Shown here: positions 1-28,603 of the stretch, in pieces
How positions within the stretch are numbered: position 1 is the stretch's first letter
How the letters are laid out: each line of letters begins with the position of its first letter
Virus record (IMG/VR): IMGVR_UViG_3300017951_000086
Location: 1-28,603 of that record
Reading direction: 5' to 3' (one strand)
Length of the DNA stretch: 28,603 bases
Source of the DNA: a virus
Made by a program: the position numbers and the translations under genes
Notes under the pieces: model-generated
Seen by the model: the letters and a program-made list of their open reading frames with translations, nothing else
The model's database searches: none
What the model was told of the DNA's origin: nothing

Positions 1-91
1 TGGTGCATTCGCCGGCAGTGCTGGTCGTACTGTACCCGTCAAGGTTTAAGTACAGGTTCTGTTCAACTGGTGTGTTCTTAATCTGAATCAC
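1..91 (-). CDS. 5' part of 120-residue virion protein spanning the window junction
   Basis: A minus-strand frame begins at GTG (89-91) and stays open to the window edge for 30 codons plus one base. That base joins the first two minus-strand bases of the right edge to make an ATT codon, and the frame continues into the piece at 28332-28603. The joined protein is 120 residues. GTG is chosen because the only nearby ATG reads ATG TGA. The start also lies three bases below a TATATATA box, in the same layout as the scaffold gene. Its position between the tail-tube-like gene and the portal suggests a small virion or head-tail protein. I do not recognise a named family with certainty. Confidence 0.75.
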   Translation of the reverse strand, partial: MIQIKNTPVEQNLYLNLDGYSTTSTAGECT

Positions 92-92
92 A

Positions 93-105
93 TCTATATA
101 TATAG
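93..105 (-). promoter_or_regulatory. Candidate promoter element CTATATATATAGA
   Basis: On the minus strand this 13-mer is followed by T and the GTG start of the 120-residue gene. The identical 13-mer lies at 2377-2389 directly before the ATG of the scaffold gene. It sits just after the terminator at 131-154, where a new promoter would be needed. The element is part of a 16-bp palindrome (92-107). Promoter function is inferred from position and recurrence. Confidence 0.5.
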
Positions 106-130
106 ATTCTGCCGCTCTGTTTGAATGCAG

Positions 131-154
131 AAAGGGGAGCCTTCGCCCCCCTTT
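131..154 (-). terminator. Rho-independent terminator-like hairpin after the tail-tube-like gene
   Basis: Bases 131-140 pair with 145-154 (AAAGGGG arm and CCCCTTT arm plus a GC/GC pair) with one A/C mismatch and a four-base loop. Read on the minus strand the stem ends in TTT. It lies 27 bases beyond the stop of the 182-766 gene and before the next candidate promoter, as expected for the end of the morphogenesis transcript. The U-tract is short, so termination may be incomplete. Confidence 0.6.
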
Positions 155-181
155 CCTCTTAACCAAATATGCCCCTGTCGC

Positions 182-766
182 TTATCCAACAGTTGCGCCC
201 CCGACATTATCCAAGGGGTAGTTTGCCGCACCACCGCCGGCACTAGCCGTGGCAATCCAGATTGGGTTCGGTTCCCGTCCGGTCATATCCAGCGTGTATC
301 CAGACATATCGCTAAACGCCTGCCCCGTGGTCAGGCTTCCGCCCGTCACGTTGCAACCATACTCGGCACCCAACAACCACACGTTGTCCATGTTGTCCTG
401 AACCCACACCTGAAACCGACCTTGGGTCAGAATCCGAATGTCGGCAATATCTGTGGCGTCCAGTTTTTGGAACGTCACGGACAACACCTGCTCGAAGAAC
501 GTGGTTCCGCTTGCCGGGTCTGACTGGTAGTTAACCGTCAGGCTCGACGTCTCCGGGCGTACATCAAACTGGTAGTACGTCTGTGCTTGAATTTGCGTTA
601 CGGTGTCGTTGGTCGCCGCCAACCAACCCTGTACTATGGGCGTACCCGAATCGTCGTATGGTACGCTCGGCTGGTCGATGTAGCCCGCGCTGATGAATAC
701 CGCCTTGATACCGCCTACGGAATCCTTACAGTCTACAATACGACCACTTGAGATTTCACAAGCCAT
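182..766 (-). CDS. Probable major tail (tube) or other abundant virion protein
   Basis: This 194-residue protein starts with MACEISSGRIVDCKDSVGG and is rich in beta-prone, Thr/Ser/Gly stretches, with no transmembrane segment. It follows the major capsid gene by 11 bases and is the last gene before a terminator. An N-terminus with this pattern is, from memory, common in virion proteins of Bacteroidota and marine phages, where a tail-tube role is often assumed. A general virion protein is certain enough; the exact role (tube subunit or decoration) is inference. The ATG at 764-766 is the only good start. Confidence 0.6.
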   Translation of the reverse strand: MACEISSGRIVDCKDSVGGIKAVFISAGYIDQPSVPYDDSGTPIVQGWLAATNDTVTQIQAQTYYQFDVRPETSSLTVNYQSDPASGTTFFEQVLSVTFQKLDATDIADIRILTQGRFQVWVQDNMDNVWLLGAEYGCNVTGGSLTTGQAFSDMSGYTLDMTGREPNPIWIATASAGGGAANYPLDNVGGATVG

Positions 767-777
767 GAGGTATCAAA

Positions 778-1833
778 TTAAAGAATGGTACTCAACGATG
801 CCACAACCACGTCACCCGGAATACCGACTTGAACGCCAAGTCCAAACCGCATCACGATTTTAACTTGGTCACTGCCGTCATACTGCCATGCGTCGATGTA
901 TTGTGCCGTCGTATAGTCGGTGTTCAGGTTAGAACCTGCGACCAAATTTTCCTCGTAGGTCAGCACAACAATCTGGTCAGGCAGACCGGGGCAAACGTGA
1001 ATGGGGATACCCAAGTATTGCAGGGTGTCAAACGCTTGGTTGGTACCCTGAAGGTTCACACCTTGATTGCTACCTGAAGCGGTCAAAGCCTGCATATACT
1101 TTCCGGCAACGGCATTGCCAACATAGAAGGCAACGTCCGTGCGGTTCAGAATGGCAGGACAATCGGCTACCGCCTCATTGTACGCCTTGCTAAACGGCCC
1201 CTCGTTTGTTCCGCTGTTGGCAAGGATACTTCCAGCCGTAAATCCGGTGGTTGTAACTACCGTCTCATTGACGCTTGCCGAACCAAGAATGGATGCGTTG
1301 TATCCAGCCGAAGTCAGGGTACCCGTATTACTCACAAAGCCTTTCTGACCGGTGGTCATACCGCCCAACCAAAGTCCATTTTCGACTTCTTGTGCCGCGT
1401 ATCCAGCAACCGTTGCCATGCAGAAGTTTTGGAATTCAGGACTTCCAGCACCCATCGTTGCACGTGCGCCCGTCATGCCTGCCCATGTCGGCAATAGCGT
1501 TCCGCGGCACAGTGCCTCCATGACCGCAAGGTCAGTCAGTTCCAGAACCCGTTCTCCAAGGGTGACGTTGTTACCGTCGTTCCAATCGCAGTTTGCCGCT
1601 TGCACAACATCACTGCTAGAAAGGTTACTGATAACCGCCTTGTTTTGGATGCCGTCAATCTGACGGACAAAGTTCTTGTTCAGCGTGTCCGCAAGTTTCA
1701 GGGCAGGTGCCACGTAGGGCAGTGCCTGTACACCTGCGTAGGTCGTGGCAGGGCTAACCGTAGGCCCTTCACCTGCCGCGAAGTTCCGGCGACGCATCGC
1801 ACGGTTACTCATTACAGGGTAATTCATACTCAC
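778..1833 (-). CDS. Major capsid protein (HK97-fold type presumed)
   Basis: This 351-residue protein would form the icosahedral head shell. A basic N-terminus (MRRRNF) is followed by an Ala/Gly/Thr-rich body. A cysteine and VTLGERVLE stretch near residues 83-100 resembles the 'C-x-f-n...vtLteRvL' pattern of capsid proteins in Bacteroidota phages. It directly follows the scaffold-like gene, which is the usual scaffold-capsid order. The predicted start is GTG at 1833, whose GTGA overlaps the scaffold stop; an ATG two codons later (1827) is equally possible. The HK97 fold is inferred from family and length, not visible in sequence. A processing site after residue ~20 is possible given the upstream protease gene. 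Confidence 0.8.
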   Translation of the reverse strand: MSMNYPVMSNRAMRRRNFAAGEGPTVSPATTYAGVQALPYVAPALKLADTLNKNFVRQIDGIQNKAVISNLSSSDVVQAANCDWNDGNNVTLGERVLELTDLAVMEALCRGTLLPTWAGMTGARATMGAGSPEFQNFCMATVAGYAAQEVENGLWLGGMTTGQKGFVSNTGTLTSAGYNASILGSASVNETVVTTTGFTAGSILANSGTNEGPFSKAYNEAVADCPAILNRTDVAFYVGNAVAGKYMQALTASGSNQGVNLQGTNQAFDTLQYLGIPIHVCPGLPDQIVVLTYEENLVAGSNLNTDYTTAQYIDAWQYDGSDQVKIVMRFGLGVQVGIPGDVVVASLSTIL

Positions 1834-2375
1834 TTGAATTTGTTAATCATGTCCAATGCCTGCTGTGTCGACTTGGCAAGACCTCCAAGGTTCTGTTGCG
1901 TAGCCTCGTTGCGAACCGGTCGGTTGCTCAACGGACGGGCGGCAGGACGTGCGCCCATACGACCCAATTCCTCGCGCAGTTCGCGGTTCTGACGTGCCAA
2001 CCGGCGCATCCGACGCTCCATGCGTTCGACTTGGGACATTTCCATACGACGACCACGCGGGCGGTCTTCGCTCATTCCGCGACGGCGGCTGTAACCGCGA
2101 CGCTTGCTACCCATGCGACGTGCGCGACGGGCTTCTACTTTCTGTTCTTCAGTCACCTCTTCTGTTGTTTCGGTGGTTTCGCCTTCGCCGCTGTTAATCA
2201 AATCCATTGCCATTGAATGGACGGCTTCAGCTTGTTCGGCTGACAACCCCATGTCAACCAAGATGGATACAAATTGCTCGTGGTAGTCGGGGCTTTCTTC
2301 CACGGTTTCGGTGGTCTCCGTCGTCTCGGTGGTAGTCTCCTCGACTACATCTTCCTCAAACTTTCGTCTTGCCAT
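1830..2375 (-). CDS. Probable capsid scaffolding protein
   Basis: The protein has 181 residues in three zones. Residues 7-30 are a Glu/Thr low-complexity tract (TETTETTETVEE). Residues 75-115 are very Arg-rich with RRARR and KRRGYSRRRG. The rest is helical and coiled-coil-like with a short hydrophobic C-terminus. Charged, helical, low-complexity proteins directly before the capsid gene are typically internal scaffolds, which the prohead protease removes. The stop overlaps the capsid start (GTGA). Its own ATG lies three bases below a TATATATA box. The Arg tract could also bind DNA, so an internal head protein is the alternative. Confidence 0.6.
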   Translation of the reverse strand: MARRKFEEDVVEETTTETTETTETVEESPDYHEQFVSILVDMGLSAEQAEAVHSMAMDLINSGEGETTETTEEVTEEQKVEARRARRMGSKRRGYSRRRGMSEDRPRGRRMEMSQVERMERRMRRLARQNRELREELGRMGARPAARPLSNRPVRNEATQQNLGGLAKSTQQALDMINKFK

Positions 2376-2376
2376 G

Positions 2377-2389
2377 TCTATATATATAG
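2377..2389 (-). promoter_or_regulatory. Candidate promoter CTATATATATAGA before the scaffold gene
   Basis: On the minus strand the 13-mer is followed by C and ATG, so TATATATA lies three bases from the start codon. It is identical to the element at 93-105. This would give head genes (scaffold, capsid, tail-tube-like protein) their own high-level transcript separate from the small-gene block upstream. A start site near the ATG implies an almost leaderless mRNA. Confidence 0.5.
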
Positions 2390-2394
2390 GGTGT

Positions 2395-2655
2395 TTATTT
2401 TCCCGTGTACGCGGCTAACAACAGTTCCTCGAACAGTTCCCAATCAATCTCGGCAATGTCCAGTGGTGCCGTCTGTTGGAATACTACCCATGCCTCGTTG
2501 TAGTCCTCCGCCAAAATTAGTTCCTCGATAGTCGGTATCGCCTCAATGAACGTTGGCTCGTAGGCATAGTCCAGTTGGAATTCGTCCAACATGGCTACCA
2601 ATTCTTCTTGCTCGGAATTGACGAACCCTTCTACTACACGTTGCCAAAAACTCAT
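2395..2655 (-). CDS. Small strongly acidic protein, unknown
   Basis: This 86-residue protein has about 20 Asp/Glu and only two Lys/Arg, so its net charge is near -18. Hydrophobic residues are spaced as in amphipathic helices (LFEELLLAAY at the end). It begins with an ATGA overlap with the next upstream small gene and ends 19 bases before the scaffold gene. I recognise no family. Extreme acidity and position beside an ArdA-like gene fit a DNA-mimic or anti-defence role, which is inference only. Confidence 0.7.
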   Translation of the reverse strand: MSFWQRVVEGFVNSEQEELVAMLDEFQLDYAYEPTFIEAIPTIEELILAEDYNEAWVVFQQTAPLDIAEIDWELFEELLLAAYTGK

Positions 2656-2855
2656 GCAATGTCGATTGATACGTACAACTCGTCACGCATCCACGTTACC
2701 AACTCGTCAATGTCTACGGCGTCATACTGTGGTTCGATGTCGATGCTCGTTGACACTGCGTCCCAACGTCGGTCGACCATGATGTATCCGTACCTATCCA
2801 AGATTGGGTTCAATTCTTCGGCGTCGAAGTAGTCGTCAAGGTGCAAGGTGTACAT
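2652..2855 (-). CDS. Small acidic protein, unknown
   Basis: This 67-residue protein has about 17 acidic and four basic residues, a net charge near -13. It has no signal peptide or membrane segment. It shares one base with the upstream gene (TGATG) and overlaps the downstream gene by ATGA, so translation is probably coupled through the block. No family recognised. Confidence 0.7.
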   Translation of the reverse strand: MYTLHLDDYFDAEELNPILDRYGYIMVDRRWDAVSTSIDIEPQYDAVDIDELVTWMRDELYVSIDIA

Positions 2856-3058
2856 CAGAACCGGAACAACTCGTAGTCAATGGCGGCTTCATCCATAATG
2901 GCTTCCGCCTTGCGCAAGTCCGTTACGGCAATGTCAATGTACATGGCACCAAACGCGCCCTCGCCCGTACCGTCAACCCGTACTCCGTCCTCCTCAAAGA
3001 ACATCAGCGCGTCTTCAAAGTCGTCCGGGTCGGCAATTAGAATTCTATCTGTAACCAT
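2855..3058 (-). CDS. Small acidic protein, unknown
   Basis: This 67-residue protein has about 18 acidic and five basic residues (DPDDFEDALMFFEEDG near residues 10-25). The alternating pattern with a hydrophobic beta-like middle (AMYIDIAV) suggests a compact alpha/beta fold. The TAATG junction with the ArdA-like gene suggests coupled translation. No family recognised; a role with the ArdA-like protein is inferred from position. Confidence 0.7.
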   Translation of the reverse strand: MVTDRILIADPDDFEDALMFFEEDGVRVDGTGEGAFGAMYIDIAVTDLRKAEAIMDEAAIDYELFRF

Positions 3059-3789
3059 TAGTAGCTACGGAAAAAGTACCCGTCGACCTCGGTGTAGTCG
3101 TAACTCAAATCGCGGGCGAATGACTTGTAGTCGAAGTAGTCGGACACCTTGTCGCCCAACGCAGACTCAAGGTCGCCCACCATATCGTAGATATACCACT
3201 CTCCAATTTCTTGGTGCGACTTGCGCATAAAGTCGTCGTACACGGCTTGCGCTTCTGCCTCTGTGTCGTACCGGTCTTCCCAATCGTCCATCAAAAGTGA
3301 CCACAAGTCGCCGTTGACGTCCAGCGCATAGCCGAATTTGTCGTAGTCGAAGTACCTATCCGCCAACTCTTTTGGCAGGTCGTTTCCGTATACGTCGTCG
3401 ATAAACTGGTACGCAAAGTCTAACATACTGTCCGCTTGTCCTGCGTAGGCGTTTTCCATGAACTCCTCGTAGTCGTCCGAATAGCCCATTTCGTCAGCCG
3501 CTTTGACAATGACTTCCGGCTTTACGCCGTAGTCTTTAGACACGTCAAACAGTGCGTCCCACTTGTCCCACACGGATTCGTCGCGGTTGATTTGCCACGC
3601 ATCCTCCCTGCCGATGTAGTCGTAGCTGACAATATCGTAGTCGACAAAGCCTAGGCTGTCAATCTTTTCTTGGAAGTCGTCCACCCATGCGTCATACGAA
3701 TTGTAGTCCAGCGGGCGGAATCGCACGTCGGTATCGCCTCCCGTCGGAAGGTAGATACGGTACCAAATTTCAATGTCTGTCTTATTCAT
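3058..3789 (-). CDS. ardA: ArdA-like antirestriction protein with duplicated C-terminal domain
   Basis: ArdA proteins are elongated acidic dimers that mimic B-form DNA and block type I restriction-modification enzymes. This 243-residue protein is strongly acidic and follows the ArdA pattern. Residues 7-60 resemble the N-terminal domain (IWYRIYLPTGG, then YDIVSYDYIG), and 70-120 the middle helical domain. The diagnostic C-terminal motif (Y-x-D-Y-x-x-[FY]-x-x-x-L-x-x-x-G) appears as RYFDYDKFGYALDVNGDLW at 145-163. A second copy, DYFDYKSFARDL followed by DGYFF, lies at 217-240. Known ArdA proteins are about 165-170 residues; the extra ~70 are explained by this second copy. The stop and start overlap neighbours (ATGA, TAATG). 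Function is from family; the duplication is seen in the sequence. Whether it binds the same targets is unknown. Confidence 0.82.
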   Translation of the reverse strand: MNKTDIEIWYRIYLPTGGDTDVRFRPLDYNSYDAWVDDFQEKIDSLGFVDYDIVSYDYIGREDAWQINRDESVWDKWDALFDVSKDYGVKPEVIVKAADEMGYSDDYEEFMENAYAGQADSMLDFAYQFIDDVYGNDLPKELADRYFDYDKFGYALDVNGDLWSLLMDDWEDRYDTEAEAQAVYDDFMRKSHQEIGEWYIYDMVGDLESALGDKVSDYFDYKSFARDLSYDYTEVDGYFFRSY

Positions 3790-4052
3790 GCTACTTCGAT
3801 GCTTGTTGTGTTGATTCGACTAGCAAAGGACTTTGCTTGCACATAGTCTACAAAGGCGTTCCAATGCCCAAGGAATTCGCTTTCGCTGTTGTAGCCCAAA
3901 TCCACTTCGCAGTAGATGAACACATCAGACCCTTCTTGCTCTACGCGAATGTCCCAAAAATCGTAGTCGTATTCGATTGACCAATCCTCCATCAATTCGG
4001 CAATCTGCACCTCGTCTGCGCCTTGTGCGTAGGCTTCAATATACCCTTCCAT
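3786..4052 (-). CDS. Small acidic protein, unknown
   Basis: The ATG at 4052 gives 88 residues and follows the previous stop by one base (TAAGATG). A TTG at 4073 would add seven residues but overlaps the upstream gene. The protein is acidic and aromatic (EYDYDFWDIRVEQEG near residues 28-42), with one Cys. It overlaps the ArdA-like start by ATGA. No family recognised; it is part of the acidic block. Confidence 0.7.
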   Translation of the reverse strand: MEGYIEAYAQGADEVQIAELMEDWSIEYDYDFWDIRVEQEGSDVFIYCEVDLGYNSESEFLGHWNAFVDYVQAKSFASRINTTSIEVA

Positions 4053-4053
4053 C

Positions 4054-4275
4054 TTATCGTGGTCTAAACTCAATCAAAATTCCCTCCGGGTCTTGCCGAA
4101 CGTTCCATACGCTGTACGGCATATTGTGACCTAAATCCAATTCGTCCGCCAAATCATCTGCGACGTCTACTAAATACGTGCCTGTCTGGTCAATCATGAT
4201 GTGAAACACGCTGTGTCCCAACACATTGTAACCAAGGTCTTCCAGTTCACGCACCACGTCTTCCGTATCCCACAT
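4054..4275 (-). CDS. Small acidic protein, unknown
   Basis: This 73-residue protein begins 15 bases after the protease stop. It has a predicted N-terminal helix (TEDVVRELEDLGYNVL), a beta-like middle and an acidic stretch (DVADDLADELDLG near 37-49), ending in a short basic tail (EFRPR). The downstream gene starts one base after its stop. No family recognised. Confidence 0.7.
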   Translation of the reverse strand: MWDTEDVVRELEDLGYNVLGHSVFHIMIDQTGTYLVDVADDLADELDLGHNMPYSVWNVRQDPEGILIEFRPR

Positions 4276-4290
4276 ATTGCAATCTACTAT

Positions 4291-5238
4291 TTAATGCTGA
4301 AAATACCCAAACTCTCTGCGCATACGGGCTTTCATATACGCCTTGTAGAACCGCACCTTGTCCGCGTTCAGTTCCACCTTCTCGTCGTTCTCGGCTTCTC
4401 CTTGCGTCTCCTCTACCGCTGACACCTCGCCGTCGTACTCAATCAGTACACCGTCATAGACTTCCAATTCTACGCCTGCCTGTGTGCGGTACTTGCCGTT
4501 CTTCATCTCTACCGGCATACCCTCGGCGTCAATCATTTTGACCGTTGACCCCGCGCCCATTGCTTCATCCTCGGTAGCAATGACGGTGCCGTCCTCCAAA
4601 CTAATTTCCGTGTAGAACTGGTGGCGACGGAACAAGCCTTTCACCGTCTGCCACAACTTGTCCTTCATGCTCAATTCCTGCTTGCTCTTCTTTGCGCGTC
4701 GTGCCTGTACAACGGAATCAATGAAATAGCCTTCGATGGAGAACCCCCGAATTTCGCCCGCTTTGACCTTCTCCCACATCTCGTCGTTAGCCACGTGTAC
4801 CCGAACCATCCATGTACCCTCCGGCATACTGAACCCGTATGCCTTGGACTTGTCCATGTCCGGGTTCTCCACAATCCACGACTCCACGACGTGTACCCCA
4901 TCAACCGCCGTCTGGTGTTCCAACGTGTGTTCGTTGGTGCGGCTGTGCATCATGTATAGTTCGCTTGCCTTCTTGACCGTCTCGGCACTGAAGAATACAT
5001 CGTATTCCTCGTCGCCGTCATAGCGCACAATATGCTTGTCAGGAATCAGCGCGGCACCAATTAGGGTGCGCTTGTCCTCGTCGACGGTAGCCAACGTGAC
5101 CATGCGCGTAGCGGCACCCTTGCTGAATGCCACCCACAATTCCTCAATAGCCGGGTCGTGAACAAGACTGATTGCCTCAACGGGCAAACCTTCTTGCTCG
5201 TCGCCAATCATGAGTTCTATCAGTTTGCGGTCTGCCAT
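4291..5238 (-). CDS. Prohead protease, XkdF-like phage serine protease
   Basis: This 315-residue protein probably cleaves scaffold and capsid precursors during head maturation. The central block matches the XkdF pattern: HVVESWIVENPDMDKSKAYG, then MPEGTWMVRVHVANDEMW and VKAGEIRGFSIEGYF, containing candidate His and Ser catalytic residues. A basic and acidic C-terminal third follows. The ATG at 5236-5238 (MADRKLIELMIG) is chosen over an upstream in-frame ATG because it forms a TAATG junction with the preceding stop. The same gene start is also copied at two upstream junctions. It lies between small acidic genes, separated from scaffold and capsid by about 1.9 kb, which is unusual. Confidence 0.75.
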   Translation of the reverse strand: MADRKLIELMIGDEQEGLPVEAISLVHDPAIEELWVAFSKGAATRMVTLATVDEDKRTLIGAALIPDKHIVRYDGDEEYDVFFSAETVKKASELYMMHSRTNEHTLEHQTAVDGVHVVESWIVENPDMDKSKAYGFSMPEGTWMVRVHVANDEMWEKVKAGEIRGFSIEGYFIDSVVQARRAKKSKQELSMKDKLWQTVKGLFRRHQFYTEISLEDGTVIATEDEAMGAGSTVKMIDAEGMPVEMKNGKYRTQAGVELEVYDGVLIEYDGEVSAVEETQGEAENDEKVELNADKVRFYKAYMKARMRREFGYFQH

Positions 5239-5240
5239 TA
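5219..5240 (-). repeat. Original copy P of the 22-bp protease-start repeat
   Basis: The first seven codons of the protease gene (MADRKLI) and the preceding TA. An exact 22-base copy lies at 5465-5486 and a 19/22 copy at 5732-5753, each just before a small gene. Confidence 0.85.
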
Positions 5241-5459
5241 GCGTAGGAATTGGATATAGTGGTCTCCCGTTCCTGCTCTCCAACCTTCGACATCTTGATA
5301 GACGCCTTCATTGACGTACTCTTCCGCAATGTCCATCAACTCTGCAAAATCGCCGGGGTACGCCATACTGCCCATGATATACGTTACCATGTCGGCATTT
5401 TGCTCGACATCGTAGTCAATGCCGAATTGGTCTATTTCTGTTCCGAAAGTGCCATACAT
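5238..5459 (-). CDS. Small acidic cargo protein, unknown
   Basis: This 73-residue protein (MYGTFGTEIDQFG start) is acidic with few basic residues and no membrane segment. Its stop forms TAATG with the protease start. Its ATG follows by one base the stop of a seven-codon mini-ORF copied from the protease start, a layout suited to translational reinitiation. No family recognised. It looks like a cargo gene inserted in front of the protease. Confidence 0.7.
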   Translation of the reverse strand: MYGTFGTEIDQFGIDYDVEQNADMVTYIMGSMAYPGDFAELMDIAEEYVNEGVYQDVEGWRAGTGDHYIQFLR

Positions 5460-5460
5460 C

Positions 5461-5486
5461 TCAAATCAGTTTGCGGTCTGCCATTA
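5461..5486 (-). repeat. Copy Q of the protease start, forming a seven-codon mini-ORF
   Basis: Minus-strand ATG at 5484 reads M-A-D-R-K-L-I-stop, ending at 5461. Bases 5465-5486 are identical over 22 bases to the true protease start. The mini-ORF starts within the TAATG of the 80-residue gene's stop, and its TGA is one base before the next ATG. It is best read as an insertion scar that may also couple translation. Confidence 0.8.
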
Positions 5487-5726
5487 GGGTTCAAGGATAT
5501 GCACTGAATTGCCAAAGACTTCGTACAGCGCGTCGAACATCTCCTGCTCTTCTGCCAACCCTTCGCCCGTCAAGTCTACCATGACTTGTGTGTCGTATGC
5601 GCCATTAATTAGAAACACTTCGGGCAAGTCACGCCTGTCTCGCATCAATGCCTCTTCTAATATGTCCTTGACCTCATATACGGTTGCGCTTCCGTCGTCA
5701 ATCAGAATGTCTCTTGAAAATGCCAT
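5484..5726 (-). CDS. Small acidic cargo protein, unknown
   Basis: This 80-residue protein has an acidic helix (VYEVKDILEEALMRD) and a Gly/Glu-rich segment (LTGEGLAEEQEMFDALYEVF). It follows mini-ORF copy R by one base (TAAGATG), and its stop overlaps mini-ORF copy Q. No family recognised. The flanking copies mark it as a separate cassette. Confidence 0.7.
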   Translation of the reverse strand: MAFSRDILIDDGSATVYEVKDILEEALMRDRRDLPEVFLINGAYDTQVMVDLTGEGLAEEQEMFDALYEVFGNSVHILEP

Positions 5727-5727
5727 C

Positions 5728-5753
5728 TTAAATCAGTTTGGGGTGTGTCATTA
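5728..5753 (-). repeat. Copy R of the protease start, diverged mini-ORF
   Basis: Minus-strand ATG at 5751 reads M-T-H-P-K-L-I-stop. Bases 5732-5753 match 19 of 22 bases of the protease start. Copies Q and R also agree beyond the repeat (AACTGATTT, one variable base, AGATG), so they are related to each other as well as to the protease. The larger divergence suggests an older event than copy Q. Confidence 0.75.
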
Positions 5754-5754
5754 T

Positions 5755-6033
5755 TCAATAAGGGTCGTACACGGCAACGACTTGAAAGTATTTGGGGCCG
5801 TCGTCGAAGGATGCCCAAAATTCGTGACCGGTGTTTTTCAGTGCGGTTGCCAACCGTGACTCCGCCTCTTCAATCATTTCGCCTTGAAGGTCGTAACTGA
5901 TTGGGTATCGAAAGACAACTTCATAGTCATCGCCTGTCAAGGTGCCGTGACTATATATCTCACTTTCGCCCAACTGCTCCACCTTGTGCGCAACGTCTAA
6001 AGCAATCTCTTTTGTCAGTTGTTTTACATTCAT
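5755..6033 (-). CDS. Small acidic cargo protein, unknown
   Basis: This 92-residue protein has an N-terminal helix (LTKEIALDVAHKVEQLGE), a beta-like centre (DYEVVFRYPISYDL) and a second helix. Its start lies 22 bases after the tape measure stop, behind a CCCTATATA sequence also found before the scaffold gene. Its stop precedes mini-ORF copy R. It is less acidic than the neighbours. No family recognised. Confidence 0.7.
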   Translation of the reverse strand: MNVKQLTKEIALDVAHKVEQLGESEIYSHGTLTGDDYEVVFRYPISYDLQGEMIEEAESRLATALKNTGHEFWASFDDGPKYFQVVAVYDPY

Positions 6034-6055
6034 CTACTCTACTATATAGGGCTGT

Positions 6056-7954
6056 TTATAGTACCGTCTGGTAGTCTAAGCGTTCCTGTTCCAATGCGCT
6101 ACCCTGCAAATCCGACTGCACGACATAGGCGTGTAGCGGCTCTATCTGTCCCCCTGTAAACTGCACGTTGGGTACCATGCCTTGACGCCAACCTTGTAGC
6201 CCGGCATTGCCCATTCTCCGAACTGCGCCACCGCCCGTTGCCGTATCGCCTCCGCCGTCGTCCGGACTCTCGTACTTCATAGCCTTGATTTTGGCAACCT
6301 TCGCTAGACCCGCGGCAATTGCTGAACCCGCCGATATAGCCGCTCGAATTGGTGCATCCGGACTCGGCACCGTCATTTGTGACTGGTACGCCTTCTGTGC
6401 CGCGGCATACGTACTCATGATAGTTTCCGCTAGTTGGATACGCTTTGATGCCTCGAAATTCTTTCGGCTCTGCTCGTCTTGCTGTGCGCGTTCCTTGTCG
6501 TTGAACGCCCGGAAGATGCCAATCAAATCCATCGCCGCGTTCTCTCGCAGACTAGCTAACCGTTCCTGTTGTTGCTCGGCGTCATCCCGTTCCTTCGCGT
6601 CTGCATCCTCTCGCAGTTTCTCAAGGTCTGCGTTCAACTGCTCCGTAGCCGCTCGAATCAGTCCCTCGTCGTCGCCGGCAATTGCTACCCTCTGGTCGTA
6701 CAACTGCATCAGCCGCCGTTCTTCTAGGTCGTACTCGGACATTTGCAGTTCCTCCAACTCCGTAGCCAATTCCTGACGTGCCTTTAGTTCGTCTTGGTCT
6801 TGCGCGTCGCGCTGGTCTTGGAACTGTTTTTGGATAGCTAGGCGGTCAGCGTCGTATTGCTGTTCGAGAATGAGCAACTGTTCGTCGGTCGCCCCTCGTG
6901 CTTCCAGTTGCGCCTTGGCGTCCTTGTACTCGAACTCCCGCTTCTTCAATGCTCGTTGCTCGTCGTCCTCCAACATCTGCAACGTCATATCCCGTTGAAT
7001 CTTGACAATCTGGTCAGCCACGTATTGCTCGTCTGCCAACCGCTTTGCCGCGTCCTGCTCGTCTTTCCTGTTCTGCTCCTCCTTGGCGTCGTCATCCATT
7101 TTGTTACGCCGCAACTGATACCCCGCCCGTTGGTTCTCCAACTTCAACAGTTGGTCTTCTGCCTCGTCAATTAGTTTGTTGCCGTCCTCCCGTGCCTTGT
7201 CCGGGTCGAACCCTAGCAGGGATGCACCGCCTTCGAGGTAGTCAGTAACCAACGTCGTCGCCTCCTCCATGACTCCGATTTGCGCAAGACCGTAAGTCAG
7301 CGCGTCAACGGCAGTTAGCAATACCGTCAGCGGTGCAGAGATAAGGGCAAGAATTGCCATGCTCGCATTCTTGGCTTGCTCCTCAAACTTCACCTGTTCG
7401 TTCGTCTGGTCAATCAGACTTTGAACCATGATTTCCTGTGCGGCTATGGCTTCATCAGTTGCCGCCATACGCATGGCTAACAAGTCCTCTTCCGTCTTGC
7501 CTTGTAGCTTCAGGATGTTTTCCTGTTGGCTGATGGCGTCAAGGTTGTCCTGCGAAAGTTGCACCTGCTCTTTGGCTAGGTCTACCTGTTTCTGCGTTTC
7601 GTCCGATGCCGCCGTAATGCTCTCACTTATGCTGTCCCAATTGGCGACAATCTCACCCAACGCCACCACAAGCAATCCCAAACCGGTGGATGCGATAGCA
7701 CCTTTGAGAACCTTAAAGCCTTTAGACAATCGCCCAATCTGTCGTTGGGCTGACTTGAACCCACGGATACTCGACTGCAAGCCACGCGGCAACAACCCGC
7801 TGAACAGGTCGCCAACGCCACCCCAATCCTTGTTGGCTTTCTTGGCGGCATTCGATGCGTCCTCGCCTAGCTTCTTCACGTCACGACTCGCACGACGAAT
7901 GGGCGCACTAGCCTTATTGGTTGCCTTGATGTTTACGTTAACGGTACTCGCCAT
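6056..7954 (-). CDS. Tail length tape measure protein
   Basis: Tape measure proteins occupy the tail lumen and set tail length; 632 residues predict a tail near 95 nm by the usual 1.5 angstrom per residue rule. The N-terminus is basic and helical. Hydrophobic segments lie at about 85-104 (GAIASTGLGLLVVALGEIV) and 199-227 (AILALISAPLTVLLTAV). A long Gln/Glu/Arg-rich coiled coil runs from about 260 to 500. The C-terminal part is Gly-rich. The KGFKVLKGAIASTGLG block is typical of tape measures in Bacteroidota phages. Its start overlaps the preceding 57-residue gene by 17 bases. Confidence 0.88.
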   Translation of the reverse strand: MASTVNVNIKATNKASAPIRRASRDVKKLGEDASNAAKKANKDWGGVGDLFSGLLPRGLQSSIRGFKSAQRQIGRLSKGFKVLKGAIASTGLGLLVVALGEIVANWDSISESITAASDETQKQVDLAKEQVQLSQDNLDAISQQENILKLQGKTEEDLLAMRMAATDEAIAAQEIMVQSLIDQTNEQVKFEEQAKNASMAILALISAPLTVLLTAVDALTYGLAQIGVMEEATTLVTDYLEGGASLLGFDPDKAREDGNKLIDEAEDQLLKLENQRAGYQLRRNKMDDDAKEEQNRKDEQDAAKRLADEQYVADQIVKIQRDMTLQMLEDDEQRALKKREFEYKDAKAQLEARGATDEQLLILEQQYDADRLAIQKQFQDQRDAQDQDELKARQELATELEELQMSEYDLEERRLMQLYDQRVAIAGDDEGLIRAATEQLNADLEKLREDADAKERDDAEQQQERLASLRENAAMDLIGIFRAFNDKERAQQDEQSRKNFEASKRIQLAETIMSTYAAAQKAYQSQMTVPSPDAPIRAAISAGSAIAAGLAKVAKIKAMKYESPDDGGGDTATGGGAVRRMGNAGLQGWRQGMVPNVQFTGGQIEPLHAYVVQSDLQGSALEQERLDYQTVL

Positions 7955-8111
7955 TCTGAAGTATTAACCGCATCTTCTGCCAAGACGACTTGGAAAGGCT
8001 GTACCGCCCGTACCACTGCGACCACATAGGATGCCCCTTCTGTATATTCTTTTTCGCTATCTGTATGCTCGGTGCTATGCCCCGCCCGACCTCGTTGATG
8101 AAGTGTTTCAT
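7938..8111 (-). CDS. Small basic protein (57 residues) before the tape measure
   Basis: ATG at 8111 forms TAATG with the stop of the 1043-residue tail gene, and the frame runs 57 codons to a TAA inside the tape measure start. The sequence begins MKHFINEVGRGIAPSIQIAK and is basic with four Trp. The junctions are typical of the genome, and without this gene there would be an unusual 156-base gap. Its role is unknown; the position suggests a small tail assembly factor. Confidence 0.6.
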   Translation of the reverse strand: MKHFINEVGRGIAPSIQIAKKNIQKGHPMWSQWYGRYSLSKSSWQKMRLILQNGEYR

Positions 8112-11100
8112 TACAGGTTGAAGTATAGCGGTTCGCCCGGTGTAAGGTCTAGCCCCAATATCCGTACCGGGTCGAGGTTGAAGAACACCTGTTGTTGCAG
8201 GGTTAGACGACTGGCGTTATTGGTCGCTGTCAGTTGAACGTCAATGAAGAACGAATAGTTAATGTTCGTCTGACCGGTACACACAACCTCAAAGAATGCC
8301 GGCATATTAGCCGCGGGTTGTGTGACGCTCACGTCTACCGTAGGCGTCGTGCCTGTGTCCTTACTCTCGGCAAACTTTACCGTCGTACCAACTTGCCGTG
8401 CGATAGCCGATTTACCGTCGCTGTTGTTGCTTACCGTGAACTGCAAGTTTTGGGTGCTGGTATTGCCAACCGTAGCACCTGTCCCGCCCGTCTCCGTAGC
8501 TACCACTTGCAACCGCAAGTACATAGTGGTCTCAATAGGAATCTTGAAGTACCGCACGTTGTTTGCCTGACGTGCTGAAACCGGCGTTGTGCCGCTCGTG
8601 CTTGCGGTCAAGTTGGTTGTTATGTCTGCTCCGACCTGCCCCTTCTGCGTGAACGGTTTTATTTCGACTTGGTTGAAGTCGCGGAACGGCGTAGGCTTGT
8701 TGTTGCCGCGGTTCGTTTGCGGGTTGTACGTGTCGAATCCAACACCTCCACCGTTGTTGCCACCGCCACCACCGGCACCACCGACGCCCCCACTAACACG
8801 GGCGAAACACTGGTTCCGTCGGCTGTCCCATATATACCCATTCAGTACGCAACATTCCTGCGTAGCCGGTGCGGATACACCGTCGGCGTTCTCAAAGTTG
8901 ACGGTGCCGTTCGTGTTGATGCTCGTTACGGTCAGGTCGCATTGACTACTGATACGCCCCTTGCGCTGTGCAATGACCTTGAGCAAAGTTGCCTTGGCTA
9001 ACCGCTCACCGCCAATGGTGTAGTTGTCAATCTTGATGACCCGCCAATATGCACCGTCCCAAAACAGGTTGTCGTTGAACCGCAACTGGTTGAACTCGGA
9101 ATAGTCCAACCGAATCATGCACGTCATTACGCGGCTGTCCGGACTGTACAACTGGTTGAACATATCCGACCAATACTCATTGAACAGGTACCGCGTAGTC
9201 AGTCCGGGGTCTGTCCCGCTACCGCCAACAAACGGTGCTTCCAAGTTGTCGGGGTAGTCGTAGCCCCAATGCAAGACCTGCGAATCCCCATCTACACCGA
9301 CGGTATCGTACTCGGAAAAGTATGGGTAGGTCTGATACTCAACCCCGCCAAACTCCATGTAGGCGTTGCCCTGTCCGATGTCCTGCAAGCCATGATAGAA
9401 CGCCAATACCGGCTTGTTCTTGACGTGTTCCTTGAGGTAGATACTAGCGTCTGACCCGTCATGCCAATCCCAAAAACAGGGCAACAAGACGTTTGGCACC
9501 TGCGTAACGCCTGTGTTTGCGAAGTTGGAATAGAGTTGGCGGTTCCTGTACGGTTGGAATATCTGACTGGTCTTGCCTTCCAGTGCCGCAAAATCGTTCT
9601 CCGATATGTACTCGTACTTGCCTTTGACCCAATTAAAGGTTTCCTGCCAATACCGGTTTGGGAAGTTGGCACCCGGTGCGTCGCTAAACTCATACCGTTG
9701 TTTCTGGTACTCGGTGGTAGGCATGATGCGCACCGTGTCGGCGTCGATAACCTCTGTCCAGTCTCGCACCGTGACGTTGCTTGCGTCCATCCAATCCGAC
9801 CACGGCTCGATGTTCATGATAGTCGGCTCGTCCAACGTCGTGTAGATGGCAAGGTTGAACCGCTCGATAATGGCACGTAGGAACTCGTCAACCTTAACGT
9901 TCGGCATATTCATACTAACGTCTACGAAGTCCTCCGTATTGGTCGCCGTAATGAGCGAAACATAGCTGTACGCCGTAGCAAGCGGGAACGTGTGGGCAGT
10001 GTAGATTTCCAACGGTGCCTGACCGCTGGCAAACGAACCCTCGTAATAAATCCAGAACGCCACCTCGTCGCCTGCCTCCAACGTTACTGTTGACTCATGC
10101 GCCACCACTTGGTAGTACCCATCGGCAATCGTTGAGTCACCGAAAAACTGGTTGCCGAATGTCCCGTTGATGGAGAACCCGTGCAAGATGTACGACCCGT
10201 TGTTGCTCTGTGGCGTGTCATTCTTCACCACCAATTGCATGCGGATAGTGAACACCCCGCCGAATGGGGCAATGAACACTCCGTTTTGTACCAAGTTGTC
10301 CGGGTCATAGAACGGGTCAGGCGTTTCTACGGGAAAGGTCAGCGGCACAAAGTCGCCCCATTGCAGACCGCCGAAGTTGCTGTCTATAACTACGTTCTCT
10401 AACAACCCGGTGCGGAAACCATACGACGGGCGACCAACCGTCCGGAACGATTCAGTAGCTAGGAACATATAGATTTTCTGAAACGTAGCACCCGTCAAGA
10501 AGGAACTGCGCACCGAAAATCCTGTGTAGTTGAAGATGTATTCCAGCAGGTACGCAACTCGAATTGCCGGCTTGAAATTGTACGCCCGCAAGTAGTCGTC
10601 GTCCATGCCTCCCCACTCCGTCTCGCCGGTGTTTGGGTCGGTGTAGCTAGACAAGAAAAACCCGTAGCCCGTTTGGGCGTCTTGGTCGTTCTCCTCCACG
10701 CCTTGCCCCCAATCGGCAAGTGGGTACACAATGGTTCCTGCACCTGCACCGCCTAGGGTTATGTCATTGGCGACGTCCCAACTGTCCCTAATGTTGTCCC
10801 AATTCAACTCGTGGTCAAGCGTAATGTCGACCGCTCCCGTGTCCGGATTAACGAACAACTGCTCAAAGGTCAAACCCTTGATGGCGTCGAACACCTTGCC
10901 CAACTGTTCCAAGATGTTGACCGTGTACACCCGCGCCTTGTGGTCGGCAGAATGCAATTGCAGGATGCCTTGGAAGATAAGGAGACCCTCGACGTACACC
11001 CGCACGTCGGTACGGCTAACCGCACTAAACGTTCCGTCTGCCGTGTTGACGTTGTAGTAGAACGAAAAGAACCTGTCGTTGGTGTCGGTGAACGGCAGGT

Positions 11101-11242
11101 CAAATTTCAGGCTGTATGGCGACCGCGTTTGCAGTGGTTCCTTGGCGTCCCAATACTGCACGTTCACCTCGATGGGGTTTGCCCCCACATCTAACGACGT
11201 CTGCTCCGTGCCGTTCTGTTCAACTGCTATAATCTCAATCAT
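8111..11242 (-). CDS. Large tail-tip / baseplate protein with Gly-rich linker and C-terminal domain
   Basis: The largest gene encodes 1043 residues. The N-terminal ~790 residues look like a beta-rich tail-tip or baseplate protein. A Cys-containing segment (ECCVLNGYIWDSRRNQCFAR) and a Gly/Asn linker (GGVGGAGGGGGNNGGG, about 815-835) then lead to a Thr/Ser-rich beta domain of about 200 residues, which could be a receptor-binding part. It lies before the tape measure and after the 455-residue tail protein (ATGA overlap). The tail-tip role is inferred from size, composition and order. Confidence 0.65.
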   Translation of the reverse strand: MIEIIAVEQNGTEQTSLDVGANPIEVNVQYWDAKEPLQTRSPYSLKFDLPFTDTNDRFFSFYYNVNTADGTFSAVSRTDVRVYVEGLLIFQGILQLHSADHKARVYTVNILEQLGKVFDAIKGLTFEQLFVNPDTGAVDITLDHELNWDNIRDSWDVANDITLGGAGAGTIVYPLADWGQGVEENDQDAQTGYGFFLSSYTDPNTGETEWGGMDDDYLRAYNFKPAIRVAYLLEYIFNYTGFSVRSSFLTGATFQKIYMFLATESFRTVGRPSYGFRTGLLENVVIDSNFGGLQWGDFVPLTFPVETPDPFYDPDNLVQNGVFIAPFGGVFTIRMQLVVKNDTPQSNNGSYILHGFSINGTFGNQFFGDSTIADGYYQVVAHESTVTLEAGDEVAFWIYYEGSFASGQAPLEIYTAHTFPLATAYSYVSLITATNTEDFVDVSMNMPNVKVDEFLRAIIERFNLAIYTTLDEPTIMNIEPWSDWMDASNVTVRDWTEVIDADTVRIMPTTEYQKQRYEFSDAPGANFPNRYWQETFNWVKGKYEYISENDFAALEGKTSQIFQPYRNRQLYSNFANTGVTQVPNVLLPCFWDWHDGSDASIYLKEHVKNKPVLAFYHGLQDIGQGNAYMEFGGVEYQTYPYFSEYDTVGVDGDSQVLHWGYDYPDNLEAPFVGGSGTDPGLTTRYLFNEYWSDMFNQLYSPDSRVMTCMIRLDYSEFNQLRFNDNLFWDGAYWRVIKIDNYTIGGERLAKATLLKVIAQRKGRISSQCDLTVTSINTNGTVNFENADGVSAPATQECCVLNGYIWDSRRNQCFARVSGGVGGAGGGGGNNGGGVGFDTYNPQTNRGNNKPTPFRDFNQVEIKPFTQKGQVGADITTNLTASTSGTTPVSARQANNVRYFKIPIETTMYLRLQVVATETGGTGATVGNTSTQNLQFTVSNNSDGKSAIARQVGTTVKFAESKDTGTTPTVDVSVTQPAANMPAFFEVVCTGQTNINYSFFIDVQLTATNNASRLTLQQQVFFNLDPVRILGLDLTPGEPLYFNL

Positions 11243-12606
11243 AGGTTCGGGCGTCGACGGCTGATTTCAACGGTCAGGCTGTATGACTCGACCTGTTGGT
11301 TCACGTCTTTAATGTAGTCCTTGCTTGCATCAGTGACCACGCATTCCATGACCCCATCGTCCAGACGGTCTACACTTAAACCGAACGTACCCGACCCACT
11401 GATAAACACGCGCTCGGCATTCATGAGCGACTTAATCAGCGGGGTATAGATACGCCCTCCGCCACCCTGTACGCTTAACTGCAAAGTGGTTGTCGTCTCG
11501 ACTCGCGTTGTACGCTTGCCTCCGTCATAGCTTTCTTGCACATACGGGGTTGTACCTCCGTCGGCGTTGAAGGCATTCCCGCCGATGACGTTGTACGTGT
11601 TGCGCGTGAACTGTTGGCTCTCTACGCTCATGCCTGAACACGGCAGGCTGTCGACCCCACCCTTGCTGTTCCACCAATGCAGGGTGTATGCGCCCTCGTC
11701 ATCGTAATACTTGCAACACCCATTCCGAACGAACGTATATACCGCGCTGGTTTCGTTTCCGGATAGGATGTTTGACGATGCGAACTGTGCGGTATAGCGT
11801 GTGTACCCCGCGTTGTTGCTCGGCTTTACTGCACTGTTGTAGTTCTGTGCTTCTAGGTTGTAGGGTGCAATCGCTACGTACAACAGACTGTATGCCTCCG
11901 ACAACCCCGGTGCGGCAGGGTCGGCACCACCTGTACTTGACGTGTTCTGCAATACGGAAGTGGTAAGTACCGTGCTTCCGTTGTAGTAGGTAATGTGCAG
12001 GAACTTTGCGCCTTGCGACCCTACATCTAGACCATTCAGGAATGCTAGTACGCCACGACTGCGTATGCCGTTTTCATCGGCTACCGGTATGGTGTGGTTG
12101 CTACTTGCCGGTGCGTCACTCAAAAACAGTCTCCCGGCACCATTGATTTTGTACTGGTCAGATGCACTAGCCGCCAATGGGTACCTGTCCCCAACTCGGT
12201 AGAATGAGCCATTGACTACGCGCACCGTTTGCGCGGTAGCCGGCAACATCGTTTCCGCCGGCAACGTCACCGCCGTTACGCTGTACTCGTACCCAAACGT
12301 TACCGTGACCTCTTTGATAGCCCGCGTGTTGCTACTGAACACCTCTGTTGGGTCGTCTGCACCTAGACTCCACGGGTTCTCGTCCTGCGATACATACGCC
12401 CGTGTAATAGTGCGAATGTCGAACACGGCACAATCGGCGTTGTTGGGCAGTTGCTTTAGCTTGATAACCTCGGCTCCGTCAATCTCGATGCTACACAAAT
12501 AGCGGTAGTTCGGTTCCCCTGTGTTGGTCGTGTCCTTGACCACGTACACCAATTGGTCATAGGTGCCTTGTACGCCGGTCGTCGTTTGCTCTACTGTGTA
12601 TGCCAT
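11239..12606 (-). CDS. Probable distal tail structural protein
   Basis: This 455-residue beta-rich protein has many Thr, Ser, Gly and Tyr and a Cys-Cys pair (NGCCKYYDDEG) near residue 297. The start overlaps the preceding neck gene stop (TAATG) and the end overlaps the large tail-tip gene (ATGA), so the pair is probably made and assembled together. No enzymatic motif is visible. A distal tail, tail-hub or fibre role is inferred from position. Confidence 0.55.
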   Translation of the reverse strand: MAYTVEQTTTGVQGTYDQLVYVVKDTTNTGEPNYRYLCSIEIDGAEVIKLKQLPNNADCAVFDIRTITRAYVSQDENPWSLGADDPTEVFSSNTRAIKEVTVTFGYEYSVTAVTLPAETMLPATAQTVRVVNGSFYRVGDRYPLAASASDQYKINGAGRLFLSDAPASSNHTIPVADENGIRSRGVLAFLNGLDVGSQGAKFLHITYYNGSTVLTTSVLQNTSSTGGADPAAPGLSEAYSLLYVAIAPYNLEAQNYNSAVKPSNNAGYTRYTAQFASSNILSGNETSAVYTFVRNGCCKYYDDEGAYTLHWWNSKGGVDSLPCSGMSVESQQFTRNTYNVIGGNAFNADGGTTPYVQESYDGGKRTTRVETTTTLQLSVQGGGGRIYTPLIKSLMNAERVFISGSGTFGLSVDRLDDGVMECVVTDASKDYIKDVNQQVESYSLTVEISRRRPNL

Positions 12607-13223
12607 TAGATAGTAATGTCAATGATGTAATCGCCGCCGAAGTTCTCGACCATGAAGTCATTCACGTCAAGACCTATGGCAACACCGATGCGTTTCTTTG
12701 CCCGCTTCCATCCTCGGTCTAGGGCAAGCGTGTAGTAGTTGCTCGGTTCAATACCGGTGTTCCAGATTGTCGAACTGATGCGACGCACCAACTCTTTCCG
12801 CGGTAGGAATCGCCCGGTCTTCATGTCCCGTACACCTTCGATGGGCTTCTGTATGACCCACCTATCAATACCTCCTCGCAGGGTGCCGCGCCCGGTATGA
12901 CTGCCTGTCCCGAATTGGTATGGGCTGTTCGGTGCCTTGGCACTGCTTACCGCACCGCGCACACCTTGATTGACAAAATCCCAATACGGTGCGCCCGCGC
13001 CGAATTCCAACGTCACCTCGTCCTTGCCTGTTGTGACGGTGTACGTTAGGCTGTTCTTCAGTTGCCCGGTGACAACCTTGTCCTGCAACTCCAACTCGTT
13101 CTGCGCCTCCTTGACAACCAACAAACCCATAGCGTTGACGGCAGACGCCAACCGCTTGAATGGCAAGTTGTAGTTGTCGTCGCCAATCTTCAGCTTCAAT
13201 GTGAGCGGCTCAATACGGGGCAA
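12606..13223 (-). CDS. HK97 gp10-like neck / tail completion protein
   Basis: This 205-residue protein has features of HK97-gp10-type neck proteins: an N-terminal helix (FKRLASAVNAMGLLVVKEA), VTGQLKNSLTYTV, then GAPYWDFVNQGVRG and PYQFGTGSHTGRGTLRGG. Such proteins join the head connector to the tail. The only fitting start is TTG at 13223, which overlaps the end of the previous gene; the next ATG is 31 residues in and would remove the first helix. TTG use is notable. The role is by family resemblance. Confidence 0.6.
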   Translation of the reverse strand: MPRIEPLTLKLKIGDDNYNLPFKRLASAVNAMGLLVVKEAQNELELQDKVVTGQLKNSLTYTVTTGKDEVTLEFGAGAPYWDFVNQGVRGAVSSAKAPNSPYQFGTGSHTGRGTLRGGIDRWVIQKPIEGVRDMKTGRFLPRKELVRRISSTIWNTGIEPSNYYTLALDRGWKRAKKRIGVAIGLDVNDFMVENFGGDYIIDITI

Positions 13224-13671
13224 TGCACAAATTGATTGGGTTCGGCAACTTGATGTCGAACGATGCAGACCACCCGGTCAGTAGGTTGGTAAACCGTGCC
13301 GTGAACGGCTGGCAAATGATAGGCAGTTCAAAACCCCATGCGCTGTCTACCGTGTCGTTCCCGTCGTACACCGCAAACCAAAATTTAGCCGCGACGTCCT
13401 GCATAATGAGAAACGTTTCGTTGTACACTTCGGTCAGGTCGGGTTGCTGTTTTTCTATAACCATGTCGGCTACGATGACCTCAAGGCTGAAGGTGGTAAG
13501 GTTGCTGTCAAGGTCTGCGCTGGTACACTGCGCGTACAGTAGCGGGTACTTGTCGACGTCCATCTTGTCCACGTCGAGGTAGTCCAGCCCGCCGCTATGG
13601 AAACTCTTCAGTTGGGCGTGTTCGGCTACGATAGCCTCGAACGTATTCTGAATGTCTACTAGTGTGTTCAT
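13210..13671 (-). CDS. Probable tail completion / terminator-like protein
   Basis: ATG at 13671 (MNTLVDIQNTFEAIVAEHAQ) overlaps the stop of the chaperone -1 frame by ATGA and gives 153 residues. A longer upstream extension lies over the chaperone gene and looks like a shadow. The protein has an N-terminal helix, an LDVDKMDVDKYPLLYA segment and a beta-rich body. Genes of this length and position in related phages encode the tail terminator or connector. No motif confirms it. Confidence 0.55.
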   Translation of the reverse strand: MNTLVDIQNTFEAIVAEHAQLKSFHSGGLDYLDVDKMDVDKYPLLYAQCTSADLDSNLTTFSLEVIVADMVIEKQQPDLTEVYNETFLIMQDVAAKFWFAVYDGNDTVDSAWGFELPIICQPFTARFTNLLTGWSASFDIKLPNPINLCIAPY

Positions 13672-13901
13672 TTGACCTTGACCTTGTTGCGCAATGACTC
13701 GTCCTTCTGGTAGGCTAGGAACGTCAATGCCTCCTCTATGTATATAGATTCGACGTCCCGCATTTTCGTAATGTCTCCTCCCGCTAACGTGTACAGTAGC
13801 GGGTACCACCCCCACTTGTTGCCTACGGCGTCTCCTTGCTCTCCGTCTCCGGTATTAAAGAGGCTGGCATATTGGTAGCTAATTCCTTTGCTATGCCGCA
13901 A
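13668..13901 (-). CDS. -1 frame extension of tail-assembly chaperone (GT-like product)
   Basis: The minus-strand -1 frame opens through a run of nine T (13900-13908) in the chaperone gene and encodes 77 further residues, including NKWGWYPLLYTLAGGDITKM. Slippage on T TTT TTT would fuse these to the first 169 residues of the upstream frame, giving a protein of about 246 residues. This matches the G/GT arrangement of siphovirus tail chaperones. An undercalled homopolymer (ten T would join the frames) is the alternative. Confidence 0.65.
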   Translation of the reverse strand: MRHSKGISYQYASLFNTGDGEQGDAVGNKWGWYPLLYTLAGGDITKMRDVESIYIEEALTFLAYQKDESLRNKVKVK

Positions 13902-14407
13902 AAAAAAACCACCGCCGAAACGCACACCGACATAGCGCACCCGCGCATGACCTCGGTTCTGTGGTTGTCCGGCTCGTAGCTTTCGATGTCGTACATACCT
14001 AGCGCGTCCTTAACTATCGGACGGTACAGGATAGCCATGACCTTATCCAGATGCTCGACCATGCCCTTGTCGCATAGCGTCTGAAGGTCGACGTACTCGG
14101 CAACAGATAGTTTAGTCCAGTCCGGAATGAAACCGTACTCGCGCCCGTCCAGCCTTACCCGCTGTTGTACAGGCTTGGTACTTTTGAATGGGTTTGGGTC
14201 ATTTAAGAACCACAACACTTTGTGAGACGCTTCTTGCAGACTGTGCCACTCGGCATGATTTAACGCCCCGTTATCCAGACCCGCCATGATTTCGATACAC
14301 CGGCGCATACTGGTTGCGTCGTCCGATTCCTGCTCGAACGCCTTCCAGAGTTGTTGGTACTGGTGTACCGTTACCTCATCATAGCTGTCCGGAATGGTTA
14401 TGCGCAT
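13823..14407 (-). CDS. Tail-assembly chaperone, G-like zero-frame product
   Basis: ATG at 14407 (MRITIPDSYDEVTVHQYQQL) overlaps the previous stop by ATGA; the codon before it is TTG. The zero frame gives 194 residues. It ends 24 codons after the T9 slip site with a tail that differs from the fusion product. The middle (RLDGREYGFIPDWTKLSVAE) and the hydrophobic SVCVSAVVFF before the slip site fit the helical chaperones that coat the tape measure before tube assembly. The family link is inferred from position and frameshift layout. Confidence 0.6.
   Translation of the reverse strand: MRITIPDSYDEVTVHQYQQLWKAFEQESDDATSMRRCIEIMAGLDNGALNHAEWHSLQEASHKVLWFLNDPNPFKSTKPVQQRVRLDGREYGFIPDWTKLSVAEYVDLQTLCDKGMVEHLDKVMAILYRPIVKDALGMYDIESYEPDNHRTEVMRGCAMSVCVSAVVFFCGIAKELATNMPASLIPETESKETP
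13899..13908 (-). other. Slippery T9 run, predicted -1 ribosomal frameshift site
   Basis: Minus-strand codons GTT TTT TTT TGC contain T TTT TTT in the zero frame, a canonical X XXY YYZ heptamer. Slipping back one base reads TTG CGG and enters a 77-codon open frame. I did not identify a downstream pseudoknot. Confidence 0.6.
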
Positions 14408-14673
14408 CAACCTTTATACTCGGCTGTCCAAACATGGTCAGTCATCCAGCCGTGACGCACCAACCGCAAATTGAATTCCTGTTCCAAGGCGTCCGCGGCA
14501 ACGCTGAAAAAATACAGTGCGCCTTCATCCATTGACGGGTACTCATGCGGGGCATAACACCGCAAAGTCAAACCGTACCGCCCGTTGCGGGACACCTCAT
14601 AACTCAACGGCTCGTCCCAATCGGACAACTCCTCGCACCATTGCTCAATCTCGTTGTACTTGCTCTGATTCAT
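14407..14673 (-). CDS. Small protein of unknown function between large terminase and tail chaperone
   Basis: This 88-residue, mildly acidic protein (MNQSKYNEIEQWCEELSDWD start) has two Cys but no zinc pattern. It overlaps the terminase stop (ATGA) and the chaperone start (ATGA), so it is made with the packaging and tail genes. No family recognised; its sequence style (short, acidic, alpha/beta) recalls the small genes elsewhere in the genome. Confidence 0.65.
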   Translation of the reverse strand: MNQSKYNEIEQWCEELSDWDEPLSYEVSRNGRYGLTLRCYAPHEYPSMDEGALYFFSVAADALEQEFNLRLVRHGWMTDHVWTAEYKG

Positions 14674-15824
14674 TGCACCACATAGTTAGCTCTTTTCCGC
14701 AACAAACGATTGAGGCAGACGTAGCGCACCGCGTCTACGCTATGGTTCCATTCATCGACCGGTTCCGGAAGTGTCCTGTTGTTCTTGTCGGTCTTCCACT
14801 TGTAGTTGCGGAATTCCTTCTGCGTATTCAGGCTGTCCGACTTCACGTACATCTTGTGCCGGCGCATGAGGTCGATACCCTTGCGCACACTGTCTGCCCC
14901 TTTCTTCGCAGGCTTGCATAAGAACCCCGCTCGGTGTAGTTCTTCAATGCTCTTTGGCTCCGCGCTGTCGGCTATGATTTCGTCCCTCCTACCTATGCCT
15001 AAATCCTTCAGGCGGTCAATTATGTCCGCGTTGGTCAGCCCGCCTTGGTACAACAACTCCTCTATGTACAGGTCGTCGCCGTGTCGCATGACCTTAACCA
15101 ATGCCGTTGGGTCAGAACTGAAACCCCAATCCAGACCATACGCCACCAACTTTGCTCCGCTCGGCAACTCGTCGTACACGTGCGAATGAAAGATTGTAGC
15201 CCGTGACTGTCCGCGTTCGCCTAGTCCGTATACCCTCCAATACTCCGGGTCTGCGTCCTTGAGTCGTTCGATTTCTCTTATGGTCTCCTCGTTCAAGTAC
15301 GGGTTGTCCAGATAGGTTGACTGCGTGAACGTGCAATCGTCCCTCGGTATGACGTCCTCGTACAACCAATGGTATTCCATCGAAGGGTTGAAGTCGACGA
15401 ACACCCGATACCGGCACCGAAACAGTAGCTGTGACCACACCTCCTTGGACAACTCGTTGACCTCGTTGCAGAAGAGAAAATCCCTAGCCGCGCCCCGCAA
15501 TTTTTCACCGCCTGCCTCGGCACTAAAGAACCGCCACTGATTGCCGAACAGGTTGTACGTATGCTCGGTCTTGTTGTGGAACTTCTCACTGTACCAACCC
15601 TCCCTTTGTAGGATAGTCACAAAGTCCTTGTACACCGACTGCCGCAAGGATGGGAACGATGCCCGCACGACGTCAATTGTGAAGTTGGCGTTCTGGTTTA
15701 GGTAGCACCACTCGCACAACACCGTTAACAGACTCCACGTCTTGCCGCTACGGGTTCCCCCCTGTGCGACAAAAATTCTGCTCTGGCAGGCTTTCGCCTC
15801 GTAGTATGTTTTCGGCTGTTTCAC
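14670..15824 (-). CDS. terL: Terminase large subunit
   Basis: This 384-residue ATPase-nuclease pumps DNA into the prohead and cuts the concatemer. Walker A is QGGTRSGKT at 21-29. The Walker B region is FLFCNEVNEL at about 117-124, with Asn-Glu rather than Asp-Glu, as in PBSX-type (Terminase_3) enzymes. Nuclease acidic residues are seen in YGLDWGF (D232), IIADSAEP (D286) and WNHSVDAVRY (D364). The start is GTG at 15824; no ATG is available before the upstream stop. The gene follows a 66-residue gene and a promoter, separate from the small subunit, so a plus-strand gene splits the terminase pair. Confidence 0.93.
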   Translation of the reverse strand: MKQPKTYYEAKACQSRIFVAQGGTRSGKTWSLLTVLCEWCYLNQNANFTIDVVRASFPSLRQSVYKDFVTILQREGWYSEKFHNKTEHTYNLFGNQWRFFSAEAGGEKLRGAARDFLFCNEVNELSKEVWSQLLFRCRYRVFVDFNPSMEYHWLYEDVIPRDDCTFTQSTYLDNPYLNEETIREIERLKDADPEYWRVYGLGERGQSRATIFHSHVYDELPSGAKLVAYGLDWGFSSDPTALVKVMRHGDDLYIEELLYQGGLTNADIIDRLKDLGIGRRDEIIADSAEPKSIEELHRAGFLCKPAKKGADSVRKGIDLMRRHKMYVKSDSLNTQKEFRNYKWKTDKNNRTLPEPVDEWNHSVDAVRYVCLNRLLRKRANYVVQ

Positions 15825-15845
15825 TCTCGCCTGCCGTGCCGCTCT

Positions 15846-16046
15846 TTACAGGTGCAGTTCGTTCATAATATACTCTTTGGCTTTGGCGCGGCATTCCTCC
15901 ATGTCGTTCCATGTGGGGAAACCGACTCCGGGATTTGACCCTCCCCATTGGGCTTGGAACAAATCATTCCCGTGTGAGTGACGAACGAAACGAACGCGAA
16001 TAGTCCGAACGATGTTCTCTCGAACTTGTCTTTCTGTGTCTTGCAT
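15846..16046 (-). CDS. Small protein of unknown function heading the large terminase operon
   Basis: This 66-residue basic-to-neutral protein starts MQDTERQVRENIVRTIRVRF at an ATG four bases below a -7-like box and ends 21 bases before the large terminase. Alternative frames here (one reading MYIAVCKTQ, one longer frame running into the small terminase) fit the promoter and junctions less well. No family recognised; a role in packaging or regulation is possible from position. Confidence 0.6.
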   Translation of the reverse strand: MQDTERQVRENIVRTIRVRFVRHSHGNDLFQAQWGGSNPGVGFPTWNDMEECRAKAKEYIMNELHL

Positions 16047-16050
16047 ACTG

Positions 16051-16058
16051 CAATATAC
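16051..16058 (-). promoter_or_regulatory. Candidate promoter for the large terminase operon
   Basis: Minus-strand GTATATTG sits four bases (CAGT) before the ATG at 16046, after a run AAAAAAGTTT. It resembles the Bacteroidota -7 box TAnnTTTG, missing one T. The same four-base spacing occurs at 22998 and 22386, so the mRNA would be leaderless or nearly so. Confidence 0.5.
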
Positions 16059-16065
16059 AAACTTT

Positions 16066-16081
16066 TTTGGTATTTACCAAA
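16066..16081. promoter_or_regulatory. Inverted repeat TTTGGTATTTACCAAA, candidate operator
   Basis: Arms TTTGGTA (16066-16072) and TACCAAA (16075-16081) flank TT between the divergent genes at 16046 (minus) and 16096 (plus). The core GGTATTTACC also occurs, with GC-extended arms, at the promoter near 23011-23022. Binding of a phage repressor is inferred; the Cro-like protein at 20929-21168 is a candidate. Confidence 0.5.
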
Positions 16082-16095
16082 TCCGTGTTTCGCAA

Positions 16096-16305
16096 ATGGG
16101 GTGCGAATGTGGGTCGGTCATTAGTGGCATGGAAGGAGACAAACTGCTCACCCGGAAGGGATTCAAAATCGACCTCGACAAACTGCATGAGGCATACGGG
16201 TACAATTGGGAACACATCACTAACTGTTGCCCGCCGCCGACGACTATTGAAGAAGTGTACAGACAGACCGAAACGTTTAGGCTCTGTGTTCGGCGTAAAT
16301 GGTAA
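16096..16305 (+). CDS. Lone plus-strand gene: small Cys-containing protein
   Basis: ATG at 16096 gives 69 residues starting MGCECGSVISGMEGDKLLTR, with Cys pairs at the start (C-x-C) and middle (CCPPP), a helix (DLDKLHEAYGYNWEHI) and a basic end (LCVRRKW). An upstream in-frame ATG at 16012 lies within the opposing gene and promoter, so the shorter start is preferred. It is the only convincing plus-strand gene. It is divergent from the large terminase operon and ends two bases from the small terminase end. No minus-strand gene fills this interval, which supports it. Function unknown; metal binding or regulation is possible. Confidence 0.6.
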   Translation: MGCECGSVISGMEGDKLLTRKGFKIDLDKLHEAYGYNWEHITNCCPPPTTIEEVYRQTETFRLCVRRKW

Positions 16306-16307
16306 TC

Positions 16308-16625
16308 TCACTCCGTCAGCGGGTTTGGGTCTGACCTGCCCTCCCGCTCTAACACCTCACCAAACCAACTCGGCGTTGTTGGTGCGTCGTTAATCGTTAC
16401 CTCTGTCTCAACCTGTTTGGGCATGAAGTACGGGAACAGTGCCGCCAATGCTTTTAGGTACTTCTCACTGCTTTCTGTCCGCAAGCCGTCTAGCGCGTCC
16501 TCGATGTGTTGTACCTCACCCTCCATGATAGACACAAACAAGGCGCGGGCTTCTGCCGTCACCTTGTCCTTTGCTCCCTTGGGTCGTCCCGCCGGGTTCC
16601 CGCTTTGTCCTTTAGTGAATGGCAT
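16308..16625 (-). CDS. terS: Terminase small subunit, DUF5681-type
   Basis: This 105-residue protein begins with KGQSGNPAGRPKGAKDK (residues 5-21), a motif seen in small terminase-like proteins that bind DNA and guide the large subunit. A helical body follows (EGEVQHIEDALDGLR), then an acidic and Pro-rich tail. It ends two bases from the convergent plus-strand gene, so the two 3' ends nearly meet. Separation from the large subunit by about 480 bases and a promoter is unusual. The family call rests on the N-terminal motif and context. Confidence 0.75.
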   Translation of the reverse strand: MPFTKGQSGNPAGRPKGAKDKVTAEARALFVSIMEGEVQHIEDALDGLRTESSEKYLKALAALFPYFMPKQVETEVTINDAPTTPSWFGEVLEREGRSDPNPLTE

Positions 16626-16854
16626 GACGATTGTACTTGTCGATTGCCGTGTTTAGTGCTTTTGTCAGTTGTTGTGCCACGCCTTCTACCTGCCGAACCA
16701 AATTCTCCGCCGCATACTTCCAATCCAGCATCTCTTCAATAGATGCGTCAAACTCTTCATTGTCCCACGCATCCTGTATAGACTCGTAGTTATAAGCCTG
16801 TTCAATCTCCGGAATCTGGCTCATTAGGTAGTCTATCAATTCGTCTTTATTCAT
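16612..16854 (-). CDS. Small acidic protein, unknown
   Basis: This 80-residue acidic helical protein (ELIDYLMSQIPEIEQAYN near the start) ends with a basic C-terminus (DKYNRHAIH). It overlaps the small terminase start by 14 bases and the upstream gene by ATGA. No family recognised. Confidence 0.65.
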   Translation of the reverse strand: MNKDELIDYLMSQIPEIEQAYNYESIQDAWDNEEFDASIEEMLDWKYAAENLVRQVEGVAQQLTKALNTAIDKYNRHAIH

Positions 16855-17072
16855 CTGTCAACTTCATACCACATGACCTGCCGTTCGCCGATTTGCTTCA
16901 GCGTGTTTAGCAGGTATGCCTTGTCCTTTGTCTCAAACTCAATGACCGTCTTGTAGTCGTCCAACCTCCAGATGTCCTCCACCTCACGCGCAAGGAACAT
17001 CTTCTCTAACTGCTCCTTCCATTCGTCGACGTCCTTGTTCTCGACTTCGATTGTGACTGTCTCGTATGCCAT
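16851..17072 (-). CDS. Small protein with ferredoxin-like pattern, unknown
   Basis: This 73-residue charged protein shows an alternating beta-alpha-beta pattern (YETVTIEVENK, DEWKEQLEKMFLAREV, TVIEFETKDKAYLLNTLK), which suggests a small alpha/beta sandwich. It follows the alpha-CTD-like gene by 17 bases. No family recognised; the fold is a guess from pattern. Confidence 0.65.
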   Translation of the reverse strand: MAYETVTIEVENKDVDEWKEQLEKMFLAREVEDIWRLDDYKTVIEFETKDKAYLLNTLKQIGERQVMWYEVDR

Positions 17073-17089
17073 TGTTGTACGCCTGTAAT

Positions 17090-17506
17090 TTACAACGCTA
17101 GGCTGTATCCCTGACTGTGTAGGAATGCCTCCATTTCATCGACTGTTTTCTTTCCCACACCTCGTATCATGAGCAGGTCGGAACGCTTGTATTTTGACAT
17201 AGCCTGCATTGACTCTGGCTTCAACCTATACGCAAGGTTTTTAACCCGTGTCGGTGCCTCCCTCCAATGAAGCCAATTGAACTTGGGCTTTACCATGCAT
17301 TGTTTCTTCGGCTTGTTGGGTGGGTTCCATTGCTCCTCGCCAATGTCTACCTGTTGGTACCTCCATTGTCTTGTCAGTTCTCCGTTTGCGTCACGGACAA
17401 ACTGAATCATAGCCCGCACGTACACTACGCCTTGCTCGTCTGCGACCTTCGGGTTTAGGTACGGTAGCGCACTACCAATTTGACTCATTGCTTCTTCGTG
17501 TGTCAT
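17090..17506 (-). CDS. Protein with RNA polymerase alpha-CTD-like helix-hairpin-helix domain
   Basis: The protein has 138 residues. Residues ~84-136 align without gaps to the C-terminal domain of the bacterial RNA polymerase alpha subunit: RVKN, then DLLMIRGVGKKTVDEMEAFL and SQGYSL. Positions corresponding to E. coli alpha R265, N268, G296, K298, S299 and E302 are R87, N90, G118, K120, T121 and E124. These DNA-contacting positions are conserved, with R-to-G spacing 31 in both. The N-terminal ~80 residues (QWRYQQVDIGEEQW) are unrelated to alpha. It overlaps the zinc protein gene by ATGA. It may bind promoter DNA or sigma, or replace host alpha-CTD contacts; a generic HhH protein is the alternative. 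Confidence 0.7.
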   Translation of the reverse strand: MTHEEAMSQIGSALPYLNPKVADEQGVVYVRAMIQFVRDANGELTRQWRYQQVDIGEEQWNPPNKPKKQCMVKPKFNWLHWREAPTRVKNLAYRLKPESMQAMSKYKRSDLLMIRGVGKKTVDEMEAFLHSQGYSLAL

Positions 17507-17718
17507 ATTCTTCCAAATACAATTCGTTTAATCCATCGGGTTATCTGCTTCTGCGTTGGTGCGTAGCTGTATTGCGCCGGTTCTGGTCTGTTCATGTAGT
17601 ACCGGTTTACCTCGACGAACTCCGCGTGTTCATAGCACAACGGGCATATATCCGAATCGCCGTGTTGGTGTCCTCCGCAACACTCGCTTACGTACTCTTC
17701 ATCGGGGTGGGTCTTCAT
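17503..17718 (-). CDS. Small zinc-ribbon-like protein
   Basis: This 71-residue protein has Cys/His-rich residues 13-31 (CCGGHQHGDSDICPLCYEH), consistent with one zinc site, then a basic C-terminus (QITRWIKRIVFGR). It overlaps both neighbours by ATGA. A nucleic-acid or protein contact role in the regulatory operon is likely; no specific family recognised. Confidence 0.65.
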   Translation of the reverse strand: MKTHPDEEYVSECCGGHQHGDSDICPLCYEHAEFVEVNRYYMNRPEPAQYSYAPTQKQITRWIKRIVFGRI

Positions 17719-17990
17719 CGCTTACCGTATTCCCACCAAAACTTGCGGCTTTCGTTTTCCGCCTCGTTCATCGCTTCACTCAAATGGTACTCGGCAACCT
17801 CGGTCATGGTGTTCCATCTGGTCTTGACCTTCACCGGTTTGGTGCTAATGTCGTGACCCTTGCGCCGTAGGTTGTAGACCGTCGCTGACAACCTCGTGTT
17901 GCCCAAGTCCCGGATTGCTTCAAGGCTGGTTATCTTCTTGTACTTGCGCAAGTAGTCCAGCAATCGTGTCTCGTGTGTCTCCTTCTTCAT
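17715..17990 (-). CDS. Winged helix-turn-helix protein
   Basis: This 91-residue basic protein opens with HTH-like helices: TRLLDYLRKYKKITSLEAI, then RDLGNTRLSATVYNLRRKGH, the shape of small phage HTH_36-like domains. A charged tail (EAENESRKFWWEYGKR) follows. It overlaps its neighbours by ATGA and is probably a transcription regulator or DNA-end or replication accessory. The fold is by pattern; targets unknown. Confidence 0.65.
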   Translation of the reverse strand: MKKETHETRLLDYLRKYKKITSLEAIRDLGNTRLSATVYNLRRKGHDISTKPVKVKTRWNTMTEVAEYHLSEAMNEAENESRKFWWEYGKR

Positions 17991-18346
17991 TCTTCAGGTA
18001 GTTTGTTTTTGTAGTGTGTAATGATGCGTTCGGTTTCTGCCTTGTAGAAGTCCTTGAATGTGCCGACTTGGTTCTGTGTCCACACCTTGTACAGAACGTT
18101 CCGTAGGCGTTGGCTTTGGCTCTTCGGCTGGTCGTACAAATCCAGTTCTACGCTATCCAGTTCCTCTACCTCATCCTTGTTCATCTTCTCTTCTCCGCGG
18201 AAGTATAGGATACCGTATGTGTCTAGTAGCTGGTCGATTTCCATGACCTCTCCGCTCGTCTTTTCCTGCGTAATGAATCGCAGGCTGACCGTCCTATCCT
18301 TTCGCCGCTGGTATCCGTCCAGTTGTCCGGCGGTCAGGATTCGCAT
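17987..18346 (-). CDS. Unknown protein, likely 119 residues
   Basis: ATG at 18346 (MRILTAGQLDGYQRRKDRTV) is preferred; the longer version would start inside the upstream gene. Residues 8-30 are basic and beta-like. Residues 85-119 are helical and basic (FKDFYKAETERIITHYKNKL). It overlaps the upstream gene by 13 bases. The domain pattern suggests a DNA or RNA contact protein. No family recognised. Confidence 0.65.
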   Translation of the reverse strand: MRILTAGQLDGYQRRKDRTVSLRFITQEKTSGEVMEIDQLLDTYGILYFRGEEKMNKDEVEELDSVELDLYDQPKSQSQRLRNVLYKVWTQNQVGTFKDFYKAETERIITHYKNKLPEE

Positions 18347-18750
18347 GATGCCTCGTATGCTTGTTGCAGTTGTTCCAGTCGCTCCATGACGCACGACCCG
18401 CACCGCGACTTCTTCTTGCGGACACCGTAGACTTTTTGGTACAGGTCAATCAATACGCCCTGCTCGTCTGATTGTACGTGTCCCTTCTCTTTAGCTGGCA
18501 ACAGTACCGTTTCCCAAACCTTCTTGTCCTTGTCGTCCATCGTTTTGAAGTACGGGAATTTGCGGTTCAACCATTCCTTCCGCTTGTCGCATCCGCAATC
18601 GTCCCCGGCTACTGCCTTCACCGCTTTCTTGACCGGCTCCGGAATTAGGTTCTCCACCGTATCCCCTAATCCTTTCTCGGTTTTCTTCGCAGTACGCTTG
18701 CGCCGTCTTGACGGCTTTGTAGATGGTGTGTCGGCTGATTCCTGTTGCAT
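18334..18750 (-). CDS. Cys-containing basic protein, overlaps the sigma-like gene by 260 bases
   Basis: The protein has 138 residues: a basic N-terminus (PSRRRKRTAKKTEK at 13-26), a DDCGCDKRKEWLNRKF motif at about 50-65, and a CGSC pair near residue 117. The DCGCDKRKEWLN block resembles a conserved phage protein of unknown role. It starts inside the sigma-like gene in another frame, so about 80 bases encode both the sigma HTH and this basic tail. A zinc or iron-sulphur site is possible. Function unknown. Confidence 0.7.
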   Translation of the reverse strand: MQQESADTPSTKPSRRRKRTAKKTEKGLGDTVENLIPEPVKKAVKAVAGDDCGCDKRKEWLNRKFPYFKTMDDKDKKVWETVLLPAKEKGHVQSDEQGVLIDLYQKVYGVRKKKSRCGSCVMERLEQLQQAYEASCES

Positions 18751-19183
18751 CGCTCAATGTGTTTAGTGAATGTTCGTGCAGGTAGTACGCCTTGAATATC
18801 TCTGCGTCTATCCATCGAATTTCCTGCAATATATGAAATACCCCTTCTATCTGGTTTTCTATGTCTACAATATTTTTTTCCTCGTCTTGTTCTACGTTAC
18901 GGAATATCTCCATAGGTAGCCCCCGCGCCTCTTTCTCGGTGTGCTTCTTGTACTTCTTGTAGAACGGGCTACTGCTACTGAACCCGCATATCTGCATGGT
19001 TCGGTTCAGGTATGCTCCTAGTTCCCCGCGCTCGCACAACTGCTCGGCGTGGTCGTTCTCGTTCAAGTAGTTCAGGCACAAATCATTCAGCAAGTCGCCC
19101 GCTAAATCTGACCCTACATACTTCCGGGCTAACCGGTACAGGTGGTTGTAGTTCTCCGTAAGGTAGCGACGAACACAACTCAT
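18491..19183 (-). CDS. RNA polymerase sigma-70-like factor
   Basis: Residues 12-45 (YNHLYRLARKYVGSDLAGDL) resemble sigma region 2. Residues 138-165 (SLNTLSDATGISRHTIYKAV) form a sigma region 4 type HTH. The total is 230 residues, but the last ~55 are Gly/Arg/Gln-rich and lie over the 138-residue gene, so they are probably an unconstrained read-through. Phage sigma-like factors redirect host RNA polymerase to late promoters; CTATATATATAGA elements are candidate targets. It is encoded with NinG upstream and an alpha-CTD-like gene downstream. Overlap with NinG is ATGA. The sigma call is by pattern. Confidence 0.65.
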   Translation of the reverse strand: MSCVRRYLTENYNHLYRLARKYVGSDLAGDLLNDLCLNYLNENDHAEQLCERGELGAYLNRTMQICGFSSSSPFYKKYKKHTEKEARGLPMEIFRNVEQDEEKNIVDIENQIEGVFHILQEIRWIDAEIFKAYYLHEHSLNTLSDATGISRHTIYKAVKTAQAYCEENRERIRGYGGEPNSGAGQESGEGSSRGRLRMRQAEGMVEPQIPVLQNDGRQGQEGLGNGTVAS

Positions 19184-19575
19184 TGCTTCAGCCTCCGTTC
19201 AAACTCCGCTCTCATGTCCCGCAAATCCTGAATGGAGAATTTGCTAGGCTGGTTCGATAGGTACACGATGCGGTCGGCTGTACCCTCGCCGTACACCGCG
19301 TCCAACTTCTTGGCGAACAGGTACTGTTGCCCGCCGTTGGTCATGTTACACCGTTTGCACTGGCATTGTACGTTGGTCAACCCTTGCTCCGGCTCGTACA
19401 ACCACCGCGTAGAATGCTTACTGCGCGACATAAAATGCCCGCAATCCATCGCTTGCCACCGCTCCCTGCGACCGCACGTCCAGCACGTAGCTATACCGGA
19501 TTCGTCGGCGGCTGACTGCCTGACCAATTTGCTTAACGCCGCGTCTAGTTTCTTCTTTTCTAGTGACCTACCCAC
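19180..19575 (-). CDS. ninG: NinG-like recombination endonuclease
   Basis: NinG (Rap) of lambda is a structure-specific endonuclease acting on Holliday junctions and D-loops in phage recombination. This 131-residue protein has the family pattern: CWTCGRR (residues 31-37), then CGHFMSRSKHSTRW and VQCQCKRCNMTNGGQQ, giving the Cys clusters of a zinc site. The C-terminal part is helical. It is somewhat shorter than lambda NinG (204 residues), so part of the N-terminal region is lacking. It overlaps the sigma-like gene by ATGA and follows the replication genes. Confidence 0.82.
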   Translation of the reverse strand: MGRSLEKKKLDAALSKLVRQSAADESGIATCWTCGRRERWQAMDCGHFMSRSKHSTRWLYEPEQGLTNVQCQCKRCNMTNGGQQYLFAKKLDAVYGEGTADRIVYLSNQPSKFSIQDLRDMRAEFERRLKQ

Positions 19576-19583
19576 ACGGCAAA

Positions 19584-20174
19584 TTACCCATTATCTAAAC
19601 GCCGCCGTAGCCGTGACCCGATGCCATGTCCCTTGACCGGCTCGTGTTCCTTGACCTCGATGTCCTTTAGCACCTCGTCAATTTTCATCTCGCCCAACCG
19701 TTGCGCCATGCCTTGCTTATGCTCCACTGACTTCTGGTGTTGGGCGCGTTCCATGATGTCCACCCGTATTTCGCCCTCATACCGTCGCAGGCAATCCAGT
19801 ATCTCGGCAACCTTGAGCCGCTCGTAGAACTTGCCAAACTTGCCTTGACGCATCATGTTAAAGCACGTGCGGATTTCCTCCAACTTCAACGTTGGGTGTT
19901 CGGTCAGGATAGACCGGCAACAGAACAACAACTCCTCGTCGTTGCTTATGGTGTGCTTCAGGTCTAACGACTTGCACAACGCGCCCACCTCCGCGACTAG
20001 CCAACCGCGGATAAGGTGCGGTTGCCGGTTGTGTGCCGCGACTAGGTTGCTACCCTCATGCCACGCTTCCGCGGGCGTAGGCATAGCTTCCCTATCCCTG
20101 ATGAATGAACTTATTGATGGCTTCAGGGCTGAACTTCTGCCCCACATTTCCTCGTGTTTTGTTATCTCGTTCAT
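19584..20174 (-). CDS. Probable replication accessory protein
   Basis: This 196-residue protein has a helical middle (ILTEHPTLKLEEIRTCFNMM, then KFGKFYERLKVAEILDCLRR) and a basic, charged C-terminus. Proteins with this central block often follow HTH replisome organisers in Bacteroidota phages, from memory. It overlaps the replication initiator by 83 bases. A start at M10 (20147) would still overlap by about 56 bases, whereas one at M31 would remove the overlap. Helicase loading or primosome assembly is inferred. Confidence 0.55.
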   Translation of the reverse strand: MNEITKHEEMWGRSSALKPSISSFIRDREAMPTPAEAWHEGSNLVAAHNRQPHLIRGWLVAEVGALCKSLDLKHTISNDEELLFCCRSILTEHPTLKLEEIRTCFNMMRQGKFGKFYERLKVAEILDCLRRYEGEIRVDIMERAQHQKSVEHKQGMAQRLGEMKIDEVLKDIEVKEHEPVKGHGIGSRLRRRLDNG

Positions 20175-20784
20175 TGTTCCATTTGTTTTGGTTGCGCATC
20201 CAGTTCCGCGCCGCCGCCTTCCAATCCTTCAGCGGCTTATTTCTCCCTTGCGTCCATCCGTTGGCGGTGTAGTAGTCGAAGAATTTTAAGGCTTCCGCAA
20301 CGGCTATCATGTCGGTCATGCCCGTCCACACGCCGTCACCTACTCGTTCCCTTACATCGGCGCACACCTCAAGAAAATAATCTTTGACCTCCTCGCTCGT
20401 TGGGGGCATAAACCTAGACTGTTTTCTAGTCTGTTTCTCTCTATTGTTCTCTATGTCGCCAACTTGTCTATGCTGACCTGTCGGTTCTGGCGACCCTGAC
20501 TCGCCAATTTGTCTAGGCAGGGTAGACACATAATACCGCGTCCGACCGTCGTTTTTCTTTAGCCGTATCAATCCAGCCTCGGTCAAGTTCTTCAGTGACC
20601 GGGACACGCTACGTTCCGATACTCCGAACTCCTCGGCTACCGTCGCGTTGCTCTTAAACCACGTGCTGTCGTTGCCTGTGAAACTGTCGATGTCAGCCCA
20701 CAACATCTTGTCGACGGCTGATAGACCCGGTGTCGATAGCACCTCCACCGGAATCCATAGCCCCTTAAATTGTCTCTCCTTCAT
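20092..20784 (-). CDS. HTH replication initiator / replisome organiser-like protein
   Basis: This 230-residue protein has an N-terminal winged helix-turn-helix (residues 5-85): GLWIPVEVLSTPGLSAVDKM, NATVAEEFGVSERSVSRSLK, then LTEAGLIRLKKNDGRTRYY. A disordered linker follows, then a C-terminal domain (FFDYYTANGWTQGRNKPLKD, ending AAARNWMRNQ) typical of phage replisome organisers that load helicase at the origin. No DNA polymerase or helicase gene is present, so host enzymes are probably recruited. A phage origin may lie within or near this gene, but I did not see iterons. Confidence 0.72.
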   Translation of the reverse strand: MKERQFKGLWIPVEVLSTPGLSAVDKMLWADIDSFTGNDSTWFKSNATVAEEFGVSERSVSRSLKNLTEAGLIRLKKNDGRTRYYVSTLPRQIGESGSPEPTGQHRQVGDIENNREKQTRKQSRFMPPTSEEVKDYFLEVCADVRERVGDGVWTGMTDMIAVAEALKFFDYYTANGWTQGRNKPLKDWKAAARNWMRNQNKWNNERDNKTRGNVGQKFSPEAINKFIHQG

Positions 20785-20957
20785 AGCTTGTACTTACTGT
20801 CTCCCGTGCGCTGTACTAGTTCATGGCTCACCTTGTCGCACAACAACCGGCATTCATTCTTGCGGTCGTCGTCCTGTTCCAAGGTGGCAAACCGGTAGAG
20901 GAGAAACCTACGCAAAAACCGTAGGTCTTCAGTCGTCACTTTTGAGATGTCGTACAT
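20781..20957 (-). CDS. Small basic protein, unknown
   Basis: ATG at 20957 gives 58 residues (MYDISKVTTEDLRFLRRFLL); an upstream TTG start would be six residues longer. It is helical with a basic centre. It overlaps the upstream Cro-like gene by 29 bases and the replication initiator by ATGA. No family recognised. Confidence 0.55.
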   Translation of the reverse strand: MYDISKVTTEDLRFLRRFLLYRFATLEQDDDRKNECRLLCDKVSHELVQRTGDSKYKL

Positions 20958-21168
20958 CTTCAACGCGCTGTTCAATCATTGCCATAACATCCTTGGGTTC
21001 GGTATCCGACCACTTGCACAACTCCGGCAAGTACAGGTAGAAACGCTTTGGGTCTGTGTTGTACCAACGGTTCACCGTGTTACGCCCTAGACCAAGGGTA
21101 TCGTTCAGCTTGTTGTGGGTTTGGAACTTAACCTTAATCCAAGTTCCTAGCGTCATGTTCTGTGTCAT
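20929..21168 (-). CDS. Cro-like helix-turn-helix protein
   Basis: This 79-residue protein carries a helix-turn-helix pattern around residues 18-40 (HNKLNDTLGLGRNTVNRWYN), like small Cro/C1 regulators, and an acidic C-terminal helix. It lies ahead of the replication genes. It is a candidate repressor for the GGTATTTACC operators, which is inference. Confidence 0.62.
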   Translation of the reverse strand: MTQNMTLGTWIKVKFQTHNKLNDTLGLGRNTVNRWYNTDPKRFYLYLPELCKWSDTEPKDVMAMIEQRVEDVRHLKSDD

Positions 21169-21280
21169 TGTCTTTTGATTTTGGGGTTCTCTTCTTCCGG
21201 CTAAAACACGCGCCGGTACAGTAGTAGCTGTGTACCGTGTAGCAACTACGACACGGTAGCGTCTCCTTCATCTTGCCCAT
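21134..21280 (-). CDS. Small Cys-rich zinc-finger-like protein
   Basis: ATG at 21280 forms TAATG with the SSB-like stop and gives 48 residues (MGKMKETLPCRSCYTVHSYY start). C-x2-C and a later C-x3-C (CTGAC) could bind one zinc ion, followed by a basic tail. A longer upstream start lies over the SSB-like gene. It overlaps the Cro-like start by 35 bases. Confidence 0.6.
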   Translation of the reverse strand: MGKMKETLPCRSCYTVHSYYCTGACFSRKKRTPKSKDNDTEHDARNLD

Positions 21281-21765
21281 TAGAACGGCAAGTCTCCTTC
21301 CGGTGCCATTTGAGATTCCCACGTAGCGCGGACAACCTCGTCACCTTCAAACTTTGGGAACGTATCGCGGGCTTTCAAGCACACTTCCGCAAGGCGGCAA
21401 GCCTCAATCATGTACTTCTTGACGCTATCGGTATTGACCGCATCCAATGACCCTAGGATTTGCACTGCCTGACCAAACGCCCATGACCGCTCGATACGCT
21501 CGGTCGTCTGGTCGTTGCTACGTTGCATAGTGTATGACCGCTTGCCCCCTTCGGGTCGTGTCACCTTGCCCCATGCGTTGCCGTCACGGGTTCCGTTGAC
21601 CATGTATTCCGCATCGTCGCCGGGCTTGAACCTCGGCTCTTCGGTTTTGTGGTTTGCGGTAATGGTTGTTCCGTCCTCGAATGCGTAACGGAATTTGTAC
21701 AACACACCATAATCGTTGGTGAAGGTGCCGTCAGGATGTACGGCTATGACTTTGCTTACTGCCAT
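21280..21765 (-). CDS. ssb: SSB-like single-stranded DNA-binding protein
   Basis: The protein has 161 residues. The first ~80 have an OB-fold-like beta pattern (VLYKFRYAFEDGTTITANHK, RFKPGDDAEYMVNG). A helical part follows, and the C-terminus is acidic and hydrophobic, ending EGDLPF. This resembles the SSB tip (DDDIPF in E. coli) that recruits replication proteins. It lies at the head of the replication operon. The OB fold and SSB identity are inferred from the pattern and tip; sequence similarity to canonical SSB is low. Confidence 0.6.
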   Translation of the reverse strand: MAVSKVIAVHPDGTFTNDYGVLYKFRYAFEDGTTITANHKTEEPRFKPGDDAEYMVNGTRDGNAWGKVTRPEGGKRSYTMQRSNDQTTERIERSWAFGQAVQILGSLDAVNTDSVKKYMIEACRLAEVCLKARDTFPKFEGDEVVRATWESQMAPEGDLPF

Positions 21766-21767
21766 GT

Positions 21768-22013
21768 TTAGTGGTTTTGGGTTTCGTTTTCGATTGCTTC
21801 TGTTACACTAGGTTCCAGCCCTAGTTCCTCGTAGTACCGGGTCACATTGACCACGCATTCCGGCGTGTGCAATTGGACTTTGACTACCTCGTAACTCGAT
21901 GGGTCAGGCGGCTGGTCGTAACTCAACCGCGCTCCTTCCGGCGTGTAGTCGTACTCGATTTCTACGTATGCCTCCGGGTCGGGGCATAGGTTTATGTACG
22001 TTGTGTGCTTCAT
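21768..22013 (-). CDS. Small acidic protein, unknown
   Basis: ATG at 22013 (MKHTTYINLCPDPEAYVEIE) gives 81 residues; a longer version would start inside the upstream gene. The protein is acidic with beta-like segments. It overlaps the upstream gene by ATGA and ends two bases before the SSB-like gene. No family recognised. Confidence 0.65.
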   Translation of the reverse strand: MKHTTYINLCPDPEAYVEIEYDYTPEGARLSYDQPPDPSSYEVVKVQLHTPECVVNVTRYYEELGLEPSVTEAIENETQNH

Positions 22014-22141
22014 GCGTCTGGCTTCAATTTCTTCAGCGCATCCAACAACACCTCGTGTTTCTCTAACTGCTTCTTGTGGTAGTCTACGTACCACTGTGCA
22101 TTCTCAATCGCTTCTTCGATTGGGTCTTTCTCGTCTTGCAT
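22010..22141 (-). CDS. Small coiled-coil protein, unknown
   Basis: ATG at 22141 forms TAATG with the upstream stop and gives 43 residues (MQDEKDPIEEAIENAQWYVD start), a single amphipathic helix likely to form a coiled coil. A longer start is a shadow of the upstream gene. No family recognised. Confidence 0.6.
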   Translation of the reverse strand: MQDEKDPIEEAIENAQWYVDYHKKQLEKHEVLLDALKKLKPDA

Positions 22142-22386
22142 TATTTCTCGGTTCTTTCGATTCCTTTGATGTTGTCTATTAGGCGTTCCCACATCATGTC
22201 GTGTTCCATCTTGCGCACACCTTGGATAAAGGATATGCGCCGCTTGACAATATGTTCTAGACCTTCCAGCAACGTTTCCATAGTCTCGCCGTCGTTGTAT
22301 TTGCGCACGTCTTCAAGCAGGGACACAATCTCTGCCTCGTAGCGGATATACCTATCCATCGTTTCGTTGTCGTACCTCGGTTTCAT
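22141..22386 (-). CDS. Helical protein, first gene behind the 22.4-kb promoter, unknown
   Basis: The ATG at 22386 gives 81 residues, four bases below the TATCTTTA box. The alternative M10 (MDRYIRYEAE) would leave a short leader. The protein is helical and charged throughout. No family recognised. Confidence 0.65.
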   Translation of the reverse strand: MKPRYDNETMDRYIRYEAEIVSLLEDVRKYNDGETMETLLEGLEHIVKRRISFIQGVRKMEHDMMWERLIDNIKGIERTEK

Positions 22387-22390
22387 GTCG

Positions 22391-22398
22391 TAAAGATA
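22391..22398 (-). promoter_or_regulatory. Candidate promoter TATCTTTA
   Basis: Minus-strand TATCTTTA (Bacteroidota -7 consensus TAnnTTTG, last base A) is four bases (CGAC) before the ATG at 22386. Upstream lies GGTTAATTAAATACC, whose AAATACC matches one half of the GGTAAATACC operators. The box lies between two gene ends, so a second early transcript starts here. Confidence 0.5.
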
Positions 22399-22408
22399 AG
22401 GTATTTAA

Positions 22409-22669
22409 TTAACCGCGCTGGTTTTTACTTGCCTGTTCGATGAAGGCTAGGTCGCCGTCCATCATGCCGGACTCGTAGTAGTACCGGACAAGTAGCCATT
22501 CCGCATGGGCTTTATCGTTAACCCATCGACCAAACGTTACCCCGTCGGTCTCCCATGTCATGAGCCATGACTTCAAATAGGTGTCATGCAGTTTTTCAAG
22601 GGTGTATTCCTTTGACCAATTCCCAATGGTCATCGTGTGTGTCTCCTTCATGATGTCTTGTTTCTTCAT
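22409..22669 (-). CDS. Small protein of unknown function
   Basis: This 86-residue protein (MKKQDIMKETHTMTIGNWSK start) contains Trp-rich segments (SWLMTWETDGVTFGRW) and an aromatic helix (AEWLLVRYYYESGMM). It follows the first early gene by 11 bases. Alternative starts at M7 or M13 are possible. No family recognised. Confidence 0.65.
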   Translation of the reverse strand: MKKQDIMKETHTMTIGNWSKEYTLEKLHDTYLKSWLMTWETDGVTFGRWVNDKAHAEWLLVRYYYESGMMDGDLAFIEQASKNQRG

Positions 22670-22680
22670 GTGTCGGTTTA

Positions 22681-22998
22681 TTAGGCGGTCGCTTTGACCG
22701 CCTTTGGTTCGTAGTTGTATGCAATTCGCAAGGCAATGATGCGGGACAACTTATGGATGCAGTTCTGCATTGCGTCAAGGTTCAACTGTTTGATAGTGTC
22801 CATCGCCCAATTGCCCCACGCCTCGTCGTTGTAGGTCATCGTCCAGTGTTCGATGTAGATTGCCATTTGCTGGCAGAACTCCATCAACTGCGCCGTGCTG
22901 TACTCTTCAGTCCAGTATCCGGCTTGCTCAACTGCCGTAATGTAGTCTTGCGGCAGGGTCTCGTAGGTGTAGGTTTCGGTAGTCGTGTTCATTTCCAT
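22681..22998 (-). CDS. First early gene, acidic protein of unknown function
   Basis: This 105-residue protein starts at ATG 22998 (MEMNTTTETYTYETLPQDYI); a second ATG is two codons later. It is acidic and Trp/Tyr-rich, with a helical middle (STAQLMEFCQQMAIYIEHWT). It is the first gene behind a -7 box four bases away, consistent with an early role against host functions. Its last codons contain a 7-bp stem (22684-22702). No family recognised. Confidence 0.65.
   Translation of the reverse strand: MEMNTTTETYTYETLPQDYITAVEQAGYWTEEYSTAQLMEFCQQMAIYIEHWTMTYNDEAWGNWAMDTIKQLNLDAMQNCIHKLSRIIALRIAYNYEPKAVKATA
22684..22702 (-). other. Perfect 7-bp stem-loop at the end of the first early gene
   Basis: Arms GGCGGTC and GACCGCC flank a five-base loop. 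It covers the last codons and lacks a U-tract, so it is weak as a terminator; it may stabilise or attenuate the message. Confidence 0.4.
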
Positions 22999-23002
22999 GC
23001 CA

Positions 23003-23010
23003 CAAGTATA
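23003..23010 (-). promoter_or_regulatory. Candidate early promoter TATACTTG
   Basis: Minus-strand TATACTTG matches TAnnTTTG at all but one position and ends four bases (TGGC) before the ATG at 22998. It directly abuts the inverted repeat at 23011-23022 and lies just after the lysis terminator. Confidence 0.6.
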
Positions 23011-23022
23011 GGGTAAATACCC
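23011..23022. promoter_or_regulatory. Inverted repeat GGGTAAATACCC, candidate operator
   Basis: Arms GGGTA and TACCC flank AA. The core GGTAAATACC is the reverse complement of the GGTATTTACC core at 16066-16081. It touches the early promoter, so binding would block transcription. Repressor identity unknown. Confidence 0.5.
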
Positions 23023-23042
23023 ATTACTTCGACATGGTGCCT

Positions 23043-23077
23043 AAAAAAAAAGACCCCCACCGGTTAGGGCAGGGGTC
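23043..23077 (-). terminator. Rho-independent terminator after the lysis genes
   Basis: On the minus strand GACCCC (23072-23077) and GGGGTC (23052-23057) form a six-pair stem closed by a 14-base loop, followed by nine T (23043-23051). It ends the portal-to-lysis transcript before the early promoter. No other feature is seen between 23078 and 23134. Confidence 0.85.
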
Positions 23078-23134
23078 AGTTGGGGAAGGAGATGAACCCA
23101 ACTCAAGGGGCAAAACCGATGTAAAAACCCCCCG

Positions 23135-23311
23135 TCACTTTTCAGCCTTGCGTGTACCGCGGCTCTTACCAATGAAGATTGCCTGCAAGATGCGGGCAAT
23201 GATGTTCACAATCTTGTCGTCCTTCTCGGTCTCGGTCAACGCCGTAATGGTTCCCGCCGCCGCAATCAACGCCGTCAGGATTTCGTAGAAGTGTTCAGTC
23301 AAAAACGTCAT
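23135..23311 (-). CDS. Holin-like small membrane protein (58 residues)
   Basis: ATG at 23311 (MTFLTEHFYEILTALIAAAG) overlaps the endolysin end by 17 bases. Residues 8-25 are a hydrophobic Ala-rich segment, followed by a charged region (TETEKDDKIVNIIARIL) and a basic end (GKSRGTRKAEK). This pattern recurs in small phage proteins beside endolysins, consistent with a holin that permits endolysin release; spanin or regulatory roles are alternatives. It is the last gene before the terminator. Confidence 0.6.
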   Translation of the reverse strand: MTFLTEHFYEILTALIAAAGTITALTETEKDDKIVNIIARILQAIFIGKSRGTRKAEK

Positions 23312-23729
23312 GAAGGTCTAATATAAGGAATTTGTACTTCTCGCGGACATTGAAACTAGGACAAGCCTTTGCCGCAAATTCGTTGTGTCCGTGTAAGGTC
23401 ATGTCACCAAACACGGTACGCAGGCTACGCACCAACAACAGGAAAGACACTTCTTGACTCATGGTCATGTTGTCCTCTGGTTTGTTGTTCTGGTCTACGC
23501 CCCCGCAATATGCTACGCCTACCGAATCCTCATTGTGACGTTTCGTGTGTGCGCCTATTTTCTGAATGGGTCGTCCCGGTTCTATCGTGCCGTCACGGTG
23601 GATGAGGTAATGATAGCCAATGTCTGACCACCCTTTCGCCGTGTGCCATTTGCGGATAGTCGCTACGTCCACATACATATCGGGTGGCGTCGCCGTGCAA
23701 TGAAGTATGATACGCTTGTACTCACGCAT
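23295..23729 (-). CDS. Endolysin, N-acetylmuramoyl-L-alanine amidase (Amidase_2)
   Basis: Cuts the bond between the glycan and the peptide of peptidoglycan at lysis. ATG at 23729 (MREYKRIILHCTATPPDMYV) gives 144 residues, a single catalytic domain with no wall-binding domain. Zinc ligands by T7 lysozyme comparison are H10, H113 and C123, with K121 and Y39 as catalytic candidates, in ILHCTA, SDIGYHYLI and LHGHNEFAAKACPSF. There is no signal peptide, so a holin is needed. It begins within the frame of a 35-residue membrane protein and overlaps the holin-like gene. Confidence 0.9.
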   Translation of the reverse strand: MREYKRIILHCTATPPDMYVDVATIRKWHTAKGWSDIGYHYLIHRDGTIEPGRPIQKIGAHTKRHNEDSVGVAYCGGVDQNNKPEDNMTMSQEVSFLLLVRSLRTVFGDMTLHGHNEFAAKACPSFNVREKYKFLILDLHDVFD

Positions 23730-23829
23730 ACCGTGACATAAGGACAATCATGAACAGGCACAACAACGCACCTATGATGCCTACAAAGGCACCAATCATT
23801 GCGTCCCGTTGTTGCCGCTCATCCTTCAT
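23722..23829 (-). CDS. 35-residue single-span membrane protein, candidate holin or spanin
   Basis: ATG at 23829 overlaps the upstream stop by ATGA and the frame ends inside the endolysin start. The sequence has a charged N-terminus (MKDERQQRD) and one membrane span (AMIGAFVGIIGALLCLFMIV). Position just before the endolysin favours a holin, antiholin or inner spanin component. Confidence 0.6.
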   Translation of the reverse strand: MKDERQQRDAMIGAFVGIIGALLCLFMIVLMSRYA

Positions 23830-24179
23830 CCCATTAGTTCCCACTCTTCCGCCATTAGTTCGTACTGGCAATCAATGCCTGCCTTGCGGAATGCCTTGTA
23901 CACTGCCGTTTCATAATCCTCCGGCTCGTAGATTCTTTTTCGTGGTGGTGGCGCAATAGAACCCATAGACGACACGCGCCCGCTTAACACGTCGTTCATG
24001 TCTACACCGTCGTACAAGTCGAGGTAGTAATAAATGATAATGCGGTTGTAGCCTACGTCGACATACCCCGGTTCACCCCTTTCCGGTGCGCGGGGTTCAA
24101 TGTCTTCAACACCTTGTGCCAACAGGCAGTCTAAATCGCCGAAGACTTCGATTGCCAATTGCATTGTATTCGTAATCAT
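23826..24179 (-). CDS. Unknown acidic protein in the lysis region
   Basis: This 117-residue acidic protein has a Pro/Gly-rich middle (APERGEPGYVDVGYNR), a beta-like IIIYYYLDLY segment and a C-terminal helix. No membrane span or signal is evident. It sits between two small membrane proteins. No family recognised. Confidence 0.65.
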   Translation of the reverse strand: MITNTMQLAIEVFGDLDCLLAQGVEDIEPRAPERGEPGYVDVGYNRIIIYYYLDLYDGVDMNDVLSGRVSSMGSIAPPPRKRIYEPEDYETAVYKAFRKAGIDCQYELMAEEWELMG

Positions 24180-24385
24180 CGCAGTCCTTCTTTAGCTAGG
24201 ATAAGTTTGATTTCGTCGCAGGTCGTGACCAACTTTTCTAGTAGCGTCATTACCTGTTTTTCTTGTTTCTCTAACATAGCAATCCGTCCTTTCAGCTTGC
24301 CAACCTCGGACGTCAACTTCTGGTATACGCCAATGAGACACCCGGCAAGGGTCAGTATCTCAAACAAGGTCAGGTAGTGTTCCAT
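24176..24385 (-). CDS. Small membrane and coiled-coil protein, candidate holin or spanin
   Basis: This 69-residue protein has one hydrophobic segment (LTLFEILTLAGCLIGVY at about 5-21) followed by a coiled coil (LKGRIAMLEKQEKQVMTLLE). This topology resembles inner spanins (Rz-type) or some holins; no lipobox partner was identified. The start forms TAATG with the upstream 45-residue gene. Confidence 0.6.
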   Translation of the reverse strand: MEHYLTLFEILTLAGCLIGVYQKLTSEVGKLKGRIAMLEKQEKQVMTLLEKLVTTCDEIKLILAKEGLR

Positions 24386-24522
24386 TACTGTGCTTCCAAT
24401 GCGGCAAGACGTGCAAGAATGTCGTCTAGCTTGTCGTCAATTTCCGTAATGACCGCTACAAGGCGGTCGATGTCTATGCAGTCGTCCTGCGTATCCGTAG
24501 TCCAAGTGGTTAAACAACTCAT
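24385..24522 (-). CDS. 45-residue coiled-coil protein
   Basis: ATG at 24522 overlaps the tail fibre stop by ATGA and the frame ends in TAATG with the next gene. The sequence starts MSCLTTWTTDTQDDCIDIDR and continues as an acidic helix. It is below usual gene-caller length limits, but the junctions support it. Function unknown. Confidence 0.55.
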   Translation of the reverse strand: MSCLTTWTTDTQDDCIDIDRLVAVITEIDDKLDDILARLAALEAQ

Positions 24523-25733
24523 AGGGTAAAGAGAATGGTTCCGGTTATGTTGCTGTACGCCGAACTAAAACCGTTGTTCATAAAGAACAGAATGCGGTCG
24601 CCTGCCGAAAACGACGACGACGAAAAGTTCAACGTCGTGACTGTCCACGCCGTAATGCTACTAAACGACTGCGTTTCCAACGTGGTGTACGACCCCGGTG
24701 TAGTTTCTTTCCGAACCTCAATGCTACCTCCGGTGCCTCCGGATAGGTTTAACATACACAAGAAAGAAATTGACGTGACCGAACCTGCCGCCGGGCAAAC
24801 GAAACGGTTGTACCGTTGCATAGACGTGGTTTCCGTCTCGTTCATCAGCGGGATGTATACGTTCCGAACATTGCTATCGAAGAACGCAAACGTATGCATG
24901 AGGTTGTTACTGCCTCCTCCACCGCCTGACGGGGCTTGTGACCTCCACTGCGCAGTACCGCTGTCGTAAGTCAGAACGTCGTTGTTGCTTACAGTTCCTA
25001 GGGTTACATCGGCTAGGTCGTTCAATTGCCTTACCGGTGTTTTGAACTCCAATGCCGTGCCGCCACTGTTAACACCGACCAATTGGTTTGCCGTCAGTGT
25101 CGATGGCGTATCGCCTAAATCGGTAAAGTCCAGTTGCCGCGTCTCCGCTACGCCCGTGCTGTCCCCAACAAACACATGGTATTGAGGCAGGTTGGGAACG
25201 TCGTTGCTACGTCCTGCACCCTCAATAAGAATCGAACCGGTGCTTGCGCTGACCTTGATACAGGCTCCGATGTTCTGCACCAACGCCGTACCCGTTGGGC
25301 GCGTAGCGGTAAGGTCGCCGGACGTGCCAACATACAAGGTGTCGGACGCACTGAACGCCGATGTATCAATGGTGTCTAACTCGCCGAAGATGACAACCGC
25401 TCCATCCGCACCGTTGGCAATCGCATCCTGCGTCAATCCGATTGCCGGCATGGTACTAGCCGATGAGTTGTCCGATACCGCAATGGTCGGTGTGCTACTG
25501 ACAACGCCGGTAATGTACACCGCCTTGCCCTTGGCAATGCTTGCACCCGTGTTGTTGCGAACGGTAATGGTAGACGTCGTGCCACCACCCCCGCTCGGCA
25601 GGTTGCTAATCAGAATCTTCTTGCTCGTGCCGGCTGTGCCACCGCTCGTATCGCTCACATCAATGATGTGCAGGTAGTCGGTACTTGCCGCTGTCGCTGT
25701 CAGTTCCGTTAGGTCTGTGACTTTCGTTGCCAT
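24519..25733 (-). CDS. Tail fibre-like / receptor-binding candidate protein
   Basis: This 404-residue protein starts with a domain common at the N-terminus of phage fibres (MATKVTDLTELTATAASTDY, then DVSDTSGGTAGTSKKILISN). Gly/Ser/Thr-rich, beta-rich repeats follow, with a Gly linker (QAPSGGGGGSNNL at about 269-281) and a C-terminal jelly-roll-like domain of about 120 residues. It is separated from other tail genes and sits between the connector and lysis genes. The receptor-binding role is inferred. Gene order places it in the portal-to-lysis transcript. Confidence 0.6.
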   Translation of the reverse strand: MATKVTDLTELTATAASTDYLHIIDVSDTSGGTAGTSKKILISNLPSGGGGTTSTITVRNNTGASIAKGKAVYITGVVSSTPTIAVSDNSSASTMPAIGLTQDAIANGADGAVVIFGELDTIDTSAFSASDTLYVGTSGDLTATRPTGTALVQNIGACIKVSASTGSILIEGAGRSNDVPNLPQYHVFVGDSTGVAETRQLDFTDLGDTPSTLTANQLVGVNSGGTALEFKTPVRQLNDLADVTLGTVSNNDVLTYDSGTAQWRSQAPSGGGGGSNNLMHTFAFFDSNVRNVYIPLMNETETTSMQRYNRFVCPAAGSVTSISFLCMLNLSGGTGGSIEVRKETTPGSYTTLETQSFSSITAWTVTTLNFSSSSFSAGDRILFFMNNGFSSAYSNITGTILFTL

Positions 25734-25766
25734 TTGTCCAGATAGATTTTCAGCTTCAGTTCGTTT

Positions 25767-26336
25767 TTAGCTGTTGAGGTATTTGTACCCGATGGCTGTT
25801 GCGAACGCTTTGATTTGATTGTCGGTGGGGATATTGGGGTAGACATTAAGACCGCCAAAATAATTGCGCTGACTCGGCGAAAGGTCTGCGCCTGTGTTAC
25901 TTGTGTACTCTCGGAACGAACCTTGATTGAACGATAGGTATTCAATCATGCGTTCGCGGTAGAACATCCCAATCTCGTGCGACTGCTCGACGACCTTCCG
26001 AATGTCGGACATAGACGCGCTACCACCTTGTTCGCTGTTGCCAACCGTGACGCTGTTATTCGCAAACCGCAACCGCACGACATAGGCGACTTCCGCAAAT
26101 GCTAACTGCACAAGGCATGGACTGATGTACTCTTCAAGCAGGGTCTGGTACGCTCCCGTCACCGCGTCCGTGTCAATCAGTTCTTTTAGCTTCTCGTCAA
26201 GTTGCGTTCCTAGTGCCGGCAAAATCCATCGGTCTTGCGCAATCCGGATATACGGTTGCAATAGGTTGTCGTCAACGGTACTGCCCAAGGCGGTATCCCG
26301 TTTGAGTAGAGATGCGCTAATGTATAGTGTTGCCAT
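25767..26336 (-). CDS. Head-tail connector-like protein
   Basis: This 189-residue helical protein (MATLYISASLLKRDTALGST start) has a long alpha-helical middle (LLEEYISPCLVQLAFAEVAY) and a C-terminus conserved in small connector or head completion proteins of Bacteroidota phages (from memory, DUF6712-like: SPSQRNYFGGLNVY). It immediately follows the portal. The role is by position and pattern. Confidence 0.6.
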   Translation of the reverse strand: MATLYISASLLKRDTALGSTVDDNLLQPYIRIAQDRWILPALGTQLDEKLKELIDTDAVTGAYQTLLEEYISPCLVQLAFAEVAYVVRLRFANNSVTVGNSEQGGSASMSDIRKVVEQSHEIGMFYRERMIEYLSFNQGSFREYTSNTGADLSPSQRNYFGGLNVYPNIPTDNQIKAFATAIGYKYLNS

Positions 26337-26337
26337 G

Positions 26338-28335
26338 TTATCCGTATTTCAGTGACCCGCGGGATGGCGTGTCGATGGGTGCCACGATTTCAAATCCGGG
26401 CTGTTCCACTTCAAAGTTGTTGCCGACACGTTCCATAACCTCATCCCATGCGCCCTCAAATTCCAGCCGCTGTACCTCCGTCGGTTCTCCCTCTGGTGCG
26501 TAGATGTAAATGTTGCGAACGAATCCATGACGGCAGTACACGCCGCCTTTCCAGTCGACGATGGAATAGCTTGATTGACCTTGCGGGGCAAACTGTCCGT
26601 TTACTCCGTCCTTCTCCATGTCTAGCAAATCCTCCCAACGATATTCTACTCCGTCTAGGCTTGCCTCCATCATTTCCTCGCAGAAGTCCCGCGAACGGTA
26701 GTTCGGGTCAACCGGTGGCGTGTCGGCTGTCTCCTCGTACCGATACCGCACCGCGAAGTAGTAACCCTGTTTGCTCACAATATCGCGCTCCTCGCTGACC
26801 TGCTCCTTGTTGGCATAGTCTGCGTACAACAGTTGCAACTTGGCACTGTGCAAGGCGTGGTCGGGGGCAGTGTCCGTGACGTGTTCCGACTTGACGAGAT
26901 AGAACCCCTCACCAACGCGGCTGTCTTTGCCGCGGATAAGGGTCAGCCAATCGTCACTTTTTTTTTTACTCATTTGAGTTTCGGCTACCGCCTCCTCTAC
27001 AATCTCCTCCTCCTCGACCGTAGCGATAGCGTCGATACCCTCAACGAACAAAGCGTCTGCTACCTGTGGGCTGAACTGCAACATCTGCACAAGGAACACC
27101 TTGGCTTGCTCTTCCGTAATAATGCCTTCTTGTACCTTAACCAATACCTCGACCGCCGATGCAATCTGTGCGCCGTTGTAACTGGCGTCCTTATCGCTGG
27201 TGTCTGCCGCGGACTGTGCATCGAACAGGTTCTCGACTTCAAGGAACGATGCCGGCTTCAACGGCTTGAAGTACATTTCTAATGTAATGCCTGATGCGGC
27301 AAAGACGGGTCGCAACGCATCTAGCAACAACCGTTGGAACGGAAGTACGACCGTGTTGTAGAACAGGTCATAGGCGTCTTTCATCTCGTCGGCATTGCTA
27401 CCAAACCCGCCACCCTCATTGCGAATGCCAAACAATAGCGGGCTGGTGACACGGTGTCCACTCAAAACCTTGACCACGACTTCGCTACTCAAATACTCAA
27501 AGACCCGGTGCGCGTCGCTGATATTGAAACTCTCAACTGTCGGTGCGTTCTCGGCACTGTCGCTGAAGGTCATCAGAATCTTTCCGGCGTTGTTCGCCCC
27601 TCCGAACTTGTTGTATATCAGCCTTTCCAATTCCGCTCGCTCCTCCTGTGTCGGCACCCCGTCAGAAAAATTTAAGAGGGTCGATGGGAAGAAACCGTTG
27701 GAAATGGAATTTAGGTGGTATGAACCAAGGCTGGCGTCAACCTCGATGTAGTTACTACTACCTAGGTAGTCAGGCAACCCGTAGTAGAACGACAACGGAT
27801 TGTACATCTTACAGTGGATGAGTTGTGACGCCGCGGTACGGTCGGACGTATTAAACGCAGGGATGGGTTGCGGCTGTATCGTGTTGTCGTTCCAGTCTGA
27901 CGAATGGTAGAACAGGGTTACTTCATCCTCGTCGTTGGCTGGTGCGCAACGAATAGTAGCCGCCGGAACATGGTGTACCGCCGCGACTGTCTGCCGGTCT
28001 TCACTCCAAATGACATTGAAGTAGCACTGACCGTACAACTTGAGGTCTAGTGCGCATCGCTTTAGGCTGTCCTTGTCACTAAAGATTTGCTGAATCTTCA
28101 GCCACTGTTCAATATTAACGTCCTTGTAGATGGCGTCCAGACCCTCGCCATAAATCATTTGCGCCACCCCGTTGACGATGGCGGAATGGATGGAACTGCT
28201 TACGTACAGTTCTTCGAGGTAGTGCGGGTACAGGTTGTCTGTACCCATGTTAATCCACTCCTTGTTTTGGGACTCGACGAATTGCGGGGTATTCGTACTC
28301 TGGTAGTTCAGGATGTTGAACTGGTGCTTTTTCAT
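26338..28335 (-). CDS. Portal protein fused to MuF-like C-terminal domain
   Basis: The portal forms the dodecameric DNA channel at one head vertex. Residues ~1-390 match portal proteins (WINMGTDNLYPHYLEELYVS near 28-47, then NGVAQMIYGEGLDAIY, GIRNEGGGFGSNADEM near 307-322). A helical stretch follows to about 440. A C-terminal domain (YRSRDFCEEMM, then YCRHGFVRNIYIY) resembles domains of MuF-type minor head proteins, normally a separate gene. Between them lies M455-S-K-K-K on an A10 run at 26958-26967, where -1 slippage gives an immediate TGA. The start overlaps the preceding gene by ATGA. Fusion at 665 residues is longer than usual portals (about 450-500). Confidence 0.8.
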   Translation of the reverse strand: MKKHQFNILNYQSTNTPQFVESQNKEWINMGTDNLYPHYLEELYVSSSIHSAIVNGVAQMIYGEGLDAIYKDVNIEQWLKIQQIFSDKDSLKRCALDLKLYGQCYFNVIWSEDRQTVAAVHHVPAATIRCAPANDEDEVTLFYHSSDWNDNTIQPQPIPAFNTSDRTAASQLIHCKMYNPLSFYYGLPDYLGSSNYIEVDASLGSYHLNSISNGFFPSTLLNFSDGVPTQEERAELERLIYNKFGGANNAGKILMTFSDSAENAPTVESFNISDAHRVFEYLSSEVVVKVLSGHRVTSPLLFGIRNEGGGFGSNADEMKDAYDLFYNTVVLPFQRLLLDALRPVFAASGITLEMYFKPLKPASFLEVENLFDAQSAADTSDKDASYNGAQIASAVEVLVKVQEGIITEEQAKVFLVQMLQFSPQVADALFVEGIDAIATVEEEEIVEEAVAETQMSKKKSDDWLTLIRGKDSRVGEGFYLVKSEHVTDTAPDHALHSAKLQLLYADYANKEQVSEERDIVSKQGYYFAVRYRYEETADTPPVDPNYRSRDFCEEMMEASLDGVEYRWEDLLDMEKDGVNGQFAPQGQSSYSIVDWKGGVYCRHGFVRNIYIYAPEGEPTEVQRLEFEGAWDEVMERVGNNFEVEQPGFEIVAPIDTPSRGSLKYG
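26958..26967 (-). other. A10 run at the portal / MuF-like domain boundary
   Basis: Minus-strand ATG AGT AAA AAA AAA AGT GAC: a -1 slip reads AAG TGA and stops at once, yielding a portal of about 459 residues. The ATG could also start the C-terminal domain alone. Both would make separate products from one gene; neither is shown. Confidence 0.4.
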
Positions 28336-28603
28336 TGCGTATACACGTTGTATGCCTCGGTGTCTCCTTCCGTGTACGACGTGTATGTACTCTCGTCGAA
28401 TGCTACGCTAGCTGAAACAAAGGCTAGTCGCCGTGCGTACTCGGTTACAAAATCAATTGTCGACACGGTTACAATATACAAGCCTTCCGTCATTGTCGAT
28501 GTTCCCGACGGTGGCGTAATGCGGAACTGCGTGTACCGCCCGTTTGTCTTGACCGGCGTGACCCGCTCAAACGATGTCACCTCTCCGGTCAACTGACACT
28601 CAA
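28332..28603 (-). CDS. 3' part of 120-residue virion protein spanning the window junction
   Basis: The frame is open at the right edge and enters from the piece at 1-91 if the ends are joined. A start inside the window would be TTG at 28592, which is less likely. The protein is Thr/Ser/Tyr-rich and beta-like (FVTEYARRLAFVSASVAFDE, then a TYTSYTEGDTEAYNVYTQ end), like small virion proteins. The stop overlaps the portal start (ATGA). Confidence 0.75.
   Translation of the reverse strand, partial: ECQLTGEVTSFERVTPVKTNGRYTQFRITPPSGTSTMTEGLYIVTVSTIDFVTEYARRLAFVSASVAFDESTYTSYTEGDTEAYNVYTQ

What the first reader, a model, noticed from the sequence alone, without database searches (positions are those of the whole stretch)
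2395..6033. Island of small, mostly acidic genes embedded in the morphogenesis operon
Eight unrecognised or ArdA-like small genes (67-92 residues, apart from the ArdA-like 243) surround the protease between the tape measure and the scaffold. Several are extremely acidic (about -18 for the 86-residue protein and about -13 for each of the 67-residue proteins). One is ArdA-like. Small acidic proteins beside a DNA mimic are a typical sign of anti-defence genes, and these sit where a moron would be tolerated: between structural genes and transcribed with them.
Basis: partly seen in the sequence, partly recalled or inferred. Interest (0 to 1): 0.78.

Follow-up and report, generated by a model that had tools for sequence, protein, structure and literature searches.

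The report
Swappable acidic-gene cassettes in phages
Between two virion genes this bacterial virus carries a row of tiny, strongly negatively charged genes, and its relatives swap such genes as single units at short repeated DNA junctions, probably to keep changing the weapons they use against their hosts' defences.

Summary
The island is real: eight small ORFs (67-92 aa, net charge -10 to -18) plus an ArdA-like protein (243 aa, -40) lie around the prohead protease, between tape measure and scaffold. Relatives show it is more than a moron site. In 24 related loci holding the whole interval it contains 7-11 small genes in 23 different orders; 376 distinct small proteins fall into 132 families, 97% with charge -5 or lower (other small genes of the same loci: median -3). 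Successive genes are often joined by a near-invariant junction, e.g. TAA-ACAACAGAGAT-ATG, absent upstream of 291 other genes. Near-identical cassettes occur with different neighbours, and identity ends at the junction. Junction types are not clades of the capsid tree, yet cassettes are shared within types (A-A 150 in 561 locus pairs, B-B 35 in 105) and hardly between (A-B 2 in 510). No integrase or resolvase was found. The ArdA-like protein passes Pfam's cut-off and its model matches ArdA. I conclude: a single-gene cassette array reshuffled at short junction repeats, most likely a changing repertoire of anti-defence proteins. Modular exchange is well supported; function is inferred. The most acidic 86-aa gene is conserved (23 of 24), so not a moron.

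The parts
6056..7954 (-). Tape measure protein, upstream border of the array
   Evidence: PHROG tape measure hits; conserved neighbour in relatives
6034..6055 (-). 22-nt junction after the tape measure (ACAGCCCTATATAGTAGAGTAG), resembling the junction before the scaffold
   Evidence: Read directly
5755..6033 (-). Small acidic cassette gene 1 (92 aa, -10), no relative found
5724..5740 (-). Window-type junction repeat, copy 1 (CAAACTGATTTAAG-ATG)
   Evidence: 2 copies against 0.10 expected; same repeat in two other family contigs L176, L177 in the same zone
5484..5726 (-). Small acidic cassette gene 2 (80 aa, -14), no relative found
5457..5473 (-). Window-type junction repeat, copy 2 (CAAACTGATTTGAG-ATG)
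5238..5459 (-). Small acidic cassette gene 3 (73 aa, -13), no relative found
4291..5238 (-). Prohead protease (Peptidase_S78_2, XkdF-like), 315 aa from ATG
   Evidence: Pfam PF14550 E 9e-19
4054..4275 (-). Small acidic cassette gene 4 (73 aa, -12), one relative (L049)
3786..4052 (-). Small acidic cassette gene 5 (88 aa from ATG, -17; 95 aa if the TTG at 4073 is used)
3058..3789 (-). ArdA-like antirestriction protein (243 aa, -40)
   Evidence: Pfam PF07275 39.3 bits, cut-off 27; model pLDDT 92; VIA-align Z 8.5 to 2W82
2855..3058 (-). Small acidic cassette gene 6 (67 aa, -13), relatives in L037 and L046
2652..2855 (-). Small acidic cassette gene 7 (67 aa, -13), no relative found
2395..2655 (-). 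c8/f0: 86 aa, -18; conserved gene next to the scaffold, core rather than cassette
   Evidence: Family of 33 distinct proteins; in 23 of 24 full intervals
2376..2394 (-). Junction before the scaffold (ACACCCTATATATATAGAC), downstream border of the array
1830..2375 (-). Scaffold-like gene, downstream border
   Evidence: Position before the capsid gene and homologues in relatives; no PHROG hit
778..1833 (-). Major capsid protein, used for the family tree
   Evidence: PHROG structural hit
19180..19575 (-). NinG (lambda Rap-like recombination nuclease), candidate helper of junction recombination
   Evidence: Pfam PF05766 33.2 bits, cut-off 25.4; in 14 of 19 family records

Best explanation
The interval is an array of single-gene cassettes in a family of roughly 26-30 kb tailed phages. 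Each cassette is a stop codon-short spacer-start codon junction plus one small acidic gene. Shown by sequence: cassettes are gained, lost and re-ordered as whole units, and similarity between shared cassettes ends at the junction. Inferred: the junction repeats, nearly identical over 17-18 bp within one junction type, serve as short homologies for annealing or crossover between co-infecting phages, perhaps helped by the phage's NinG nuclease, with no site-specific recombinase. Inferred: the cargo is a fast-changing repertoire of host-interaction proteins, mainly defence inhibitors, of which the ArdA-like DNA mimic is the one recognisable case. Inferred: because the array lies among late virion genes, the proteins act late (against defences that sense virion proteins or assembly, or on newly made DNA) or are carried over to the next cell.
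For: Variable array in all 24 full intervals of the family, 23 different orders. Junction: 194 of 327 array genes of A-type loci match ACAACAGAGAT at 9 or more of 11 positions against 0 of 291 other genes; gap of exactly 11 nt in 177 of 296 array junctions against 1 of 256 elsewhere; stop is TAA in 176 of 177. Pattern hits on one strand only, 40 in 8 of 20 records, none for the reversed control. 127 cassette pairs (mean DNA identity 0.91) with both neighbours different: identity 0.71-0.95 over 14 nt on either side, then falls, mostly to 0.2-0.4. Sharing follows junction type: A-A 150 in 561 locus pairs, B-B 35 in 105, A-B 2 in 510; A-B 2 against 81 expected from 5000 label shuffles, none as low; at capsid identity 0.65-0.75 A-A 13 in 53 pairs, A-B 0 in 43; at matched G+C A-A 97 in 207, A-B 1 in 84. 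ArdA homology and fold. Purifying selection. A tyrosine integrase or serine resolvase in 0 of 19 records; NinG in 14 of 19.
Against: No expression, phenotype or virion data. Of the 132 representatives scanned only DUF3846 was confirmed over a Pfam cut-off in the re-scan of ten proteins, so anti-defence rests on ArdA, acidity and turnover. ArdA proteins of plasmids are among the first genes to enter and act early (PMC3874165, passages), whereas this operon looks late. A and B loci also differ in G+C and perhaps in host, which could separate gene pools without any role of the junction. Several junctions, including most of the window's downstream half, are overlaps or other sequences without the repeat. 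The mechanism of recombination is not shown; no annealing protein of the ERF family was found in the 19 records.
Confidence: 0.6

Rival explanations
1. The junction is kept as a translation (re)initiation signal for a tightly packed operon; cassette exchange happens by ordinary phage mosaicism and the repeat is not a recombination site.
For: It ends in ATG and follows TAA almost always (176 of 177), has a fixed spacing, and the hosts may be Bacteroidota (distant relatives infect Nonlabens), whose ribosomes use little Shine-Dalgarno pairing (recalled). The junction has no RNA structure beyond chance (7 folds).
Against: 0 of 291 other genes of the same loci carry it; different lineages carry unrelated junctions, and B-type arrays use different junctions in different zones, one of which copies the 3' end of the protease gene; junction type predicts cassette sharing at matched capsid identity and G+C. 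The two roles do not exclude each other.
Confidence: 0.3
2. The small proteins are prohead-core or internal head proteins, packaged by the scaffold and ejected with the DNA, like T4 IPI-III, which inhibit type IV restriction enzymes.
For: The array surrounds or precedes the protease and ends at the scaffold gene; T4 IP proteins are non-essential, variable, sit in the core with the scaffold and are injected anti-restriction proteins (PMC9026906 and PMC12373910, passages). Injection would explain an ArdA in a late operon.
Against: T4 IPs are basic with an N-terminal capsid-targeting sequence (PMC9026906, passages); here all are acidic and 132 representatives share no N-terminal motif beyond Met. 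A 29-kb phage has little head space (inference).
Confidence: 0.2
3. Plain anti-defence moron island, without any special exchange platform.
For: ArdA, acidity, presence/absence variation.
Against: Does not predict the repeated junctions, their lineage types or the sharp breakpoints.
Confidence: 0.1
4. Integron-like array with an integrase acting on attachment sites.
For: Head-to-tail single-gene cassettes; integrons have been reported in phage genomes (PMC9892861, start of abstract in a search listing only).
Against: A tyrosine integrase or serine resolvase in 0 of 19 family records, controls positive; the junction folds into no hairpin.
Confidence: 0.03
5. Filler that keeps genome length near the packaging optimum, with chance ORFs.
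For: Contig lengths of the fuller records are similar while the content varies.
Against: Codon-position bias 615:417:1546; uniform acidity.
Confidence: 0.02

Closest known systems
ArdA antirestriction proteins (Pfam PF07275; Tn916 ORF18, PDB 2W82)
   Same: Sequence over the Pfam cut-off, whole-length fold match, extreme negative charge
   Different: 243 rather than about 165 residues; in a virion gene operon rather than a leading region; inhibition of type I enzymes not tested
T-even internal-protein (ip) loci
   Same: Variable, non-homologous small proteins; link to scaffold and protease in assembly; anti-restriction (PMC12373910, PMC9026906, passages)
   Different: T4 IPs are basic with a capsid-targeting N-terminus; three in two loci, not 7-11 in one row; no repeated gene-to-gene junction known to me
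T4-type PeSL mobile regulatory cassettes (Arbiol 2010, Comeau 2014)
   Same: Short repeated intergenic sequences thought to mediate modular shuffling (seen only as references and as described for archaeal virus HGTV-1 in PMC3950731, passages)
   Different: PeSLs carry a promoter and a stem-loop; the junctions here are 11-12 nt spacers without hairpin
Lambdoid nin-region boundary sequences (recalled)
   Same: Small accessory genes in tight succession, swapped at short boundary homologies; NinG belongs to that region
   Different: Here one junction sequence is repeated throughout an array and differs between lineages
Integron cassette arrays
   Same: Head-to-tail single-gene cassettes with repeated junctions
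   Different: No integrase, no structured attC-like site
Plasmid leading-region anti-defence islands (PMC11541004, passages)
   Same: Clusters of ArdA with genes of unknown function
   Different: Virion gene operon of a phage; different cargo

Membership tests
ArdA (PF07275) | Profile match above the curated cut-off | tested here: met
   39.3 bits, cut-off 27; PHROG anti-restriction families E 2.7e-10 and 5.3e-8
ArdA (PF07275) | Three-domain ArdA fold | tested here: met
   Model pLDDT 92, pTM 0.76; VIA-align Z 8.5, rmsd 3.4, 151 of 163 residues of 2W82, next row Z 3.8. Foldseek alone gave no match at E 0.001 and did not list it among its best 50; profile against PDB sequences found 2W82 at E 0.036
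ArdA (PF07275) | Strong negative charge (DNA mimic) | tested here: met
   -40 on 243 residues; surface spacing not computed
ArdA (PF07275) | Inhibits type I restriction enzymes | not testable with these tools
   Needs an assay
T-even internal proteins | Common N-terminal capsid-targeting sequence | tested here: not met
   132 representatives: only Met1 nearly invariant
T-even internal proteins | Basic proteins | tested here: not met
   376 proteins, none with charge 0 or above
T-even internal proteins | Packaged in the head and injected | not testable with these tools
   Needs virion proteomics
Integron | Tyrosine integrase | tested here: not met
   PF00589 in 0 of 19 records, 14 of 14 control genomes positive; records may be incomplete
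Integron | Structured attachment site between cassettes | tested here: not met
   Five junction regions of relatives and one of the window fold no better than shuffles (z -0.68 to 1.06), the 17-mer alone unfolded
PeSL mobile regulatory cassette | Promoter plus stem-loop in each intergenic unit | tested here: not met
   Gap is 11-12 nt; no stem-loop; promoter content not tested
DUF3846 / DUF7249 cassettes | Profile match over cut-off | tested here: inconclusive
   DUF3846 37.2 bits over 27.5 (met, one family); DUF7249 23.9 bits under 27

The most novel reading that the evidence does not exclude
The junction is an exchange address: an integrase-free cassette platform in which a 17-18 bp gene-to-gene repeat defines who can trade genes with whom. 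Phages with the same junction share one pool of small acidic anti-defence genes across deep capsid divergence, phages with different junctions hardly share any, and a lineage can reset its pool by changing the repeat. The array is then a modular arsenal of DNA-mimic-like and other inhibitors, mostly of families never described.
Probability: 0.35. Interest if true: 0.88.

Novelty: new variant of a known kind. Interest (0 to 1): 0.77.

Why it matters
If the proteins are defence inhibitors, the array gives a ready, sequence-addressable source: searching for one 17-mer brings up dozens of arrays, and the family holds 132 mostly unnamed small-protein families. It also offers a natural test of how phages swap genes: the repeat marks the breakpoints, and junction type separates gene pools at equal capsid distance. 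That makes the old question of how mosaicism places its joints directly testable in one small phage family.

Tried and rejected
DNA similarity of window 1-8000 to isolate phages: no match. ArdA-like protein and the most acidic cassette family against isolate phages: no match. Capsid profile in the bacterial and archaeal genome collection: 39 patterns, no relative, so no provirus and no host found. Profile comparison between cassette families: one trial (f1 against f31) gave nothing, so I did not claim one superfamily. Structure of cassette family f1 (of relatives, not of the window): confident ferredoxin-like fold, but Foldseek gave only generic matches, none at E 0.001, without functional meaning. 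Common head-targeting peptide: none. Integron reading: no integrase, no hairpin. ERF annealing protein: 0 of 19 family records, present in P12024S. The DpnD-PcfM hit was not traced to its member. The window-type junction scan gave 6 contigs; two (L176, L177) belong to the family and carry it in the same zone, the other four show no family genes.

Rows dropped before counts: fourteen loci that are fragments or near copies of others (L036, L037, L043, L051, L052, L057, L058, L068, L076, L085, L088, L089, L096, L141); seven distant loci (L007-L012, L033) from the protein set; c8 from the sharing counts, c8 and protease from the breakpoint counts. Loci from the two junction scans with fewer than two junction copies were not mapped (47 of 67 and 16 of 46 stretches have two or more); some of the rest repeat contigs already held. 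The loci L034-L146 were found through the junction and are therefore biased to carry it; among loci found through proteins, 14 of 22 family loci, counting the window and including short fragments, hold two or more copies of type A, B or C. Gene calls are my own tiling of ORFs, not an annotation. L085 and L097 have the same array, hence 23 orders for 24 loci. For one search, I placed 37 of 40 hits inside the array by coordinates; the other three lie at the end of a contig (G009) whose start continues the array.

Literature: ten searches listed no description of this array; only the held open-licence papers were searched. Arbiol 2010, Comeau 2014 and Repoila 1994 are not held and were seen only as references.
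Full report
What is there. The window is a 28.6-kb virus record with its virion genes on the minus strand. Between tape measure and scaffold lie eight small ORFs and an ArdA-like gene, with the protease in the middle. All nine are acidic.

Relatives. Protease, capsid and ArdA queries brought 32 loci. The nearest named phages are the Nonlabens phages P12024S and L, at 32% in the portal and 21% in the capsid protein, so marine Flavobacteriia are plausible but unproven hosts. No relative was found in prokaryote genomes. The longer family contigs are mostly 26-30 kb.

The array. Mapping genes in these loci and in those from two junction scans shows the same interval filled with small acidic genes in every family member, while the distant relatives L007, L008, L009, L011 and L012 have no family small genes there. 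Of 29 loci holding tape measure to scaffold, 24 are family members, each with 7-11 small genes (c8 included) in 23 different orders. The ArdA-like gene is in 13 of 24 and a larger gene of about 270 aa (c25) in 9 of 24; both stand in different places, and the protease also changes its place relative to the cassettes. One gene, c8 (window 2395-2655), precedes the scaffold in 23 of 24, in some with c25 between. The 376 distinct small proteins form 132 sequence families, 66 of them singletons; charge median -12, 97% at -5 or lower, none at 0 or above. Five of the window's eight have no relative in this set.

The junctions. In many loci gene after gene is joined to the next by the same short sequence. 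Type A is TAA-ACAACAGAGAT-ATG, type B TAA-AACAACTTAAAG-ATG, type C TAA-ACCACAACGAT-ATG. In A-type loci 194 of 327 array genes carry the A spacer (9 of 11 or better) against 0 of 291 other genes; the gap is 11 nt in 177 of 296 array junctions against 1 of 256 elsewhere; 117 of 177 spacers are identical. Across 20 records type A occurred 40 times, on one strand of each record, and never as the reversed control; type B 40 times in 15 of 16 records. B-type arrays use different junctions in successive zones, and the one after the protease repeats that gene's own 3' end, as expected if each insertion duplicates the local junction. The window has its own type: CAAACTGATTTRAG-ATG twice (0.10 expected by chance), also found in two further family contigs, L176 and L177, in the same zone, the latter with two copies in a row, one of them with two mismatches.

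Cassettes move as units. In 127 pairs of the same cassette (80% DNA identity or more, mean 0.91) with both neighbours different, identity holds over 14 nt on each side and then drops, mostly to 0.2-0.4. This is the step I regard as shown: exchange units are single genes with joints at the junction. Some pairs lack the junction on one side (rows with low values).

Junction type and gene pool. A and B are mixed on the capsid tree (some deep forks are weak, and L086 and the distant rows have long branches). Yet near-identical cassettes are shared A-A 150 in 561 locus pairs, B-B 35 in 105, A-B 2 in 510; label shuffles expect 81 A-B cases and never reached 2 (shuffles ignore relatedness). At capsid identity 0.65-0.75 A-A 13 in 53 and A-B 0 in 43; A-A pairs at only 0.45-0.55 still share 12 in 91. 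With G+C matched within 0.015, A-A 97 in 207 and A-B 1 in 84. A host barrier that coincides with junction type is not excluded.

How it may work. A tyrosine integrase or serine resolvase was found in 0 of 19 records; NinG, the lambda Rap-like nuclease (function recalled), in 14 of 19 including the window (13 over the cut-off); ERF in none. I infer short-homology recombination at the junctions during co-infection. A role of the spacer in translation is compatible and untested.

What the genes do. The ArdA-like protein passes Pfam's cut-off, folds confidently and matches ArdA over its whole length. The other cargo is nearly unnamed: one family is DUF3846 over its cut-off, one near DUF7249 under it. 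One cassette family of relatives has a confident ferredoxin-like fold without informative matches. ArdA and Ocr are DNA mimics that block type I enzymes (PMC3874165, passages), and T4's injected small proteins block type IV enzymes (PMC12373910, abstract and passages). Acidity, small size, turnover, selection on coding sequence and an ArdA in the same row make an anti-defence repertoire the best reading, at about 0.6. The virion-gene operon is the main oddity; packaging and injection would solve it, but the T4 type of targeting was not found.

Verdict. The new part is the junction-coded cassette array; I rate it a new variant of known modular phage exchange.

Noticed in passing
L006, L018, L107, L122, L137, L138, L143: B-type arrays have zone-specific junctions: one between tape measure and protease, one copying the protease 3' end, one after ArdA (TAATAAAAAGAAT-ATG), one after c8.
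   Followed up: partly
window 6034-6055 and 2376-2394: The junction after the tape measure and the one before the scaffold look alike (ACAGCCCTATATAG / ACACCCTATATATATAG); similar TATATA-rich borders recur in relatives and may be promoters or array borders.
   Followed up: no
L017:4433-5254, L022:3981-4799, L027:7247-8056: A larger cassette of about 270 aa (c25), Gly/Thr-rich, in 9 of 24 arrays; no Pfam match for the two tested; by eye like a virion surface or decoration protein, and in A-type loci it travels with the same junctions.
   Followed up: partly
L147 (P12024S) 32360-35572: In the distant isolate the stretch before the capsid end of the record holds opposite-strand small genes and a DNA methyltransferase, so the same place may be accessory there too.
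   Followed up: partly
window 18491-19183: Gene that by eye resembles a small sigma-factor-like protein; only weak helix-turn-helix hits.
   Followed up: no
L004:7524-7727 and L002:5739-5993: Two array genes are hardly acidic (-1) and by eye look like membrane proteins, in the same cassette position.
   Followed up: no

Follow-up and report, generated by a model that had tools for sequence, protein, structure and literature searches.

Small unannotated phage genes are commonly attributed to random mosaicism. Integron gene cassettes form single-gene arrays in shuffled order, and involve a site-specific integrase and folded attC sites. The SAS/ESAS of cluster K mycobacteriophages are 13-bp sequences in the non-structural half of the genome (PMC3203893), and the PeSL of T4-type phages combine a promoter with a stem-loop, as the original work (Arbiol 2010, Comeau 2014) is cited in PMC4503421. 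MIRU are mobile short elements at start codons in which a small ORF is translationally coupled to the next gene, and short coupled ORFs have been proposed to deliver ribosomes to the downstream gene (PMC12548453). In T4, the internal proteins that block host restriction are encoded by small accessory genes present in varying sets; these proteins bear an N-terminal capsid signal and are injected together with the DNA (PMC12373910).

The window analyzed here is the entire record of a viral contig (IMGVR_UViG_3300017951_000086; 28,603 nucleotides), possibly a fragment, from a tailed marine phage whose minus-strand genes include those for portal, terminase, tape-measure, protease, scaffold-like and capsid-like proteins. 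We propose, at a probability of roughly 70%, that short repeats of its protease gene start join the cassettes of an array of accessory genes within the virion gene block. A cassette would consist of a single small acidic gene preceded on its 5′ side by a joint, which the array-end protease would likewise bear; in the window phage and in a second phage, L017, the joint would be the start of the protease gene, made into a seven-codon ORF (mini-ORF) by a stop codon. The joint would travel with each cassette, providing identical ends for exchange, and because the junctions of an array have one sequence, which would let joints recombine, whole genes could be added, deleted or swapped without damage to their neighbours. 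To our knowledge, none of PeSL, SAS and MIRU unites single-gene cassettes, joints that equal the start of the array-end gene and a shuffled order, and a limited literature search found no existing description of such arrays.

Arrays of the window type resemble those of integrons in being composed of single genes whose order is shuffled; they differ in that no attC-like folded site was identified, and no integrase was found among the window genes scanned, which are a part of the genes of a record that may be a fragment. With the SAS the joints have in common that a short conserved sequence stands few bases before many start codons and before different gene families in related phages (PMC3203893). 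However, the SAS have not been shown as exchange breakpoints, whereas the joints described here are confined to the cargo array of the virion block and coincide with cassette breakpoints, and both AAACAACAGAGATATG and the mini-ORF differ from the consensus GGGATAGGAGCCC that precedes start codons by few bases. PeSL are likewise repeated elements between genes, through which small phage genes are shuffled as modules (PMC4503421); they differ from the present joints, each of which is either a start leader of 17 bp or a neighbouring gene's start in closed copy. Joints of 17–24 bp could hardly accommodate a promoter and a stem-loop, and inspection by eye showed neither. The small closed ORF and close spacing of MIRU are present in the window, although the MIRU spacing to the coupled gene is −4 nt (PMC12548453) and that between the mini-ORF stop and the next ATG is one base; furthermore, the mini-ORF duplicates the start of a neighbouring gene and separates exchangeable cargo genes, and evidence for its own mobility comes from one other phage. 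Finally, the cargo resembles the T4 internal-protein genes as a variable set of small accessory genes, the capsid signal and the injection with the DNA being features of the T4 proteins.

Within the window (Table 1), TAATGGCAGACCGCAAACTGAT occurs on the minus strand at 5219-5240, where it forms the protease start, and at 5465-5486, in both cases with 0 mismatches, and at 5732-5753 with three mismatches; the fourth-best position has seven mismatches, and 0 of 100 dinucleotide shuffles matched the observed copies. The exact identity of the first two copies reaches one base further upstream (CTAATGG..., 23/23); on the downstream side, the flank AAACTGATTT(G/A)AGATG is common to both extra copies. 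Both extra copies read out as closed mini-ORFs, ATG GCA GAC CGC AAA CTG ATT TGA at 5484-5461 and ATG ACA CAC CCC AAA CTG ATT TAA at 5751-5728, and in both a single base separates the stop codon from the ATG of the small gene that comes next. Consistent with the initial annotation, the seven-codon protease start therefore recurs in 22/22 and 19/22 bases, each time closed one base before a small gene, and the gene calls around the repeat are the same. That annotation also had both mini-ORFs overlapping the previous stop codon, which is correct for the 5465 copy (TAATG), whereas at the 5732 copy a TGA lies three bases before (TGA-ATA-ATG). The element is not a general repeat: the window contains no further copies, and degenerate scans of viral and genome contigs support this.

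Table 1. Features of the proposed cassette arrays and neighbouring genes in the window
Feature	Positions	Strand	Basis or remark
Tape-measure protein gene, 632 aa, left border of cassette site	6056..7954	-	PHROG tail length tape measure, E 5e-12; border conserved in relatives
Cargo gene 1, 92 aa, net charge -10	5755..6033	-	No family match
Mini-ORF joint C, M-T-H-P-K-L-I-stop (TAA), next ATG after 1 nt	5728..5751	-	Repeat 5732-5753, 19/22
Cargo gene 2, 80 aa, net charge -14, predicted beta-alpha-beta-beta-alpha-beta fold	5484..5726	-	pLDDT 83
Mini-ORF joint B, M-A-D-R-K-L-I-stop (TGA), next ATG after 1 nt; TAATG overlap with previous stop	5461..5484	-	Repeat 5465-5487 exact; 24/24 identical to L017/L014 mini-ORF
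Cargo gene 3, 73 aa, net charge -13	5238..5459	-	No relative in viral contigs
Joint copy A, protease gene start	5219..5241	-	Repeat scan
XkdF-like head maturation serine protease (Peptidase_S78_2), right border of cassette site	4291..5238	-	PF14550 E 8e-19; PHROG head maturation protease
Small acidic gene of array II, 73 aa, lacking a mini-ORF joint	4054..4275	-	Relative in L120/L123 arrays, E 5e-9
Small acidic gene, 88-95 aa, array II	3786..4073	-	Gene calls, charge
ArdA-like anti-restriction protein, 243 aa, net charge -40	3058..3789	-	PF07275 E 1.3e-9; PHROG anti-restriction
Small acidic gene, 67 aa, array III, ferredoxin/ACT-like predicted fold	2855..3058	-	Relatives are cassettes in L102, L112, L138
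Small acidic gene, 67 aa, array III	2652..2855	-	Charge
Conserved 86-aa gene before scaffold-like gene, right border of array III	2395..2655	-	Comparison across loci
NinG/Rap-like DNA junction endonuclease	19183..19575	-	PHROG E 3e-20

Between mini-ORF copies B and C there are three substitutions, each of which changes an amino acid, yet frame, start, stop and 1-nt spacing are kept, in L017 as well. Because the substitutions alter the peptide and spare this arrangement, selection may act on the architecture rather than on the peptide, as the thin evidence of three compared sequences suggests. Since the mini-ORF start either overlaps the stop codon of the upstream gene or adjoins it, and a single base separates the mini-ORF's end from the next start, ribosomes could be handed on from gene to gene; we rate such a relay by translational coupling as plausible, at slightly less than even odds. 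A TATATAG-like element, possibly a late promoter, was observed at 6034-6055, directly before the first of the cargo genes that follow the tape-measure gene, and a second time at 2376-2395, before the scaffold-like gene; similar sequences occupy the corresponding places in L002-L005.

To compare the cassette site, we gathered protease relatives from viral contigs. Compared at this locus, they include the empty as well as the filled states that the initial annotation had suggested looking for: in distant relatives the tape-measure gene ends few bases before the protease, and in close relatives 1, 3, 4, 6, 7 or 11 small genes, differing by phage, lie between the two. Across many loci the order is tape measure, array, protease, array, ArdA, array, 86-aa gene, scaffold and capsid, with the presence of the arrays and of ArdA varying at each place. 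The closest cultured relative found by protein search is Nonlabens phage P12024S (38% in the protease), in which, if the linear record is read as permuted, a DNA methyltransferase and opposite-strand small genes stand between a long gene, presumably that of its tape measure, and the protease; the cultured phage collection contained no close relative of the arrays. In two Rhizobium phage records (MN988459.1 and MN988558.1) a gene is annotated as DNA methyltransferase/prohead protease, which would be a further case of an anti-restriction function coupled to such a protease.

Most relatives have another short sequence as their joint, one that contains no protease codons. In L003-L006, TAAAACAACTTAAA(G)ATG or near variants stand before the cargo genes and the protease, and in L007-L012 the joint is TAA-ACAACAGAGAT-ATG, a 17-bp sequence with a nearly constant gap of 11 bases; only a purine/A-rich core near the ATG is common to the joint types. 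A scan for the 17-bp joint yielded 100 viral stretches, of which, with two mismatches allowed, 48 had at least two joints and 44 at least three; the ORFs behind them are mostly 40–110 aa in length. The protease itself has this joint (0–2 mismatches) in eight loci, all with an upstream cassette array; two further loci have a diverged form before the protease, and several have none. Where cassettes sit only downstream of the protease, it lacks the 17-bp joint, and the tape-measure, scaffold-like and capsid-like genes of the same loci never have one. Genome contigs yielded one real array, that of L216, and 33 single matches, approximately the chance expectation.

Several occurrences of the 17-bp joint stand out. 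L216, a genome contig from a Pseudomonadales MAG bin (JAFMIA010000163.1), has five joints spaced as in L117 and is probably a misbinned phage contig. A conserved 284–285-aa gene (MLKQIHISKSNFSWFED...) is preceded by the joint in L105, L109, L140, L141, L178, L179 and L191; several contigs with this gene are otherwise single-match, and they perhaps represent an unrelated phage group with a common start leader. Inside arrays, a 268–273-aa gene occurs as a cassette with its own exact joint (L145:4332-5135, L155:4624-5439, L103, L142); its identification as ArdA was rejected, Pfam giving no ArdA match.

From 54 viral loci we extracted 278 cassettes, which form 126 clusters at 80% identity, and 21 cargo clusters have two or more different upstream neighbours each. 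Among cassettes at least 90% identical in DNA and chosen for different neighbours, identity is about 0.95 through the ORF and joint and drops to about 0.3 at both kinds of switch, just past the previous stop codon on the upstream side (n = 29) and immediately behind the next ATG on the downstream side (n = 22). The low outside identity is partly built into this choice of pairs, and the informative point is that the change falls at the joint edge and not within genes. For the 17-bp type, repeats thus mark the junctions, and content and order change at these repeats, as in modular shuffling; exchange of cassettes at the joints is well supported, and homology between joints, acting through homologous recombination or annealing, is its likely cause. 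Joints of 17–24 bp offer short homology for ordinary RecA recombination, and in the subset of window genes scanned no RecT/Red-type or annealing recombinase was identified; the NinG/Rap-like endonuclease is a possible recombination function that may be linked to cassette exchange. Precise switching was seen for the 17-bp type only, the data holding no pair of mini-ORF phages with common cargo, and no relatives of cargo genes 2 and 3 were found in viral contigs. A repeat and a difference in content are what was observed for the mini-ORF type, to which the cassette-joint reading of the 17-bp type would apply by extension.

A degenerate scan of viral contigs for mini-ORF joints identified one further phage type, sampled twice (L014 and L017), and the L017 protease is 51% identical to that of the window. 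The L017/L014 mini-ORF equals the window 5465 copy over 24 bases (TAATGGCAGACCGCAAACTGATTT), and L017's own protease start differs by one; because the mini-ORF matches the window copy and not the protease of its own genome, the mini-ORF joints appear to be one shared family. It ends in a stop codon, one base and the ATG of the last cargo gene, and the flanking DNA has no evident similarity. In both phages that possess them, mini-ORFs are located at the protease-proximal array end. Among 126 protease-bearing loci, copies were found only in the window and L017/L014 phages, other matches being dismissed as A-rich chance matches; matches in L015 and L016, away from any protease gene, were likewise dismissed as chance, and genome contigs lacked the mini-ORF joint. 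Since some cargo families of the mini-ORF phages recur as cassettes in 17-bp-joint arrays, the joint types appear to draw on a common cargo pool.

Representative cargo proteins have a median length of 79 and a mean net charge of −11, and PADLOC, Pfam and PHROG scans of 111 array proteins returned almost nothing besides ArdA. The ArdA assignment in the window is based on a profile score of 39.3 bits (curated cutoff 27) and on the acidic charge. The proteins encoded at 5484-5726 and 2855-3058 are both predicted to adopt a beta-alpha-beta-beta-alpha-beta fold (pLDDT 83 and 90) and have no evident sequence similarity; the Foldseek matches of the two models, generic ACT/PII ferredoxin-like folds, were rejected as a functional lead. 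The L017 protease ORF (L017:4082-5758) ends in an ArdA domain, and in L120/L123 one 544-aa ORF matches both protease and ArdA, so that in such fusion phages ArdA might be carried into the capsid with the protease. The neighbourhood of ArdA and the acidic charge make a counter-defence role of the cargo plausible, and the protease-ArdA fusions likewise point to a counter-defence island; judging from these sequence features, we give this predicted role an even chance.

As the joints lie exactly at start codons, and only a purine/A-rich core near the ATG is common to their types, their conservation could reflect translation alone. They would then be translation-start signals only, much as the SAS of cluster K mycobacteriophages have been proposed to act in translation (PMC3203893), while illegitimate recombination exchanged the genes and selection kept leader and frame. 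We consider this unlikely, since the major structural genes of the same loci lack the joint, and the protease has it only with an upstream array; moreover, the mini-ORF joint contains protease codons that a start signal would not need, and the joint type varies by phage although cargo families cross types.

The initial annotation regarded each mini-ORF as the scar of a separate cargo insertion at the protease start, the oldest copy being furthest upstream. Empty and filled sites support the gain of cargo there, and the order of divergence (0, 0 and 3 mismatches), which comes from one array, fits the proposed ages, as does the protease-proximal position of the copies in both mini-ORF phages fit successive insertion. 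However, relatives with other joints re-order their cassettes freely, with no ordered stacking, and the L017 mini-ORF equals that of the window rather than its own protease start. As cassettes of the 17-bp type switch exactly at joint edges, we interpret the copies as cassette-carried joints and not as independent scars in this genome, an origin that we judge improbable. Single-gene cassettes, uniform short joints, precise junctions and shuffled order would also be expected if an integron-like or transposon-like recombinase recognised the joint as its site and moved the cassettes; this is very improbable, as the neighbourhood of the arrays yielded no such recombinase, the short joints show by eye no obvious hairpin or inverted repeat, and every cassette junction is a stop-to-start boundary that homology alone explains. 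Short repeats are common in phages, but chance or an ordinary tandem duplication of the protease 5′ end is scarcely credible given the shuffle control, the lack of evident mutual similarity among the genes between the copies, with no larger duplicated block seen, and the presence of the same element at the same position in another phage.

With joints as the ends of cassettes, the arrays have a defined exchange unit (one gene and its joint), a defined joint sequence and a defined landing site, which makes gain and loss of accessory genes traceable. Because ArdA adjoins the arrays and the cargo is strongly acidic, the arrays represent a concentrated source of candidate anti-restriction and counter-defence proteins, comprising approximately 100 sequence families, nearly all unannotated. 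More tentatively, and with the odds against the full picture, marine phages that probably infect Bacteroidota may trade interchangeable single-gene counter-defence cassettes, linked by duplicates of the translation start of the array-end gene, at these joints without an integrase, and some products, such as the protease-ArdA fusions, may be packaged together with the head protease and delivered with the DNA. In the mini-ORF version, a gene's own start would have been turned into a reusable joint, which may also sustain translation through the array.
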